Assembly: GCA_029560585.1 (NCBI GenBank)
Contig: JAKQKQ010000189.1
Span: 1 to 64,000 of the forward strand
Origin: Verrucomicrobiota bacterium
Lineage (GTDB): Bacteria; Verrucomicrobiota; Verrucomicrobiia; JADLBR01
Length of the DNA: 64,000 bases
Direction of reading: 5' to 3'
Positions 1 to 64,000 of this stretch are shown here, in pieces. The notes beneath the pieces are model-generated. The model was not told where the DNA came from and ran no database searches. It saw only the letters and a program-made list of their open reading frames with translations. Each line of letters starts with the position of its first letter. Position 1 is the stretch's first letter. Both the position numbers and the translations under genes were made by a program.

Positions 1-63
1 TGATCACCTTGCCCAGGCCAGATCCCTCGGCCTGTTTCTGCTCGTCCCTCTGCTTCTCGTCTG

Positions 64-138
64 TCTCCATTGTCGCTGTCCCGGTTGTATCAACCCAGAC
101 CAGCCCCATCAAATGTGCGAAAAATAGCGTACGTTATC
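64..138 (+). repeat. 75-bp direct repeat, copy 1
   Basis: This copy begins TCTCCATTGTCGCTG and ends GCGTACGTTATC. The second copy lies 123 bp further on and differs at only about two positions. The last bases contain the palindrome GTAC. No terminal inverted repeats or flanking target duplications were found, so the origin is unknown. It could be a segmental duplication or the edge of a lost element. Confidence 0.8.
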
Positions 139-186
139 TGCCGCCATCCGGCCCGCGCGCCTAGATGGGGTTGCCCAGATGCTTAC

Positions 187-261
187 TCTCCATTGTCGCT
201 GTCCCGGTTGTATCAACCCAGACCAGCCCCATCAAATGTACGAAAAACAGCGTACGTTATC
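187..261 (+). repeat. 75-bp direct repeat, copy 2
   Basis: This is the second copy of the repeat at 64-138, in the same orientation and with about two substitutions. The 48 bp between the copies is unrelated sequence. Confidence 0.8.
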
Positions 262-483
262 CCCTACTTGGTGCCCGCAGCGGGCATCGAGCGGCACACG
301 CCGGGCGTTCAAGCTCCCGCCAAATCTTCTGGCAAGTTGAACTTGCCACTTCGCATGGGTTTTTAGGGGGGTGGTGGGGTTCCCCCGCCGTCTGTCAGCG
401 AAGAATAGATTCCTTCTAATCACTTACCTGCAGCGGCGTGACGTATGCTCTTTAGATGCGTTTGAGACATTCGCCCGCGTTGC

Positions 484-936
484 TCAGAAACTAACAACAG
501 TGCCGTTTTTGTCTACTACGTCGAGCGAACCCGTGTACCATGAGACATAATATGTTTGACCGGCCTTTGCCGCAAAGCGAACGGTCGACGTTTTCGGGGT
601 ATAGGAAGTTCCCGTTCCTGTCGAGACATAGTAAGCACTGTTGAAACCGACCGTAATGGTATGCTCTCCGGGTGACACGGCGATCTGGTCAACCCGAAGA
701 ACCCGGAATGCGGATTTCCCATCCACCTCAAGGGTCACTGCGGCGTTACAGTCTTTGAGGATTGCCACTTCGTCTTTCGACTTTCCTTTCGCATCTGGCA
801 TCGTGACGGCACAACCTCCATGATACCCTAAAAGCAGAGAGATAGCCAACACGGGCATCCAATGCCGTGCGCGGGAGCTCGTAGCGCATGGTTTGCGAAA
901 TGAGGGACATGAGTTCATCAACATTTGGCTACTCAC
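484..936 (-). CDS. small putative lipoprotein, paralogue of the gene at 1224-1637
   Basis: This 150-residue protein has a basic N-terminus, a hydrophobic stretch and a lipobox-like end (GYHGGC, cysteine near residue 42), so it is probably an exported lipoprotein. The mature part is a small all-beta-looking domain with the motifs VSPGEHTITV and AKAGQTYYVSW. The neighbouring lipoprotein has the same features (MPGQHTVVVYY, AEAGKTYVVTW, and a similar KGKSKDEVA / KGRSEAEVA entry after the lipobox), so the two are diverged paralogues. The start chosen is GTG at 936 because AGGGAGG lies 7 bases upstream; an internal ATG at 858 would also retain the signal. Function is unknown. Confidence 0.72.
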   Translation of the reverse strand: MSSQMLMNSCPSFRKPCATSSRARHWMPVLAISLLLGYHGGCAVTMPDAKGKSKDEVAILKDCNAAVTLEVDGKSAFRVLRVDQIAVSPGEHTITVGFNSAYYVSTGTGTSYTPKTSTVRFAAKAGQTYYVSWYTGSLDVVDKNGTVVSF

Positions 937-950
937 CTGGAGGCCTCCCT
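937..950 (-). promoter_or_regulatory. strong Shine-Dalgarno for the lipoprotein at 484-936
   Basis: AGGGAGG on the minus strand (950-944) ends 7 bases before the GTG at 936. It decides in favour of that GTG over downstream ATG codons. Confidence 0.55.
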
Positions 951-1042
951 GCTTTTCGGAGCGAACCCGCCCCTTCTATCTTTGTACCATTATCCCGGCC
1001 TCAATTTGGTGTAAAGAGGAATTGAGTTGAAGGGCCATCTGC

Positions 1043-1190
1043 TCACAGCCTCCCGTACAAGTCCACCAGCGGCTTTATCTGTTCCTTCAACGCCTGCCTG
1101 TCCTCCCAGCGCTCCGGGGGCTCGGAGGAGATCCTGGCATTGAGGTACACGGTGACCTTGGCGAGGTGGAGGAAGGGGCTGAAGGACCGC
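1043..1190 (-). pseudogene. truncated copy of the 3' end of the DUF3102-like gene
   Basis: On the minus strand this reads [15 protein letters not shown], then [15 protein letters not shown], and ends DLYGRL-stop. It closely parallels the last ~48 codons of the gene at 1735-2184. The DNA match spans about 149 bp (1042-1190 against 1734-1882) with no indels, at a constant offset of 692 bp. There is no start codon or upstream domain, so this is a 3' fragment left by duplication. The two copies flank the lipoprotein gene at 1224-1637 as direct repeats. Confidence 0.8.
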
Positions 1191-1223
1191 ATCCCTGGCG
1201 GGCTGTTTTTAGCTTATGGTGGC

Positions 1224-1637
1224 TTAGTCGCTTACAATTTTATTAGTGCCGCTTTCAACAATATCAGCTGGCCAGCTTTTTCCTGAATCCCATGTAACAA
1301 CATATGTCTTTCCTGCTTCTGCCTTAAATTTCAATTCAAATGAATTAACTGAGTAATAGACATATGGACCGCCAGAAGTTTGATAGTACACCACCACTGT
1401 ATGTTGGCCTGGCATAACTGTTGTCTTGTTGTTCCAGTGGAGATACGCAATTTTTTCCCCATCAACCGAAGTGAAATGCACGTTTGGAGAACATCGGATA
1501 TGCGCTACTTCAGCCTCGGATCGACCTTTCGCCTCGCGCGCCACTGTCGCGCACCCTGATAAGCCGATGAGGGTCAAAAGTATGGCAAGTGACTGAAGGA
1601 TGGGGACAAGTGGATGCAGAGAAGTGGCCTTCTTCAT
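1224..1637 (-). CDS. small putative lipoprotein, AT-rich
   Basis: This 137-residue protein starts MKKATSLHP. It has a hydrophobic segment (LAILLTLIGLSGC) with a textbook lipobox, the lipidated cysteine falling near residue 29. The remaining ~108 residues form a beta-rich domain resembling the product at 484-936 (PGQHTVVVYY; AGKTYVVTWDSG). Its DNA is visibly richer in A+T than everything around it, and it sits between two direct-repeat copies of a neighbouring gene's 3' end. Both points suggest acquisition or duplication as a cassette. Only an outer-envelope location can be inferred; function is unknown. Confidence 0.75.
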   Translation of the reverse strand: MKKATSLHPLVPILQSLAILLTLIGLSGCATVAREAKGRSEAEVAHIRCSPNVHFTSVDGEKIAYLHWNNKTTVMPGQHTVVVYYQTSGGPYVYYSVNSFELKFKAEAGKTYVVTWDSGKSWPADIVESGTNKIVSD

Positions 1638-1734
1638 TGTATAAGGAAAGTGTAATCAATGGTTGAAGATGTCAAGGTGGATTTCTGTTGTCGCTGCGGC
1701 CACCTTCGCGGCACGTGTGTGAAGGTGGTTTTTC

Positions 1735-2184
1735 TCACAGCCTCCCGTACAGCTCCACCAGCGGTTTGAGCTGCTCCTTGAGCGCCTGCCTGTCCTCCCA
1801 CCGCTCAGGGGGCTCCCAGGAGATGCGGGCATTTTGGTACACGGTGACGTTGGCGAGGTGGACGAAGGGGTTGAAGGAGCGCTCGGCCTGCGTCCGCTCC
1901 TTGGGCTCGGGGGGCGGGAGGACGCCGGAGAGAAGGTAGGCCTGGCGGATGCTGGTGACCTGGGAGAGCTGGTCGAGTGGGATCTTGGCCAGGCGCATGT
2001 AGCGCCATGCGGTCGTGTACTCGAAGCCGAGTTCCTTCTCGATGAACTCCTGCCAGGGCAAAATAGTTTGCACATGTGCAATCTTTTTCCCGGCGGCTGG
2101 CGGACGTCCCCTGCCCTCCGGGTAGTCGGCGCGGATCATGAGCAGCACGGTGCCGCACTTGCAGGCCGCCCTCCCGGAGGCCAC
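1735..2184 (-). CDS. DUF3102-like protein, probably 5'-truncated
   Basis: The C-terminal ~110 residues are coherent: [20 protein letters not shown] followed by RLAK and later [19 protein letters not shown]. This is the pattern of DUF3102-type proteins found on plasmids and mobile elements, where a helix-turn-helix-like segment carries a TAxRYM signature. The first ~30 residues look unnatural and run into the IS91-type remnant in another frame, so the true N-terminus seems lost. The last 48 codons are duplicated at 1043-1190. It may be a non-functional remnant; no function can be given. Confidence 0.5.
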
Positions 2185-2400
2185 CAGCCCAGGTTTGGGC
2201 CAATTTCACCATGGAGACAGCGGTGCGGAGCCAGGATCGGACGTCGAGGCGGCACGGCGGTCTGGGGGGAGGATCCCAGAGTCCCATGCCGCGGAGGATG
2301 CCCTCTATGAGCATGGGGGAATCGACCAGCGAGACCACGCGCATCGCGCCGCCGCAGTCGGGGCAGAGCTGCGGGTCGGCCTCTGACAGGCTGTAGACTG
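2185..2400 (-). pseudogene. C-terminal remnant of an IS91-type transposase
   Basis: The minus strand reads SEADPQLCPDCGGAMRVVS, then MLIEGILRGMGLWDPPPRPP. A CPxCGG zinc-ribbon knuckle followed by a hydrophobic strand and an ILxxxGLW segment with a proline-rich tail is the usual ending of IS91-family (Y2, HUH) transposases. The catalytic HUH and tyrosine domains are absent, and both ends run into unrelated sequence in other frames. It is best read as a relic of a rolling-circle insertion sequence that may have delivered the surrounding patch. The family assignment rests on motif recognition only. Confidence 0.5.
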
Positions 2401-2669
2401 GAGGCTGGAGGGGGCTGCGGATTGCGCAGCGCGCGCAGAAGGCCGTTGAGAACCTTGGATGTCTCGGCGGCGAGATTTTGCAGTTCTTGGTGCGCCGGTT
2501 GCTTCAGGAATCCAAGGCGATGCATGAGAATGCCCCAATCGCCTACGACCCTAGGGTCGGCGGATATCAGCTGACTGACGAGTCCTTCGCTCTCCCGCCC
2601 GTCGAGATGTCGCAGGCCGACCTCGCCAACCTGGCCGCGGTATCGCCGATTCGACGGGACCGAACGCGA
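2401..2669 (-). pseudogene. open segment ending in a four-helix-bundle-like motif
   Basis: After the yebC stop the same minus-strand frame stays open and reads ESEGLVSQLISADPRVVGDW, then HRLGFLKQPAHQELQNLAAE and TSKVLNGLLRALRNPQ. The last part resembles the C-terminal helix of four-helix-bundle (S23-like) proteins, where ETxxLLNGLIRSL is typical. There is no credible start codon, and the frame dissolves into the IS91-like remnant. It is probably a fragment; identification is weak. Confidence 0.3.
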
Positions 2670-3401
2670 CTACCTCACCGCCGCCCAGATCCGATGCACA
2701 TCGTCGTGGTCCTCGAGCGTCTGCAAAAACTCGCCGACCTCCGCGCGCTGCGCCTCGCTCAACTCGGGATATTGCTTCGGGATGTATCCCATCTCGCTCG
2801 TGATCACCGTCCATCCGTGCGCCGCAAGCCAGCCCGACACCACCTTCACCTCCGTCCGCCCCGTGATGAACCGTGCCCCGCACACGCCCTCCGGCACATC
2901 GTCATTCTGGCCGTGCGACAACGCCTCCACCTCGTTCGCGCCCGCCTCGATGGCCGCCGCCTCAATGTCCGCACCCGCATCGGCGCAATGGGCCTCTACG
3001 ATGCCCACGTGATCAAACAAGAACCGGTTGCTCCCCGCCGCACCGAGCTGCCCCTTCCGGAATAGCACCCGGATCTCTGGACCCGTCCGGTTGTTGTTGT
3101 CCGTCACGACCTCGACGATGACCGGCACCTTGTGCGGCGCGTATCCCTCGAACGTGACGTGCTCCATGGCGTCCTTCTCGCCCCCCGCCCCAGAGCCCTT
3201 CTGGATCGCCCGCTCGATCACGTCGCGCGACACGCTCTCCTTGCGCGCCTTATCGATCGCGGCAGCCAGCCGAGCGTTCAGCTTCGGGTCCGCCCCGCCC
3301 TGCCTCGCGGCGATCGCCAGCTCCTTCACCAGTTTCCCCGTCGCCTGCGACTTCTTCAGCGACGCCACTGCCCGCTTTGCGTGCAACCATTGCCTGCCCA
3401 T
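2670..3401 (-). CDS. yebC: YebC/PmpR (TACO1) family protein
   Basis: This 243-residue protein belongs to the YebC/TACO1 family. Its members were described as DNA-binding regulators and more recently as factors that help ribosomes through proline-rich stretches. The family landmarks are visible: a basic N-terminal helix region, RKESVSRDVIERAIQKGSG, EGYAPHKVPVIVEVVTDNNN-type sequence, and GAAGSNRFLFDHVGIV. The opening MGRQWLHAKRAVASLKK departs from the usual MAGHSKWANIKHRK, placing it in a divergent subgroup. It lies 57 bp downstream of polA on the same strand, and may be co-transcribed with it. Confidence 0.9.
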   Translation of the reverse strand: MGRQWLHAKRAVASLKKSQATGKLVKELAIAARQGGADPKLNARLAAAIDKARKESVSRDVIERAIQKGSGAGGEKDAMEHVTFEGYAPHKVPVIVEVVTDNNNRTGPEIRVLFRKGQLGAAGSNRFLFDHVGIVEAHCADAGADIEAAAIEAGANEVEALSHGQNDDVPEGVCGARFITGRTEVKVVSGWLAAHGWTVITSEMGYIPKQYPELSEAQRAEVGEFLQTLEDHDDVHRIWAAVR

Positions 3402-3458
3402 ATGCCTCCGTCAGCCCTTCAGTCTTCCTCGTCCAATGTTGATTGTTCGGCGTCAGTG

Positions 3459-6272
3459 TCAATGCGCTTCCAACCAATTCGCCCCGACGCCCATCTCCAC
3501 CACGACCGGCACCTTCAACTTGATCGCATCGCGCATGGCGGGCTCCACGATCGACCGCACCTTCTCCCGCTCTTCCTCCCACAGGTCGAAAACCAATTCG
3601 TCGTGCACCTGGAGAATCATGCGCGTCTTCAGGCCCGATGCCTCCAGCCCCTCGTGCACCCGCGCCATGGCGATCTTGATCATGTCGGCCGCCGTGCCCT
3701 GGATCGGCGTATTGATCGCGTTGCGCTCCTCCGCCTGGCGCGCCGTGGCGTTCGCCGAATTCATATCCCGGAGATACCGCCGCCGGCCCGTGATCGTCTC
3801 GACGTATCCCTTCTCGCGCGCGATGGTCACCGTCGCCTCCATGTACCGCTTCACCCCCGGATACTGCGCGAAATATGTCTCGATGATCTGACCGGCCTCG
3901 CCACGTGGCACGCCAAGGCGCTGTGACAACCCGAACGCCGAGATGCCGTAGATGATCCCGAAGTTCACCATCTTTGCCTTGCGCCTCATCTCGCCCGTCA
4001 CCGCACCAACATCCACCCCGTGCACCCGGGCGGCCGTGGCAGTGTGGATGTCCAACCCGTTCGCAAATGCGCCAATCATCCCCTCGTCGCCGCTCATGTG
4101 TGCCATGACGCGCAATTCGATCTGCGAATAGTCCGCCGACAGCAACGACCAGCCCTTGCCCCGCGCCACGAACGCCCGCCGGATCTCGCGCCCCCGCTCC
4201 GTCCGGATTGGGATATTCTGGAGATTCGGGTTCTCGGAATTCAATCTCCCCGTCGTGGTCACGACCTGATTGAAGGTCGTGTGAACTCGCCCCGTCTTCG
4301 GCCACACCGCCTCCGGAAGCGCATCGACGTACGTCGATTTCAGCTTCTGCGCCGCGCGGTGCTCCAGGATCTCCCGAGCGATCTCGTGCTTCGGGGCCAA
4401 CGCCGCAAGCACCTGCTCGTTGGTCACATACTGCCCGGTCTTGGTCCGCTTCGGCTTCTCATCGAGCTTCAGCACGTCAAAGAGGATCTGCCCGAGCTGC
4501 TTCGGGGAATTCAGGTTGAACTTCGTGCCCGCAAGGCCGACGATTTTCTCCTCAAGCCCGGCGATCTCGGTGGCCAACTGTCGCCCATACTGCTCCAGCG
4601 CGGTCACGTCCACCGCGACCCCTTCGTGCTCCATTTCAACCAGCACGGGGATCAACGGGCACTCGATCTCATGAAAGACCCGCTCCTGCCCCGTCGCACG
4701 CAATCTCTTTTCGAGAATTGGCCGGAGGCGCAGCGTCACGTCGGCATCCTCGGCCGCGTATTCCACCACCGCCTCCAATGGCACGTCGGCCATGCTCTTT
4801 TGCCCCGGCCCCGCGACCCCGATCAGTTGCGTGATCGGGATCGGCGTGTAACCCAGCAGCGCCTCGCTCACGTAATCCATCCCGTGCCGTTGCCCGGGCT
4901 CCGCGAGCGCATGGGCGACCATCGTGTCAAACAGTGGCCCCTGCACCACCACCCCGTGTGAGCGCAATACCCCGATATCGAACTTGAGGTTGTGCCCCAC
5001 CTTCTCCGTCCCATTTCGCCCAAAGACCGGCGCCATCAAGTCGAGGAACTCTTTCCGCCTACCGCCCTCCTTCGGCATCGCGACATAGAATGCCACTCCC
5101 GGCTCCAGCGCGACCGCCACGCCCAAAATCCGCGCCTCCCGCGGATTCAATCCGTCCGTCTCGGTGTCAAAGCAGAAGGACTTCGCCTTCTCAAGCCGCC
5201 CCACCAGTTCCCGCAATCCCTCTTTCGTGTCGATAAGCGAGTAGTCGTGGGCGACGTCCTTGATCGTCTTCAGGGCGCCGCCCGTCGCCGGATTCGCCTC
5301 AGAAGCCGGACCCGCTAACGCCAGAGTCCGCTCCTCCTCGACCGTGGCCGAACCCGCGACCGCCTGGGCCTCGCCCCCGTGCCCCCGCCCCGCCTTGAAA
5401 TCTGCGCCGAAGAGCCGACGCCCGAGGGCGTTGAACTCGAATTCCACAAACAGCGCCCGCAGGCGCCCCTCATCCATTTCCGTCCGGCGAAGGTCCGCCG
5501 ACTCCGCCCTCACCGGCACGTCGGTCTGGATCGTGACCAGCCGCTTCGACAGCAGTGCCCGATCACGATTCGCTTCCAGATTCTCGCGCAACTTGCCCTT
5601 CAGCTCATCTACGTGCTCCAGCAGATTCTCGATGCTGCCAAATTCGGCGATGAGCTTCTGGGCCGTCTTCTCGCCGATCCCCGGCACGCCCGGCACGTTG
5701 TCCACCGCATCGCCCATGAGGCCCAGCACGTCCACCACCTGCTCCACGCGCTCCACCCCCCAGCGCTGCTTGACCTCCCCAACCCCTAGCACCTCCGGCT
5801 CCGACCCCTGTCGCCCGGGCCGATAGACCCGAATCCGGTTCGTAACGAGTTGTGAGAAATCTTTGTCGGGCGTCACCATGAAAACCTCGAATCCCTCGGC
5901 CTCCGCGCGCTTGGCGAGGGTCGCTATGATGTCGTCCGCCTCGTACCCATCCATCGCGATGATCGGTATGCGAAAGGCGTCGACGATGCGCCTCACATTA
6001 GGGATCGCCATCGCCAGTGCCTCGGGCATCGCCTCGCGCTGGGCCTTGTATTCCGGAAAGATGACGTGCCTCTCGGTGGGCGCCTCGGTGTCAAGCGCGA
6101 CAGCAATGTGCGTCGGCCTCTCCTTCTCCAAAAGATCCAGCAGCGTATTTGTGAATCCAAAAACCGCAGAGGTATCCAATCCTTTGGCGGTGCGGATCGG
6201 ATTCCGGATGAGCGCGTAATGCGCTCGGAAGATCAGCGCCATCCCGTCCAACAGATACAGCTTCCCTGCCAT
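3459..6272 (-). CDS. polA: DNA polymerase I
   Basis: The 937-residue protein starts MAGKLYLLDGMALIFRAHYA; an in-frame start 24 bases upstream only adds eight unconserved residues. All three modules are present. Residues 1-290 form the 5'-3' flap nuclease (acidic residues in GYEADDII and TPDKDFSQL). Residues ~350-530 form a 3'-5' exonuclease with its carboxylates intact (DTETDGL near 369, HNLKFD, and EYAAEDAD), so proofreading is predicted. Residues ~540-937 form the family A polymerase with motif A (SADYSQIELR), the O helix (KMVNFGIIYG) and motif C (VHDELVFDL). It acts in Okazaki-fragment maturation and repair synthesis. Length matches the family, with a slightly long nuclease-exonuclease linker rich in Gly and Ala. 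Confidence 0.97.
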   Translation of the reverse strand: MAGKLYLLDGMALIFRAHYALIRNPIRTAKGLDTSAVFGFTNTLLDLLEKERPTHIAVALDTEAPTERHVIFPEYKAQREAMPEALAMAIPNVRRIVDAFRIPIIAMDGYEADDIIATLAKRAEAEGFEVFMVTPDKDFSQLVTNRIRVYRPGRQGSEPEVLGVGEVKQRWGVERVEQVVDVLGLMGDAVDNVPGVPGIGEKTAQKLIAEFGSIENLLEHVDELKGKLRENLEANRDRALLSKRLVTIQTDVPVRAESADLRRTEMDEGRLRALFVEFEFNALGRRLFGADFKAGRGHGGEAQAVAGSATVEEERTLALAGPASEANPATGGALKTIKDVAHDYSLIDTKEGLRELVGRLEKAKSFCFDTETDGLNPREARILGVAVALEPGVAFYVAMPKEGGRRKEFLDLMAPVFGRNGTEKVGHNLKFDIGVLRSHGVVVQGPLFDTMVAHALAEPGQRHGMDYVSEALLGYTPIPITQLIGVAGPGQKSMADVPLEAVVEYAAEDADVTLRLRPILEKRLRATGQERVFHEIECPLIPVLVEMEHEGVAVDVTALEQYGRQLATEIAGLEEKIVGLAGTKFNLNSPKQLGQILFDVLKLDEKPKRTKTGQYVTNEQVLAALAPKHEIAREILEHRAAQKLKSTYVDALPEAVWPKTGRVHTTFNQVVTTTGRLNSENPNLQNIPIRTERGREIRRAFVARGKGWSLLSADYSQIELRVMAHMSGDEGMIGAFANGLDIHTATAARVHGVDVGAVTGEMRRKAKMVNFGIIYGISAFGLSQRLGVPRGEAGQIIETYFAQYPGVKRYMEATVTIAREKGYVETITGRRRYLRDMNSANATARQAEERNAINTPIQGTAADMIKIAMARVHEGLEASGLKTRMILQVHDELVFDLWEEEREKVRSIVEPAMRDAIKLKVPVVVEMGVGANWLEAH

Positions 6273-6441
6273 ATGCGGGAAAATGTCGCCCACCACCGGC
6301 GGTGTGGCGAATCATTTATTCGCGGGTCAGCACAATCCGCGACAAATGGCGGCGCCTCGCCCTCGGCTCTTCCAGAAACTCAGTGGGCAAGTCAGGCACA
6401 CCCGCGCCCGAGAGGGCCGATCGGATCAAGATCCCACGGCC

Positions 6442-6503
6442 GGGAGGGACGCCGGCCCCTGCGTCCGGGTGTGAGCGGCCCGCGAGGCCGCGGGCCCGCC
6501 CCG
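6442..6503 (+). repeat. dispersed GC-rich repeat (GGGAGGGACGCCGGCCCC family), copy 1
   Basis: The unit starts GGGAGGGACGCCGGCCCC and ends with GCGGCCCGCGAGGCCGCGGG, which is itself strongly palindromic. A longer relative in the same orientation lies at 18207-18298. It sits in the ~270-bp gap between the amidase stop and the polA start, which otherwise holds nothing recognisable. Confidence 0.7.
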
Positions 6504-6544
6504 CACCTCAGATCGCGGTCTCCGGGCGCGATGTCTCGCCTGAC

Positions 6545-7852
6545 TCACCGTACGTTTGTCCCGGCTCGAGCCGCCCTGCAATATGCGGCTAGGCCCTCGG
6601 CCACGCCGCGCGCATACTCGCGGAAAATGCTCTCCCGTTTCTTCCCCCTGATCTCGCGGACTCCATCGTAATCCCCGGCCTGGACGCGCGCATAGGCGTC
6701 CCGGCTGTTCATCACGTACGGCTCCACATAAATGACCGGGCACTGGTAGAGGCGGTTCGCCAACAAATTCCGCACCCAGAGATAGGGATTCCCGCCCGCC
6801 CGGATCGCATTGCCCCCGGCGTACGTGTATGGCGGTAATCCGGTAACCCGCGCCATTGAATCGGCCACCGCTTTCGAGATGGCCAGCTCCTCAGACCATG
6901 AACGCCCAAGCAGTTTCAGCAGTAAGTCAAACTGCTGATCCTCGTATCTCAGTTCGTCCGCGCCGTATCGGCCATTCAGCAGCAGGTGCAGGTGGTTCGC
7001 GTCCACGAGCGTGGGTCGCGCCGGATCGCCCCAATCCTCCGCATTGAAATGCAGGCACAGGGTCACGTCGGGCCTCAGTTGCCGATTCACCTTGTCCGCG
7101 CGCGCCCGAATCTCGCTCACCCGATAAAAGAGCAATTCCGCATTCCAGTCCACCGTGGCCGCCTTGGCCGGATCTTCTGGACCAGAATACCCCTGTTTCG
7201 GGCGCGTGACTCCCCGCTCCGCAAGCCACTCCCTCGCCTCACGCCCAAGATCCTTCGGCCTCCGCCGCGTCACCGGCTCACTCCTGTCCCTCACCATCAG
7301 CACCTTCCCCCCCATTGCCTCAAGGCGAGCCCTCAGGTGCCGCGCGACCACCATCGCCATGTCGCCCTCCATCACAGGCGCATCGTCCCCGATCTGAAAC
7401 CAGCGCTCCTCGATCCGCGCCCACTTGCCGCCGATGTGGCCCGGATCGATCGCCACCCGCAGGCCATCCAACGGCTTCCCATCCGGGGCCGGACCCAGTT
7501 CCGACGCCGCCCGCCAATACCGTGAAACGGGGGCCGCCGTCTCAGCCGACCGCGCAAACCGTAGCGTAAGCCGCACTCTCCCATCCTCCCCCCTCACAAC
7601 CGCGCCCTCTTCTCCCACCGAAATGAATGCCCGGGCCGCGCCGCCCGGCCCGTAAACCCTCTCCAACAACCGCTCGAACTCGGCCCGCGTGATCGTCCCC
7701 TGAAATCGCTCCAGCGCCGACCAATCTGGAACCGGCGCCAGGGGCCCCAGCCGATCCGCGCCAGCCACCAGCGACGAAACCAGCCAGCCCGCACACAGGA
7801 CAACCGCCCCGCGCACCGCCACCTCCAACCACCCCTGCCTCGAAATCTCCAT
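6545..7852 (-). CDS. N-acetylmuramoyl-L-alanine amidase (Amidase_3), membrane-anchored
   Basis: The 435-residue protein has an N-terminal hydrophobic segment (VVLCAGWLVSSLVAGA) that should act as a signal anchor. An alpha-helical linker precedes the zinc amidase domain from about residue 130. The zinc ligands of the Amidase_3 (AmiC-type) fold are visible: His in VAIDPGHIGG, a Glu in the following segment (PVMEGDMAM), His in LCLHFNAEDW, and the catalytic Glu region IYVEPYVMN. It would cleave the bond between muramic acid and the stem peptide in the periplasm. ATG at 7852 overlaps the ndk stop by one base (TGATG), so the two are translationally coupled; a TTG codon directly upstream is the alternative start. 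Confidence 0.88.
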   Translation of the reverse strand: MEISRQGWLEVAVRGAVVLCAGWLVSSLVAGADRLGPLAPVPDWSALERFQGTITRAEFERLLERVYGPGGAARAFISVGEEGAVVRGEDGRVRLTLRFARSAETAAPVSRYWRAASELGPAPDGKPLDGLRVAIDPGHIGGKWARIEERWFQIGDDAPVMEGDMAMVVARHLRARLEAMGGKVLMVRDRSEPVTRRRPKDLGREAREWLAERGVTRPKQGYSGPEDPAKAATVDWNAELLFYRVSEIRARADKVNRQLRPDVTLCLHFNAEDWGDPARPTLVDANHLHLLLNGRYGADELRYEDQQFDLLLKLLGRSWSEELAISKAVADSMARVTGLPPYTYAGGNAIRAGGNPYLWVRNLLANRLYQCPVIYVEPYVMNSRDAYARVQAGDYDGVREIRGKKRESIFREYARGVAEGLAAYCRAARAGTNVR

Positions 7853-8271
7853 CAATCGCCAAACAACTCCCCGGAATGAAAAAATCGGCTCAACTCTTTC
7901 GCGGCAGCCTCCGGAGAATCCGACGCGTGCAGGATATTTCGCCGATTGTCCGTCCCAAGGTCCCCCCGGATCGTCCCCGCCGCCGCCTTCCTCGAATCCG
8001 TCGGACCCACCAGCGTCCGGGCCCGTTCGATCACGCCATCCCCCCCCACCGCGAGCGCGATCACCGGCGATGACATCATGAAGGCTTCCAGCAGCGGATA
8101 GAACGGCTCCGCCACAAGGTGCGCGTAGTGCTCCCGCAATAGTTCCCGCGTCATGGCCATCATCTTGGCCCCCTTGATCGTGAAACCCGCCGCCTCAAAC
8201 CGCCGGATCACCTCCCCCACCAGTCTTCGCCCAACGCAGTCCGGCTTAAGCAAAATCACGGTCGTCTCCAT
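7852..8271 (-). CDS. ndk: nucleoside diphosphate kinase
   Basis: The 139-residue protein begins METTVILLKPDCVGRRLVGE and has the family length. The phosphohistidine motif is present as NILHASDS near residue 117, and the nucleotide-binding KPD and RRLVGE elements are intact. It transfers the gamma phosphate from ATP to other nucleoside diphosphates in the cytoplasm. It is the first gene of a two-gene unit with the overlapping amidase. Confidence 0.96.
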   Translation of the reverse strand: METTVILLKPDCVGRRLVGEVIRRFEAAGFTIKGAKMMAMTRELLREHYAHLVAEPFYPLLEAFMMSSPVIALAVGGDGVIERARTLVGPTDSRKAAAGTIRGDLGTDNRRNILHASDSPEAAAKELSRFFHSGELFGD

Positions 8272-8571
8272 AAGAAGCGCTTCACCCTACGCAGGTGCCC
8301 GCCGCTGAAAAGCCAAAATCACGCGCTGGCGCGCGGTCACCATGGCATTGGGCTGTTCGACGGCAACCTGTTGGAGTCCAGCCGATAGGCTGAATCGGGC
8401 ACGAAACAGGCTCGAGCCTGGACTCCAACGGCTTCGGTCGAGCGAACCAAAAGCCCTGGCCCCGTCACACCCCGCCCGAATAGGCCCAAAAAAGTCCTCC
8501 GCCACCCCATCGGACGCTGGAGTTTCCAACGAAAGGGGGCTTAATTCAATATTTGGACGACTGACGCGCGC
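8272..8571. other. divergent intergenic region, ndk / cdaA-ybbR
   Basis: This 300-bp gap separates divergently transcribed genes and should carry both promoters, but no clear -35/-10 pair stands out. Its only obvious structure is the inverted repeat at 8370-8429. Confidence 0.6.
8370..8429. repeat. REPIN-like inverted repeat (GTTGGAGTCCAG arms)
   Basis: Two 12-base arms, GTTGGAGTCCAG at 8370-8381 and its exact reverse complement at 8418-8429, face each other across 36 bp. Each half also contains its own hairpin: CAGCC-gata-GGCTG on the left and the palindrome CAGGCTCGAGCCTG on the right. Two imperfect palindromes in inverted orientation is the layout of REPIN or BIME-type elements. There is no T-tract, and both flanking genes point away, so it is not a terminator for either. 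Confidence 0.65.
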
Positions 8572-10185
8572 ATGCCAAACCTGCCACAGCTAGGACCCCT
8601 CAACCCCTTCTGGAGGCACGCCATCGACATCGCCGTCTCCGTCCTCATCCTCCGCGTCACACTGGGCTGGCTCGTGACGTACAGGCGCCTTGTGCAGTTC
8701 CTCCTCCTGTTCGTTGCCCTCATCGGCATGGGATGGATCGTCAGCCAGCTCAACCTCCCCCTCGCCCAGGTCCTTGGCCTTATCCTCATCATCCCGCTCC
8801 TCGTGTTGCTCATGCTCAGCATCGTGCCCGAGTTCCGCCGCATCTACGAATCGGCCAGCGTGGGCAGGATCTTTGCCGTCCGGCGCTCGCGCGAGGAAGA
8901 GATGGTCGCCACCATTATCGATACCGTCCGCCAGCTCTCCGAAAACCGCTGCGGCGCCATCCTCGTCTTTCCAAAGCGCGACGACATCAACCAATTCTGC
9001 CAGGGAGGAGAGCAGGTCGATGCGCGTGCCAACAAGAGCCTGCTGCTCTCCATCCTGAACACCGAATCCCCCCGCCATGACGGCGCCATTATCATCGACG
9101 GGGATCGCATCACCCGCATCGGTGCCGTGCTGCCCCTCGCTCCAGCCGAGGGCGTGGATCCGTCCTGGGGCACCCGCCATCTCGCCGCCCTCGGCCTGTG
9201 CCAGGCCAGCGATGCCGAGGTGATCGTGGTGTCCGAGGAACGCGGCACCGTCTCCTTCGGCAAGAATGGCCGACTCGAGCGTGTCGACTTCGCCGATGAG
9301 CAGGCCGGCCGCCGCACGGTCGCCGGCGCCCTTGAGATCGACCTCGATCACACCCGCGGAAAGAAACGCCTCCCGTCCTCGATCTTGCTCTGGGGCCTCG
9401 CGGTGATCATCGGCGCATCGGGTTCGCTGGGTGTCGAGGGTCTCCGCAACCGCCTCTATCCTCGGCCCCCGGTCATCGTCTCGGCCACCGCCCAGATCGA
9501 GCTGACCGGCCTCACCAACACCCTTTTCCTCGCACAGCAAAGCCACAAGGAGGCGGCCGTCAGAATGCGCCTTCCAGAAGCCGCCCACGCACCGCTCGCC
9601 GACCTCGCTCTCTTTCGCCGGAAACCCAACCTCGACCAGCTCAAGCTCACCATCGATCTCTCCGGCGAAGGGGCAGGCGCCAAGGAACTGGTCCTGCAGC
9701 CACAGATGCTTGGCCAACTCCCCCTCGACTGGCAGGTTGAGAGCTTTGACCCCAATCGTATCCAGCTCGTGCTCGGTCCCATCAAACAGCTCGAGGCCAG
9801 CATCGAACCCCAGTTCTCACCCCCCCCGAAGGGATTGAAGATCAAGACCGTCACCGTCATCCCGCCCACCGTCCGCCTCGAAATCCGCGATCTGTTCTGG
9901 ACCCCAGACCGAAAACTGCGCACCGAGAAAATCGACATCTCGAGCCTCACCCTGCAGCAGCCGTCGCCCCCCGCCGCCACCACCAACGCCGTAGCAAATC
10001 CCCAGGTGCCCACCGCCACCAACGCACCTCCACACCTGCCCCCGCCCACCCAACCCGAACCCACGGAAGGTGACTTCACCTTCGCGGCAAAACTCGAGCT
10101 GCCATCCGGCGTGAAACTCATCGATGCCACCGGCAAGGATGTCGTGCGCATCAATCTCACGCTCATGAAATCGCAGAGGCGCTGA
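8572..10185 (+). CDS. diadenylate cyclase CdaA fused to a YbbR/CdaR-like regulator
   Basis: This 537-residue protein joins two proteins that are normally separate. Residues ~17-85 are three hydrophobic helices. Residues ~95-235 are a DisA_N diadenylate cyclase domain (two ATP to cyclic di-AMP) with ESPRHDGAIII (DGA near 170) and GTRHLAALG (200-208). A basic linker leads to a further membrane helix near 270-290. Residues ~300-535 are beta-rich and look like YbbR repeats, with a proline-rich insert near 450-495. CdaA and CdaR are adjacent genes in Firmicutes, and CdaR modulates CdaA. Here the sensor domain would lie outside the membrane on the same chain. The usual GTRHR motif reads GTRHL. Confidence 0.88.
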   Translation: MPNLPQLGPLNPFWRHAIDIAVSVLILRVTLGWLVTYRRLVQFLLLFVALIGMGWIVSQLNLPLAQVLGLILIIPLLVLLMLSIVPEFRRIYESASVGRIFAVRRSREEEMVATIIDTVRQLSENRCGAILVFPKRDDINQFCQGGEQVDARANKSLLLSILNTESPRHDGAIIIDGDRITRIGAVLPLAPAEGVDPSWGTRHLAALGLCQASDAEVIVVSEERGTVSFGKNGRLERVDFADEQAGRRTVAGALEIDLDHTRGKKRLPSSILLWGLAVIIGASGSLGVEGLRNRLYPRPPVIVSATAQIELTGLTNTLFLAQQSHKEAAVRMRLPEAAHAPLADLALFRRKPNLDQLKLTIDLSGEGAGAKELVLQPQMLGQLPLDWQVESFDPNRIQLVLGPIKQLEASIEPQFSPPPKGLKIKTVTVIPPTVRLEIRDLFWTPDRKLRTEKIDISSLTLQQPSPPAATTNAVANPQVPTATNAPPHLPPPTQPEPTEGDFTFAAKLELPSGVKLIDATGKDVVRINLTLMKSQRR

Positions 10186-10255
10186 GGCGCGCCCCGCGGC
10201 AGCCGCCGGTGGCCCCACAGGTTTGATCGCCGCCCCGCCCGTGGCATATTATGCC

Positions 10256-10441
10256 ATGGCCAACGAAGTCATCGTCAAGGACATGACCGAGAAGCTCCAG
10301 GACATCGAAGCCAAAATAGCGGGCATCCAGACCAAGGTCGCCAGCACGCACGGCCACGACAAAATGGCCCTGCAAGCAAAGCTCGAGGAACTCTACGAGC
10401 AGCGAAAGGTCGCCCAGCGTCGACTGATCGATGTGACCTGA
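10256..10441 (+). CDS. small coiled-coil protein of unknown function
   Basis: This 61-residue protein (MANEVIVKDMTEKLQDIEAK and onward) is almost entirely charged helix with heptad-like spacing of Leu, Ile and Val, ending RRLIDVT. It has no cysteine and no signal peptide. The reading frame opens with a TTG at 10223, but ATG at 10256 is the natural start. It follows the cyclase fusion by 70 bp on the same strand. The family is not recognised; it could equally be a short structural or adaptor protein. Confidence 0.55.
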   Translation: MANEVIVKDMTEKLQDIEAKIAGIQTKVASTHGHDKMALQAKLEELYEQRKVAQRRLIDVT

Positions 10442-10502
10442 AACCCAGAACGCCGCGGACACGTTCGGCTGCGCCTGAGGAACCCGAGGGGCGTGCCCCC
10501 GT

Positions 10503-10526
10503 GCAAAAGCGCAACACCGCTTTTGC
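10503..10526. repeat. short inverted repeat, possible relic of the 15480-15625 element
   Basis: GCAAAAGCG and its exact complement CGCTTTTGC face each other across six bases. The string ACACCGCTTTTGCC recurs inside the larger inverted repeat at 15480-15625, suggesting common origin. It could serve as a terminator for the small gene ending at 10441, but no T-run follows. Confidence 0.5.
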
Positions 10527-10642
10527 CGCCCTTCCGCCCCGCACCATGCCGGACCGCCGTGTCGTTTTCCCCTCGGCTTGCCCGTAAATCCCGTTACCGT
10601 CTCCTCCGGTGCGCTTGTTCGCCCACCGGAGACCTCACGGGA

Positions 10643-12244
10643 ATGGCAGGATGGATTCTAGACCTTGTGATCATCGGGGCCTATTTCGCCCTGATACTCG
10701 GCGTCGGCCTCTACATGGGCCGAAAGGAAGATAGCCTTAGCGATTTCGCCCTCGGCGGTCGGCGCATCCCTTGGTGGGCCGTGCTCGCGTCCATCGTCGC
10801 CGCAGAAACAAGCGCCGGCACATTCATCGGCACGCCCGGAGAAGGCTATGCCCACCGGAATTTCACGTATCTCCAGCTTGCCCTGGGGACGATCATCGCC
10901 CGCATCGTCATCGCCTTCACCTTCCTCAAGCCCTACTACGATTATAACGTTTACTCGATCTACGAGTTCCTGAAGGCCCGATTCGGACCGCAGTCCCGAA
11001 ATGCCGCCTCCGCGGTCTTCCTGGTCACACGCGTGCTCGCCTCGGGGACACGCCTCTATATCGCGGCCGTCATCCTTGTCTTGGCCTGCGAACTGCTCAT
11101 GGGCGCGCGGCCCGACCGCACCCAGGAACTCCTCATCTACGTCGGTGCCATCACCGCCGTCACGCTGCTCACCGCGATCTACACCACCCTCGGCGGCATC
11201 AAGGCGGTCATCTGGACGGACATGATCCAGGCCACCGTCATGATGGGCAGCGCCATCGTCGCAATCGCGCTCCTGTTTGCCGGCATCCCCGGCGGCTGGG
11301 CTGAGATCGGACGGCGCCTCGCCTCCCCCGGCGACCTCCGCTTCCTCGACGCCGGCATCGCCCCGGCCCTCTCGTGGTGGGATAACGCCAAGGCCATCCT
11401 CGGGTCGGAGTACACCATCTGGGCCGGCATCCTGGGATCCACCTTCACCACCATGGCCACTCATGGCACCGACCAAGACATGGTGCAGCGCATGCTCACC
11501 GCCAAGGACGTCCGGCGCAGTCGACTCTCCCTCGTCCTCTCCGGTCTCGCCGACATCCCCATCGTGCTCGTGTTCCTCACGATCGGCATACTCCTCTGGG
11601 TTCACTTCCAGACCAGCCCGGACCCGCGGCTTCCCGCAAAGACCAACGAGATCTTCTGCTACTATATCCTCACCGGAATGCCCGTCGGGGTCCGGGGGTT
11701 GCTGACAGCGGGTATCTTCGCCACAGCCATGGGTTCGCTCAGCGCCGCCCTGAATGCCCTTGCCACGAGCTTTACCCGTGATTGGTATCACCAGTTCATC
11801 CGACCCGGTGCCACCGAGACCGACTCCCTCCGCGCCGCAAAGATCGCCACCGCCGTTTTTGCATTGCTCATGATCATCGTCGCCTCGGGCACCGCCGCTT
11901 TCGTCATCATCAATCCCAAATCCCGCATCATCCCCATCGCCCTCGGCATCTTCGGCTACACCTATGGCTCTCTGCTGGGCGTTTTCCTGGTCGGCATGCT
12001 CACCCGCACCCGCGGCAACGATTTCGGCAACCTCATCGCCATGGTCGCCGGCTTCGCCATCGTCGCCCTCATGAGCGGTCTGCCAAACGACATCGCCGCC
12101 ATCTTCGGGACCACACTCTACCCACAACCTGATTGGCTGCCGCGCCTCGAGTTCCCATGGCGAATCCTCTTCGGCTCGCTCGGGACCGCCGCGGTCGCCC
12201 TCTGTTTCCGCACTGCTCCGGCAAGACCCGCCCCAAGCCCATGA
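10643..12244 (+). CDS. sodium:solute symporter (SSS family)
   Basis: The 533-residue polytopic membrane protein has about 13 predicted helices and the characteristic opening of the SSS family (TC 2.A.21): a first helix, then YMGRKEDSLSDFALGGRRIP and WWAVLASIVAAETSAGTFIG. TM2 residues near AAETSAGT correspond to the sodium-site region of these carriers. It should import an organic solute with Na+; the substrate cannot be read from sequence. The start is ATG at 10643, since the upstream open frame is unconserved. Its stop overlaps the next start (ATGA at 12241-12244), coupling it to the endonuclease III-like gene, an odd functional pairing. Confidence 0.9.
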   Translation: MAGWILDLVIIGAYFALILGVGLYMGRKEDSLSDFALGGRRIPWWAVLASIVAAETSAGTFIGTPGEGYAHRNFTYLQLALGTIIARIVIAFTFLKPYYDYNVYSIYEFLKARFGPQSRNAASAVFLVTRVLASGTRLYIAAVILVLACELLMGARPDRTQELLIYVGAITAVTLLTAIYTTLGGIKAVIWTDMIQATVMMGSAIVAIALLFAGIPGGWAEIGRRLASPGDLRFLDAGIAPALSWWDNAKAILGSEYTIWAGILGSTFTTMATHGTDQDMVQRMLTAKDVRRSRLSLVLSGLADIPIVLVFLTIGILLWVHFQTSPDPRLPAKTNEIFCYYILTGMPVGVRGLLTAGIFATAMGSLSAALNALATSFTRDWYHQFIRPGATETDSLRAAKIATAVFALLMIIVASGTAAFVIINPKSRIIPIALGIFGYTYGSLLGVFLVGMLTRTRGNDFGNLIAMVAGFAIVALMSGLPNDIAAIFGTTLYPQPDWLPRLEFPWRILFGSLGTAAVALCFRTAPARPAPSP

Positions 12245-13059
12245 CCCCGCCCCTGGCACCCGCCCGAACGGCGCGCATTCCCACAGTCATCCGCCGCATG
12301 TTTGCGCTGGCCTTCCGGGCCCTCGGCCCACAGCACTGGTGGCCGGGAGAAACGCCCTTCGAGGTATGCGTCGGCGCCATCCTCACCCAGAATACTGCGT
12401 GGACCAATGTCGAGCGCGCCATAGCCAACCTCAGGGCCGCGCGCGCCCTCGACCCCCACGCCATCCACCGAATGCCCCTCCGCCGCCTCGCCCACCTCAT
12501 CCGCCCCGCCGGTTACTTCAACGTCAAGGCTCACCGCCTCAGATCCTTTATCGGATTCCTCCTGAGCCGCCTCGGGGGCCAAATCCAGCGCATCCGTGAC
12601 ATCCCCCCCGACGAGGCCCGAAAAATGCTCCTCTCCGTCAACGGCGTCGGCCCCGAGACCGCCGACAGCATCCTCCTCTATGCCGCCGGGATACCCTTCT
12701 TCGTGTGCGATGCCTACACGCGCCGCATCCTCCACCGCCACGGCCTGTGCTCTCCAGACGCCGATTACCATGCCCTGCAGGATATCTTCCACCGCGCGCT
12801 GCCCGATCGCGACCCAAGCCTCTATAACGAGTTCCACGCCCTCTTCGTGGCAATCGGCAAAGACTTCTGCCGACCACGCGCCCCGCGCTGCGACGCCTGC
12901 CCCCTCGGATCCCTCCTCACGCCGGCACAGCGCCCGCACATCCAAAACGCTTCCACACCTCCAAGAACGCCCGCGCGAAATCCGAAGGCGCCTCTGAAAT
13001 CCACGCCCCCACCCTCGAGGGTGACTCGAATCGCCCCTCGGAAATCTCCGCCTGGTTGA
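12241..13059 (+). CDS. endonuclease III-related HhH-GPD DNA glycosylase
   Basis: The 272-residue protein has an HhH-GPD core: CVGAILTQNTAWTNVERA, AGYFNVKAHRL, the hairpin LLSVNGVGPETADSILLY and the catalytic Asp region FFVCDAYTRRIL. The lyase lysine of E. coli Nth (GVGRKTA) is replaced by Glu (GVGPETA), as in the archaeal-type relatives, so a monofunctional glycosylase is more likely. The iron-sulfur loop has three cysteines at the right spacing (CRPRAPRCDACPLGSLL), but the fourth is Leu. A proline-rich tail of ~50 residues follows and overlaps the convergent NUDIX gene by 143 bp; the true end may be variable. Role: removal of damaged bases. Confidence 0.85.
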   Translation: MTPPLAPARTARIPTVIRRMFALAFRALGPQHWWPGETPFEVCVGAILTQNTAWTNVERAIANLRAARALDPHAIHRMPLRRLAHLIRPAGYFNVKAHRLRSFIGFLLSRLGGQIQRIRDIPPDEARKMLLSVNGVGPETADSILLYAAGIPFFVCDAYTRRILHRHGLCSPDADYHALQDIFHRALPDRDPSLYNEFHALFVAIGKDFCRPRAPRCDACPLGSLLTPAQRPHIQNASTPPRTPARNPKAPLKSTPPPSRVTRIAPRKSPPG

Positions 13060-13435
13060 TCTGGAACGGGCCCTCCCTGACCACCCGATACACCCTCACA
13101 AACTCCCGCTCCGTCTCCGCACAGGCCTCGATCCGCCCCAGCTCCGAAAGCTCCCCTGGATCAGCTTCAACCCCCAGCTCCTCTCGCAGTTCCCTCGCCG
13201 CCGCGGCCGCGTATTCCTCCCCCCCATCGACGTGCCCGCTGGCCGACGAGTCCCACTTTCCTGGATGCATGTCCTTCGCCATCGAGCGCTTCTGCAAAAA
13301 CACATCCCCCGCCCCGTTAAAAACCAGAATGTGGACGGCCCGGTGCCGCAGGCCACGCGCATGGATATCCCGCCGCGGTGCCGACCCCACCACCCGATCC
13401 ATCTCGTCCACCACATCAAGAACCTCCTCAGCCAT
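12917..13435 (-). CDS. NUDIX hydrolase (isopentenyl-diphosphate isomerase-like subgroup)
   Basis: The 172-residue protein starts MAEEVLDVVDEMDRVVG. It contains a NUDIX box reading GHVDGGEEYAAAAARELREE then LGVEA, which fits GX5EX7REUXEEXGU. The lead-in HRAVHILVFNGAGDVFLQKR and the following KWDSSASGHV resemble the IDI/YfcD-type subgroup that hydrolyses nucleotide or isoprenoid diphosphates; the substrate is unknown. An upstream open stretch in the same frame (to 13702) crosses a microsatellite and is not protein-like. Its 3' end overlaps the endonuclease III-like gene tail to tail. Confidence 0.88.
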   Translation of the reverse strand: MAEEVLDVVDEMDRVVGSAPRRDIHARGLRHRAVHILVFNGAGDVFLQKRSMAKDMHPGKWDSSASGHVDGGEEYAAAAARELREELGVEADPGELSELGRIEACAETEREFVRVYRVVREGPFQINQAEISEGRFESPSRVGAWISEAPSDFARAFLEVWKRFGCAGAVPA

Positions 13436-13470
13436 GCAGGAACTCTGCCATCCAATCCCCACCCTTGAAA

Positions 13471-13515
13471 GTTGGTTGTTGGTTGTTGGTTGTTGGTTGT
13501 TGGGTGTTGGGTGTA
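13471..13515 (+). repeat. heptanucleotide tandem repeat (GTTGGTT)
   Basis: Starting at GTTGGTTGTTGGTT, the 7-bp unit GTTGGTT repeats about four times and then decays into GTTGGGT units. It lies just upstream of the NUDIX start, between divergent genes. Similar TTGG-rich heptads occur at 61605-61695. Confidence 0.8.
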
Positions 13516-13588
13516 GGCCATCGGGCCCTGGAAACCCCCGCGCCCACGTCCCGATTGCATCCACCCGCAATCCCCCTACATTTCCCCG

Positions 13589-14137
13589 ATGCCGGACATG
13601 CCGAAAGAGCCCATAACCTTGAGTGGCGATTGCCCGGCCCTCGCCATACCCGCAGGCCACGAGGTCACACTGCCCAAGGGCATAACCCTCACCATAATGC
13701 AAACGCTAGGGGGCAGCTTCACCGTCATGGCCCCCGCGGGACTCTTCCGCATCGATGGTCGCCATGCCCCTCTCCTGGGCCTCGAGCCTCCCGCCGACGC
13801 CCCGGCGCCACCTTCCGTCGGCCCCGTCACCGAGTCCGCCGTCTGGGAGACCCTCAGGACCTGTTTCGACCCCGAGATTCCCGTCAATATCGTCGATCTC
13901 GGCCTCATCTACGACATGCGCCTTTCCCCGGGCCCGAAGAACGGCAGCCGTGTCGATATCAAGATGACGCTCACCGCTGCGGGCTGCGGCATGGGGCCCA
14001 GCATCGCCGCCGATGCCCAGCGGAAACTGGTCGCCGTACCCGGGATCACGGAGGCCAATGTCGAGATCGTCTGGGACCCACGCTGGCACCCGTCCATGAT
14101 CTCCCCAGAGGGACGCGAGAAACTCGGCATCGAATGA
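13589..14137 (+). CDS. sufT: SufT-type Fe-S assembly protein (DUF59/MIP18 family)
   Basis: The 182-residue protein has the two-part build of SufT. Residues ~5-65 are a small beta domain with the family signature AGHEVTLPKGITLTIMQTLG. Residues ~85-182 are a DUF59/MIP18 domain with CFDPEIPVNIVDLGLIYD and the reactive-cysteine segment TAAGCGMGPSIAAD, ending WHPSMISPEGREKLG. SufT proteins assist late iron-sulfur cluster delivery in the cytoplasm. The stop codon overlaps the ATG of lipA (ATGA), so the partner is probably the Fe-S enzyme lipoyl synthase itself. Confidence 0.9.
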   Translation: MPDMPKEPITLSGDCPALAIPAGHEVTLPKGITLTIMQTLGGSFTVMAPAGLFRIDGRHAPLLGLEPPADAPAPPSVGPVTESAVWETLRTCFDPEIPVNIVDLGLIYDMRLSPGPKNGSRVDIKMTLTAAGCGMGPSIAADAQRKLVAVPGITEANVEIVWDPRWHPSMISPEGREKLGIE

Positions 14138-15132
14138 ACTCACCGACCCGCCATCCCTCCTCTTCCGCTTCTGCCAGCGAGTGCGGGCCCATGGAACGCC
14201 CCGGCATCGGCGTGGCTGCCCGGCCCCGCAAGCCCGCCTGGTTCCGCCTCAAGCTCCCAACCTCCCCCGAGTTTGCGGGCACCACGGCACTGGTCCACGA
14301 CCTGCGCCTCCACACCGTTTGCGAAAGTGCCCACTGCCCCAACCGATGGGAATGCTGGAGCCGCTCCACCGCCACATTCATGATCGCGGGAAACCGCTGC
14401 ACGCGCGCCTGCGGCTTCTGCGCCGTGAATACCGCCAAGCCGCTGCCGCTGGAGGCCGACGAGCCCGCGCGTGTGGCCGAAGCGTGCCGCCGGCTCGGCC
14501 TGCGCCACGTTGTCATCACGATGGTCGCCCGCGATGATCTCCGGGACGGCGCCGCCAACCACGTCGCCCAGACCATCCGCGCCGTCAGACAGCAGAATCC
14601 AGACATCATCGTGGAGGTGCTAACGTCCGATTTCAATGGCAGCCCCGAGAGCATCCACCTCGTCCTCGACGCCACCCCCGACATCTTCAACCACAACATC
14701 GAGACCGTCGAACGCCTCACCCCTTCCGTCCGATCCCGCGCCACCTACCGCCGATCGCTCGAGGTCCTCCGCCTCGCCCGCGAATACGCGCCACGCATGA
14801 TCACGAAATCCGGCCTCATGCTCGGCCTCGGCGAAACAGGCGAGGAAATTGAGACCTCGCTCCGCGATCTCCGCGCCGTCGGCTGCGATATCGTTACAAT
14901 CGGCCAGTACCTCCAGCCCTCCCCGAAACACTTGCCCGTCGTCTCCTGGATCGAACCCGAACAGTTCAACCGGTGGGGCCGCCTCGCCTCCGACCTCGGC
15001 TTCCGCTCCGTCGCCTCCGGCCCGCTCGTCCGGTCATCCTATCACGCCGATAGCGTCGACGTGACTTCCCTGAAATCGCTCCTGAATGCGCCGCCCCGTG
15101 AATCCGAATCCGCGAACCTGATGGCGCGGTGA
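14134..15132 (+). CDS. lipA: lipoyl synthase
   Basis: The 332-residue radical-SAM enzyme inserts two sulfurs into protein-bound octanoyl groups. The auxiliary cluster ligands are present as CESAHCPNRWECW (CX4CX5C), and the radical-SAM cluster as CTRACGFC (CX3CX2C). The C-terminal RSSYHAD supplies the conserved serine ligand. DRESULT-type middle motifs such as FNHNIETVERLTPSVR are intact. ATG at 14134 overlaps the sufT stop; an internal ATG at 14191 would give a more typical N-terminus. No lipB or lplA was seen nearby. Confidence 0.97.
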   Translation: MNSPTRHPSSSASASECGPMERPGIGVAARPRKPAWFRLKLPTSPEFAGTTALVHDLRLHTVCESAHCPNRWECWSRSTATFMIAGNRCTRACGFCAVNTAKPLPLEADEPARVAEACRRLGLRHVVITMVARDDLRDGAANHVAQTIRAVRQQNPDIIVEVLTSDFNGSPESIHLVLDATPDIFNHNIETVERLTPSVRSRATYRRSLEVLRLAREYAPRMITKSGLMLGLGETGEEIETSLRDLRAVGCDIVTIGQYLQPSPKHLPVVSWIEPEQFNRWGRLASDLGFRSVASGPLVRSSYHADSVDVTSLKSLLNAPPRESESANLMAR

Positions 15133-15309
15133 CCTCGCTTGGCTATGCCTGCATTCGGGCATCGCCAGGGGGCGCCAACACTGTCCTGGGATACCGGCCG
15201 CAGGCCTTTGGTGCGGACGGTCCCCTGGCCGATTTTGCGAGCACACGCAATTCTCGAACCAGATCCCATGCCCCGCGCGCCGGGACACCACCAGGGGTGG
15301 AGATGAGAC

Positions 15310-15366
15310 GTAGGAGCGCGCTTGCGCGCGATTCGCGCACGGGATCGCCTGCAAGCAGGCTCCTAC
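15310..15366. repeat. REP-like inverted pair with GTAG heads
   Basis: Two 23-base units in inverted orientation (15310-15332 and 15344-15366) are separated by 11 bp. Each begins GTAGGAGC, has a GCTTGC centre and ends GCGAT, so each can fold as a hairpin. The same unit occurs twice more at 62946-63000. The GTAG head plus imperfect palindrome is the usual form of REP sequences mobilised by RAYT (TnpA-REP) proteins; no such gene lies in the window. Confidence 0.85.
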
Positions 15367-15479
15367 TGCCCGGCATCTGAGTCTTCGAGTCAGCGCCGCC
15401 CCCGGCGCGCCGGGGCGGCGCCGGCCAAAGTCGTCCACGCGCCGGATTACTCAGGTCGAAACTTCTGGGGGCGGGGCCG

Positions 15480-15625
15480 TTTTGGACTGCGGGGGCAGAG
15501 CGAAGCGGCGACACCGCTTTTGCCTCCGGCGGAGCCGAAGCCGATGGTCCCGGCTCGCGCTTCGCACGCTGCCAAAGCGGTGGCGCCGTCCGGCGGTTGC
15601 CGGACTCTGCCACCGCAGTCCAAAA
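15480..15625. repeat. 146-bp inverted repeat with TTTTGGACTGCGG ends
   Basis: Arms TTTTGGACTGCGG at 15480-15492 and its exact complement at 15613-15625 bracket ~120 bp. Immediately inside each arm the pairing continues imperfectly: GGGGCAGAG against CTCTGCC, and ACACCGCTTTTGCC against a CAAAGCGGTGGC segment. It is a long imperfect palindrome lacking any coding potential. It resembles a miniature inverted-repeat element; the short hairpin at 10503-10526 may be a relic of the same family. Confidence 0.75.
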
Positions 15626-15692
15626 CCCTCCAGGCCCGGGCCCTGGGTCGCGGCACGAGCCGCGCGCGCGAACAGCGCCTGAAGTCTCTGGC

Positions 15693-16517
15693 TTAGCCCC
15701 CGGGACCCGGCGTTATGTTTCTCGGTTTCTTGTCCCGAACGTCATCGATCTTCAGGTTCCTGCTGAACGACCGGATCCTGTCGCGGTCCCCCATCGACGT
15801 CGTCCCAAAATACCCGCCCGTGTCGCGGATTTCGCCCGTGGCGAGCTGTTCCGACTGAATCCGGATGACCGCCTCGATCAGCGCCCACGACGGCAGCTGC
15901 CGGTCGAACCCTTTCACGAGCAGGGAGGAACCCACGAGTCCCTTCACATCGATCTGCGTGGGTCCCTCCGGTTCGGATGCCCCCGCTTTCTTGACTGTCA
16001 TATCACCTGCCCGACAGCGCACGCGTCGCCCGTTCGCGTAACGCACATCCGCCACGCCCTCCAACACAATCATCCTGAATCCTCCGCCCTTCGTCGCCGA
16101 AACGATCACCGTCGTTCCCGTGATCGCCGCCGTCGCACCGGCCGTGTGAATCGTCGTCGTCCCACCGACGCCCTTCGGTATCTGGAGGAGAAGCGCCCCC
16201 TCCTCTAGCGTCAAATCGCGGGTCCCCGGTCGCACGGCAAACACCGCATTCGCACCAAGCCGCACCAGCGACCGATCCTGGAATTCCATCTCCGCCCGCG
16301 ACCGATCACCCGTCTTGACCGATGACCCCCCAACAACCCGCGATCTCAAGGCAGCACGCCTAATCGGCCGATCTTTCTCTATCACCCACACCTTGCCGTC
16401 CATATCCACGAACACTGCGGTCTCCAGCGACGCCCCACGCCCCATGCCCGCACAGAACATGAAACCCGCCATCCCTGCAGAAACCCACGACATCTTGCCC
16501 CTGATCATGCCTACCAT
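15693..16517 (-). CDS. secreted FecR-domain protein
   Basis: The 274-residue protein begins with a signal peptide (GKMSWVSAGMAGFMFCAGM, cleavage near residue 29). A FecR-type domain spans ~45-170: SSVKTGDRSRAEMEFQDRSL, VRLGANAVF, EEGALLLQIPKG, then TAAITGTTVIV and VLEGVADVRY. In stand-alone PVC proteins this beta domain is thought to be a periplasmic binding or stress-sensing module. No sigma/anti-sigma partner lies next to it. The last 70 residues (ending PRNITPGPGG) are unique and charged. It is divergent from rpmG across a 333-bp gap that holds a 16-bp palindrome. Confidence 0.82.
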   Translation of the reverse strand: MVGMIRGKMSWVSAGMAGFMFCAGMGRGASLETAVFVDMDGKVWVIEKDRPIRRAALRSRVVGGSSVKTGDRSRAEMEFQDRSLVRLGANAVFAVRPGTRDLTLEEGALLLQIPKGVGGTTTIHTAGATAAITGTTVIVSATKGGGFRMIVLEGVADVRYANGRRVRCRAGDMTVKKAGASEPEGPTQIDVKGLVGSSLLVKGFDRQLPSWALIEAVIRIQSEQLATGEIRDTGGYFGTTSMGDRDRIRSFSRNLKIDDVRDKKPRNITPGPGG

Positions 16518-16589
16518 GATACCACCACCCAGGGCATTTCACAGCCGTCAGACTGCGGAATTCCACGCCGCCTGAAACCCGAACCTGCA

Positions 16590-16605
16590 GAATCGAATTC
16601 GATTC
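16590..16605. promoter_or_regulatory. perfect 16-bp palindrome, operator-like
   Basis: GAATCGAATTCGATTC is exactly self-complementary and centred about 80 bp upstream of the fecR-domain start. It lies on the side of the divergent region expected to hold that gene's promoter. A dimeric regulator site is a reasonable guess; no regulator is known. Confidence 0.4.
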
Positions 16606-16790
16606 GATATCAGCCGACTTCATCGCATCCACGGGTGGACAGGGCGGAGCCGGTTGCTCAGGCTATCGTCTTGCGTGTAACATATTCCCTTCCAGAATGT
16701 TATGCATTTGCCTCGCCCTCCTCCTGATTTCTGTCTCGGGTGGCAAACCCGTAACCGTTTGGCCCGGAATAGAAAACGCGGCATTCGCTG

Positions 16791-16819
16791 TTGACGACAC
16801 GCCATCGCACTGGCAGATT
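16791..16819 (+). promoter_or_regulatory. weak candidate sigma-70-type promoter for rpmG
   Basis: TTGACG at 16791 is followed by a 17-base spacer and CAGATT at 16814. The -35 match is good and the -10 match poor. It would start transcription ~25 bases upstream of rpmG. Confidence 0.25.
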
Positions 16820-16840
16820 CCCCCCTCCCAAATCACGAAC

Positions 16841-16845
16841 AGGAG
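16841..16845 (+). promoter_or_regulatory. ribosome-binding site of rpmG
   Basis: AGGAG ends five bases before the ATG at 16851. It fixes the start of the 55-residue ribosomal protein within a longer open frame. Confidence 0.7.
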
Positions 16846-16850
16846 TCCGC

Positions 16851-17018
16851 ATGGCGAGGGAAATCATCATTCTGGAGTGCACCGAAGCCCGCAAAGAAGG
16901 CAAGCCCCCTTCCCGGTACATGAGCACGCGGAACAAGAAGACCTCGACGGAGCGCGTCGAAAAGAAGAAATACAATCCCTTTCTGCGGCGCCACACGGTC
17001 CACAAAGAGATCAAGTGA
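16851..17018 (+). CDS. rpmG: 50S ribosomal protein L33
   Basis: The 55-residue basic protein [20 protein letters not shown] followed by [20 protein letters not shown] is a full-length L33. It has one cysteine where zinc-binding L33 forms have the first CXXC (ECTEA), and no second pair, so it is the non-zinc form. The usual neighbours (secE, nusG) do not follow. Instead its stop overlaps a GTG start (GTGA) for a secreted nuclease-family protein. Confidence 0.96.
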
Positions 17019-18076
17019 CTAGGCTTCGGCGTCGTGCGCCGACGCTGCTCTGCAACATACTCCTGTGGGGCGCGCTCCAGTGCCCCGCCTCGCCACCCGC
17101 CAGGACAGCGGCACCCGGACTCTTCACCGCCGCTTCCTTCAATCTCGCCAATTGGGGCCAAAGCGACCGCTGGTCCCATGGAAAACATCTCGAGAATGCC
17201 CCAAAACCGGAGGCGGAGCGTCGGGCCGCCATCGCCATCCTAAGGCGTATCAAACCCGACATCCTCGCGGTCCAAGAGGTTATCCGCGATGCCCATGACC
17301 GGTTTCTCGATGACCTGAAGACCGCGCTTCGCGACGGCGGTCTCGAGTATCCTGAGTCTTTCGCGATCCATGGTTACGACGAGCGCATCCAGATCGCCCT
17401 CTTCAGCCGATTCCCGATCCGGGAGCGCATCGCCCTCAACCAGGACCGATACCAGTTCACCCTGCACCGAGGCACTGGCGAAGACGCCCGCGTCGAACGG
17501 ATCAACCGACGGGTCGAGCGCGGTTTCATCCGCGCCACTATTGATGTCGGTTCCTCGTATCGTCTCGAAGTCTTCGTGGCCCATCTCAAATCCAAGCGGG
17601 ACGTTCCCGAATACGACGGCCCCGATGAGTCCGGCCAAGAGATCATTCGCCGCCATGAGGCCGAAATCCTCCGCAGGCATATCGAATCCCGAATCCGCGA
17701 TAACCCCGAGGCAAACATTCTCGTCCTTGGCGACATGAACGACACCATGGGCAGCTCAGCCCTCCAGATCCTATCAGGCAGAAAGACGGACCCAGTGCGC
17801 ATGTATCCGCTCTGGCTCAGTGACTACCTGCGAGACGCCTGGACACACGCCTACCGTCCCGAGCGCGAGTACTCCCTGTTCGACTACGCCATCGCCAGCC
17901 AGGGCCTTTTCAACGAATACAGCCCATCGCATTCCTACGTCTACCGAGAGTCTCCCGACAGCCCGCCCGAGCTTCGCTGGGACAGCGCCTCGGACCACCG
18001 CCCCATCGTCGCCAGCTTCTACGCCGCCGACCTCTCGTATCCCGAAAGGGAACGCCTCGAACCCCAGAAGCCGTAG
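17015..18076 (+). CDS. endonuclease/exonuclease/phosphatase (EEP) family protein, exported
   Basis: The 353-residue protein opens with a basic stretch and hydrophobic segment ([20 protein letters not shown]), consistent with a signal peptide. The EEP fold is marked by [20 protein letters not shown] (metal-binding Glu), the [12 protein letters not shown] region, [13 protein letters not shown] (GDxND) and [12 protein letters not shown] (SDHxP). Such enzymes cleave phosphodiester bonds in nucleic acids, lipids or inositol phosphates; the substrate here is unknown. GTG at 17015 overlaps the rpmG stop. In-frame sequence further upstream antisenses or overlaps rpmG and is not coding. Confidence 0.87.
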
Positions 18077-18390
18077 GTTCTGCCCCTGGCAACCGGGTGA
18101 AAAACCCGCCCCCCAAGCCCACGCGATGGGCGCGGGCGTGACGCCGGCCCGAGCCTGTCTCAAAACGCCAGATCATCATATCCACGCTGGCGTCTCTGTA
18201 TCAGTTGGGAGGGACGCCGGCCCCGGCGTCCGCGGTTCACCAGCCGCGCAACGCCCGGGCCAACGCGGCCCGCGAGGCCGCGGGCCCTCCCGCCGCAGAC
18301 TCGCGACACGGACCGGCAGGGGCGTCCGATGACCATTTTCAACGGGCTTGCTGGCGCCGATCACCCCGCATCCCGCGGCCGATGCGGATC
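18077..18390. other. convergent intergenic region with a GC-rich repeat
   Basis: This 314-bp gap lies between the nuclease gene and the DUF456 gene, which point towards each other. It contains the repeat at 18207-18298 and no recognisable gene or T-rich terminator. Confidence 0.6.
18207..18298 (+). repeat. dispersed GC-rich repeat (GGGAGGGACGCCGGCCCC family), copy 2
   Basis: This copy starts GGGAGGGACGCCGGCCCC and ends GCGGCCCGCGAGGCCGCGGG like the one at 6442-6503. It has ~30 extra bases in the middle. Both lie just downstream of a gene end. Confidence 0.7.
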
Positions 18391-18879
18391 TCAACGCCGC
18401 AGCAAGTCGATCGCGACGGCGATCACCATCACCAGCCCAAGGACGACCCGTACCAGCATCGCCAGGGCCACGCCGACACCGGCCCCCGCCCCGGCCTTCA
18501 TGGCCTTCACCAGCTCCCGACATCCCAGCAAGAGTTCGCCGGCAAAGGCCCCCACCAACGGTCCGACGATAAGGCCCACCGGCGCGAAGAACAGCCCCAC
18601 GAAACCCCCGGCCAACGCCCCCCACAGCCCCCACTTCCCCGCCCCCGACAATCGCGCCGTCGCCACCGACGCCAGCGAATCCGACACCACCGAAATGATG
18701 AAAAGCACGCCCACGATCACCACCGTCCACCATGACAGTCCCCCGGGCACCATCAGCTTGTGCGCTATCACCCCTATCAGGATCAAAACCAGTCCTGGCA
18801 GCATTGGGACCACCGCCCCAGCCAACCCCACCACCAGACACACCAGCAGGATGCCCCAAGCCAACCAATCCATATTCAC
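18391..18879 (-). CDS. DUF456 family membrane protein
   Basis: The 162-residue protein is nearly all hydrophobic, with five to six membrane segments. It carries the glycine-rich signature of DUF456: GAVVPMLPGLVLILIG near the start, then FFAPVGLIVGPLVGAFAGEL. Function of the family is unknown. The GTG at 18879 overlaps the alcohol dehydrogenase stop (GTGA); an ATG two codons later is the alternative. It is the last gene of a three-gene unit. Confidence 0.85.
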   Translation of the reverse strand: MNMDWLAWGILLVCLVVGLAGAVVPMLPGLVLILIGVIAHKLMVPGGLSWWTVVIVGVLFIISVVSDSLASVATARLSGAGKWGLWGALAGGFVGLFFAPVGLIVGPLVGAFAGELLLGCRELVKAMKAGAGAGVGVALAMLVRVVLGLVMVIAVAIDLLRR

Positions 18880-20036
18880 CTCGCCGCATCCAGGATGGCG
18901 CCCAGCTCCTCCTCCGTCAGATCGATCGGATTCCCTTTCATGCTGCTGGCCGCCTGCGCCTTGGCGATGATCTCATCCCGCCGCCCGAAATCCACACCCA
19001 GCGCGGCAAGCCCCTTCACACCCAGATTCCGACATAGCTCCTCCACCGCTGCCACCGCCTCGTCGGCCCCCGCATCTCCGCGACCCGCCAGCAACGGCCC
19101 AACCTCGCGAAACTTTGCCATCCGAGACTCCTTCGTCCCCCGCTCGCGCATCGCGCGCAGGTTCGCCCGCATCACGTGGGGCAGCAGGGCCGCGCAGATG
19201 GCACCGTGCGGCGCACCGTGGAACATCCCGCCCAGTGGCCCCGCAAATCCATGCACTGCCCCGAGCTTTGCGTTCGCCAGTGCCAACCCCCCAAAAAGAC
19301 TCGCCAGCGACATCTCGTCACGCGCCTCGCGATCCAATCCGTCCGCGACAGCCCTCGGCAATGCCGCCGCCAGGCGCGATATGCCCTCCCGGCACACCGC
19401 GTCCGTCAGCGGGTTTGCCGCCCTCGACACGAATGGCTCGATCAACTGCGTCAACGCATCGAGTCCCGTGTACGCTGTCACATCGCGCGGAAGACCGTCG
19501 GTCAAAGCCGGATCCACGACGGCCAGAACCGGCAGCATCCACCGATGTCGCATGCTCACCTTCACCCCGTGCTCCTCCGACTCCAGCACCGCGTTCCGCG
19601 TCACCTCCGCGCCCGTACCCGCCGTCGTCGGAATCGCCACGCACGGCGCCGGCCGCACCCGCAACGGCCTCGCACCGCCGATCACCTCCAGATAATCCAG
19701 CACCTCACCCCCGTTCGTCATCAGCGCCGATATCGCCTTGCCCGCGTCGATCACGCTGCCGCCGCCTATCGCCACAACAAAATCACATTCCTCCGCGCGC
19801 GCCATCGCCGCGCCCCCGGCGACCAGTCCGACCGTCGGCTCACCCGAGACACAAAACACCGATCCCCAAACCCCCGCATCCGTCAGGCTCTCCACCGCAG
19901 GCCGCGCGCGATCTGCCCGGGAACCCGTCACCACCAGCGCCCGTCGCCCCAGCGCCGTCACCCGGGCCCCAAGATCGGCCACCCGACCACGCCCAAACCA
20001 GATCTCCCCAACCGTCGAAAAATCAAATGTCGCCAT
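18876..20036 (-). CDS. iron-containing alcohol dehydrogenase family protein
   Basis: The 386-residue protein starts [20 protein letters not shown]. It has the NAD-binding GGGSVIDAGKAI, the TAGTGAEVTRNAVL segment and the metal-site strings GLDALTQLIEPF, AVHGFAGPLGG and FHGAPHGAICA. In FucO-type enzymes the first string reads DALTH; here Gln stands in place of that His ligand, a variant known in several subfamilies, so the metal or reaction may differ. It probably reduces or oxidises a small aldehyde or ketone in the cytoplasm. The start overlaps the upstream ABM gene stop by one base (TGATG). Confidence 0.9.
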   Translation of the reverse strand: MATFDFSTVGEIWFGRGRVADLGARVTALGRRALVVTGSRADRARPAVESLTDAGVWGSVFCVSGEPTVGLVAGGAAMARAEECDFVVAIGGGSVIDAGKAISALMTNGGEVLDYLEVIGGARPLRVRPAPCVAIPTTAGTGAEVTRNAVLESEEHGVKVSMRHRWMLPVLAVVDPALTDGLPRDVTAYTGLDALTQLIEPFVSRAANPLTDAVCREGISRLAAALPRAVADGLDREARDEMSLASLFGGLALANAKLGAVHGFAGPLGGMFHGAPHGAICAALLPHVMRANLRAMRERGTKESRMAKFREVGPLLAGRGDAGADEAVAAVEELCRNLGVKGLAALGVDFGRRDEIIAKAQAASSMKGNPIDLTEEELGAILDAAR

Positions 20037-20344
20037 CAGCCCCAGCCCCCATCCACTGGAAAAACATTCGCGAACTTCACGCCCCGACGTGGTTCGGCCA
20101 TCATGACCTCCACCGCATCCCGCCAAGTCTTGTAATGGGCCGTCTCCTTGTGCCGCGCCGGATCCTCCGCCGTCCGATAGACTTCGACCAGGACAAACCG
20201 GGTCGGGTCATCCCTCTCTTGCACGACATCAAACCGCGCGATCCCCGCCTCCTTCACGCTGTTTCGCGCGTTCTCCATCGTCGCCGCCTTGAACGCGTCG
20301 ACACACTCCGGTTTCACCCGAACAAATACATGTACGATCCACAT
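20036..20344 (-). CDS. ABM-domain (LsrG-like) monooxygenase/isomerase
   Basis: The 102-residue protein [20 protein letters not shown] and onward is a single antibiotic-biosynthesis-monooxygenase (ABM) dimeric alpha/beta-barrel domain. It has the typical [20 protein letters not shown] and [20 protein letters not shown] segments. Close relatives include LsrG, which degrades phospho-AI-2. A longer upstream open frame is not protein-like. It is the first gene of the ABM-dehydrogenase-DUF456 unit, suggesting a shared small carbonyl substrate. Confidence 0.85.
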
Positions 20345-20584
20345 GCCAATATCATAGCGCCACTGCCCCCTTCCGTGAAGCCCCCCATTGTCGATGTTGC
20401 TGGTTGGGCGTTGAACGTTGGCCCGTCCCCGCGTCCCTGCGCCTCCGCGGACCCCCCCCCTCCATCCGCCAGGCGCCCAACGTGAACCATCGCAAAAACT
20501 CCCGCAGAGACGCGGAGACGCAGAGATTTGCCCCCTCCCATCTTCCACCTTCCATCCGCAACCCCGAGCATCCTAGCCTTCCCC

Positions 20585-21346
20585 ATGCCATCGGACCCCG
20601 ATGCCCGCCTCGTCGCCCTCTTGAAATCCGCCCGGCGCATCCTCGTCTTCACCGGCGCGGGCATCTCTACCAACAGCGGCATCCCTGACTTCCGAGGCCC
20701 CCAGGGCGTCTGGAAAACCCGACAGCCCGTTTACTACGACGATTTCATGTCATCGGAAACGGCGCGCATCGAGTACTGGGATTTCAAATTGGAGACATGG
20801 GATCTCTACCGCATGGCCCGCCCAAACGCTGCCCATGACGCCATCGCTCGCCTCGAGTCCGCCGGCCGAGTCGAAGCCGTCCTCACACAGAACATCGACG
20901 GACTCCACGAGATCGCGGGTACCTCTCGCGCCAAACTCGTCGAGATTCACGGCACTGACCGCTGGGTCGCCTGCCAGACTTGCGGGGAACTGTCTGACCC
21001 AGAACCCCATTTCGAGGCCTTCCGAAAAACCCGCAAGCCTCCCCTCTGCCACTGCGGCGGCCTCCTGAAACCCGCCACCATCAGTTTCGGACAGTGCCTC
21101 CGCGAAGACGATCTCCGCCGAGCCGCCTCCGCCACCGAAAATGCCGATCTCGTCCTCGCGCTCGGTTCCACCCTATCCGTCTATCCTGCCGCCCACTTCC
21201 CCCTCGCCGCCGCCGAGCGGGGCGCCCCCTACGTCATCATCAACCGCGGGAAAACCGAACACGACGACCACCCACGCCTCAGCCTCCGCCTCGAGGGCGA
21301 TGTCGCAGACGTCCTCCCCCCGGCCGTCGATGCCGCCCTGCGCTGA
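20585..21346 (+). CDS. Sir2-family NAD-dependent protein deacylase
   Basis: The 253-residue protein carries the sirtuin NAD-binding motif FTGAGISTNSGIPDFRGPQG, then QNIDGLHEIAG with the catalytic-histidine string VEIHGTD. The structural zinc cysteines appear as CQTCGE and CHCGG; the second pair is CXC rather than CXXC. The C-terminal ALGSTLSVYPAAHF and YVIINRGKTEHD complete the fold. It removes acyl groups from lysine using NAD+ in the cytoplasm. No acetyltransferase or acetyl-CoA synthetase partner is adjacent. Confidence 0.92.
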   Translation: MPSDPDARLVALLKSARRILVFTGAGISTNSGIPDFRGPQGVWKTRQPVYYDDFMSSETARIEYWDFKLETWDLYRMARPNAAHDAIARLESAGRVEAVLTQNIDGLHEIAGTSRAKLVEIHGTDRWVACQTCGELSDPEPHFEAFRKTRKPPLCHCGGLLKPATISFGQCLREDDLRRAASATENADLVLALGSTLSVYPAAHFPLAAAERGAPYVIINRGKTEHDDHPRLSLRLEGDVADVLPPAVDAALR

Positions 21347-21495
21347 ACCGCAGCGCCATCAATCACACGGGCGTCGGTCGCCACCTTGCCCGTCCCTCTT
21401 TCTTGTTGGGCGTTCATCGCCCGGCTTTGGGCGCCGCGCGTTGAAACTTCGCCCTGGGCGCCCCAGCGAGTTTTCGCCATTGAACGCGGGCGCTC

Positions 21496-21512
21496 CAGAC
21501 TGTCATAGTCTG
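21496..21512. promoter_or_regulatory. short perfect hairpin upstream of the DUF6259 gene
   Basis: CAGACT-gtcat-AGTCTG can pair perfectly and lies 10 bases before the ATG at 21522. It occupies the leader where a ribosome-binding site would be. It may be an operator or a translation-modulating hairpin; chance is possible at this length. Confidence 0.25.
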
Positions 21513-21521
21513 CGCTGCAAA

Positions 21522-24500
21522 ATGCGACTTTTGCACACTATCCTGCTGATTTTGTCGACCGCACTCTCCACGGGCTTTGTTCCCACGTTTGCGCGGTCTT
21601 CCGATCCCGGCATCGCCCTGACCGCATGCCTCGAGGAGGTGGCGCTTCGCGACGACTTCAATTCGATCCAGCCATGGCATGCGCAGCCGAACTGGTTATC
21701 CGCTGCCTCCCAATCGGCGAACATCACCGTGGATGCCGGCGTTGCCTGCTTCTGCGTCCCGGAACCCGACCGGGGCATGAAATGGTCGCGCGTCACGCCC
21801 GAAGTATCGCTCGACGATATGCCGTATTTGATCGTTCGCTACCGGGCCAAGAACGTCCGCGCCCAAGGTGACGACTACCTCGTGTATCTCGATGATGGCG
21901 GACCCCGCCAATGCCATGCGCTTCGCCTCGGTGACATCATCAGTGACGACCAGTGGCACGTGGCCGCCGTCAATGCCCGGCGCCTTGCCGCGAATCCCGA
22001 AATCGGCTCGATTGCCCTCCAGGTGCAGGCGGGCCCTTCAGGCCAAGGAAGGCTCTGGATCGATTGGCTCATGTTTGCTGACCGTGTGCCCGAAGGCGCC
22101 ACCGAACTTCGCTCCTTGCCGCAGCCGCCAACCGCGCCCGACTGGAACGCACCGCTGGACAAGGCGACCTGGACAGCACAGCCAAGTTGGTTGAGCGACG
22201 CGTGTGCCCGCCCGGAGGTCATCCAGGATGGTGACATCACCATCTGGCGCGTCAGCGACCCTGGCCGCGGGATGAAGTGGTCATGGAGCCTCGCGGATTT
22301 CGTCAAGCCCACGGGCCACCGCTATCTGACGCTTCATTACAGCGCCACGAACTACCAGCCCATCGGTGATTACGCCGTGTGCGCGATCGGCACGTCGCCC
22401 GACGGCGCCGGCGCTTACGTCCCCATCGTCGCCAGCGACCAAATCATCCCCGACGGTCGATGGCATGCGCTCGGGGCCGACCTCGGACCCGCCGCCGCAC
22501 GCCTGGCCACCATCACCGGAATCGCCATTCAGGTTCGAGCTGCGGCAAAAGCACCCGCCGAATTGCGCGTGGGCCGCATCGCTTTTACCGCCCAAACTCC
22601 GCCAAGAGATATCGGTGAGTTTGTGGCTGTCTCGCCCGATCTCCCCTTCCTGGGTTTTTCGCCCACCGACATCTCGCATCTGTTTAATGAGGATTCGGCC
22701 AGAATCTGCCGACGATTGGCGATCACCAGACCCCCGCAGACGCGCACCCAGACCCTCGAAGGCATCCCGTTCCAATTCTCAGAAAAGGCCCCGGATCTCT
22801 ATTGCTCGACTCTCATCGGTGAGGAATGCCTGCGCCTGCCCGTGAGAACGAGGGCCTCTGAGATCTACTTGCTTGCGTGGGCCGTCCTCACGGGCGGGGA
22901 AGAGCCGTCTCGGGGAAGAGGCCGGCTGCGCCGCATTGCCGACGTGGATCGGTTTCGCATCGAGTTGGAGTATGTCGACGATTCGCGCGGTGAATGCATG
23001 CCCTTGAACATCGCCTCGCACCGTTTCGAGGTCACAGAGGGCCCCCAAGTTCTTTGCGTTTATTCCGATCCCTCCAAAGAGCTGCGTCAAATCACCCTGC
23101 GTGATCGGACGAGGCAATGCGCCTTCGGCGTCGCCGCCGTCACGTGCCGAACCGCCCAAGATCGGCTCTTCCCCAGGTGGGCCGAGGAAACGCCGCCCTT
23201 GCGCATCGCCGCTAGCGGAATCAGTTCAACCTGCGACCCCGCCATCTCCGATTCCGGCAGCCGCCTGACGCTTTCGAACGCCCATCTCGTGGCGGTCGTG
23301 GAATACGCGCCGTCTCCCAGGATCGTCGGCCTCGTCAACCGTGCCACAGGCCGCGATTGCATCGCCGGCCGCCACGCCGACCCCCTCCTAGCGATCCCGG
23401 GCGCCAAATTGACGCTCGCGCTTCAACCCACCATAAGCAGCAAGCCGTACGAGGCCACGGCCCAGATGCGCTACGGAATCTCATCAGCCCCCTGCGTAGA
23501 GGCGGAGATCGGCATGGTCTTATCGGACACCCCCGAGGTCCAATTTGACATCAGGCTGAAGAACGCAAGCGCGCGCCCGTCCACGCTGGCGTTTGCTGGC
23601 CCGTGCATCGGTCCAGCCTGCCTCGGCCGTGACATCGAAGACAACTACTACCTTCTTCCCAAGCGTGGCGCGATCTTGCACAACGCGTCGGCAAACTATC
23701 GAGAACGTTATTGCGGCCACGACATGCCCCTTCAGTTCATGTCCGTCGCTAACCCCGGCGATGGCGAGAGCCTCTACCTGCGCACGGAGGACACGACCGG
23801 TATCTGGCGCTCATATTCCTTCTGCAAAACCGATGAAGGGGTCCGCCTCGGTTTGGAGTATCCTGGGGAGGTGTTGGCACCCGGCTCGACGCGCCACGCC
23901 GCCCGAACCATCGTCGGAATCGGCGGTGGCGACTGGCGAGTGGGCTTCGATGCATACCGGCGCTGGTTGCAGACGTGGTACCGCCCGGTCGCGGCCAGGC
24001 AACGATGGTTCCGCGAGGTGTTCAACTTCCGCCAGAAGTTCCTGTGGAGCCACGATCCGCTCTGCGACCGCAAAATCGGCGAACTCCGCTTGGAACGCGC
24101 CCTCCAAGAGGACCAAGAAAAGTTCGGCGGCATCGAATACCTCCACCTATTCGATTGGGGCTATTGCGGCAAGTTTGGCCGGATCTATGGCCGAAGGGGC
24201 GACTACTCGCCCTACGATTATATACCCGGTGGAAGAGACGGGTTCCGGAAGGCCATCAGCGTCGTGCAGGCGCGCGGCATTCGCGTGGGCCTCTACATCG
24301 AAGGCTATTTGCTTGAGGAGCGCGGAAAACTCGGCGCGGCCGCCAAGGCATGGCAGCTGATTCACGCGAACGGCGAACGCGCGTACTGGCCCAAGAGCAC
24401 CGAAATGTTCATGTGCCCGTGGGTTCCCGCATGGCGCGATACACAGGCGAACACCTATTCCGCGCGCGTTCACGAATTGAACGTGGATGGCATGTACGTG

Positions 24501-25253
24501 GACCAGTTTGGCTTCGAGAACTCCGGCAAAGACTGCTTCAGTCCCGCGCACGGCCACCGAGTGCCCGGATACGCCGTCGTCGGGGAACGCGATTGCATGC
24601 GGCAGATCCGCGATAGCGTGGACAACGTCAAGCGCGGCGTCGCGCTGTATGGGGAAGAGTCACCGTGCGATGTAAATTCGGCGAACCAGGACGGCAGCTT
24701 CACGTATGCCATGTCGGCCGCCGCGCGCGCCACCACGCTCGTTCCGCTCAATCTGATGCGTTTCGCTATTCCCACCTTCAAAACATTTGAAATTCTCGTG
24801 TGCGACAAGCCCACCGGCACGTGGGCCACCGGCGTGAAATGGGTCTTCTTCAACGGCGAGGGCATCTGGCTCGAAGGCGTGCCCGACGAATGGTTCGCAC
24901 CAGAGACCCTTGCCACCATCCGCAAGTGCCACGCGATGCTTCGCGAGCACAGGGACTCCTTTTCCAGCGACGCGCCCGAGCCACTGGTCCCGACCGAGGC
25001 TGGCGGAGTCTTTGCAAACTCGTTCGGGGCAAACGGGAAACACGTTTTCACCCTCTACAACTCACGCCACCGCACGTTCGAAGGCAAAGTCCTTCGTGTC
25101 CCGCGCGTCCCGGGCGCGCGCTATCGCGATGCGTGGAATGATCGCACGATCGTCCCCGCGCCCGACGGCGATCACGACATCCTCTCCACCACCCTTGAAC
25201 CGCTGGGGGTCGGCTGCATCGTCGCCGTCGAACCGGCGCCGCGGGACAAGTGA
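21522..25253 (+). CDS. secreted DUF6259 glycoside-hydrolase-like protein
   Basis: The 1243-residue protein has a signal peptide (MRLLHTILLILSTALSTGF). Two similar beta-sandwich modules follow (~40-200 and ~215-370), both containing PDRGMKWS / DPGRGMKWSW-type repeats. A further beta domain comes next, then from ~820 a TIM-barrel-like region as in DUF6259 proteins: EYLHLFDWGYCGKF, NVDGMYVDQFGFENSGKD (Asp near 988) and GVALYGEESPCD (Glu near 1042), a likely acid pair at barrel strand ends. A small C-terminal beta domain closes it. It is inferred to cleave a polysaccharide outside the cytoplasm. The frame is open from 21141 but the signal peptide fixes ATG 21522. Confidence 0.85.
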   Translation: MRLLHTILLILSTALSTGFVPTFARSSDPGIALTACLEEVALRDDFNSIQPWHAQPNWLSAASQSANITVDAGVACFCVPEPDRGMKWSRVTPEVSLDDMPYLIVRYRAKNVRAQGDDYLVYLDDGGPRQCHALRLGDIISDDQWHVAAVNARRLAANPEIGSIALQVQAGPSGQGRLWIDWLMFADRVPEGATELRSLPQPPTAPDWNAPLDKATWTAQPSWLSDACARPEVIQDGDITIWRVSDPGRGMKWSWSLADFVKPTGHRYLTLHYSATNYQPIGDYAVCAIGTSPDGAGAYVPIVASDQIIPDGRWHALGADLGPAAARLATITGIAIQVRAAAKAPAELRVGRIAFTAQTPPRDIGEFVAVSPDLPFLGFSPTDISHLFNEDSARICRRLAITRPPQTRTQTLEGIPFQFSEKAPDLYCSTLIGEECLRLPVRTRASEIYLLAWAVLTGGEEPSRGRGRLRRIADVDRFRIELEYVDDSRGECMPLNIASHRFEVTEGPQVLCVYSDPSKELRQITLRDRTRQCAFGVAAVTCRTAQDRLFPRWAEETPPLRIAASGISSTCDPAISDSGSRLTLSNAHLVAVVEYAPSPRIVGLVNRATGRDCIAGRHADPLLAIPGAKLTLALQPTISSKPYEATAQMRYGISSAPCVEAEIGMVLSDTPEVQFDIRLKNASARPSTLAFAGPCIGPACLGRDIEDNYYLLPKRGAILHNASANYRERYCGHDMPLQFMSVANPGDGESLYLRTEDTTGIWRSYSFCKTDEGVRLGLEYPGEVLAPGSTRHAARTIVGIGGGDWRVGFDAYRRWLQTWYRPVAARQRWFREVFNFRQKFLWSHDPLCDRKIGELRLERALQEDQEKFGGIEYLHLFDWGYCGKFGRIYGRRGDYSPYDYIPGGRDGFRKAISVVQARGIRVGLYIEGYLLEERGKLGAAAKAWQLIHANGERAYWPKSTEMFMCPWVPAWRDTQANTYSARVHELNVDGMYVDQFGFENSGKDCFSPAHGHRVPGYAVVGERDCMRQIRDSVDNVKRGVALYGEESPCDVNSANQDGSFTYAMSAAARATTLVPLNLMRFAIPTFKTFEILVCDKPTGTWATGVKWVFFNGEGIWLEGVPDEWFAPETLATIRKCHAMLREHRDSFSSDAPEPLVPTEAGGVFANSFGANGKHVFTLYNSRHRTFEGKVLRVPRVPGARYRDAWNDRTIVPAPDGDHDILSTTLEPLGVGCIVAVEPAPRDK

Positions 25254-25305
25254 CCAACCAGCGCGGCCGGGAACCCCGCGCTATCCGGGTGCAGGCGCCC
25301 GGCCG

Positions 25306-26739
25306 TCAGAGCCCAACCGGGGGTCCCCCCGTCGCTGGCACTACCCAGACCCGATCGATGACACTCGTCAGCGACTGCGTCGACTCAACGACCACCGCCA
25401 CCGATATGCGCTGGTCACCGGCCTGCACGATCACCTCCCCTTTTCCTGCCCCATCCAATGTCAGCGGACAAATCTGCGGCTCCGGGCTCTTCCCATCCTT
25501 GGCCGGCCGTGCCTCAAACCGAAAACTCACCCGCGTCCCAGGGTCCTTGAGCGCCGCACCGCACCGGTATCGCTCCCCGGGTTTCACCCACGCCGCTGTG
25601 CTGGTCCACACCCCACCCGCCGCCTGTTTCCAACGGTCCGGTGCGACCGGATCCAAATACGAGAGGCACCCATCAGGATTCTCGATGATGTTGCCGGCAG
25701 GCTCTGTGGGCTTTAGGTCAAAATTCAGCTCAACTCTCCGCCCCTGTCCCAACGTGATGGGCCCCAGAATCTGAAACTGGGATGCGGTGCGATAAGCCAA
25801 CACCCGGTAGCTGCCGGCCGGCAGATCCCTGAACTCGTACTGGCCCCGCCATCCCGCTCCCTTGGCGGCCGTCGCCAGCGTCGCATAATCGGTGTCCAAA
25901 AGCACGACGCGTGCCCCGTGTTCGTTCCGGCCCGGAAACTCTGCCGCCGTGACGGTGCCCCCCAATCCTGCCCCTCCGCTCCTTCCGTCCAAGCCCAGCG
26001 TCAGCACCGTCAGGAGCACATCCGCGGTCACGCGCGCAGATTCGTTGGCCGACTCCAGAAGGATCGGCTCCACCTTCGCTTGGTCCGGCTCGGGGACGGA
26101 AACCAGCGGCAACGCACGGTCCGCCCGTGCCTTGGAGAACTCGACCAACCCCTTGATGCGGCGTAGCAGCCCCGCGAGTGCCGCGTCGTCATCCGAACCT
26201 AACACCCGTGGCCGGTACCCGCTGATCCCGATCTGGTCTCCGCGCACCCAGTTCTCCAGTTCCTTGTGATGCGGGCACTTCTCCTTTGCATGGGGCGGAG
26301 CGCCCACATCCTCGACGAAGTGCACCAGCGGCCCCAACTGTCGACACGCATTCTCCGGTGTCTCCGTCCGCAGCGCCTGCAGCGCCCGCCGAAAATACGG
26401 CCCGAATGCCGTCTCGACCGTGGGCATCGTGTGCCCCACGTGCATCGGCATTTCCCGTATCAGCAGGTAATCGTCCGCATAGAACGCTCCCAGATCCTTC
26501 CCCCTCAGGTCAGGTAAAAGACAGTAGTTGGTCAGCGCTCCCAGGTTCTTTGCGCCCAGCACGCCCTCCCAGCGCTCCCTCTCCGGCAGCACGTCGAGCG
26601 CCGCCCGCGTGATCGTCTGGTGCGGACCCCAGGCCATCACCGCCCCCGCTTGCAGAAATCCCAGAAGGGCCAACGCCAGACAAACGCCACGCCCATGGCA
26701 TATGGATCGATGTGTCATGGGGGGATGGTGCCTAGCCAC
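25306..26739 (-). CDS. secreted zinc-dependent phospholipase C / P1 nuclease-like protein
   Basis: The 477-residue protein has a signal peptide ending AVMA, so the mature chain would begin WGPHQTITRAAL. An N-terminal Trp is a metal ligand in the zinc phospholipase C / P1 nuclease fold, and other ligand strings follow: MHVGHTMP, LVHFVEDVGAPPHA and HHKELENWV. Residues ~255-335 form a carboxypeptidase-regulatory-like beta domain (GGTVTAAEFPG, YEFRDLPAGSYRVLAY), and a C-terminal beta domain has CPLTLDGAGKGEVIV. It likely hydrolyses phosphodiesters of phospholipids or nucleic acids outside the cell. The start could also be ATG 26718. Confidence 0.82.
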   Translation of the reverse strand: MARHHPPMTHRSICHGRGVCLALALLGFLQAGAVMAWGPHQTITRAALDVLPERERWEGVLGAKNLGALTNYCLLPDLRGKDLGAFYADDYLLIREMPMHVGHTMPTVETAFGPYFRRALQALRTETPENACRQLGPLVHFVEDVGAPPHAKEKCPHHKELENWVRGDQIGISGYRPRVLGSDDDAALAGLLRRIKGLVEFSKARADRALPLVSVPEPDQAKVEPILLESANESARVTADVLLTVLTLGLDGRSGGAGLGGTVTAAEFPGRNEHGARVVLLDTDYATLATAAKGAGWRGQYEFRDLPAGSYRVLAYRTASQFQILGPITLGQGRRVELNFDLKPTEPAGNIIENPDGCLSYLDPVAPDRWKQAAGGVWTSTAAWVKPGERYRCGAALKDPGTRVSFRFEARPAKDGKSPEPQICPLTLDGAGKGEVIVQAGDQRISVAVVVESTQSLTSVIDRVWVVPATGGPPVGL

Positions 26740-26867
26740 GGGGCGTGCGGCAAGACCGAGGAATTCGCGCTTGTCTGAAACGGAATGGCCCAGCAGGCTG
26801 CACTCCGACCGGTCACTTTCTTCGGACCGGCTGCGTCATGGTTCTCTCTGCGCAGGTCTGGCTGGGA

Positions 26868-28175
26868 ATGCCGCGGCACGTGAAGCCGCTCTTGAGTCTT
26901 TGCCTCTTGACGGCATGGCTGCCCGTCTTTGCGGTGGCCCGGCAGGGTGTGCCACCGACGGGGGATTTTGGCATCACCTTTGCCCGTGACCAATGGGACC
27001 GCTCGGCGTGGGCACCGCTGCGGCTGCCCCATCAGAGTGAGCCCCTGAACTTCACCCAGCGCGACTCGAGCATCGGGACGGGTCCCTTCACGGAGGAGGA
27101 AAGGAAGAAGAAACTGGACAACGTCATTCTGATGCTGGAGACGCATCGGGAGGAGGGCGAGGTCAGGGTGGTTTTCTCGCTCAGCGAAGAGCAGGGAGCG
27201 GCCCCGGGGGTGTTCCTGGCACCGGCCGTGACCGGCAACGTACTCGACCGCGCGTTAGTCATCTTCGTGGCGTCCTACACGATGGCGGTCTGGCGGGCGG
27301 AAACCGACCCAGCGACGGGCGAAACAACCTACGCTCACCTCGTCCGCGTGAACCGCTGGAACCAGCCAAACCAGCGGCACACCCTGCGGTGCCGATTCAG
27401 CAAGCCCCGAAACTCCGCCGTGATCCAACTCGATGCCTCCGACCCCCTGCTCTTCAAGGATCTTGGACTGGATTTCAACTCCCGCGTCGGCATCTGGGGC
27501 TGCCACGGGACATGCGATTTCTACGAGGTTAACCTCGAATCCACACCTCGTCTCGAATGGTCGACATCCAAGCCTCGCGCGGGGATCGACTACGCCCAGC
27601 CGCAACGCTATGTGACCAACGGCGCGCAGACAACGATCGGCGCGCGTTATCTCCCGGCGATTGATGCCCTGGCCATTCAGGCAGACTCCGTTGCAGAGAT
27701 ACAGAGGATCATCGCGTGGAAACGGTCCTTTCGAAACGTCCCCGCCGGCGGCAGGTACGTCGGGGTCCGCACGGTGAACGACATCCTGGCCAGCCATGAA
27801 CTGACCGGCTGCCACGATCACGGCATGCTCCTGGCATCGGTCCTGCGCCACTTCCGGTATCCGGCGATCATGGTGGATGCCACGGGAATCAACTGGTCGC
27901 TCCAGCCGCCCGGGACGCGCAAGGACCACGTCGGGCATGTGTTTGTCGAAACCTACGTGGGCGCAAAATGGATGCTGCTCGATTCAACGACGGGCCGACC
28001 TTTGACCGAGTACGATCCGCAAAACCCCGTCATCCCTGTCACCAATGACAGTGAATCCACCGGATTCTACGTGATGTTTAAGGGCGTTGATCCCGCCGGG
28101 TACGGCATCCGCAACATAAAAGAGCTGAACCGTGCCCAGGATGGGTTTGCCGAACGGCTGCGCGGGAAGCCGTGA
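26868..28175 (+). CDS. secreted transglutaminase-like protein with an N-terminal beta domain
   Basis: From ATG 26868 the protein is 435 residues long with a signal peptide (PLLSLCLLTAWLPVFAVA). Residues ~30-230 are a jelly-roll-like domain (LRLPHQSEPLNF, SEEQGAAPGVFLAPAV). The C-terminal part contains the transglutaminase/protease triad: GCHDHGMLLASVLRHF (Cys), DHVGHVFVETYV (His) and KWMLLDSTTG (Asp). Such domains act as cysteine peptidases, transglutaminases or peptide N-glycanases; which one is unknown. ATG 26838 is an alternative start. It lies head-to-head with the phospholipase-like gene. Confidence 0.82.
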   Translation: MPRHVKPLLSLCLLTAWLPVFAVARQGVPPTGDFGITFARDQWDRSAWAPLRLPHQSEPLNFTQRDSSIGTGPFTEEERKKKLDNVILMLETHREEGEVRVVFSLSEEQGAAPGVFLAPAVTGNVLDRALVIFVASYTMAVWRAETDPATGETTYAHLVRVNRWNQPNQRHTLRCRFSKPRNSAVIQLDASDPLLFKDLGLDFNSRVGIWGCHGTCDFYEVNLESTPRLEWSTSKPRAGIDYAQPQRYVTNGAQTTIGARYLPAIDALAIQADSVAEIQRIIAWKRSFRNVPAGGRYVGVRTVNDILASHELTGCHDHGMLLASVLRHFRYPAIMVDATGINWSLQPPGTRKDHVGHVFVETYVGAKWMLLDSTTGRPLTEYDPQNPVIPVTNDSESTGFYVMFKGVDPAGYGIRNIKELNRAQDGFAERLRGKP

Positions 28176-28220
28176 CGGCTACGCCAATCGGCCCGCGCCT
28201 GCGGCGCCACTCCACCGGTC

Positions 28221-29579
28221 TCACCGGGAAAGCCGCACGACGGTGGCGCTGATCCGCTCTTCGATATCGGGGCACCATCGCTGCGCAGGCAAGCCATACA
28301 CGGGGAACGCACCCGCCTCGTAGCGCCCCTCCTCCCAGACCCGGTGGGAAGGGATATACGCCATCACGTCGTTAGCATAGCCGGTTACCCAGGTCTTTGG
28401 ACCAAAGCGTTCCTTGAACTTGAGCGCGTAGTCCACCACCACTTCTCCGCCCAGCGCAATCCAGAGTCGATCTTCGCCCAGCTTCCATGCCTGAATCGGG
28501 TACCGGCTGGATGTCGCGAGAGGTCGTCCACTCTCCACCTCGGCCAGCAAGCGCCGGCCCCACCGCGCCTCATAACCGCCCTTCGCTATCGCCCCCACAA
28601 AATCCTCCCGGCCCAGCGCCCTTTCGAAATCGAGCGTGATGAACTCGAATGCCGTCCGAAGGCGGGGTGCGATCGGCTCAATGCCGTTCCCGAGAACCCT
28701 CTCCACGGCCTCGGCCAACTCCCTGCCATGGTCCTGGCACAGTTCGACGGTCCTCCTGGGCATCGGATTCTGGTCGGCGCCGCATCCTGCGACGAACATC
28801 GCCTGCGCGCCCGGATGCTTCTCCTCCAGCCCAATCTGTGCAAAACCCGCGTAGTCCCCGCACCACGAGTACTCGTTCAGCGTCGTGTTGTGGCACGCGT
28901 AACCGAACACGATGGCCAAAAGCCGGCCGCCGGGATCGCGGACGGATAGGATCGGCACCGCATGATCGGAGGGGCCACGCGTTGGTTGGCCGGCCGCCCG
29001 CAGCCCGGACACATCCCCCTCTTTGTTCTCTCGGCGGTTCGCCGCAAATCCGCACGATCCCTGCCCAAACGCAAGCGATGCCGGTCGCAAGTCCGAGATC
29101 GCCCTCCCTATCGTCCCGACCACCGTCTTCTCGAGGCTGGCGGAATAGGCGTCAATCAGCGCGCGCTGATGATCGTCCAAGGGATAGATGTCGTAGAGAG
29201 CCCCGCGCAACACCGGCCCGCAATGTGTGTGCGACGCGCTCAACATCACCTGCGCTCGCTCCATGCCGTGGCGCGTCTTGAGCTCCGCACAGATAGCGTC
29301 GCTCATGCCGCCGGGAAACCCCAATAAATCGCTCGTCAAAACCACCGCCCGCTGCCCTCCGACATCTTCGAGGGCCATCGCCTTGACCCAGAGATCGTGA
29401 AGTTTCCCATCGGCCGGATGAGTCCTCGAACCATACCCCGCCATCCACATCGGTTCGGCGGGTGTGATCTTCGCGCGGGCGAACCCCGCTCTCCACGTCT
29501 CCCCCGCCCCCAGCCCAGGCGCCACGCAACCGAACGCGAGCACGGCAAGAGATCCAATCGCTGAAGTGACCACTCTCAT
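28221..29579 (-). CDS. secreted neutral/alkaline ceramidase-like protein
   Basis: The 452-residue protein has a signal peptide (MRVVTSAIGSLAVLAFGCVA). The neutral ceramidase N-terminal fold shows as FARAKITPAEPMWMAGYGSR, VVLTSDLLGFPGG, MLSASHTHCGPVL (zinc histidines) and FGYACHNTTLNEYSWCGDYA. It is shorter than animal and Pseudomonas ceramidases (~650-760 residues), lacking the C-terminal immunoglobulin-like domain, as is usual for PVC homologues. Many such proteins may hydrolyse other amides. Upstream open sequence to 29681 does not look coding. Confidence 0.87.
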   Translation of the reverse strand: MRVVTSAIGSLAVLAFGCVAPGLGAGETWRAGFARAKITPAEPMWMAGYGSRTHPADGKLHDLWVKAMALEDVGGQRAVVLTSDLLGFPGGMSDAICAELKTRHGMERAQVMLSASHTHCGPVLRGALYDIYPLDDHQRALIDAYSASLEKTVVGTIGRAISDLRPASLAFGQGSCGFAANRRENKEGDVSGLRAAGQPTRGPSDHAVPILSVRDPGGRLLAIVFGYACHNTTLNEYSWCGDYAGFAQIGLEEKHPGAQAMFVAGCGADQNPMPRRTVELCQDHGRELAEAVERVLGNGIEPIAPRLRTAFEFITLDFERALGREDFVGAIAKGGYEARWGRRLLAEVESGRPLATSSRYPIQAWKLGEDRLWIALGGEVVVDYALKFKERFGPKTWVTGYANDVMAYIPSHRVWEEGRYEAGAFPVYGLPAQRWCPDIEERISATVVRLSR

Positions 29580-29700
29580 GGCTGGAACCTCCGAGGTCGA
29601 CCGACTGCGGCCGTGCCAATAGCCATAGCGCACGCGGGCCGAATTGACCATCGCCATTCGAAATCTTGCCCGTGCCCACACTTCTGGCCACGATTACTCC

Positions 29701-32700
29701 ATGGTCGTTGACAACGACATCGGCGCACCGGAACGCAGAATACCGGGATCGGCCAAGGGCCCCTCTGAAACGCTCAAATTCAAGTCCCTGATGGCGGCCA
29801 CGGCATCCCTGGCCCTTGCTGCTTCCACGGCCCTCGGCGCCGAGGCCGAAATCCCGCTGAAAAATGCTAGGTTCGACGAGGGCACCGCCGCCAACGGTCT
29901 GCCGGTCGGCTGGTCACTCTACGGTGGCCGTGGGCACGCCCAGCGCATCTCCATCACGGATGACGGCTGCGGTGGGAAAGCGCTCCTTATCGAGGACGGA
30001 GATCCCGACGCGGAAATCGGCCTGACACAGCTCGTGCCCATCCAGCCAAACTTGGGCTACGAGGTGCGCGTCCGGGCCCGCGCCGCAAAGAATGCCTCAG
30101 ATGACGGCGCCAATGTGCAGCTGCGATTCTTGCCATCAAACACGATCGCGCAGACCCCCATCCAAACGCACGGTCTAGACGAATTCCATGAGGTGGCAGT
30201 CCGCGGCGTGGCGCCCCCCGACACCAAGGCCGCACAAATCTACCTTTACACTCATCGCGCGCCAACGCCGAAGATCCTCGTAGGCGGCGTCCGCCTCATC
30301 TCAGGGGTGAAGCCCCCGCCACCGTTGCCCCCGCCCGTGCCCCCACAGTACGCCAAGCTCAAGGACATGCACCCGACCACCCATCTGGTCCGCGATGGCC
30401 GCCCCCTCATCCGCATCGTCACTCCCGCCTCCGGTGCGCACGCAGCGCAGGCGACGCGATTGCAGTCGGCCATTGAAAGACTTACGGGCTGCCGGGTGCC
30501 CATTGCCGCGGATGACTCACCCGACGCCGCCGTGCCAATCAAGAGTTCACTGATCGTCATCGGCAACCGATCCACCAACGCGACGATCGCCGAACTCTAC
30601 AATCGTTTCTTCCTCCTCACCGATCTGCGCTATCCGGGTCCGGAGGGATTTGAGGTGCGCACGATCCACAGCCCATTCGGAGGCGGCCACAACGTCATCC
30701 TCCTTGGCGCCAGCGACACGAAGGGGATCGATGCGGCGGTCGAAACCTTCGGCGCAAAACTCGCCGCCGCCGCCAAGAATGGTTCCCTGTCGCTCGGCTG
30801 GCTGATGGATGTCAGGCTCGGCCGGGGCCTTGCCGTTCCGCGTGATCTCCGAGACATGGAAATATGGGAGGCATCATCCGGCTATCGGTCCTCAGGTTAT
30901 TTCGGCTGGAACAGCATCAGCAAGCGCATGGCCGCCTACTACATGAGCGGCGACCCGTCCCACGCTCGCGACGCCCTGCGCCTCGCCTTCCCTGACAAGC
31001 AAGCGTTCCAGGAAATCACCCGCACCGATGGCGAGATGGTCGAGAACAAGGACGATCCACTCGCGGGACCGTACCACTATAATGCGCACATGATGATCCT
31101 GTTCTGGGATCTGATCGAGGAGAGCCCTGTATTCAGCGACGCGGAACGACTGAAGGTCACGAACGCATTTGCCCGCCAGCTCGAGCATCGCAAGAACGAG
31201 GGCGTATACTCGCTCCGGCAGCCGGCGCCGGCTGTCGGCTCACGACACGGTCAGTGGTCCGCCGTCTCCCTCTACTGCCTTGGCCGCTACTTCCAGCGCG
31301 ACTACCCGGACCCGATCTGGGACCAGTGCGTGCTCGGCGCCCAGAACGCGTTCGCCCCCTTGCGAGCGCACGCATGGATCAACGGCGAGAGTGATAACCT
31401 GTTCTGGTATTGCACCGGCATCGCGCCCGTCTTCACGTACATGCTCCTCAGCGGCGAACGCGGGCCCATGCAAAACGGCGTCGCCGCAACCCTCCTGCGC
31501 GCACAAGAGGTACTCATCTCCGGCCGCGTGCCCGACTGGGCCCTCCAATCCGCAGCACTCGACTACCTCCACAAGGTCGCATATCTGACGGAGGATGGTC
31601 GCTGGCTCACGTATCGCGACCGCACGGGCATCGACCTGCGCCCCTTCCGTCTGGGCCAGTCTTTCTGGCCACCGGAAGGCCTTCGGCCGAAATTGCCCGA
31701 CGGCCTCGACGACAAATGGACCGTCAGCGCGCTCCCAAAGGCCCACTGGTCCGCACGAGCCAACGGACTCCCGCTCGACGAATCTTTCTACAACGCCAGC
31801 TTCCGAGACGCGCCTGACGCCTCGGGCGACTTCATCCTCCTGGACGGCTTCAATGGCGCCTCTCGCAATCCGTACCACACCTTCGCAATCCTCGAGCTGC
31901 GCATCGCGGGCCACACCATCCTCCAGGGCTACCGAAATCAGGTCCTAACCAAAGCCGATGGCATGGTCGAACCCATGGTCGCGATGGATGCGGCGCTCCG
32001 CCACCGGGATGTCATCGGTCAGACTGCCCTCTGCACCGGCGAGGTGCCGAAGGCCGCGTTCTGCAACTGGCGGCGCACCCTCGCGCAGCGCATCGGCCGA
32101 TATGCCCTGATGGTCGATGACCTCACGTTCCGCACCGATACCGAGAATATGGAGATCCAGATCAAGTGGGAGAACTCCCAGCGCCCATTCCATTTCGACG
32201 TCGGCCGAAATGCGCTTGTCTCGCGCGATGCGGCCATCCTATCCGCCGACGTATTCGATCGGACGCCGGTCGCCGACGGGATCGCAACGCAGGAATGGAA
32301 CCGGCCGGCCAGGAAAGGCCAGCACGCCATCTACTTCACCCTGCTCGCCGCCGGGACCAATTCTCCCACGAACCTTCGTTGCCTGAGGCTGCAGGATAAT
32401 GCCGCTGCCCTCGCCCTCCCGCAACCTGCCGTTGCGTTCGCTGGCACCTGGGAGGGCGGCACCGGCGATCTCGTGGTGCTCGCCGAGGACCACCTTTCCG
32501 GCCATCGAATGACCCGCGCCACGCAAGATCCGCCTCTCCTGATGTCCGAAACGCCAATCGATGCCGATTGGGATTTCGCAACGGGCCGCATGGAAATCAC
32601 TACGCGCGGCACGACGTCCGTCACCGCCGCCATCGCCGACCCCGCGACGGTGCGCGGCGCAAATGTCGCACCCGGCGCCAATGCCAACACCACCGGCAAC

Positions 32701-34011
32701 ACCATCCTGCTGCTACCCGAGGGCCACGCCGTCATCGAGGGCATCAGGCCGCCCGATGCGGTACGCCGCGATCTTTCCACTAAACTCGGAACGTGGCTCG
32801 ATCGCGCCACCGCCAACCGCACGAGCCCCCGCCAGCCCGCGGCACCGGCCCACGCTCCCGCACCGTGCATCGCAACCGCATTTTCCGCCCAGGTTGGCGG
32901 CGCGGTCACGGACCTTATCCTCCTGGCCCCACAAGGTCGTGAGCTGATCGCCGCGGCAGAGGGATCCACAATCCATCTCATCGACACCGGCGGTCAGACG
33001 ATTCGCCAGATGCAAACCGACGGCAATATCCGCCAGTTGCACTGGTGGCCCGAAAACGATCTCTTGCTCGCCGGTTGCGAGGACGAGAAAGTCTGTGCTT
33101 TTGACCTCGCGGGCAATCGAAAGTGGACATTCGTTTCGGAGATGGACCCGGCCGTCTTCCGCGCCGCAAAACAGTATTGGTTCAAGAGCGCGCCCGGACA
33201 TGGGGGCATCCACGGCCTTGGCACCGGCGTCTTTCTCGACGACAAGAGTCAGGCTTTCGTCGGCAGCGCGTGCACCCTCGAGATCGTCGATGGCACCGGC
33301 AGACTGCTGAAGCGGTTGCCGCAATTCTGGGGCACCGTCTACAAGTTCGCCATCGCGCCCGGCCCCAACGGCAGTCTCAATCTGCTCGCGTCGCGCAGGA
33401 TCACCGATGGCCCGTCCCTGGGGATCATCAACAACCGGACCCTGGATCCGACGCCCCGCGGCTTCGACAGTGTCCCCGCAGGCCACACGCGCGTGCCCGG
33501 TTGGATGGACCAGACCCGCCACCACATCTTCGTGGAAGATCTCGATGGAGATGGCCAGAACGAGGTCGTCAGTGAAATCACCGGTGCCTGGAATCGCCTG
33601 ACCGTATGGGACCTGCAGGGCCAACCCCTCCACAATGTCCAGTTTGGACCCGGCGCTAGAGGATTCGCCCGAGAGATACGTGACATCGACATTGGGGACA
33701 TGGACGCCGACCGAAAGAAGGAGATTGGACTCGCTCTTTCGAGCGGTTTGCTCGTCACTTTCGATCATCGCTGCGAGAGACTCTGGTCGGTGCGACTCCC
33801 GACAGCACCCGTCCTGCTCAAAATCATCGGACGATTCCTCGTGGCCGGCTGCGAGGATGGAACGGTGTCGACCTACGACGCTCATGGCCATCTGGCGGGC
33901 GTGACCAGCATCCCGGGCCGACCCACGTGTGCCGCCGCGCCCGGTACGAATTCGTCGGTTGTGATCGCCACAGACAGGGGTGAAATCCGGGCCCTCCAGA
34001 TCGGCAACTGA
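29701..34011 (+). CDS. giant secreted protein: heparinase-like toroid plus C-terminal beta-propeller
   Basis: From ATG 29701 the protein has 1436 residues; 29644 or 29791 are alternative starts, and the signal peptide (SLMAATASLALAASTALGA) is retained in all. An N-terminal carbohydrate-binding-like beta domain is followed by a proline-rich hinge, then a domain like the N-terminal domains of glucuronidases and hexosaminidases (SSLIVIGNRSTN; NVILLGASDTKG). Next comes a helical toroid (YNAHMMILFWDLIEES; NGESDNLFWYCTG) and a beta domain, as in heparinase II/III-type lyases. From ~1090 a propeller-like part includes EDLDGDGQNEVVSE, an FG-GAP calcium loop. A polysaccharide lyase or hydrolase is inferred; catalytic residues are not assignable. 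Confidence 0.75.
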   Translation: MVVDNDIGAPERRIPGSAKGPSETLKFKSLMAATASLALAASTALGAEAEIPLKNARFDEGTAANGLPVGWSLYGGRGHAQRISITDDGCGGKALLIEDGDPDAEIGLTQLVPIQPNLGYEVRVRARAAKNASDDGANVQLRFLPSNTIAQTPIQTHGLDEFHEVAVRGVAPPDTKAAQIYLYTHRAPTPKILVGGVRLISGVKPPPPLPPPVPPQYAKLKDMHPTTHLVRDGRPLIRIVTPASGAHAAQATRLQSAIERLTGCRVPIAADDSPDAAVPIKSSLIVIGNRSTNATIAELYNRFFLLTDLRYPGPEGFEVRTIHSPFGGGHNVILLGASDTKGIDAAVETFGAKLAAAAKNGSLSLGWLMDVRLGRGLAVPRDLRDMEIWEASSGYRSSGYFGWNSISKRMAAYYMSGDPSHARDALRLAFPDKQAFQEITRTDGEMVENKDDPLAGPYHYNAHMMILFWDLIEESPVFSDAERLKVTNAFARQLEHRKNEGVYSLRQPAPAVGSRHGQWSAVSLYCLGRYFQRDYPDPIWDQCVLGAQNAFAPLRAHAWINGESDNLFWYCTGIAPVFTYMLLSGERGPMQNGVAATLLRAQEVLISGRVPDWALQSAALDYLHKVAYLTEDGRWLTYRDRTGIDLRPFRLGQSFWPPEGLRPKLPDGLDDKWTVSALPKAHWSARANGLPLDESFYNASFRDAPDASGDFILLDGFNGASRNPYHTFAILELRIAGHTILQGYRNQVLTKADGMVEPMVAMDAALRHRDVIGQTALCTGEVPKAAFCNWRRTLAQRIGRYALMVDDLTFRTDTENMEIQIKWENSQRPFHFDVGRNALVSRDAAILSADVFDRTPVADGIATQEWNRPARKGQHAIYFTLLAAGTNSPTNLRCLRLQDNAAALALPQPAVAFAGTWEGGTGDLVVLAEDHLSGHRMTRATQDPPLLMSETPIDADWDFATGRMEITTRGTTSVTAAIADPATVRGANVAPGANANTTGNTILLLPEGHAVIEGIRPPDAVRRDLSTKLGTWLDRATANRTSPRQPAAPAHAPAPCIATAFSAQVGGAVTDLILLAPQGRELIAAAEGSTIHLIDTGGQTIRQMQTDGNIRQLHWWPENDLLLAGCEDEKVCAFDLAGNRKWTFVSEMDPAVFRAAKQYWFKSAPGHGGIHGLGTGVFLDDKSQAFVGSACTLEIVDGTGRLLKRLPQFWGTVYKFAIAPGPNGSLNLLASRRITDGPSLGIINNRTLDPTPRGFDSVPAGHTRVPGWMDQTRHHIFVEDLDGDGQNEVVSEITGAWNRLTVWDLQGQPLHNVQFGPGARGFAREIRDIDIGDMDADRKKEIGLALSSGLLVTFDHRCERLWSVRLPTAPVLLKIIGRFLVAGCEDGTVSTYDAHGHLAGVTSIPGRPTCAAAPGTNSSVVIATDRGEIRALQIGN

Positions 34012-34041
34012 ACACCCCGCCCGCCCGGATACGTTGAAGCG

Positions 34042-36027
34042 TTACGGGAATCGGGATCGGAGCCTGCGGTACTCCACGAGCGCCAGCAGCGGCCAGTTGT
34101 TCCGGTACATGTCGTACCTCAGATAAAACACCTTGGGAAAGCCCGTGCCCGTCACCTCTTCCTCCGTCCAGCTCCCATCGGGATTTTGCGTCCTGAGCAG
34201 ATGGTCCACACCGCGCTGGATGCTGGGGCGGAAGGGATCACCACAGGCCACCAGCCCCATCAGCGCCCACGCGGTCTGCGATGCCGTGCTCGGGCCCTGT
34301 CCCTTCAGATGCGGGTCGTCATAGCTCGCGCAGGTCTCACCCCACCCACCGTCCGGATTCTGGCAGGACTCCAGCCAATCGCGCGCCCGCACGATCCAGT
34401 CCTGATTCATATCGAGCCTCAGCGCCGACAGGCCCCGCAACACTTGCCACGTCCCGTAGATGTAATTCACCCCCCACCTACCCCACCATGAACCGTCCGG
34501 TTCCTGCGTGGCCCTCACCATCTTCATCGCCCGCTTGACCGCCGGGTGGGTCGTGCCAAATCCCAGTTTGCCCAACAGCTCCAAACATCTCGCCGTGATG
34601 TCGCTGCACGTCGGATCGAGGATCGCATTGTGATCCGCGAATGGCACGTCCTCCAGCCACCGCTTGGTCACGTCCTTGTCGAACGCGGCCCAGCCCCCAT
34701 CCTTGCACTGGAAACTCAGGACCCAGCCCAGCGCCCGATCCATCACCTGCCGCTTCGCCGACTCGTCTTCGGTGTCGATAAGCCGGAGCGCCAGCAGCAC
34801 CTTCAGCGTGTCGTCAACGTCCGGATAACACTCGTTGTTGAACTCAAACGCCCACCCGCTCGCTTCCGGATGGTCGTTCTTTACAGCCCAGTCCCCACGA
34901 ATCCGCACCTCCTTGGAGAGGAGCCAGGCCGCCGCCTTGCGCAGCGCCGGATGGTCGCCCGGCAATCCCGACTCCGCCAGCGACACGGCCGTGATCGCCG
35001 TATCCCACACCGGCGAAAGGCAGGGCTGAATCCGGAAATCGTTGTTCGCCACATCATCGACTTCCAGTCCCTGAAAATCCCGCCGCGCCTTCTCGACGAG
35101 CGGATGCTCGTCGGAATAGCCAAGGGCCTTTAGCGCGATGATCGTGTTGAGCATCCCGGGGAAGATTGCCGCCAGCCCATCGCTCCCTTTGCCAATCCGC
35201 TCCACCAGCCACGCCTCGCATCGCCTCAGAGCAAGCGTTCGGAACGGCTTGTACGGCGAGCGGTCCAGGAACTTCAGCACCGCATCCCAAAACAGGAAAA
35301 AATTCCGCCACGTGAAGAGTTGCGGGTCCGGCTGCAGCGAGAAATTGCTGTGCTCGGTCCCATACGGGAACAGCTCGTGGAGCTGTTTCTCGGGCGGAAG
35401 CCGCTTCGTCGGGCGGAAATGGTTGATGATGGCCAGCGGGATCAGCATCGCCCGGCTCCACGAGGACATCTCGTAGATGTTGAAGAACAGCCACTTTGGA
35501 AACAGGACCATCTCAGGTGGAATGATCGGCAGGTATTTCCACGAAAACTGCCCCAGGAGCGCAAGATACAGCTTGTCGTAAGTGTTCATCTTCGGGATGC
35601 CACCCAGCCGCAAGATGTTTGAGTGCGCCCGACGCATCACCGGATCCTCGGGGCTCAGACCCGCCAGCTTCAGCGCGAAATACGCTTTGACGCTCGCGTT
35701 GACCTCGCTGACCCCACCCACGTAGATGTTCCACCCGCCATCGGGCAATTGTCGCTCCAGCAGGTGCTTCACGCACTTCGCCTGTTTCGCGAAATCCACC
35801 TCCCCGCACCAGTGCATGAAGAGCACCATGTCGGAAACAAGCGTCGTGTCGACGGTCAGCTCCCCAATCCAGTAGCCCTCGGGACTCTGCAGCCTCAGGA
35901 GGTTCTCCTGCGCCAGCCGGATCCCCTCCCCCAACCGGGTGTCCACGTCCCACTTCACGACACGGAGGTGCCCCACGCGCTCGCGCGTGACCGTAGTCAC
36001 CCCCGGGGTTCCCGCCGGCATCGACAT
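34042..36027 (-). CDS. shc: squalene-hopene cyclase
   Basis: The 661-residue protein matches the family length. The acid motif is CYPDVDDTLKVLLAL, the DXDD-type general acid near residue 401. QW repeats recur, for example LQSPEGYWIGEL, RQLPDGGWNIYV, FQCKDGGWAAFD, TQEPDGSWWGRW, CQNPDGGWGETC and TQNPDGSWTEEE. It cyclises squalene to hopene or diplopterol at the membrane, so the organism probably makes hopanoids. The start is ATG 36027. The gene is divergent from metH with only 93 bp between starts; no other hopanoid genes are nearby. Confidence 0.95.
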   Translation of the reverse strand: MSMPAGTPGVTTVTRERVGHLRVVKWDVDTRLGEGIRLAQENLLRLQSPEGYWIGELTVDTTLVSDMVLFMHWCGEVDFAKQAKCVKHLLERQLPDGGWNIYVGGVSEVNASVKAYFALKLAGLSPEDPVMRRAHSNILRLGGIPKMNTYDKLYLALLGQFSWKYLPIIPPEMVLFPKWLFFNIYEMSSWSRAMLIPLAIINHFRPTKRLPPEKQLHELFPYGTEHSNFSLQPDPQLFTWRNFFLFWDAVLKFLDRSPYKPFRTLALRRCEAWLVERIGKGSDGLAAIFPGMLNTIIALKALGYSDEHPLVEKARRDFQGLEVDDVANNDFRIQPCLSPVWDTAITAVSLAESGLPGDHPALRKAAAWLLSKEVRIRGDWAVKNDHPEASGWAFEFNNECYPDVDDTLKVLLALRLIDTEDESAKRQVMDRALGWVLSFQCKDGGWAAFDKDVTKRWLEDVPFADHNAILDPTCSDITARCLELLGKLGFGTTHPAVKRAMKMVRATQEPDGSWWGRWGVNYIYGTWQVLRGLSALRLDMNQDWIVRARDWLESCQNPDGGWGETCASYDDPHLKGQGPSTASQTAWALMGLVACGDPFRPSIQRGVDHLLRTQNPDGSWTEEEVTGTGFPKVFYLRYDMYRNNWPLLALVEYRRLRSRFP

Positions 36028-36083
36028 TGGGATGCCTTTATATGGCAGCCGAAAGCCCCCCGTCAACGCCGCCGCAGAGTCTC

Positions 36084-36115
36084 GTTGACATATCAACATA
36101 TCATGACAGGTTGAT
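36084..36115. promoter_or_regulatory. operator-like palindrome between shc and metH
   Basis: Three half-sites lie in the 93-bp divergent gap: GTTGA at 36084, TCAAC at 36093 and GTTGA at 36110. The first two form GTTGA-cata-TCAAC. The second and third form ATCAAC-N12-GTTGAT. A TTGACA at 36085 could be a -35 box overlapped by the palindrome. ATATCAA-type palindromes upstream of methionine-cycle genes are typical of SahR/ArsR-type repressors that sense S-adenosylhomocysteine. That assignment is a suggestion only. Confidence 0.4.
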
Positions 36116-36120
36116 GCGTT

Positions 36121-39100
36121 ATGACTGAAAGAGACCGCGCCGGGCACCGCCTCCCGGCACTTTTGCGCGAGCGCATCGTGATCCTGGACGGGGCCATGGG
36201 CACCATGATCCAGGCGTGGAAGCTGGACGAGGCCGCGGTCCGCGGGGAGCGATTCCGGGACTGGCGCCGGGACCTCAAGGGCCTCGGGGACATCCTGAAC
36301 CTGACCCGCCCCGACATCATCGCCTCGATCCACCGCCAATACCTGCAGGCGGGAGCCGACATCATTTCCACCAACACCTTCAACGCGCAACGGATCTCTC
36401 TGGAGGATTATGGCCTGCAGGACCTCGCCGCTGAAATCGCGCGCGAGGGCGCCCGGCTCGCCCGGGATGCGGCGGACGCGGCCATGCGCGCCCACCCTGG
36501 GCGGGATCGCTTTGTCGCGGGTGCCATCGGGCCCACGACGCGCACCGCCTCGATATCGACCGATGTCAATGATCCTGCTGCGCGCGCCGTCTCCTTCGAC
36601 GATCTCGCCACTGCCTACCGCGATCAAGCCCGCGGCCTCATCGAGGGCGGGGCCGACATCCTCCTGGTCGAGACCATCTTCGATCCCCTCAACGCCAAGG
36701 CCGCCTTCTTCGCGATAGAATCCCTTTTCGACGAGCTGGGCTTCCGACTCCCGCTTATGGCGTCGGCGACTTTTATCCAGCCGGGCGGCCGGCGCGGTGT
36801 CACCGGCCAGACGGTGGAGGCATTCTGGAATTCAATCTCGCACGTCCCTCTGCTCAGTGTCGGCATGAACTGCGCGCTGGGCCCCGACGAGATGCGCCCC
36901 CTCATCGAGGAATTGGCCGCGGTTGCCCCCGTGCCCGTCAGCGCCCACCCGAACGCCGGCCTCCCCGATCCCCTTTCTCCAACCGGTTTCCCGGAAACGC
37001 CTGCCACCATGGCCCCCAAACTGGCGGAGTGGGCCATCAACGGCTGGCTGAACATCATCGGCGGATGTTGCGGCACCACCCCCGCGCACATCCGCGCCTT
37101 CGCCGACGCCGTCAAGGATCTTCCCCCGCGCACGCCGCCCGAGCGCGAGCCCCGGCTCCGGCTCAGCGGACTGGACCCCCTCGATGTCCACCCCGGCGTC
37201 AACTTCGTGAACATCGGGGAGCGCACCAACGTCACCGGATCGCCCAAGTTCGCAAAGCTCATCCGCTCCGGCGATTTCTCCGGCGCGGTCGAGGTCGCCC
37301 GCCAGCAGGTCGAGTCGGGCGCCCAGATCATCGATGTCAATTTCGACGAGGGGATGCTCGATGGCGAAGCCTGCATGACCCGGTTCCTCAACCTCCTGGG
37401 CGCCGAGAGCGACATCTCGCGCGTGCCGGTGATGGTCGACAGCTCAAAGTGGTCCGTGATCGAGGCCGGCCTCAAGTGCCTCCAGGGCAAGGGCGTCGTC
37501 AATTCCATCTCCCTCAAGGAGGGCGAGGAGAAATTCCTTGCCCAGGCCCGCCTGGTCCGCCGCCATGGCGCCGCCGCAGTCGTCATGGCATTCGACGAGG
37601 CCGGTCAAGCTGACACCTTCGAACGCCGCACGGAGGTCTGCTCCCGCGCGTACCGCCTGCTCGTCAACGATGGCTTCCCCCCCGAGGACGTCATCTTCGA
37701 CCCCAACGTCCTCACCGTCGCCACCGGCATTGACGCGCACAACGCCTATGCGCTGGACTTCATCCGCGCCTGCAAGTGGATAAAGGAGAATCTCCCGCAC
37801 GCGAAGGTCTCCGGCGGCATCAGCAACGTCTCGTTCTCCTTCCGGGGCAACAATGCCGTCCGCGAGGCCATGCACGCCGCGTTTCTCTTCCATGCCGTCA
37901 AGGCGGGCCTCGACATGGGCATCGTCAACGCGGGCCAGCTCGCGGTGTACGAGGACGTGCCACCCGATCTCCTGGAGCGCGTCGAGGACGTCCTTCTCAA
38001 CCGCCGACCCGATGCCACGGAACGCCTCGTCACCTTCGCAGAGAATGTGAAACAGTCCGGTCCCACCACCGCCGCCGCCGAGGAGGCATGGCGCTCCGCC
38101 CCAGTCGAGAAACGACTCGCGCACGCCCTCGTGGTCGGCATCGACGCCCACGTCGAGCGCGACACCGCCGAGGCACTCGAAAAGATCGGCCGACCCCTCG
38201 CCGTCATCGAGGGCCCACTCATGGACGGCATGAATGTCGTCGGAAACCTCTTCGGCGCGGGCAAGATGTTCCTCCCCCAGGTCGTCAAAAGCGCCCGCGT
38301 CATGAAAAAGGCAGTCGCCTACCTTCTGCCATACCTTGAGGCCGAGAAGGCCAAGGGGGGGCACACCCGCAGCACCCAGGGCCGCATAGTTCTCGCCACC
38401 GTGAAAGGTGACGTGCATGACATCGGCAAGAACATCGTCGGCGTCGTCCTCTCGTGCAATAATTTTGAGATCATCGATCTCGGCGTCATGGTCCCCTGCG
38501 AGAAGATCCTCGAGACCGCCCGCCGCGAGAAGGCCGACATGGTGGGGCTCAGCGGCCTCATCACACCGTCGCTCGACGAAATGGTCCACGTGGCACGTGA
38601 GATGGACCGCCAGGGCTTCGACATTCCGCTGCTCATCGGCGGCGCAACAACCAGCCGCGCGCACACCGCCATCAAGATCGCGCCCGCCTATACCCACCCC
38701 GTCATCCATGTCTTGGACGCCTCACGCGCGGTGCCCACCGCCGCGGCCCTGGTCAAGCCCGATGCGCGGGCTCGCCTCGCCGAGGAGAACCGCGCGCTCC
38801 AGGACGAATTGCGCGCCCGCCATGCCGGCGGCCAAGACCAGCCACGCCTCGTCCCCATCGCCGAAGCCAGGATCAGAAAATTCGAACCCGACTGGGCACT
38901 CCAAGAGATTCCAGAGCCCTCATTCCTCGGCCGCCGCGTCCTCGCCACCGATGCGGACAGCCCCGCCCTGGTGGACGCCGCCCGTCGCGCCGGGGTGCCC
39001 GTCGAACCCATATCGCTCGCGGACATCGCATCGTTCATCGACTGGTCGCCCTTCTTCCACACGTGGGAGATCCGCGGCCGATACCCGCAGATCTTCGAGG

Positions 39101-39885
39101 ACCCCAGCGCCGGAGAGGAGGCCAGGCGCCTGTTCGCCGACGCGGAGGCCCTGCTCGCCCTCATCATCGACGAGCGGGCCCTCCAGGCCCGCGGCGTCAT
39201 CGCATTCTGGCCGGCAAACGTCGAAGGCGATGACATCTTGACCTTCCGCGACGCCAGCAGAACGGAACCCCTCGCCACCTTCCACACACTCCGCCAGCAG
39301 GCCGACCGCACCGACGGGAAACCCAACTTCGCGCTGGCGGATTTCATCGCCCCGCGCTCCGCGGGCCGACCCGATTTTCTGGGCGGTTTTGCCGTCACCG
39401 GCGGCCTCGGCTGCGCAGAACTGTGCCTCCGCTTCCAGGCCGAGCACGATGACTTCAACAGGATTATGACCGAGGCCCTGGCCGACCGCCTCGCTGAAGC
39501 CTTCGCGGAATACATGCACAAGCGAGCGCGGGACTACTGGGGTTTCGGGGCCAAAGAGAATCTGGCCAACGATGACCTCATTCGCGAGCGCTACCGGGGC
39601 ATCCGTCCCGCCCCAGGGTATCCCGCCTGCCCTGACCACACCGAGAAGACCACGCTCTTCCGCCTTCTCGATGCCACCGCCCTCACAGGGATCTCGCTCA
39701 CCGAAAACCTCGCCATGTCACCCGGTGCCTCCGTCTGCGGCCTCTACTTCGCCCACCCACAGGCCAAGTACTTCAACGTCGGCCGAATCGACCGCGACCA
39801 GATCACGGACTACGCCCAAAGGAAGAATATGCCGGTGGCGGAGGTCGAACGGTGGCTGGCTTCCAACCTCGCCTACGAGCCTTGA
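36121..39885 (+). CDS. metH: cobalamin-dependent methionine synthase
   Basis: The 1254-residue protein is a full-length MetH with all four modules. The homocysteine-binding barrel (1-~330) has zinc cysteines in GMNCALG and [12 protein letters not shown] (near 313). The methyltetrahydrofolate barrel (~355-620) contains [14 protein letters not shown] and [11 protein letters not shown]. The B12 module (~650-890) has [11 protein letters not shown] with the cobalt-ligand His near 765. The reactivation domain (~910-1250) has [15 protein letters not shown], the S-adenosylmethionine site. It methylates homocysteine to methionine in the cytoplasm. No cobalamin riboswitch was recognised upstream. Confidence 0.97.
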
Positions 39886-40031
39886 GCAAGGCCGAGTCGG
39901 ATCTTGCCGTGGCACCCGGCGATGCCAGAAAAATCGCTGACGCCCGCGATGGGCACCAGTGTCCACCGCCGGGAGATCCGTCGTTGAAATCGTCTCGGCT
40001 CCCGGCGACCATCGTCACGGCCACGCCCCCG

Positions 40032-40913
40032 ATGCAGAAACAAGGAATAGACTCGACCCAGCCCCACTTCTTTTCGGCACAGGTCGCCGAGGCGAGGCGG
40101 TTTTACCTCGACCTGACGCCACGGCCCCGGGAGCGCCTCGTGGTGGCCTGCGGCGGACTCGAGCACTGCGCTCCCGATTACCGGATAGACCGGAGGACTT
40201 TCCCCTTCCTGTCGGTCGAGTTTGTCGCCCGCGGGCGCGGTTCAATCCGGTTAGGGCGAAAGAGTCACACTCTCACCCCTGGGACGGCATTCGCCTATGG
40301 TCCCGGCATCGCCCAGCGCATCACAGCCGACCCCAACGACCCTCCGGTAAAGTACTTCGTGGATTTCTCGGGACGCGAAGCCCTGCCGTTGCTCAAACGC
40401 TGCGGGCTGCCGCCGGGAACGCTGATCCGGACTTCGGCGCCCAGCCAACTGCTCGGGATCTTTGACGATCTCGTCCGCACCGGCCAGAGCGGCTCGGCTT
40501 TCGCCAGGCCCATCTGCGCCTTGCTAGTCGAACTCCTGCTCCACCGCATCGCGGAAACCGCGAGGCCCACGGATGCCGTCGCGCCGGCCGCGTTCGCCAC
40601 ATACGAGCGGTGCCGCCGTCACATGCAGGCACACTTTCTCCGACTTGGGAGCGTCGAGGATGCGGCGAGAGAGTGCCACGTCGATCCCGCCTATCTCTCG
40701 CGCCTCTTCCGTCGTTTCGACCGCCAAACCCCGCACGTCTTCATGATGCACGCCAAAATGCAGTTTGCCGCGGAGCGCCTCCGTGTCCCGGGGATCATGG
40801 TCAAGGAGGTGGCCGCCGACGTTGGCTTCGCCGACCCCTTCCAGTTCTCCCGCGCCTTCAAGGCCGTCTACGGCGTATCGCCCAGCGAGTTCATCGCACG
40901 CCGCGCCAGGTGA
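40032..40913 (+). CDS. AraC-family transcriptional regulator
   Basis: The 293-residue protein has an N-terminal cupin-like effector domain (RTFPFLSVEFVARGRGSIRL; HTLTPGTAFAYGPG). A C-terminal double helix-turn-helix spans ~195-290 with the family signature EVAADVGFADPFQFSRAFKA and YGVSPSEF. The start is ATG 40032; the open frame back to 39852 overlaps the metH end and is not conserved-looking. It converges on the RbsD/FucU gene with two bases between stops, so it is a good candidate regulator of the sugar operon at 40916-44049, responding to a free sugar or a derivative. Confidence 0.9.
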   Translation: MQKQGIDSTQPHFFSAQVAEARRFYLDLTPRPRERLVVACGGLEHCAPDYRIDRRTFPFLSVEFVARGRGSIRLGRKSHTLTPGTAFAYGPGIAQRITADPNDPPVKYFVDFSGREALPLLKRCGLPPGTLIRTSAPSQLLGIFDDLVRTGQSGSAFARPICALLVELLLHRIAETARPTDAVAPAAFATYERCRRHMQAHFLRLGSVEDAARECHVDPAYLSRLFRRFDRQTPHVFMMHAKMQFAAERLRVPGIMVKEVAADVGFADPFQFSRAFKAVYGVSPSEFIARRAR

Positions 40914-40915
40914 AC

Positions 40916-41305
40916 TCAGGCCGACTCGATGATCATATTGGCGTACTGAATCGTGTCGCCGGTCCGGATCAGGCCGACCGCTCTCGGGACCCGCCGCTTG
41001 AACTCGACATGCGGCTCAAATACGATCGGCACACCCCCAAGCGCCCCCTCAAACTCTTCCCGCGTGGCCACATCGTTCTCCCTCCGGAATTCCTCCGCCA
41101 TCCAAGCGTGGCCTATCACAAAATTCGGCCGCATCGCGCGCAGGACGTCGAGCACCGTCGGAATCCCGTCCACCAAAGATATGTCGATGGTCTCAATCTC
41201 CGGCCAGAATGGAAAACCGCGGTCCGCGATCACCAGGGTATTGGTGTGTCGCACGCGGCTAAGCAGGCCGTTGATTCCGGGATTCAGTATGCCACTCTTG
41301 AGCAT
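40916..41305 (-). CDS. RbsD/FucU family sugar mutarotase
   Basis: The 129-residue protein MLKSGILNPGINGLLSRVRH and onward matches the RbsD/FucU fold and length (~130-140). The conserved catalytic His lies in VRHTNTLVIADRGFP near residue 20, and the DGIPTVLDVLRAM segment is typical. These enzymes interconvert anomers or ring forms of free ribose, fucose or related sugars. It is the last gene of the operon, 19 bp after the nucleotidyltransferase. That placement suggests it presents the correct anomer to the kinase of the same operon. Confidence 0.88.
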   Translation of the reverse strand: MLKSGILNPGINGLLSRVRHTNTLVIADRGFPFWPEIETIDISLVDGIPTVLDVLRAMRPNFVIGHAWMAEEFRRENDVATREEFEGALGGVPIVFEPHVEFKRRVPRAVGLIRTGDTIQYANMIIESA

Positions 41306-41324
41306 TGTCGCCTCCTCCGATTGT

Positions 41325-42134
41325 TCAAAAGCCCCTCAGGTCCGTGCTTTGGCGACGAGGCAAGCCGGCAGCGGGTTCGCGCTCTAGGACGACGTACTCG
41401 ATCCCGTTCGCCTCGCAAAACGCGCGCTTCTCCGGACGATCCCCATCCCCGTTGACCGCATAGATGTGGGGTCGGATCCGAGCAATTTCCGGCTCGGCAT
41501 CGAGCCAGCCATCACCGGACGAGATCATGGCCTCCCGCACGTGCCTCACGCATGCCGCGAGATAGCGTCGCTCCTGCTCCGGGAACATGGGATGTCCCTC
41601 GCCCTTCAATAGCCGGATATTCGCATCGTGGCCCACCACGACGTAGAGATCGCCCAGCCCCGAAACCTCCTCAAAAAAGCGAACGTGCCCCGAATGAAAC
41701 CAGTCGTAGCAGCCCGTCACCATCACCCGCTTCGCCTTCGGCGGCGGGCTGGGGCCGATGGGGTCCGGAAAGCCCGATAACGCCGATTCCGGGATCTCCA
41801 CGCACTCCACGCCCCGTGCCTCGCTTTCCGCGCGCATGCCCGGCGTGATCGTTCCGGGCTCATAGACCCACCGTGCCGTGGCGTCGGCGCAGGGCGGCAG
41901 ACCGCGCGTCAGTTCCACCGGCACCGGCGTGACCCGCTCCACGAATCGGAGCGATTCGAGAAGATACCGCCGCTCGATCAACGGGAATTTTGGCGGCGCG
42001 CCCTTCTTCTCCCGCACGGCGGCGTCGTCCCACAGATAGACCTGCAGCGGCCCAAGCCGCGCCGCCTCCTGCAGGAATCGCACACTCGGGGCCCGGATGT
42101 TGTCAAAATCTCCGATGACGCAGGTGGGTTTCAT
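41325..42134 (-). CDS. tandem cytidylyltransferase-like protein with a degenerate first domain
   Basis: The 269-residue protein contains two copies of the cytidylyltransferase/adenylyltransferase fold. The second (~135-269) is complete: VTGCYDWFHSGHVRFFEE with the HXGH motif, and a C-terminal QSTDLRG resembling the SSTxxR phosphate-binding motif. The first (~1-130) begins CVIGDFDNIRAPSVRFLQEA, has the same strand-helix pattern and a shared ERRYLLESLRFVERV segment, but lacks HXGH and the SSTxxR-like end. The active half should transfer a nucleotide to a sugar or polyol phosphate. The start overlaps the kinase stop (ATGA). Confidence 0.82.
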   Translation of the reverse strand: MKPTCVIGDFDNIRAPSVRFLQEAARLGPLQVYLWDDAAVREKKGAPPKFPLIERRYLLESLRFVERVTPVPVELTRGLPPCADATARWVYEPGTITPGMRAESEARGVECVEIPESALSGFPDPIGPSPPPKAKRVMVTGCYDWFHSGHVRFFEEVSGLGDLYVVVGHDANIRLLKGEGHPMFPEQERRYLAACVRHVREAMISSGDGWLDAEPEIARIRPHIYAVNGDGDRPEKRAFCEANGIEYVVLEREPAAGLPRRQSTDLRGF

Positions 42135-42937
42135 CTCAGCTCATGCGCCGGAGTTACCCTCACCCGCACTTTGAATGCGCCCGGCACATCGTCCCCCGAT
42201 ATCACAAACAGGTACCCCCCCCCGCACCCCGAATACATCGCCCCCGCATAAGTCCGCTGGTAAAGGCGCATCAGTGCCAGGATGTCCAGCTCCAGGGTCG
42301 AGTGCCGCACCGTGTGCGGCAGCAGCGCCTCCCAGCAGACCATGCATTCATTCAGAGCCGAGCCTAAGGCCCGCGCGTCCTTGGACAGGATCGCCGCGTA
42401 GCAGTCCTTTCCACTTTGCCCCAGTCTCCTCACCCATTCCGCATCGAGGCGCTTCTCGCCCAGCGGGCCATAGCCTGGCGGCCGCGGCGCCACCGGGATG
42501 ACGTTCAGCACGCTCTCGAGCCACTTCGCCACCCCGACATCCGTGCACGTCTCAACGTGTTTCGGAAAATATCCGCCCTCGTGCCCAAAATCATAATCCA
42601 ACCGATTGATGCCCGGGTACAGCAGGCCGATCATGTCCTGAGACCCAGAGGGCTCCTTGAGTCCCCGATTCTCCTCCTCGTACAGCCGCCTCACCAGCGC
42701 GCACGGATCGCCCGGCGGCACACCTCCGCCCCACATTCGCATGGCCACCTTCCGGGTTCCCGTCGCCATCCCCGCCCGATCCATGAACCGCACATCGGGT
42801 TCCAAATTCACGACCACCATTGAACCCGGTGGCTCCGGATTCAGTCGCGAAACAAATGGCTGGTCGATCCAGCCCCCGGCCAACGCCGCACGATATGGGA
42901 TCTTACCAACCAACTCGGTCACCCGTGGGCCCGACAT
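42131..42937 (-). CDS. divergent GHMP-type sugar kinase
   Basis: The 268-residue protein shows the outer GHMP motifs: a first motif KIPYRAALAGGWIDQPFVS and a glycine-rich C-terminal motif YAGAMYSGCGGGYLFVIS. GSQDMIGLLYPGINRL resembles the GxQD substrate-site region of sugar 1-kinases. The central PXXXGLGSS phosphate loop is not recognisable; the corresponding region reads GMATGTRKVAMRMWGGGVP. It is also shorter than typical members (~320-350). It may be a distinct kinase subfamily or an inactive relative. The operon position between an epimerase and a nucleotidyltransferase favours sugar 1-phosphate formation. Start ATG 42937. Confidence 0.72.
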   Translation of the reverse strand: MSGPRVTELVGKIPYRAALAGGWIDQPFVSRLNPEPPGSMVVVNLEPDVRFMDRAGMATGTRKVAMRMWGGGVPPGDPCALVRRLYEEENRGLKEPSGSQDMIGLLYPGINRLDYDFGHEGGYFPKHVETCTDVGVAKWLESVLNVIPVAPRPPGYGPLGEKRLDAEWVRRLGQSGKDCYAAILSKDARALGSALNECMVCWEALLPHTVRHSTLELDILALMRLYQRTYAGAMYSGCGGGYLFVISGDDVPGAFKVRVRVTPAHELR

Positions 42938-42993
42938 AGCACTCCTCCTCGGTTCGCCCGCCCCCTCCCGCCAATTCGGGTCGGGCCTCCGGC

Positions 42994-44049
42994 TTAGACC
43001 GTATCCCGGACCGTGCGTCTGCCCGCTCTCCGGTCCTTGTATTGTTGCTCGATCCAACGGTACGTCTTTGTCAGCCCCGCCCGGAACGGCGTCGATGGCT
43101 CCCAGCCCAGCACCTTCTTGATGAACGTGTTGTCGCTATTGCGCCCGGCCACGCCCTGCGGCGCGCCAAGATCGTATCTCCGCTTCAACCTCACGCCCCC
43201 GATCTCCTCGGCGAGGCTCACGAGCGCATTTATCGAGAGCAGTTCGCTCGATCCGAGGTTGATCGGCACCGCGGTCAGCTCCTCGCAATGCGTGATCATG
43301 TCGATGCCTTTGACGCAATCCTCGATGAACATGAAGCTCCGCGTCTGCTCACCAGTTCCCCATATCTCGATCGCAAGCTTGCCGGTCTCCTTGGCCTCGA
43401 TCACCTTCCGGCAGATGGCCGCCGGCGCCTTCTCGCGCCCGCCGTCCCATGTCCCCCAGGGCCCATAGACGTTGTGGAACCGGGCGATGTAGGTCTTCAT
43501 CCCGCGCTCGGCCCAATACTCCTGGCACACCATTTCGGAAAAGAGCTTCTCCCAGCCATAGCCGCGTTCGGCCATTGCCGGATACGCGTCGCTCTCCTTG
43601 AGCGCGATCGCCTTCGGGTCTTTTTGCAGCTCGGTATTGTAGGCGCACGCCGATGAAGAGAAGAAGTAACGCTCTGCTCCGGCGCGCCATGCCGCCTCGG
43701 TCATGTGCGTGTTGACCAAAACGCTGCGCAAGCACTCCACGCGGAAGCGCTCGATAAAGCCCATGCCACCCATGTCCGCCGCGAGGTTGTATATCTCCCA
43801 CGCATCCTGGCACACCCGCGTGCAATTCTCCCTCTCGCTCAGATCTGCCGATACGCATTCAACACCCGGCGTCCGCTGGTACCAGTCGTATAGCGGCTTC
43901 TTGTCCACCGCCCGAATCCGCGTGAATCCCTTGTCCCAAAAATACCGCACCAGCGCGCCACCGATGAATCCACCGGCGCCCGTCACGACGATGAGCCCGT
44001 CCTTTCGGATTGTCCGGCTCGAACTGCCGCCCTGCTTCTTTGTTGCCAT
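42994..44049 (-). CDS. GDP-mannose 3,5-epimerase-like SDR enzyme
   Basis: The 351-residue extended SDR protein starts MATKKQGGSSSR. NAD(P) binding is at VVTGAGGFIGGALV. Hallmarks of plant GDP-mannose 3,5-epimerase (GME) are present: VDKKPLYDWYQ, YNLAADMGGMGFIE, the acid/base cysteine in SSSACAYN, YGWEKLFSE (YX3K), HNVYGPWGTWDGGREKAPAA with the catalytic Lys in REKAP, and RSFMFIEDC. GME converts GDP-D-mannose to GDP-L-galactose and GDP-L-gulose. It is the first gene of a four-gene minus-strand operon, 56 bp before the kinase. Bacterial homologues may use other GDP-sugars, so the exact product is inferred. Confidence 0.87.
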   Translation of the reverse strand: MATKKQGGSSSRTIRKDGLIVVTGAGGFIGGALVRYFWDKGFTRIRAVDKKPLYDWYQRTPGVECVSADLSERENCTRVCQDAWEIYNLAADMGGMGFIERFRVECLRSVLVNTHMTEAAWRAGAERYFFSSSACAYNTELQKDPKAIALKESDAYPAMAERGYGWEKLFSEMVCQEYWAERGMKTYIARFHNVYGPWGTWDGGREKAPAAICRKVIEAKETGKLAIEIWGTGEQTRSFMFIEDCVKGIDMITHCEELTAVPINLGSSELLSINALVSLAEEIGGVRLKRRYDLGAPQGVAGRNSDNTFIKKVLGWEPSTPFRAGLTKTYRWIEQQYKDRRAGRRTVRDTV

Positions 44050-44190
44050 ATCCTTGCGTGCCTCCTGTTTCCCGCCGTCGCCCGCCACCAGATACGCGCG
44101 AGTGACACCGACAGCCTACTGCCCCGCACAGCGACAGGAAATGGCGATCATTGACCGAAGCATGTCATTAAATGACTTTGGGGCATGCGG

Positions 44191-46410
44191 TCACTCAGAC
44201 TTCAGCCAATCGACCGCGCGGCACTGGGCATCGTCGGACCCGGCCGCATCCAATGCCAGGTGGGAGGTCGCACCCGCCACGGCATACGCCTTTTGAACGC
44301 CGTCGGCCACGTCCGCGCCCACGCCGGTCAGCCACAGGCGTCCTGGGGCCACCAACACGAGCATTCCTCCCACATCTCCGTACTTGGCCGCCCCTGGCAG
44401 GAAATCCGCGTGCCATGGCGATGTCAGCGCAGCGAACCGGAAATCCCCCACATCGATAGCGGACCTTTCGAGCGCATCGCCCATCACCGCGGCCGCCGCC
44501 GCTGCCCAGTGCCCCGCCCCACGGGCCGCCATGAGCCGAACGCGGCCCCCCTTCACCGCGCCGCCACCGCGCAACCATGCCACGGCGGTCATCACGTCAT
44601 GCACGCGTTGCACAAAGAGCGGCGCATTGTAGCCATAGGTGAGGATCGGATCGCGTTGCCACGGGTCCTCGGGCTTGGTCTTGGGCTCGTAGACCCGCCG
44701 ATTCCACTTCGCCCCAAGCCGATGCACGTCGACCCCGGCCACTGCCCATCCGCCCGCCAACGCGGCGCCCACCTCCGCGGTCGGAGCGCCAGCGGAGTCC
44801 ACCAATCCGTCCGCCCCCCCGGGGTCCAACCACACGATGGCCCCCCTCAACGCGGCATCCCCTTTGCCCTTCGCGGCTGGTGGCTTGAGCAGCGCGATCC
44901 GAACTTCCTCGCCGCTCGACTTCTGCAGCAACGTACCGGATGAGACGGTGCATCCGCCAATCGTCCTCTCTTCCAGAACCTGGAACTCGACCTGCGCCGC
45001 CGTGGGCGCACGGCGCCCAATCATCACCGACAGCGCGCCACCGATCACCTCGCGCGCGCCAGCCAGTGCGGCCGCGTCCTTGGGCGCAAGCAGTGGTCCC
45101 ACCTGCGCGGCCGCATCGTCGGCCCACCACTTGCAGACGGAGCGCTCGTGCGCATCCCCTACGTGCCCCCCAGTCGGTGCCGGATGTTGCGCGTCCCACA
45201 CGGTCAGCTGTGCGCTCGGCTGAAACTCGAAATCCCTCTCCACCACCGGATCCTCAAATCCCAGCTTGAAATGACGGTTGATGAAACTGAAGAACTGGCT
45301 CCGGGAAACTTGATTGTAGTTGTGCTTGAACTGCGTGTTGAAGTGGGCCTCGTAATTGCCGCCGGCCCCAAGCATCTTGTAGAGCGCGAGAAGATCTGGA
45401 TGCCCCTTGGTCTCGAGTTCTTTGGTCCAGTCGTCAGCCGCCGTCAGCCCCAGGGGACGCGGCGCGGCAAGCGCCCCGATATCGATATTCCCCTGATTGA
45501 TCCGAAGATAGATGGCGTTCTCGCAGGCGCATCCCCCCTGCATGGCGGTCGAGACCATCACCGCCGGAAACGCCGCTCGCGCACGCCCGTCAACCGCGGT
45601 CAGCATCATGGTCTGCGTTGCTCCCCCGCTCCCGCCCGTCATCGCGATACGATCCGGATCAACATCGGGAAGCCCCAGCAGGAAATCCAGAGCGCGCACG
45701 CTGCTCCACGTTTGAATGCCCAGGCGCGACTGGAGCCAGCCGGATGCCACCGCGCCCCCGAGCAACCAGCCCTGGGTCCCCTTCACATCGGCGTCGGGCG
45801 GCGCCGCCCGCCGATGCACCGGAAACTGTATGGAATCCGCATTCCCAAGCATGTCGTACACGAACGCGACACAGCCCATCCTCGCCAATTGCACGCATGT
45901 GGCCTGAAACTTCGATCTCGCGCCCCCCTCGAATCGCTCCTCCCCCCCAGCCATCCACTCCCGAATGCTCTTCGGCCCGCCCTTCTCTGCGGCCGCGTCC
46001 ATAAACCGCCCGTTGATCCAGTGTCCATGTGCGACCAGCACCGCGGGCCGACGGCCACCGCCCGCGTCACTCTTTGGCCGATAGAGATTCCCAGTCACGA
46101 AATGTCCCGGCATCGACTCAAAAAATACCTTTTCGATGGTGTAGTCACCCATGTCTGTGCACCCATGAACCACCGCGTTCAGCGGGCACTTCGCCGGCTC
46201 TGGCCACAACCCCGCAGCCACCTTTACCCGCAGGCGTATCTCCGCCGACCTGTCCCGCCACGCCTCGGGGGATCCCACGGCCTGAAACGGAAAATACCCA
46301 TAGAGCGTCCGCAGATCCCCATCCCGCGGATCCGCGGCGCGCGCCTTGCCATCGCAACCCAGAATCCCAACTAGGACCGCCATCCCGCTCAGCCACGACC
46401 GTCGCTTCAT
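44191..46410 (-). CDS. secreted double alpha/beta-hydrolase, acetylxylan-esterase-like
   Basis: The 739-residue protein has a signal sequence (MKRRSWLSGMAVLVGILGC) with a possible lipobox cysteine at 19. The first hydrolase domain (~90-400) has VLVAHGHWINGRF (oxyanion strand), the nucleophile elbow AMTGGSGGATQTMM and, later, HFNTQFKHNYN, which may supply the His. A second, weaker alpha/beta-hydrolase-like domain (~480-739) has AIVWLDPGGADGL and RLMAARGAGHWA, with Ala-Arg-Gly where a GXSXG would be expected, so it is probably non-catalytic. PVC proteins of this build are annotated as carbohydrate esterases. It follows the triheme protein gene by 91 bp. Confidence 0.78.
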   Translation of the reverse strand: MKRRSWLSGMAVLVGILGCDGKARAADPRDGDLRTLYGYFPFQAVGSPEAWRDRSAEIRLRVKVAAGLWPEPAKCPLNAVVHGCTDMGDYTIEKVFFESMPGHFVTGNLYRPKSDAGGGRRPAVLVAHGHWINGRFMDAAAEKGGPKSIREWMAGGEERFEGGARSKFQATCVQLARMGCVAFVYDMLGNADSIQFPVHRRAAPPDADVKGTQGWLLGGAVASGWLQSRLGIQTWSSVRALDFLLGLPDVDPDRIAMTGGSGGATQTMMLTAVDGRARAAFPAVMVSTAMQGGCACENAIYLRINQGNIDIGALAAPRPLGLTAADDWTKELETKGHPDLLALYKMLGAGGNYEAHFNTQFKHNYNQVSRSQFFSFINRHFKLGFEDPVVERDFEFQPSAQLTVWDAQHPAPTGGHVGDAHERSVCKWWADDAAAQVGPLLAPKDAAALAGAREVIGGALSVMIGRRAPTAAQVEFQVLEERTIGGCTVSSGTLLQKSSGEEVRIALLKPPAAKGKGDAALRGAIVWLDPGGADGLVDSAGAPTAEVGAALAGGWAVAGVDVHRLGAKWNRRVYEPKTKPEDPWQRDPILTYGYNAPLFVQRVHDVMTAVAWLRGGGAVKGGRVRLMAARGAGHWAAAAAAVMGDALERSAIDVGDFRFAALTSPWHADFLPGAAKYGDVGGMLVLVAPGRLWLTGVGADVADGVQKAYAVAGATSHLALDAAGSDDAQCRAVDWLKSE

Positions 46411-46501
46411 GCGCACCACGTTGGGCCCCTCCCGCGGCGCTGTCCAGATGGTTGGCGAAAACCGAACTCGGCCACGTGGCGACCAACCCGAGACGACCGG
46501 C

Positions 46502-49444
46502 TCACCGCGTCGGCTGATACCAGAGCGACTCCCAATACTTTCGATCGATCTGGTAGGCATCGTCCCGTGACACGGCGGCGTCCGAACTCGCCGGCAAAAT
46601 ACCATACCGCGTCATCTCGCGTCGGTACTCTGGCCTGGGCCTGAAGTTTGCCATGTCAAACCGAGTGATCTGCTCCAGATACCTCTTGCCCTCCGCCACC
46701 ATGGCCAAGATCCTCAAATACCCGGGATCTGCGGGGCTAGAGAACACGCGCGCCGATTCACCGTCGGCCCCTTTGCAGATCCCGAGCCCACCCGCCTCTG
46801 GTGCGAGAGGGGCAAGCAGCGCCAGCGATTTTTCCGGCCGCGAAAGATCAAACACGATGTGCCGGCTTCCGCGGTGTTTCGGATCCGTCTGCTCAAATCT
46901 CCAAAACGACATCTTCCTCTCGTCCGAAAGCGCCCGCGGGAGCGCCATTTCACCATTCGGCAGGTGGCATGTGGCGCACCGCCCGTCGAACACCTCCGTT
47001 GCCGCGACGGTCACGGGCCAGTCGAAATCCGTGTCCGTCGGCTGATTGAGCGCATATCCCCCGATCATGCCCGTTCCCAGCGCGGCGTACGTTCCGATGT
47101 AGGGCGCCCCGGAGTCGATCCAGAGCCTGAGCATCTTCGCCTCGTGGGCGCTCGCCCTAACGCCCTGATGCGACCCATCGACCATCTTCAATATCCTGCT
47201 CGCACCCGAACCCAGCTCGCGCGGCCCATAATTGCTCTTCGGCCGATTCCTCCCATCCGAGAACAGCGCCCGCGTGGTCATCGTGAAATAGCTGTGAGAA
47301 TATATGGGACCACGATCTCCCGACAGGATGACCCCGCCCGAGCGCGGCCCACCGCGGGCGGTTTTCTCGTAACCGTGGCAATCCACGCACAGGTGGTCCA
47401 ATATCGGCTGAATGTCTCGGGGATAATCGAACACGTCCGGACAATCCGCTATCGGCGCTATTCGATCGGGTCCACGTCCCAGCGCGAGCAACCCTCCCAC
47501 CGGCGCAATCGTCTGCGTCCTCTGCTCGTGGCACCCGACGCACGAGGTTGTTTCACCCGGCTGGACGGTCAAGAAGCTCTGCATGCGCTTGACCGCCAAA
47601 CCGGCGCCATCCAGCGCGACGAGGATCAGGCTCCTCAGGGCCGGCACCTCGAAATTCGCAGACCCGTCCGCCTCCACGGGCACGGTCCCCACGACTCGCT
47701 CCAAAGTGAATGACCCACCGTACGTCAAGGGCTCCATCCCGCCGGTGTAATTGATCGGCTTGGGCAACGACTCCAGCACGAGCAGTTGTTTGATATCACC
47801 GCGCGCGACTCCCCCCATGTTCCGCCCGCGATAGACATCTGCCACTATCAGTGTCCCCGTCGCACTCGCGGGATTGGTGCGCTCCGGTATCCGCCTCTCC
47901 GGCATCCGCGAATAGACTGGGCGCGGTTCGTGCAACAAGTAGCCGGCGTCCCGATCCGCCTGCGAAAGCGCGAATATCTCTATCGCCCCGCCCTCCCCAT
48001 CAAGCGCCGTGATCCCGGCATCGCGGGCGGCGATGAAGCAGTCCTCCCCAAACGCCCAGGGATCACGAAACGTCTCGTCGGCGTTCAGCACCCGCGCCCG
48101 TCCGGCGTCGTCCGGCCCGGAGCGAGAATCAATGAGTGCCACCGCACCCGCATGGTCTCGCCTGCCGTGCCCCGGCGAGAATATCGTCACGACCCTGTCC
48201 GACCCGGGAACTGGCTTGGCATCGATCATAAGGAGCCCGGGGCGCTGATTGCCGAAATGCACCATCTGCCCAGTGCCGTCGGGGTTGGTCGTCCAAAGAT
48301 GGTGATAATCCACCTGCGATCGGTCGATGTACTCCCAGCGGGTGTAGATCGCGCGCCCATCCGGCAGCAGCCAGGGAGTATTGTCGTGCTCGTTATTGGA
48401 GGAGATCGTGCGGATGCCGTTGCCATTCGCATCGCAGCGGTGCAGGACCGCCACCTGCGTCGCCCAGCAGTTCACCCACCGCTTGCAGCGGCTCGACACA
48501 AACAGGATGTCCCCGCCCGGCAGCCGACATGGCTCGATGTCGTCGTAATCACCGTCTGTCAGGCGCCGCAGGCCAGTGCCATCCGCGCCGATCGTGTGCA
48601 GGTGATAGTGTTCCCGATCCCCCTTTCGATAGGAGAACAGGATCGTTCGACCGTTGTGATCCACGAATGGATCGCGCACGCCTCCCCCGGGGTCATCCAG
48701 CAATACCGTCACCCGCCCGCTCTCGACATCCCACTTGCACAATCGCCCGCCGGGTCGATAGGCGACCGCTTTCCCGCCCAGTTGCGACGCCACCCTGACC
48801 CCATCGCCCTTCTCGCATTCCGCGTAGTAACCGAAATTGGCATACCAGTGCCCATCCGGGATCGGCTTGCGCATCGCGAACACGATCTCCCGCGCGCCCA
48901 TGCGCGCCATCGCCTCTCGCACCTTTGCCCGCGCCCGGTCCGCCCGCTCGGCCCGCACCGCCTCCTTTCGTGCCTTCAGCGCCGCCCCCGCCGCCGGCTC
49001 GAGCGGCTCCACCTCCCAAATCGAATAGATGCCGTACTGCGCCGGATGCTCGCACGCGATCCTCAGAAAACGTCCCGAAACACCGCCACACTCCACAACC
49101 TCGTTGCCCCCACCAGAACCCCGCCGCTGAACGGCGGTCTTCCACTGTCGCCCGTCGCACGAAATCTGGATCGAATAGTCCACGGCGTGCGCCCGCTCCC
49201 AACGGATGCGGATCCTGCCGTGGCTCACCGCTGATCCAAAATCGATATCCAACTGCTGCGCGCCACCCGACGAACTTGCCCAGCGAGTCTTTGCCGATCC
49301 GTCTATCGCGTTCTCGGCAATGAACTCACCAGCATGCTCGGAAGACGCTCGCGCCCCCCATGAGTCAGCAGGCCCCGCCCCCACCGCGCGGCACGATCCC
49401 GCACCCACCGCGACGCAGATAAACAATATGACACGCGGGTCCAT
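46502..49444 (-). CDS. hydrazine-synthase-alpha-like triheme protein with an F5/8C (discoidin) domain
   Basis: The 980-residue protein has a signal peptide (MDPRVILFICVAVGAGSC). Residues ~30-150 form an F5/8 type C carbohydrate-binding domain (AENAIDGSAKTRWASSSG; GRFLRIACEHPAQYG). Residues ~180-600 form a six-bladed-propeller-like region as in hydrazine synthase alpha (VFAMRKPIPDGHWYANFGYY; FSYRKGDREHYHLHTIGADG). Three CXXCH heme motifs lie at CVGCHEQ (~636), CVDCHGY (~686) and CATCHLP (~820). True hydrazine synthase also needs beta and gamma subunits, which are absent, so a different periplasmic redox or glycan-related role is likely. It follows a sigma-54 activator gene by 64 bp. Confidence 0.83.
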   Translation of the reverse strand: MDPRVILFICVAVGAGSCRAVGAGPADSWGARASSEHAGEFIAENAIDGSAKTRWASSSGGAQQLDIDFGSAVSHGRIRIRWERAHAVDYSIQISCDGRQWKTAVQRRGSGGGNEVVECGGVSGRFLRIACEHPAQYGIYSIWEVEPLEPAAGAALKARKEAVRAERADRARAKVREAMARMGAREIVFAMRKPIPDGHWYANFGYYAECEKGDGVRVASQLGGKAVAYRPGGRLCKWDVESGRVTVLLDDPGGGVRDPFVDHNGRTILFSYRKGDREHYHLHTIGADGTGLRRLTDGDYDDIEPCRLPGGDILFVSSRCKRWVNCWATQVAVLHRCDANGNGIRTISSNNEHDNTPWLLPDGRAIYTRWEYIDRSQVDYHHLWTTNPDGTGQMVHFGNQRPGLLMIDAKPVPGSDRVVTIFSPGHGRRDHAGAVALIDSRSGPDDAGRARVLNADETFRDPWAFGEDCFIAARDAGITALDGEGGAIEIFALSQADRDAGYLLHEPRPVYSRMPERRIPERTNPASATGTLIVADVYRGRNMGGVARGDIKQLLVLESLPKPINYTGGMEPLTYGGSFTLERVVGTVPVEADGSANFEVPALRSLILVALDGAGLAVKRMQSFLTVQPGETTSCVGCHEQRTQTIAPVGGLLALGRGPDRIAPIADCPDVFDYPRDIQPILDHLCVDCHGYEKTARGGPRSGGVILSGDRGPIYSHSYFTMTTRALFSDGRNRPKSNYGPRELGSGASRILKMVDGSHQGVRASAHEAKMLRLWIDSGAPYIGTYAALGTGMIGGYALNQPTDTDFDWPVTVAATEVFDGRCATCHLPNGEMALPRALSDERKMSFWRFEQTDPKHRGSRHIVFDLSRPEKSLALLAPLAPEAGGLGICKGADGESARVFSSPADPGYLRILAMVAEGKRYLEQITRFDMANFRPRPEYRREMTRYGILPASSDAAVSRDDAYQIDRKYWESLWYQPTR

Positions 49445-49508
49445 TGCGATTGGCAAAAAACTTAGGCGGGTTTTCACCCAAGCCGAGCAGAAAACTCCCA
49501 ACGGGCTG

Positions 49509-50942
49509 TTAACCGTGCCCGAACTCCCTCTGCAATCCGAGTTGCTCGATGCGTTTGCGCAGTGTCGCCCGCGCCATGCCCAGCCGTCTGGATGCCTGCA
49601 CCTGATTGCCATTCGTCTCCCGCAGCACCCGCAGCAGCAGCTCGTGTTCTACAAGGTCGAGGATCGGCCTCTCCGGGTGTTCCAGCGAGTGCCTCAGGAT
49701 CAGCTCCATCGCCTCGTCCAGCCCGCCGCCGCGCCGGTTACCCCGGCCCAGCGAGCGCCCCGCGCTCAGGATCGACTGAGGCAGATGATGCGGCAGAATC
49801 GCGTCCCCGGACGCCAGCACCGCGGCGCGATGGATGCAGTTCTCAAGCTCCCTGACGTTCCCCGGCCATGAATACCCCTGCAGTATCTGCATCGCCTCCT
49901 GAGAAATCGAAACGACGCCGAGATCCTCCTGCGCGGCAATCTTCTTCAGGATCGACATGCTGATCGCCGGCACGTCCTCCTTCCGCTCCCTGAGCGAGGG
50001 AACCTCGACCCGGACGACGTTCAGCCGATAGAAAAGATCTTCGCGGAACCGCTTGGCGGCGATCTCCGCCTCGAGGTCCTTGTTCGTCGCCGCAATCAAC
50101 CGCACGTTGACCCGGATCGGCACGTTGCTGCCCACGCGCGTGAACTCGCCGTCCTGCAGCACGCGCAGCAGCTTGGCCTGCGTGCCAATCGGCAAGTCCC
50201 CAACCTCATCGAGAAAAATCGTCCCCTCGTCGCAGTACTCGAACTTGCCCTTGCGGGTCCCCGCGGCACCCGTGAACGAACCTTTCTCGTGCCCGAAAAG
50301 CTCGCTCTCCAACAGGCTTTCGGGTATCGCCGCGCAATTCACCGCCATGAAAGGCTGCCCTTTGCGAAGGCTGTGCCGATAGATCGCCCGCGCGATCAGC
50401 TCCTTCCCCACCCCACTCTCCCCCGTCACCAGCACCGTCGCGTTCGTGGGTGCCACCTGGCCGATCAACTTGAAGATCGCCTGCATCGCCGGAGTGCTGC
50501 CAATGATCGTCTCCGGCACGAACACCGTGCTCGGGTTCACGCCCGCCCGAAATGATTTGATGCTCCGCACGGTGTTCAGCACATCGCGGACGATGAACCT
50601 CGCCTGGTTCGGGTCGAAGGGCGCATGCATGATGTCATACGCCCCCAGTTTCATCACCTCGATCGTCACCTCCGGATCTTTCGTGTCCGCCACCACGAGC
50701 ACGGGCATCTGCGCGTTCCAGCCCCGCACGCTCTGCAATAAAATCAGCCCTTCGCTCGTGTCCGGCCCCAGCTCAAGCACGACCAGGTCCGGCCGCCACT
50801 CCTCCACCGACTTCATCAGCCGGTCGCCACGCGACTCCACCAGAATCTCAACCCTCTCATCGGCCAGCAGTCCCCGGAGGAACCTCAGCGTCGCCTCCGC
50901 AGGTTGCAGCACCGCAACCTTGTCCATTCCCGATGAGCTCAT
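49509..50942 (-). CDS. sigma-54-dependent regulator with a degenerate receiver domain
   Basis: The 477-residue protein has NtrC-type architecture. Residues 1-125 fold like a receiver, but the phospho-acceptor position reads LVVLELGPDTSEG, with Glu57 where Asp is expected. The usual Lys of the KPF motif is lost too (IMHAPFDP). Residues ~145-380 are the AAA+ domain: Walker A GESGVGKE, the sigma-54 contact loop GSFTGA, and Walker B GTIFLDEVGDL. Residues ~430-477 are a Fis-type helix-turn-helix (NQVQASRRLGMARATLRKRI). It should activate sigma-54 promoters without classical phosphorylation. The HZS-alpha-like gene lies just downstream on the same strand. Confidence 0.9.
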   Translation of the reverse strand: MSSSGMDKVAVLQPAEATLRFLRGLLADERVEILVESRGDRLMKSVEEWRPDLVVLELGPDTSEGLILLQSVRGWNAQMPVLVVADTKDPEVTIEVMKLGAYDIMHAPFDPNQARFIVRDVLNTVRSIKSFRAGVNPSTVFVPETIIGSTPAMQAIFKLIGQVAPTNATVLVTGESGVGKELIARAIYRHSLRKGQPFMAVNCAAIPESLLESELFGHEKGSFTGAAGTRKGKFEYCDEGTIFLDEVGDLPIGTQAKLLRVLQDGEFTRVGSNVPIRVNVRLIAATNKDLEAEIAAKRFREDLFYRLNVVRVEVPSLRERKEDVPAISMSILKKIAAQEDLGVVSISQEAMQILQGYSWPGNVRELENCIHRAAVLASGDAILPHHLPQSILSAGRSLGRGNRRGGGLDEAMELILRHSLEHPERPILDLVEHELLLRVLRETNGNQVQASRRLGMARATLRKRIEQLGLQREFGHG

Positions 50943-50990
50943 TAGAAATCGCCTGTAGTTTCAGTTGATGGCGGGATTATCTTGGGTATT

Positions 50991-51767
50991 ATGAGTCAGG
51001 GTTTGGCCCGCGGGCGAGAAAAAATGCACTCTCCCGATCAAATCTTGTCAGGAGCATGCGTGGACGACTGCATCACAGCGCGCGCCCGCAAGCGGCCTGC
51101 CGCGGAGCGCGAGGTCACCCGAACCGATTGGCTCGAGAGCTTCCACTCATTTCCGGTCCACCCAGACCGCGGATCGGACCCCCCGGGCTTTCGGTCGCTC
51201 TTGGCCATCGCCGAACACCGGCTCGCCCCGGGGTCGGGTTTTGCCGATAGACCGCACCGCGACGTCGAACTCATTACCCTTATCGTCGCCGGCACCCTCG
51301 CCTACGCCGACAGCCTCGGCAATTGCCGACTCCTCCGCGCCGGCGAGGTCCAGTCGATCAGCGCCGGATCAGGCGTGATGCACAGCGAATTCAACGCCTC
51401 GGAGTCCAAGCCGTTGCACATCCTTCAGATCTCCATAAGGCCCAGGGAGAAAGGCGGAGAACCCGCATACGCGCATCTCTTCCCGCGCCCCACGGTAAAC
51501 GCGCTCCTTCCATTGGCCGGCCCGCAGATAGCACCGCTGCCCCTCCGCCAAGACGCTTGGTTGCTCCTCGGCCACGTCGGGCCCGGGTCATCCGTCACGC
51601 ACGACACCCGAGTCGACCGCGGCATCTGGATCCATGTCATCTCGGGGACAATCCGCGTCGCGGCACAAGAACTTTCCACCGGAGACGGCTTTGCGGCCGA
51701 AGGCCTTCCTCATATCGGTGTCACCGGTACCACCGACGCCTGTTTCCTGATCGCCGACGTGTCCTGA
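50991..51767 (+). CDS. pirin family protein
   Basis: The 258-residue bicupin matches YhhW-type pirins. The metal-binding strings are RPHRDVELITLIVAGTLAYA (two of the His/Glu ligands) and SGVMHSEFNASES. The short linker and second cupin (GHVGPGSSVTHDTR; GIWIHVISGTIRV) are present. Bacterial pirins include quercetinases and redox-sensing regulators; the role here is unknown. The start may be ATG 50991 or 51024; the second is closer to the usual N-terminus. It is divergent from the sigma-54 regulator across ~50 bp. Confidence 0.85.
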   Translation: MSQGLARGREKMHSPDQILSGACVDDCITARARKRPAAEREVTRTDWLESFHSFPVHPDRGSDPPGFRSLLAIAEHRLAPGSGFADRPHRDVELITLIVAGTLAYADSLGNCRLLRAGEVQSISAGSGVMHSEFNASESKPLHILQISIRPREKGGEPAYAHLFPRPTVNALLPLAGPQIAPLPLRQDAWLLLGHVGPGSSVTHDTRVDRGIWIHVISGTIRVAAQELSTGDGFAAEGLPHIGVTGTTDACFLIADVS

Positions 51768-51782
51768 GCGCCGCGCCGCAGG

Positions 51783-52997
51783 TCATTCGCCCATGTTGAA
51801 CCGGACGTAGCTAACCGTCAGGTCCGTCGTATAGACGGTATACTCTCCCTCGCCCAGGTGCAGGTTGATCATCACCTTAAAACGCGGCTTCCGCACGCTG
51901 GCCTTGAGGCGCGCCTCCGGGCAACGGCCGATCTGTCCGCCCCGAACCGCCGAAACACCATCGAAACAGATGTCCACCAGCTCCTCACGAACCCGCGCGC
52001 CGGAATAGCCCAGCGCCGCCATCAGCCGCCCCCAATTCGGGTCACCTCCAGCCCACGCCGTCTTCACCAGCGCCGAATTCGCCACGGCGTCCGCGGCGCG
52101 CCTGGCGTCGAGCATCGACGCCGCACCGACCACGGCCACTTCGACCACGCGCGTCACACCTTCACCATCGGAGACTATCTTCTGCGCGAGCTCCTTGAGT
52201 ACAAAATCCAGTGCCTGCTGGAATCGGGGCAACTGCGGGTGATACCCCCTCAGGGCGGGGTTTCCCGCATGGCCGTTGGCGAGCATAAGCACGGTGTCGT
52301 TGGTGCTCATGTCGCCGTCCACCGTGATCCGGTTGAAGGAATCGTCCACCGCCTCGCGCAGGCAGCGATTCAACGTTCGCCCGTCAATGACCGCATCGGT
52401 CGTCACAAAACAGAGCATCGTCGCCATGTTCGGGTCGATCATGCCTGCGCCCTTCGCGCACGCCCCTATCGTGACGCGGCGACCACCCACAGAAAAACTG
52501 ACCGCGATCTCCTTGCGCATCGTGTCCGATGTCATGATGGCGCCCGCCGCCCTTGCGCCCCCCTTGCGAGAAAGGGCGTGGAAACCCCGCAAGATCCCCG
52601 CGCGGACCTTGTCCATCGGGAGCCGGCGCCCGATCCTGCCCGTCGAGCATACGAGCAACTGCGAGGGCGGACACCCGAGCACCCGTGCCGCGAGGGCCGC
52701 GGTCTCCTTGGCGTCCGCAATCCCGGCCACCCCAGTGCATGCGTTGGCATTGCCACTGTTGGCCACGATCGCGCGCGCCTTCTGTTGCCGGATGTGCCCC
52801 ATCGACACGCGCACCGGGGCCGCCTTGATCTGGTTGGTCGTGAAAACCCCGCACGCCACCGCCGTGGTCTCGCTCGCGATCATCGCAAAATCGGTGCGCC
52901 GCGCCCGCTTGATCCCACAACGAACCCCGGACGCGAGAAACCCCTTCGGCGACGTGACGCCCCCACCTTTCACCACGCGAAACGACATTTTCCTCAT
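51783..52997 (-). CDS. argJ: bifunctional ornithine acetyltransferase / N-acetylglutamate synthase
   Basis: The 404-residue protein contains the autoprocessing and nucleophile motif CAKGAGMIDPNMATMLCF; cleavage before the Thr in MATML generates the two chains. Typical segments IVANSGNANACTGVAG and NDTVLMLANG are intact, as is the C-terminal HLGEGEYTVYTTDLTVSYVR. It moves acetyl groups from N-acetylornithine to glutamate in cyclic arginine synthesis, in the cytoplasm. ATG at 52997 overlaps the argC stop (ATGA); MSFRVVKGGG three codons later is the alternative. No other arg genes lie within the window. Confidence 0.96.
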   Translation of the reverse strand: MRKMSFRVVKGGGVTSPKGFLASGVRCGIKRARRTDFAMIASETTAVACGVFTTNQIKAAPVRVSMGHIRQQKARAIVANSGNANACTGVAGIADAKETAALAARVLGCPPSQLLVCSTGRIGRRLPMDKVRAGILRGFHALSRKGGARAAGAIMTSDTMRKEIAVSFSVGGRRVTIGACAKGAGMIDPNMATMLCFVTTDAVIDGRTLNRCLREAVDDSFNRITVDGDMSTNDTVLMLANGHAGNPALRGYHPQLPRFQQALDFVLKELAQKIVSDGEGVTRVVEVAVVGAASMLDARRAADAVANSALVKTAWAGGDPNWGRLMAALGYSGARVREELVDICFDGVSAVRGGQIGRCPEARLKASVRKPRFKVMINLHLGEGEYTVYTTDLTVSYVRFNMGE

Positions 52998-54031
52998 AAC
53001 GCCAACCCTTCTTCTTCGGGCCACCCTCTCATGACGTTCAGGCACTGCACCGCCTGACCCGCGGCACCCTTGACCAGATTGTCCTCGGCAGAAAAAAATA
53101 GCAGCCGGCCCGTCCGCTCATCCACGCGCGCCGCGACTTCGCACACGTTGGTCCCCGCCACCCGCCGCACCTCGGGCAGGCCCCCGACGCACACCCGGAC
53201 AAACGGCGCCCGCGCATAATAGCCCCGATACATCTCGTCAAGACCCGCCTGGCCAGGAAGCTCCCCGCGGCACGACGCGATCACGGTCGTGTGAATCCCC
53301 GCGTTCAGCGGCACCAGATGCGGAATGAATTGCACGGTGACCCGCTCGCCGCCCACGCGCGAAAGCTCCTGCTCCATCTCCGGCGTGTGGCGATGACGCA
53401 GCACCCCGTACGCCCGCACGTTCTCGTGGCATTCCGCAAACAGGTATGCGGGATCTACTTTGCGACCCGCGCCCGTCGGCGAACTCGCCGAAGCCACGAT
53501 GATCGAGTTCGGATCCAACAGGCGCGCCGACATCGCGGGCGCCAGCGCCAACAACACCGAAGTGGGATAGCACCCCGGCACCGCGATCAATCGCGCCCCC
53601 GCGATCGCCTCGCGATTGGTCTCGGGGCTCCCGTATGGGGCCAGGTCAATCAGCCCTTGCTCAGGGGCATCGACTCCGTAGTACTCGCGGTAGACCGCCC
53701 GATCCTTCAGCCGAAGATCCGCGCTCAAATCAAGCACCGCGAGCCCCGCCTGCAGCAGCGGCCCCGCAAGCTTCCCCGACTCCCCATGAGGCAGGGCCAA
53801 AAAGGCGACGTCCGCAGCCGCGGCAATCCGCGAGGGATCCGGTTCGGCGAATCGCAACGACACCCGCCCCCCCAATTCCGGAAACACTTCCGACAACGCC
53901 CGCCCCGCATGCTGGCGCGAAGTCGCGTACGCCAACTCGATCCTGGGGTGACCGCAGAGGATCTTGACCAGTTTCTCTCCGGTGTATCCCGAAGCACCCA
54001 CCACCGCCGCTCGGAGTTTGCCGGATGACAT
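52994..54031 (-). CDS. argC: N-acetyl-gamma-glutamyl-phosphate reductase
   Basis: The 345-residue protein has the NADP-binding start AAVVGASGYTGEKLVKIL, the catalytic cysteine in VPGCYPTSVLLALAP, the ASSPTGAGRKVDP loop and the substrate His region LRHRHTPEMEQEL. Length and ending (EDNLVKGAAGQAVQCLN) are standard. It reduces N-acetylglutamyl phosphate to the semialdehyde in arginine synthesis. It overlaps argJ and follows the AsmA-like gene by 74 bp. Confidence 0.96.
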   Translation of the reverse strand: MSSGKLRAAVVGASGYTGEKLVKILCGHPRIELAYATSRQHAGRALSEVFPELGGRVSLRFAEPDPSRIAAAADVAFLALPHGESGKLAGPLLQAGLAVLDLSADLRLKDRAVYREYYGVDAPEQGLIDLAPYGSPETNREAIAGARLIAVPGCYPTSVLLALAPAMSARLLDPNSIIVASASSPTGAGRKVDPAYLFAECHENVRAYGVLRHRHTPEMEQELSRVGGERVTVQFIPHLVPLNAGIHTTVIASCRGELPGQAGLDEMYRGYYARAPFVRVCVGGLPEVRRVAGTNVCEVAARVDERTGRLLFFSAEDNLVKGAAGQAVQCLNVMRGWPEEEGLAL

Positions 54032-54105
54032 GATTAAGGGAACTCAATGCTTGAGCCGAATCGCGCGTCCGTCAAATCCGAATCGCGCCGAGCCCATCGC
54101 AAAAA

Positions 54106-57100
54106 TCAGCGCTCATCCTTGCCCTCGCGTCGGCCGCCCTTGCGACCACCGAGGTTCTCGATCAGGCCGGACAAGGCCCCGAGCCCCACCGACCGGAGCC
54201 ACCCATCCCAATCCGCCTCCAGTGCGCCATCGACGTTCCCGCGGACCGGCAATGAGCCGGGCAATATCGTGAATTCGCCATCGGCCTTTCCGAATGAGAC
54301 AAACGTGGCGCCGCCCACCTCCACGCCGCCCAATCGCACGCGCGCGCGCTGCATCACGTCCGTTTTGCCGGCAAACCGGGCCTCGCCCTCGATCCGCCCT
54401 TTGTGATCCACGCCGCCCACAAACCAGAGTTTCATCATGTCGCCAGAGAACGACAGGTCCTTCGAGTGCCAGTCGCCCCCGGCCACCTCAAAACTGCCAG
54501 CCATTCCAGAGACATGGCAGTCCGCCAGTTCCGGCGTCACGCGCTTAGCCGCCGACTTCAGGAACGACCGGATCGTTGGGAACTTCTCCGCGCTCGCGCC
54601 AGACCATGTGAACTGCCCTTTGCCATGGAGCGTCTCCGGGCGCCATCCGCCATCGCCCGCACAGCTTGCCTCACCCGAAATTGCACCCGTCAAGTACTCC
54701 CGCGATCCCGACAGAAAAGGCGTCACCGCGACCATCGGAAAATCTTTGGCGTTTGCATCGATGCCCCACGCACCCTTTCGCGGCCAACTCAATCGGCACT
54801 TCAGGTGCCCGGACTCCGACACCAGTTTCAGGTTCCCCTCGCGCCATCTCGACCCCGCCTTCGTCAGGTCGCCGGTCAATTTCGTCTCGACGCCGCCGAG
54901 AACGCATCGCCCGATCTCGAAACCAATCCGGCCTCGAAGATCCCCGGCCCCTTGTCCCGCATCACCCTTCCTCCCTTCTGCCGCCAGACCGGGTTCGGCA
55001 TCCCCGGGTCCCGCCCCTTCCCGCGCATCCGACTGCGACAAGCCCGGCGATGCCGATCCGTGCACGATCAGCGGCAGAATGACCGATGGATCGAAGACGC
55101 CGCCCTTGATCTGCAAGTCGATCCCCGGGCCCGCCAGGTCGAACCCGCCCGTCACCGAAAGCCTGTTGTCAACCTCGCCCACCTTGCCCAGTGACACCGA
55201 CCCTTCCGCTATGTCAAAGCGGTCCGCTCCAAAACGACCCTTCAACACCAGCACCAGATCCCTGGCCGCCTGGGCCTCTGGAGATCCCGTCAAGAAACGC
55301 GCCCCGTGAAGCGCCGCCATCGCATCGGCCGTCCATCGTCCAGAGCGCCTCTCGAATACCGCCAGCCCCTCGAGATCGCCGGCCGAGGCCACGCTCGACC
55401 CGTAATATGGCGGCGCCAACACGTGCCTAAGGTTCCTGTCGCTCCACCCGCGTAGCTTCACCTCAAGCCGTCCCCCGCCCGACGCATCCCGCCAAGGGCC
55501 CTCGGCCAGGATCTCTCCGGCAGGCGAATCACCCTCGGGCCGAACGACGCCAACCGCACGGATCACCCGCTGGTCCCCGCCAGTGAATCTGACCTCCCCG
55601 CCCCCCTCCAGGCGCGCCTTCTCAAAACGCAACGCTCCCCCTTCGCCCGTCAGATCCTCCGCCACTGCCTTCCACTCCAGAACCCCAGTCCCATCCGGCG
55701 ACCGCGCCATCTCGGCCGTGCCCTCGGCCGTTCCCTCCGTCACCGCAAATCGCGTCATCCCCCAGCCCCGCAGCCAGTCCCTGCCCAGTGACGCCGAGAA
55801 CTTCCACGACTCGCCCTTGTCCGTCCGCCCCCCCGAGACGCTTACCGATGCCGATTTCTCCGGTGGGCCCTCGGCCCGGACCATCGCGTTGGAAACCTCC
55901 AGCATCGCGCCGCCCCGCCATCGTCCCGCCGATGCCGCGCTCACGGCCATGCCCTCCAGCGATTGGCCGCGCCATTCCCCCGTGAGATCCCGCGCCGTCA
56001 CGGATCCCTCCCACGAGAGCGCCCGGCCCCCGGACGTCGCCACGAGCCGACCCCTGCCGCCCACCGTGCCCCCCGCCACCCGGGCGCCGCACGCCGCCTC
56101 CACGAAATGCGCCACCCTGCGCATGTCCGTCTCCGGTATTCTCAGCGCCAGTTCCGCCGCCTCCCCGCCCTTGGATTTCTCCCCCCACGAGAGCTTCATC
56201 GGACGATCCAGCCCCGCCGCCGCCAGCACGCTGTCGCCCTCCACCAGAGAAACCTGCGCGCGCTCTATCACCAGTTGCTCAGCCTCGGGAAAATGCTCCG
56301 CCGCAAACGCGCAGCGGCCCTCGATCGGCGGGAACGCCGAGGGCCCCGCCTTGTTGTCAAAACACGCGCCGCGCATCTCCCCCTCGCCCTGCAGCCGCCG
56401 CGACGCCTTGCGAACCTGATACTGCCCCGTCAGCCGCAGTCGCCCCGTCGTCATCCACAGCCCCCTCGACGCCGTGAACGCGCTGACAAGTTCCGGATCG
56501 ATGTCCTCCACCAGCAGGACCACGTCACATGTCTTCAGGTTGAAATCCACCTGCCCGTTCGCCGCGCATCGGCCCAGCGGCCGACCCTTCATCGTGGCGG
56601 TCAATACCGCGCTCCGCAGCCAGAACGGCGTGAGCAGGATGGTGTGCTCGATCTCGAGGCCATCCAGCCGCATGTCACCGCTGCGCCCGCTACATTCGCC
56701 AAACTTAACCCATCCGTCGGCCCCGTTCACCTCCAGCTTGGAGCTGAGCGTCAGCTTCAGGTCGCACGACAGCATCGCCTTCTCAAGCTCCAGACCCTGC
56801 CAGAGACTCCCCGCCAGACCAACGCGTCCCTTCGCCCGCACGTCCGCGCCGGCCCGCCAGCCCGAAAGCTCGATCGCCTCGATCCGGTTGGTCATGCACG
56901 TGCCGCCGTGTGCCGACCGCACCACCACATCGATGTTGCGCAACGCCACCGGCCCACACTCCACCGCAAATCCCAAAACCGTAGGACCCCCCATCCTCCT
57001 GGAGTCCTCTTTCCCCCGCCCGCCCCCGCCAACACCGGCCTTCTTGCCCGTGCGCCATACAACCCGGGCACCCGTCACCGAAAGCGAGTTCAGCGCCACC

Positions 57101-57366
57101 GTCGCGCGCAGGATTTCCGCGGCATTCCACGACGCCTGGATCTCGTCCACTTCGCCAGAAAGACCCCCGGCGCCGGAAAACTTCACCCCCTTCGCCGTGA
57201 AGCCCGAAAGCGGATCCCACGTCGCCTCCGCCGCGCTCGCCTCCACCCCGGCCGCCTCCGCAAGCTTCGGAAACCACAGCCCGCGGAACGCGTCGTCCGT
57301 CACCAGATAGGCCAGCGCAAGGGACGCGGCCACGACCGCCGCCAGCACCAGTAGCCAACCCCTCAT
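54106..57366 (-). CDS. AsmA/TamB-like large envelope protein
   Basis: The 1086-residue protein starts with a single membrane segment (MRGWLLVLAAVVAASLALAY). Over a thousand residues of repetitive beta-strand-forming sequence follow, with many LDGLEIEH-, FDLAGPGIDLQIKGG- and KVLRGNVDG-like strand-turn patterns. The C-terminal part (EKFPTIRSFLKSAAKRVTPE and later GDMMKLWFVGGVDHKG) resembles the AsmA C-terminal domain. Proteins of this superfamily form hydrophobic grooves bridging inner and outer membranes for phospholipid transport. A low-complexity charged tail ends the protein. It lies between prs and argC in a co-directional run. Confidence 0.72.
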   Translation of the reverse strand: MRGWLLVLAAVVAASLALAYLVTDDAFRGLWFPKLAEAAGVEASAAEATWDPLSGFTAKGVKFSGAGGLSGEVDEIQASWNAAEILRATVALNSLSVTGARVVWRTGKKAGVGGGGRGKEDSRRMGGPTVLGFAVECGPVALRNIDVVVRSAHGGTCMTNRIEAIELSGWRAGADVRAKGRVGLAGSLWQGLELEKAMLSCDLKLTLSSKLEVNGADGWVKFGECSGRSGDMRLDGLEIEHTILLTPFWLRSAVLTATMKGRPLGRCAANGQVDFNLKTCDVVLLVEDIDPELVSAFTASRGLWMTTGRLRLTGQYQVRKASRRLQGEGEMRGACFDNKAGPSAFPPIEGRCAFAAEHFPEAEQLVIERAQVSLVEGDSVLAAAGLDRPMKLSWGEKSKGGEAAELALRIPETDMRRVAHFVEAACGARVAGGTVGGRGRLVATSGGRALSWEGSVTARDLTGEWRGQSLEGMAVSAASAGRWRGGAMLEVSNAMVRAEGPPEKSASVSVSGGRTDKGESWKFSASLGRDWLRGWGMTRFAVTEGTAEGTAEMARSPDGTGVLEWKAVAEDLTGEGGALRFEKARLEGGGEVRFTGGDQRVIRAVGVVRPEGDSPAGEILAEGPWRDASGGGRLEVKLRGWSDRNLRHVLAPPYYGSSVASAGDLEGLAVFERRSGRWTADAMAALHGARFLTGSPEAQAARDLVLVLKGRFGADRFDIAEGSVSLGKVGEVDNRLSVTGGFDLAGPGIDLQIKGGVFDPSVILPLIVHGSASPGLSQSDAREGAGPGDAEPGLAAEGRKGDAGQGAGDLRGRIGFEIGRCVLGGVETKLTGDLTKAGSRWREGNLKLVSESGHLKCRLSWPRKGAWGIDANAKDFPMVAVTPFLSGSREYLTGAISGEASCAGDGGWRPETLHGKGQFTWSGASAEKFPTIRSFLKSAAKRVTPELADCHVSGMAGSFEVAGGDWHSKDLSFSGDMMKLWFVGGVDHKGRIEGEARFAGKTDVMQRARVRLGGVEVGGATFVSFGKADGEFTILPGSLPVRGNVDGALEADWDGWLRSVGLGALSGLIENLGGRKGGRREGKDER

Positions 57367-57400
57367 GCCACGTCCTCCGTCGCCGGCGGAATGGCCCCGC

Positions 57401-58366
57401 TCACGGCTCCGCCGCCCCGCCAATCCGGAACAGCGAGGTCACCGATTCACCGCAGTGGATCCTCTTGATCGCCTCCGCGAGCAGCCCCGCGATGCACAGC
57501 ACCGTCAGCTTGAACCCCGCGCCCGGCTTCTGTGGCGTGCTGTTGGTCGTGATCATCTCGTCGATGCAGGAGTCCCGTAGCCGCTCCTGCGCCATCGGGT
57601 TCAATAATGCGTGCGAGACCCCCGCCAGGATCTGTCTCGCCCCATTCTCCTTGAGAACCTGCGCCGCGCTGCAGATCGTGCCCGCCGTCTCGGTGATGTC
57701 GTCCATCATCAGGACATTGCGACCCTGCACGTCCCCTATCAGATGCCCGTGCTCAACCTCCGTCGCCGACTTGCGCCGCTTGCCCACGATCGCCACGTCG
57801 GCCCCCAGCGCCTGAGCGTACGCCGACGCCATCTTCAGCGCGCCCATGTCCGGGCTCACGACCACGAGATTCTCCAGCCCGCGCCCCTTCAGATGCTCGT
57901 AGAAAACCGGCAGCGCGTAAAGATGGTCCACCGGGATGTCGAAAAAACCCTGGATCTGCTGCGCGTGCAGGTCGAGCGTCAGGACGCGGTTGGTGCCGGC
58001 CGCCACCAGGAGGTTCGCCACGAGCTTGGCCGTGATCGGCACCCGCGGCTGGTCCTTCCGATCCTGCCTCGAATATCCGTAGAACGGCAGCACCGCGGTG
58101 ATCCGCGCCGCGCTCGCCCTGCGCGCGGCGTCGATGATGATCAGCAGCTCCATCAGGTTCTCGTTCGTCGGCGGACATGTCGGCTGCACGATGAACACGT
58201 CGCGCCCCCGGATGTTCTCGTTGATCTTGACGAAGGTCTCCCCATCGGGAAATGACTTGACCGTCAGGTCGCCCAGCGGCGTGCCCACCGCCTTCGCGAT
58301 CCGTTCCGCAAGCTCGGGGTGCGCCGTCCCACCGAAGATCCTGAGGTCCGCCATGCCTTCGCTCAT
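57401..58366 (-). CDS. prs: ribose-phosphate pyrophosphokinase
   Basis: The 321-residue protein (MSEGMADLRIFGGTAHPELA and onward) has the PRPP synthetase motifs: the ATP loop PFYGYSRQDRK, the flexible histidine LDLHAQQIQGFF and the PRPP-binding loop NVLMMDDITETAGTI. It makes PRPP from ribose 5-phosphate and ATP for nucleotide, His and Trp synthesis. GGAGG at 58381-58377 lies 10 bases before the ATG at 58366; ATG 58375 is too close to it and ATG 58354 is also possible. Confidence 0.95.
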   Translation of the reverse strand: MSEGMADLRIFGGTAHPELAERIAKAVGTPLGDLTVKSFPDGETFVKINENIRGRDVFIVQPTCPPTNENLMELLIIIDAARRASAARITAVLPFYGYSRQDRKDQPRVPITAKLVANLLVAAGTNRVLTLDLHAQQIQGFFDIPVDHLYALPVFYEHLKGRGLENLVVVSPDMGALKMASAYAQALGADVAIVGKRRKSATEVEHGHLIGDVQGRNVLMMDDITETAGTICSAAQVLKENGARQILAGVSHALLNPMAQERLRDSCIDEMITTNSTPQKPGAGFKLTVLCIAGLLAEAIKRIHCGESVTSLFRIGGAAEP

Positions 58367-58376
58367 CCTGACCATG

Positions 58377-58381
58377 CCTCC
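58377..58381 (-). promoter_or_regulatory. ribosome-binding site of prs
   Basis: GGAGG on the minus strand is 10 bases from ATG 58366, but only one base from ATG 58375. It therefore decides between the candidate starts. Confidence 0.5.
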
Positions 58382-58392
58382 ATCCTGTCCTG

Positions 58393-60195
58393 TCACTGCC
58401 CCGGCGGCGTCCCCTGCGCGGGGGCCGTCTCCGGCCGTTGCCACCGTGCCCTGTCGGCGATCAGCAGATAACCAAACATCTCGCCGAGCCTGGGCGGCAG
58501 CGCCGTCATCGCCCTCAGCGGGAACAGGTCGGGCACCCGCCGCTGCAAGAACATCACGGCCCACTCGCGCCCCGACCCGCTCAGGACCTCGGTGAACAGC
58601 TTCCCATCTAGGGTCTTCGGGGAAAACAGCAACCCCTTGGTTGCCCCCGAGAGCACGAAATCGTTGATCTCATTGAAATCCTTGACGCTTCGCGGCAGCA
58701 GCAGCGCCCTGCGATCCGAATACCACGCGAGGGCCTCGGGAATGTCGCTGGCCACCACCTCGTTCTTCTCGAAAAACGACCCCGCAAGCTTGATCACCTG
58801 CCCCAGGAACGGGGGCCAGCAGACCGGAGGCTCCTGCGGCGGCAGAATCCGCAGGACCATCGGCACGGCGTTCAGGCACACGGCGACCACCAGCAGGCCG
58901 CGCCGCAATTCCACGATCTCAAACTGCGCCCGGTCCACCACCACCAGCAGCATCGCCGCACCGTAGAGCGCCAGGACGGGGGCGAAGATCACCAGCATGT
59001 TCGCCGGATCCTCGACGGCAAAGTCCCTCACGTTCCCCAGCGAGCCCCCGGCTACCGCGGCAATCGCCGCGCCCAGCGTCCACCACTTCATCGCCTCCGC
59101 CCGAGGCCGACGAAAACGATGCAGCAGCGCCACCATGAAAAAGCACGCCCCCACCAGGCTGCCGCTCACCACGGGATACACCTCGAGCCAGCTTCTCGAA
59201 TTCGTCAGCACCCGGCCCACGAGTTTCTTGAGCGTCGCACGGCTCCCGTCAGCCCGAAAATGCGTCCAGAGAGAGTCCGACGCAAAGAGTTCGGTCCCCT
59301 CCAGCGGAACCCAGATGGCCGTGCCCAGCGGGTTGCCGGCCACGATCGTGTTTCGGATGAACCAGGCCGCCGGCACCAGCAGCCACACCGCCACCACCAC
59401 GCCCAGCGCCGCGCCTCGATTCCGGAACGCGAAGAAGGCCACCAGCGCCGTTGGCAATACCACCCACCACCACCCGTACCGCCCCAGCGACATCAGCGCC
59501 ATCAGCCCCGAGCCAAGCGCGATCCAGCCGAGGGGACTCCTCCCTTCGGGATCCTCCTCCGCCAGCAGCGCCCGGTGCCACGCCCAGACCGATGCGCTCA
59601 CCAGCAGCATCATGAAACTGGTATCCAATCCCCCCAGCGACACCTGCCACACGGAGTCCGCCCCCAGGAACAGCAAGACCCCAAGAGCCGCGGCCTTGCC
59701 ATCGAACATCGCCCGCCCAACGGCGTACGTGAAACCGGCCGCCCCAAGAAGGCAGAGCAGCCCGAAACCCGCGATGATGCGCTCCGGAAAATACTGCTGC
59801 ACCCCGGCGCTGTCGCCCTTTGTCAGATCATATGTGAAATCCTGAAACGTCAGCTTGAATATCCCCGCCAGCACGAGCGGATATAGCGGCGCCTGGCGCG
59901 TCTCCGCCATCTTGTCCGGCGCGATCGCGCCGACTCTCAAGGTGCCGCCGTTCTGCCGCTTCAGCGCCTCCGCCAACTCCAGGGGCCGCAGCACCGACGT
60001 CACGAAGCCCTCGCCCCGGGCGATGTTCCGGGCCAGTTGCGCCTGATCCATCGCGCGCTCGTGCCGCAGGCCCCGAAACTGGCCCGCCAGTTCGACGAGG
60101 ACCAGCGCCGTGATGGCGATGCCCACCGCCACCCACTGCATCGCGCGTTTGCCGCGTCCCGTCTCCAACGAGAATATTGCGTCCTGTACCGGCAT
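58393..60195 (-). CDS. GT-C type membrane glycosyltransferase-like protein
   Basis: The 600-residue protein has about ten membrane segments (for example WVAVGIAITALVLVELAG and VVVAVWLLVPAAWFIRNTIV). The N-terminal periplasmic loop carries MDQAQLARNIARGEGFVTS followed by RQAPLYPLVLAG, the usual layout of family 39/PMT-like GT-C enzymes; an acidic residue in the first loop (MDQAQ) is the likely base. A ~130-residue soluble C-terminus includes ASDIPEALAWYSDRRALLLP. It probably transfers a sugar from a polyprenyl phosphate in the periplasm. It begins 4 bp after the sigma-54 regulator stop. Confidence 0.75.
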   Translation of the reverse strand: MPVQDAIFSLETGRGKRAMQWVAVGIAITALVLVELAGQFRGLRHERAMDQAQLARNIARGEGFVTSVLRPLELAEALKRQNGGTLRVGAIAPDKMAETRQAPLYPLVLAGIFKLTFQDFTYDLTKGDSAGVQQYFPERIIAGFGLLCLLGAAGFTYAVGRAMFDGKAAALGVLLFLGADSVWQVSLGGLDTSFMMLLVSASVWAWHRALLAEEDPEGRSPLGWIALGSGLMALMSLGRYGWWWVVLPTALVAFFAFRNRGAALGVVVAVWLLVPAAWFIRNTIVAGNPLGTAIWVPLEGTELFASDSLWTHFRADGSRATLKKLVGRVLTNSRSWLEVYPVVSGSLVGACFFMVALLHRFRRPRAEAMKWWTLGAAIAAVAGGSLGNVRDFAVEDPANMLVIFAPVLALYGAAMLLVVVDRAQFEIVELRRGLLVVAVCLNAVPMVLRILPPQEPPVCWPPFLGQVIKLAGSFFEKNEVVASDIPEALAWYSDRRALLLPRSVKDFNEINDFVLSGATKGLLFSPKTLDGKLFTEVLSGSGREWAVMFLQRRVPDLFPLRAMTALPPRLGEMFGYLLIADRARWQRPETAPAQGTPPGQ

Positions 60196-60199
60196 CCGA

Positions 60200-61588
60200 T
60201 CAATTCCTCCCCTCGCGGCGACGCGGCCTTCCCACCTGCACCAGCCCATACTGGTTCAGCTTCCGGTGCAACGTCCGCCGACTCATGCCCATGCGGCGGG
60301 CCGCTTCGGCGCGGTTGCCGCCCGTCTGCTCAAGGGCTTTGATGATTAGCCGCTTTTCGGAGTCTTCCCAACTCAATTCTTCGCCCCCCCGAGCGCCCCC
60401 CCCCGGCGCCCCCGTTTCCGCCCCGCGCACGGCCGAAGGCAGTTCCCGCAGGCCCGCCTCTTCGCCGCGACACAGCACCACCGCGTGCTCCACCGCCGTC
60501 CGCAGCTCCCGCACGTTCCCCGGCCAATGATACGCCAGTAGCCTCTCCATCGCCTCCCGGCTAAACCCTTTGACATTCGCCCCGTTCTCGCGGTTGAACT
60601 CCGCCAGGAACGCTCGCACCAGCAGCGGGATGTCCTCCGGCCGCTCCCGCAATGGCGGCATCTGTATCGGCACGACGTTCAGCCGAAAGAAGAGGTCGTC
60701 GCGAAACTTCCCCTCGTCCACCAGTTTGCGGAGGTCCTTGTTTGTCGCGGCCACCAGCCGCACATCGACGTGCAGCGTCTTGGTGCTCCCCACCCGCTCG
60801 AAACTCCGTTCCCCAAGCACCCGCAACACCTTGACCTGGGTCCCCGGATCTATCTCCCCGATCTCGTCGAGGAATATCGTGCCCCCCTCCGCCGCCTCGA
60901 AACGCCCGATCCGCCGCTCCACCGCGCCCGTGAATGACCCCTTCTCGTGCCCGAACAGCTCGCTCTCCAGAAGCTGAGGCGACAGCGCCGCGCAATGCAC
61001 CGTCACCATCGGGCCCTCGCGCCTTGGGCTCAGCCTGTGGATCGCCCGGGCCACCAGCTCCTTGCCCGTGCCGCTCTCGCCCTGGATGAGAACAGTGGCC
61101 CTCGACGGGGCCACCTGCTTGACGACGTCCAACACCTCCACCATGGGCGACGATCGCCCGATGATCTCCTCCATCCCCTCGCGCTCGGCCACCTTCTGCC
61201 GCAGCTCCAGATTCTCGCTCTCGAGGCGTCGCGCCTTCAGATGGTGCGCCACGATCAGCTCCACCTCGTCCAGGTTCAGCGGCTTGGCGAGATAATCCGT
61301 CGCCCCCTTCTTCATGGCCTCGACCGCCGTCTCGACGCTGCCATATGCCGTCATCAGCAGACACACCGGCTTGTGCGGGAGCGCCAGCGCGCGCTCGATC
61401 AGATCCAGGCCCTCCTCGCCCGGCATCTTCATGTCCGTCAGCATCAGGTCGATCCGCTCGGACTCCAGGATGTTCAACGCCTGCGCCGAATCCGCCGCCA
61501 CGTACACTTCGTACTTGTCCTCCAGCGCCGCGCGCAACCCCTCCCACGCGTTCTTCTCGTCATCCACTATGAGTATGTTCGGCTTCAT
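60200..61588 (-). CDS. NtrC-type sigma-54-dependent response regulator
   Basis: The 462-residue protein has an intact receiver (residues 1-120) with DD at 9-10, phospho-acceptor Asp52 in [13 protein letters not shown], and Lys in YLAKPL. Residues ~140-375 are the AAA+ domain with Walker A GESGTGKE, the GSFTGA sigma-54 loop and Walker [12 protein letters not shown]. Residues ~410-455 hold a Fis-type helix-turn-helix ([20 protein letters not shown]). The start is ATG 61588. The paired kinase lies immediately upstream, and a GT-C gene follows by 4 bp, suggesting an envelope or exopolysaccharide regulon. Confidence 0.93.
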
Positions 61589-61604
61589 GGAGAAAGAATC
61601 TTGG

Positions 61605-61695
61605 CAACTCTCAACAGCCAACATCCAACAACCAACGTTCACCTGCCATAGTTATTGATGTCATTGAGTGTTGAATGTTGGTTATTGGGAGTTGC
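61605..61695. repeat. TTGG-rich heptad array in inverted arrangement
   Basis: A run of CCAACA-like units (61605-61638) and a run of TGTTGG-like units (61666-61695) oppose each other. They lie in the 120-bp gap between the histidine kinase and its regulator. The arms are imperfect. The units resemble the GTTGGTT tandem repeat at 13471-13515. Confidence 0.6.
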
Positions 61696-61708
61696 AGTAG
61701 TTCGTCGT

Positions 61709-62920
61709 TCATCGCTCGCCGCTCGGCGCTCGTCGCTCAAGGGGCGCCGGCAACAGTTTCACCCGGGAGCCGGGCCTGGGCAACCTGACGCGCATCTCCG
61801 CTCCCACGCCCGGCAGGCTCTTGATCTCCAGCTGCCCCCCGTGCGCCCCGACGATCCGGCTCACCACCATCAGCCCGAGACCCGTGCCTCCGGGTTTCGT
61901 CGAGAGGAACGCCTCGCCGCGCCGACCGAGCGCCCGCGCGTCAAATCCGCCGCCCGTATCCCGAAAAACAACCGCCACCCAATCCTCATCCAGCTCCGTG
62001 CGGATCCGAAGTATCCCGCCCGTCCGCATCGCCTGCATCGCGTTCTTGATCAAATTGAGAAACACCTGCCGGATCTGGTCCGCATCCAACATCAGTCGCG
62101 GCAGGCGGTCGGCCAGATCCATCTCCACTATCAGATCCCGCCCCTCGATCTCTGGCCGAAGGAACTCCACCGCGTCGCGCACGATCCGGTTCAATGCCAC
62201 CAGCCGCAGGTCCAGCGGCGCCGGCCGGATCGCCCGCAGAAAATTCTTTATGATCCCATCCAGGCGGCGCACCTCCTGCCGCGCCACGCGCACCGCCTCG
62301 CGCATTCGCACCCCCTCGCCCTCGCGCAGCTTGCGGATCTCTCGCTCCATCAGTTGGAGGTGTATATCAAAACTGTTCAGCGGATTCCCCAATTCGTGCG
62401 CCACGCTCGCCGCCAGCGTCATCACGGCCTGCACGCGCTCGCTCTCGGCGCGCTCATCCATCGCGAGCCGGCTCGCCGTCGCATCGTGCAACACCAGCGC
62501 CACCCCGATCCCCTCGTGCCCACCCTCCGCTAATGGAATCGCGTAGACACTAAGAAATCGCCGCTCCGGATACGTGATCTCCAGATCGCGCGATGCCGAT
62601 GCGCCCTCCCGCACCAGCCCCTGCCAGTCCAATTCCCGCACGTGCCGCCCAATCCCCTGCCCAACTGCCCCGCCCGGACCAAAACCCAACATGGTCGCCG
62701 CCGCAGGATTGTGATAACGGATGATGCCCCCTTCATCGATCACCAGTATCCCCTCGCGGATCGCGCCGAAAATCGCCCCCAACACCCCCTGCTCCCGCGC
62801 CAAACGCTCCAGATACCCCTGCACCTCACCAGCGTCTAGCTGGCCCAGCCGATCCAGAACCTTGTCCAGTACCGCAGCTTTCAATAGCGCCAAATTGGCG
62901 CATCCGCCCCGCGTCCGCAA
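61709..62920 (-). CDS. PAS-domain sensor histidine kinase, NtrB-like
   Basis: The 403-residue cytoplasmic kinase lacks membrane segments. A PAS domain (~45-150) contains AIREGILVIDEGGIIRYHNP. The dimerisation helix has ASVAHELGNPLNSFDI with His175, followed by ATPase boxes: NLIKNAMQAM (N), FRDTGGGFD (G1) and GGTGLGLMVVSRIV (G2). The only start giving the full frame is TTG at 62920, with no clear ribosome-binding site, so the true start is uncertain. It should phosphorylate the adjacent NtrC-type regulator in response to an intracellular signal. Confidence 0.92.
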   Translation of the reverse strand: MRTRGGCANLALLKAAVLDKVLDRLGQLDAGEVQGYLERLAREQGVLGAIFGAIREGILVIDEGGIIRYHNPAAATMLGFGPGGAVGQGIGRHVRELDWQGLVREGASASRDLEITYPERRFLSVYAIPLAEGGHEGIGVALVLHDATASRLAMDERAESERVQAVMTLAASVAHELGNPLNSFDIHLQLMEREIRKLREGEGVRMREAVRVARQEVRRLDGIIKNFLRAIRPAPLDLRLVALNRIVRDAVEFLRPEIEGRDLIVEMDLADRLPRLMLDADQIRQVFLNLIKNAMQAMRTGGILRIRTELDEDWVAVVFRDTGGGFDARALGRRGEAFLSTKPGGTGLGLMVVSRIVGAHGGQLEIKSLPGVGAEMRVRLPRPGSRVKLLPAPLERRAPSGER

Positions 62921-62945
62921 GGACGGATAACTTCACTAGCGAAAC

Positions 62946-63000
62946 GTAGGAGCCCGCTTGCGGGCGATTTCACACATCAATCGCGCGCAAGCGCGCTCCT
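62946..63000. repeat. REP-like inverted pair with a GTAG head
   Basis: The left unit (62946-62968) starts GTAGGAGC and ends GCGAT. The right unit (62980-63000) is an inverted copy that has lost its terminal AC. Both match the pair at 15310-15366. It lies between the convergent-side stop of the cohesin-like gene and the start of the kinase gene. Confidence 0.85.
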
Positions 63001-63108
63001 CCGATCCATCTTCATCCCTAGTCGCGCCCGCACTGTCGGGTATCATGTCTGACCCCACCATCCAATTCCCAACGACTCTTCCTCCCGCAGAGACACAGGG
63101 ACGCAACA

Positions 63109-64000
63109 CTACGGGATCAAACGAACTCGGTAAAACCGCTTGGGTATCCCCGCGGCACTCCCGTCGATCTTCCCTTCCTCGGAACCGGTACCGTCCACGT
63201 TGGGTGGCATCCCGTTCCATGGCCCGGCCGGCGAATCGCTCCACTCCGTCACGTACCGTCGGCCGCTGGAGGTGGTGAACCAGAGCCGGATGTCGCTCCC
63301 CAGCTTCTCAATTCTGGTGATCCTAAGGGCGCTATTGCGATCCGTGGGGATCGTCCTGGCGAGGTACTCCTTGAGGTTGCTCCAGCCATCACGATCGAAA
63401 TCCAGCCCCGCAAAACCCCCTGGGGCATTGGTCATGCCGAAATACAACTCCTCCCACCAATCGGGCATGCTGTCGGTATCGCCGTCTATGTCGACGTAGA
63501 CCTGCCCGGCCACCTCGACCACCTGGAGGGCCGACGCGCCCGTATCCAAAACCGCGGCCCCCCCTATCGTCAGGAGCGACCCGCTATTCAAGCCGCCCAC
63601 CGCCTGAAGGACCATCTTGGCCACCGCGACCTCGCCCGTGGGCGAATCCAGACTCGTCATATTCTCCCCGGAGAACATCACGCGCCCCGGCGTGTTGGTG
63701 TTGAGGATGACCGAGCCGAATGCCCCCCCTGCGGCCAAAACGTCCATGAGCCGCACGACGTTGGTGTCAAAGGCGATCTCCACCTCGTACCGCCCCAGCG
63801 GGTAGTTGCGGCTATCGACCACGATGGGCACCTCGAAGCTCGTCTCGCCAGGCACGTTGGTCGATCCCACGCGCACGACCGCCGGATCGGCGATGGCCAC
63901 CGATCCATCCACCCGCGCCACCGGCAGGTCATTGCCATCCACATCCAGCAGGCTCGCCAACGCAAACCCCACCGGACCCGCACTGCCCGGCGCGCCCACG
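63109..64000 (-). CDS. secreted cohesin-like protein with calcium loops, 5' end outside the window
   Basis: The visible 297 codons are the C-terminal part of a larger protein; the frame runs off the right edge, and the GTG near 63999 is not a credible start. Residues ~30-165 resemble a cohesin domain (FEVPIVVDSRNYPLGRYEVE; VAVAKMVLQAVGG). Then come Asp-rich, dockerin- or thrombospondin-3-like calcium loops (DIDGDTDSMPDWWEE; LDFDRDGWSNLKEYLA). A ~75-residue beta module ends FYRVRLIP, a common terminus of secreted proteins in Verrucomicrobia and relatives. It is likely exported; function is unknown. Confidence 0.7.
   Translation of the reverse strand, partial: VGAPGSAGPVGFALASLLDVDGNDLPVARVDGSVAIADPAVVRVGSTNVPGETSFEVPIVVDSRNYPLGRYEVEIAFDTNVVRLMDVLAAGGAFGSVILNTNTPGRVMFSGENMTSLDSPTGEVAVAKMVLQAVGGLNSGSLLTIGGAAVLDTGASALQVVEVAGQVYVDIDGDTDSMPDWWEELYFGMTNAPGGFAGLDFDRDGWSNLKEYLARTIPTDRNSALRITRIEKLGSDIRLWFTTSSGRRYVTEWSDSPAGPWNGMPPNVDGTGSEEGKIDGSAAGIPKRFYRVRLIP

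Follow-up and report, generated by a model that had tools for sequence, protein, structure and literature searches.

The gene at positions 8572..10185 on the forward strand of the window, as we call the whole 64,000-nucleotide stretch analysed, encodes a diadenylate cyclase (DAC) domain to which the YbbR regulatory domain, a separate protein in the CdaA/CdaR pair, is covalently attached. We put the probability at roughly 0.68 that this fusion acts as a membrane-bound diadenylate cyclase with an attached YbbR part, responding to the envelope through DAC pairing and restraining potassium uptake. The fused cyclases are one clade apart from canonical CdaA and represent an old lineage of these enzymes that is seldom encountered.

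Domain architecture of the fusion protein

The ATG-to-stop open frame, stop codon included, encodes 537 amino acids, a single chain in which N-terminal helices lead into a DAC domain, followed by one more helix and a pair of YbbR repeats. The N-terminal membrane helices (residues 12-96, 8605..8859, forward strand as are all features below) appear in the DSSP assignment of the model as three segments at residues 12-36, 38-59 and 63-96. Hydropathy places membrane segments at the N-terminus up to residue 85, plus one at residues 270-288. The DAC (DisA_N) domain occupies residues 118-234 (8923..9273; Pfam PF02457, E 1.1e-31) and carries the DGA motif at residues 170-172 (9079..9087). The segment at 270-288 forms the hydrophobic core of a fourth membrane helix modelled at residues 262-295 (9355..9456), and a segment of mean hydropathy of at least 1.6 occupies this place in 11 of the 13 members of the family alignment A2. 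Net charge is +1 before helix 4 and +3 after it, values that do not support the assumed direction of the predicted helix by the positive-inside rule. Beyond this helix, the model consists of strands only, except for one low-confidence helix. YbbR repeat 1 covers residues 301-404 (9472..9783, range from the full-length model) and repeat 2 residues 405-534 (9784..10173), the latter split by a Pro-rich insert at about residues 462-497 (9955..10062) with a pLDDT of about 41-59. Twelve prolines fall within residues 455-500 of the window protein, and the insert is absent from the other 12 members of A2. The sequence-only reading had described a DisA_N domain with DGA, a membrane helix behind it and a YbbR-like part with a proline-rich insert. 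This anatomy is right, and the inference drawn from it, an extracytoplasmic sensor hard-wired to cyclic di-AMP (c-di-AMP) synthesis, is reasonable.

The C-terminal half as YbbR

The same reading was to be refuted by a C-terminal half lacking YbbR similarity in profile search or structure prediction, and single-sequence profile search alone gave that outcome. Searched by hmmscan as a single sequence, neither the window protein nor its C-terminal part alone matches Pfam YbbR at E<=10. This negative is overturned because the family profile, hhalign and structure matches, Foldseek included, all show YbbR. Within the family, Pfam YbbR matches two of 13 members (best E 1.9e-6), namely G003 at 28.5 bits against a cut-off of 22.3 and G083 below the cut-off, and it lands on repeat 2 in the relatives L063 and L068. 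A profile built from 13 C-terminal parts was compared with the PDB, where the top two of seven rows were both YbbR structures, 5hqh (Lmo2119, which we take to be Listeria CdaR; E 5.8e-4) and 2kq1 (BH0266; E 1.8e-3). Alignment by hhalign to seven proteins encoded beside canonical cdaA reached a probability of 95.3 (E 2.1e-8); none of 10 column shuffles exceeded 0.3. One of these seven proteins, L007, scores 62.8 bits for Pfam YbbR.

Fold comparisons point the same way. Residues 297-537 modelled alone have a mean pLDDT of 82.8; Foldseek returned three matches at E<=0.001, all of them YbbR structures and none other at that threshold, and all five matches at Z>=8 in the VIA fold search of the C-terminal model were YbbR as well. 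Repeat 1 superimposes on 3lyw (Z 10.5, rmsd 2.0, 85 residues aligned) and repeat 2 on 2kxy (Z 7.3, rmsd 3.9, 94 aligned), while 4qdy spans both repeats over 176 aligned residues at an rmsd of 8.3. Repeat 1 is clear, and repeat 2 is weaker by fold yet is the one that Pfam matches in relatives; a direct comparison of the two repeats is weak (probability 10.9). Ribosomal L25-like proteins come after YbbR among the fold matches, at Z of about 5-6, and were taken to reflect a common beta arrangement. The YbbR parts of relatives diverge strongly, with 19-31% identity to that of the window protein. Agreement among three routes (family profile, profile-profile comparison and predicted fold) confirms the assignment of the C-terminal half as YbbR at the level of sequence and model.

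Cyclase domain and active-site motif

The DAC domain of the window protein scores 109.3 bits against a Pfam cut-off of 27 and is predicted to adopt the fold of solved CdaA/DacA cyclases (model against S. aureus DacA 6gyw: Z 24.5, rmsd 1.6, 151 residues aligned). The H-D170-G-A expected of a CdaA-type cyclase is present, and the membrane helices that such an enzyme requires are predicted ahead of the domain, before residue 97. Pfam CdaA_N has no match to the window protein at E<=10, and the NCBIfam CdaA equivalog TIGR00159 aligns over residues 8-238 at 133.3 bits, under its cut-off of 188.8. The RHR motif of CdaA-type cyclases is replaced by RHL (residues 202-204, 9175..9183) in the window protein (P0001) and 14 relatives, a substitution that the sequence-only reading overlooked. 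In the alignment, which omits L126 from the other-phyla set, L204 is found in 15/15 fused proteins, compared to arginine in 24/24 canonical proteins of the class. Second DACs from the fused genomes, where read, have arginine as the third residue in six of six cases. All 15 fused proteins retain the six other aligned active-site residues, D170, L187, T201, R202, H203 and E222; their counterparts in Listeria CdaA are offset by one residue (Asp171, Leu188, Thr202, the R203-H204 pair and Glu223).

As far as sequence goes, RHL in place of RHR would count against an active cyclase. M. tuberculosis DacA lost its activity when the whole RHR motif was replaced by AAA, according to a passage of PMC3328451. 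Leucine also occupies the third position in loci of cyanobacteria, Cloacimonadota and Marinimicrobia, among others, including the RHL form in Prochlorococcus/Synechococcus loci, so RHL need not mean inactivity; these other-phyla loci were picked by patterns including GTRHLAA and their count is not independent. Two divergent DAC proteins of about 455 amino acids in family f6, L030 (G007) and L031 (G015), carry the motifs IDGA and GARHEAA in an architecture that differs from the fusion. Weak DAC scores also occur in family f15 and others.

Distribution and phylogeny

The fusion recurs well outside the window, as a survey of further genomes revealed. A three-row profile searched over 384 genomes of the class found near-full-length matches in 15, the window's included, at E<=1e-105 with the next match at 1e-43, and the 15 genomes are spread over seven family codes. 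In a phylum-wide draw of 387 genomes, profile A2 matched three at E<=1e-60, all of the window's class. A single-protein pattern scan of genome contigs gave no match. An assembly or frameshift artefact is ruled out, because the same architecture occurs in 14 further genomes. In a quick DAC tree of 60 rows, in which L125 and L062 sit on long branches, the 15 fused DACs lie on one side of a branch with SH-aLRT 99 and the 24 canonical DACs of the class likewise form one group (SH-aLRT 99). A recent joining of a neighboring cdaA-cdaR pair is not supported, since the fused DACs form their own clade, and is also disfavoured by the second DAC kept in most fused genomes (11/15).

Related architectures exist beyond this clade. 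A Desulfobacterales metagenome-assembled genome encodes CdaA_N, DAC and YbbR in one 475-aa frame (L125, JAKSAX010000340.1), all above their cut-offs and with YbbR at 40.4 bits in two stretches. It shares the RHL motif and differs in falling outside the window's clade on the DAC tree, as a single sequence on a long branch. Two verrucomicrobial DAC proteins of 406 amino acids, L076 (G134) and L078 (G055), combine CdaA_N and DAC with a downstream hydrophobic stretch and then a short tail resembling one YbbR repeat by eye, with no Pfam YbbR match at E<=10. They differ from the fusion in having the motif RHA and form a clade of their own (support 100).

Compared to CdaA (DacA) and CdaR (YbbR) of Firmicutes, encoded in the cdaA-cdaR-glmM operon, the fusion shares the N-terminal helices with DAC and the YbbR repeats, which are extracytoplasmic there, and would combine the same two functions as read from its sequence. 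It differs in being one chain instead of two, in having RHL instead of RHR, and in not lying next to glmM. CdaR is a separate membrane protein encoded beside cdaA; here, YbbR lies in the DAC chain. Specialists know CdaA and CdaR, and the fusion may have been described earlier, for example within the classification of DAC architectures reportedly given by Galperin in 2023 ('All DACs in a row'), which would be a likely place for it. The open-licence PMC literature yielded no listing naming the fusion.

Genomic setting

Eleven of the 15 fused genomes contain two DAC matches and four contain one. The second-DAC loci read were those outside G111, G216 and G234. Seven of them (G042, G083, G130, G135, G148, G229 and G264) place the second DAC beside glmM, too close for a separate cdaR, and in G003 it sits at a contig end. 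A second DAC was not found in the window's genome (G000), G008 or G091. The single DAC of G088 probably reflects an assembly gap, and glmM over the cut-off was not found there either. In G008, G091 and G001, the last a genus mate of the window's genome, the sequence ahead of glmM is free of DAC over 3.1 kb or more (3.2 kb in G008). In the window's genome, glmM starts 375 bases from the end of another contig and these 375 bases hold no recognisable DAC; neither the window nor the fused loci searched contain a match to glmM. The fusion is probably the sole DAC in the window's genus, where both assemblies are fragmentary and the fusion's place in G001 is a gap. Its absence from G001 is uninformative, with both flanking-gene contigs ending at the matches.

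Outside the fusion, YbbR matches at E<=0.01 were counted in 40 of the 369 genomes that lack it, the match in G242 having internal stops, vs 0 of the 15 that have it, the match in G003 sitting in its fusion. Replacement of CdaR by the fusion is not supported, as this difference is allowed by chance. In several genomes without the fusion, glmM follows cdaA so closely that little space is left for cdaR. Shared neighbors of the fusion gene are limited to close relatives, none of the window's neighbors tested was present in 25 loci, and PADLOC gave no match for anti-phage defence. Repeats were observed at several places in the window. Between ndk and the fusion gene, positions 8330-8487 hold a REP- or MITE-like dispersed repeat with over 40 further matches across the window's genome. 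It contains an imperfect inverted repeat whose folding surpasses that of 200 shuffles (z -3.9 as DNA). Two 75-nt direct repeats, 97% alike and starting 123 bases apart, lie at positions 64-261, and the heptamer GTTGGTT is repeated 6.3 times at positions 13471-13514.

Predicted cyclic di-AMP signaling in the class

The sequence-only reading took the fusion to imply a c-di-AMP system in this lineage, and the genomes support a predicted system broader than it had thought. A DAC match is present in 360 of 384 class genomes, and all 18 genomes examined for it encode a PgpH-type 7TM-7TMR_HD protein; that of the window's genome is a candidate phosphodiesterase (G000:C323, PF07698 at 85.7 bits against a cut-off of 29.4). 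Riboswitches for c-di-AMP (RF00379) were found in five of these 18 (G008, G148, G264, G229 and G042, the gene downstream in G042 being outside the reading), with none in the window's genome (149 candidates, 105 scored). Those at L171, L172, L173 and L174 stand directly before genes for potassium uptake (kup, kdpA) or before one of a permease family. The riboswitch lies directly upstream of a K_trans (Kup) potassium transporter gene in G008, of kdpA in G148 and G264, and of an amino-acid-permease-family gene, presumably 'KimA-like', in G229. G148, G264 and G229 also have an RHR DAC. In the 97%-complete assembly of G008, the fusion is the only detected DAC. Either a working fused DAC or a second DAC lost from the assembly would account for the G008 riboswitch, which is otherwise puzzling. 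This genome, with its sole detected DAC fused and a riboswitch before the Kup gene, provides the best evidence that the fusion would make c-di-AMP.

Proposed mechanism and alternatives

We suggest that the N-terminal helices and DAC take the CdaA arrangement, which puts the cyclase in the cytoplasm, and that helix 4 would carry the YbbR pair across the inner membrane to its outer face. The order of parts fits a hard-wired extracytoplasmic sensor. DAC cyclases have to come face to face for two ATP to be joined, and YbbR could thus set the output through DAC pairing: the envelope state felt by YbbR would alter the pairing of DAC domains, with one sensor per cyclase. The c-di-AMP produced might then restrain potassium uptake, as the riboswitch-controlled kup and kdp genes of relatives suggest, and would be removed by the PgpH-type phosphodiesterase. 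Where the two are separate proteins, CdaR works on CdaA via its transmembrane region, according to passages of PMC8573169 and PMC8316131. The RHL motif, the TIGR00159 score below its cut-off, the absence of a CdaA_N match and the charges around helix 4 count against the envelope-responsive cyclase. In addition, the second DAC in most fused genomes could supply c-di-AMP, and the window's genome lacks a detected riboswitch.

An unlikely alternative is that the fused protein is a weak or dead DAC: its RHL site would bind ATP or c-di-AMP, and the protein would serve as an envelope sensor pairing with and controlling the canonical RHR CdaA. The invariant leucine in all 15 proteins would fit such a pseudo-cyclase, as would the second DAC in 11 of 15 genomes, an RHR protein in all six aligned. 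Against it stand the three genomes in which no second DAC was found and the DAC-free stretches upstream of glmM in G008, G091 and G001. The six other aligned active-site residues are kept, RHL is also the form of the pattern-picked Prochlorococcus/Synechococcus loci, and G008 has its riboswitch. The YbbR repeats might instead be an anchor or a scaffold binding peptidoglycan or envelope proteins, placing the cyclase rather than changing its activity, which we consider quite improbable. The strong divergence of the repeats and a signal for CdaR that is described as unknown (in a passage of PMC9259658) would agree with a scaffold, but altered cdaR changes c-di-AMP levels in other bacteria, as parts of PMC9259658 and PMC8316131 describe.

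A further and less likely reading is that, in part of this class, the CdaA-CdaR-GlmM module has been divided between two cyclases: an RHR CdaA set against glmM, leaving cdaR no space, and an RHL enzyme that carries its own envelope sensor. Cell-wall supply and envelope state would then be separate inputs to one c-di-AMP pool, and the self-sensing enzyme would be the only one left in the window's genus, in G008 and in G091. How CdaR controls CdaA and what CdaR senses are described as open in passages of PMC8573169 and PMC9259658. The fusion is a natural one-to-one covalent version that avoids rebuilding a two-protein membrane complex, and one construct could therefore serve for both structure and signal search. 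The conserved RHL clade, the riboswitch link and the use as a one-chain model would be most useful to specialists, and the conserved RHL motif offers a test of how far the 'essential' RHR motif can be dispensed with.
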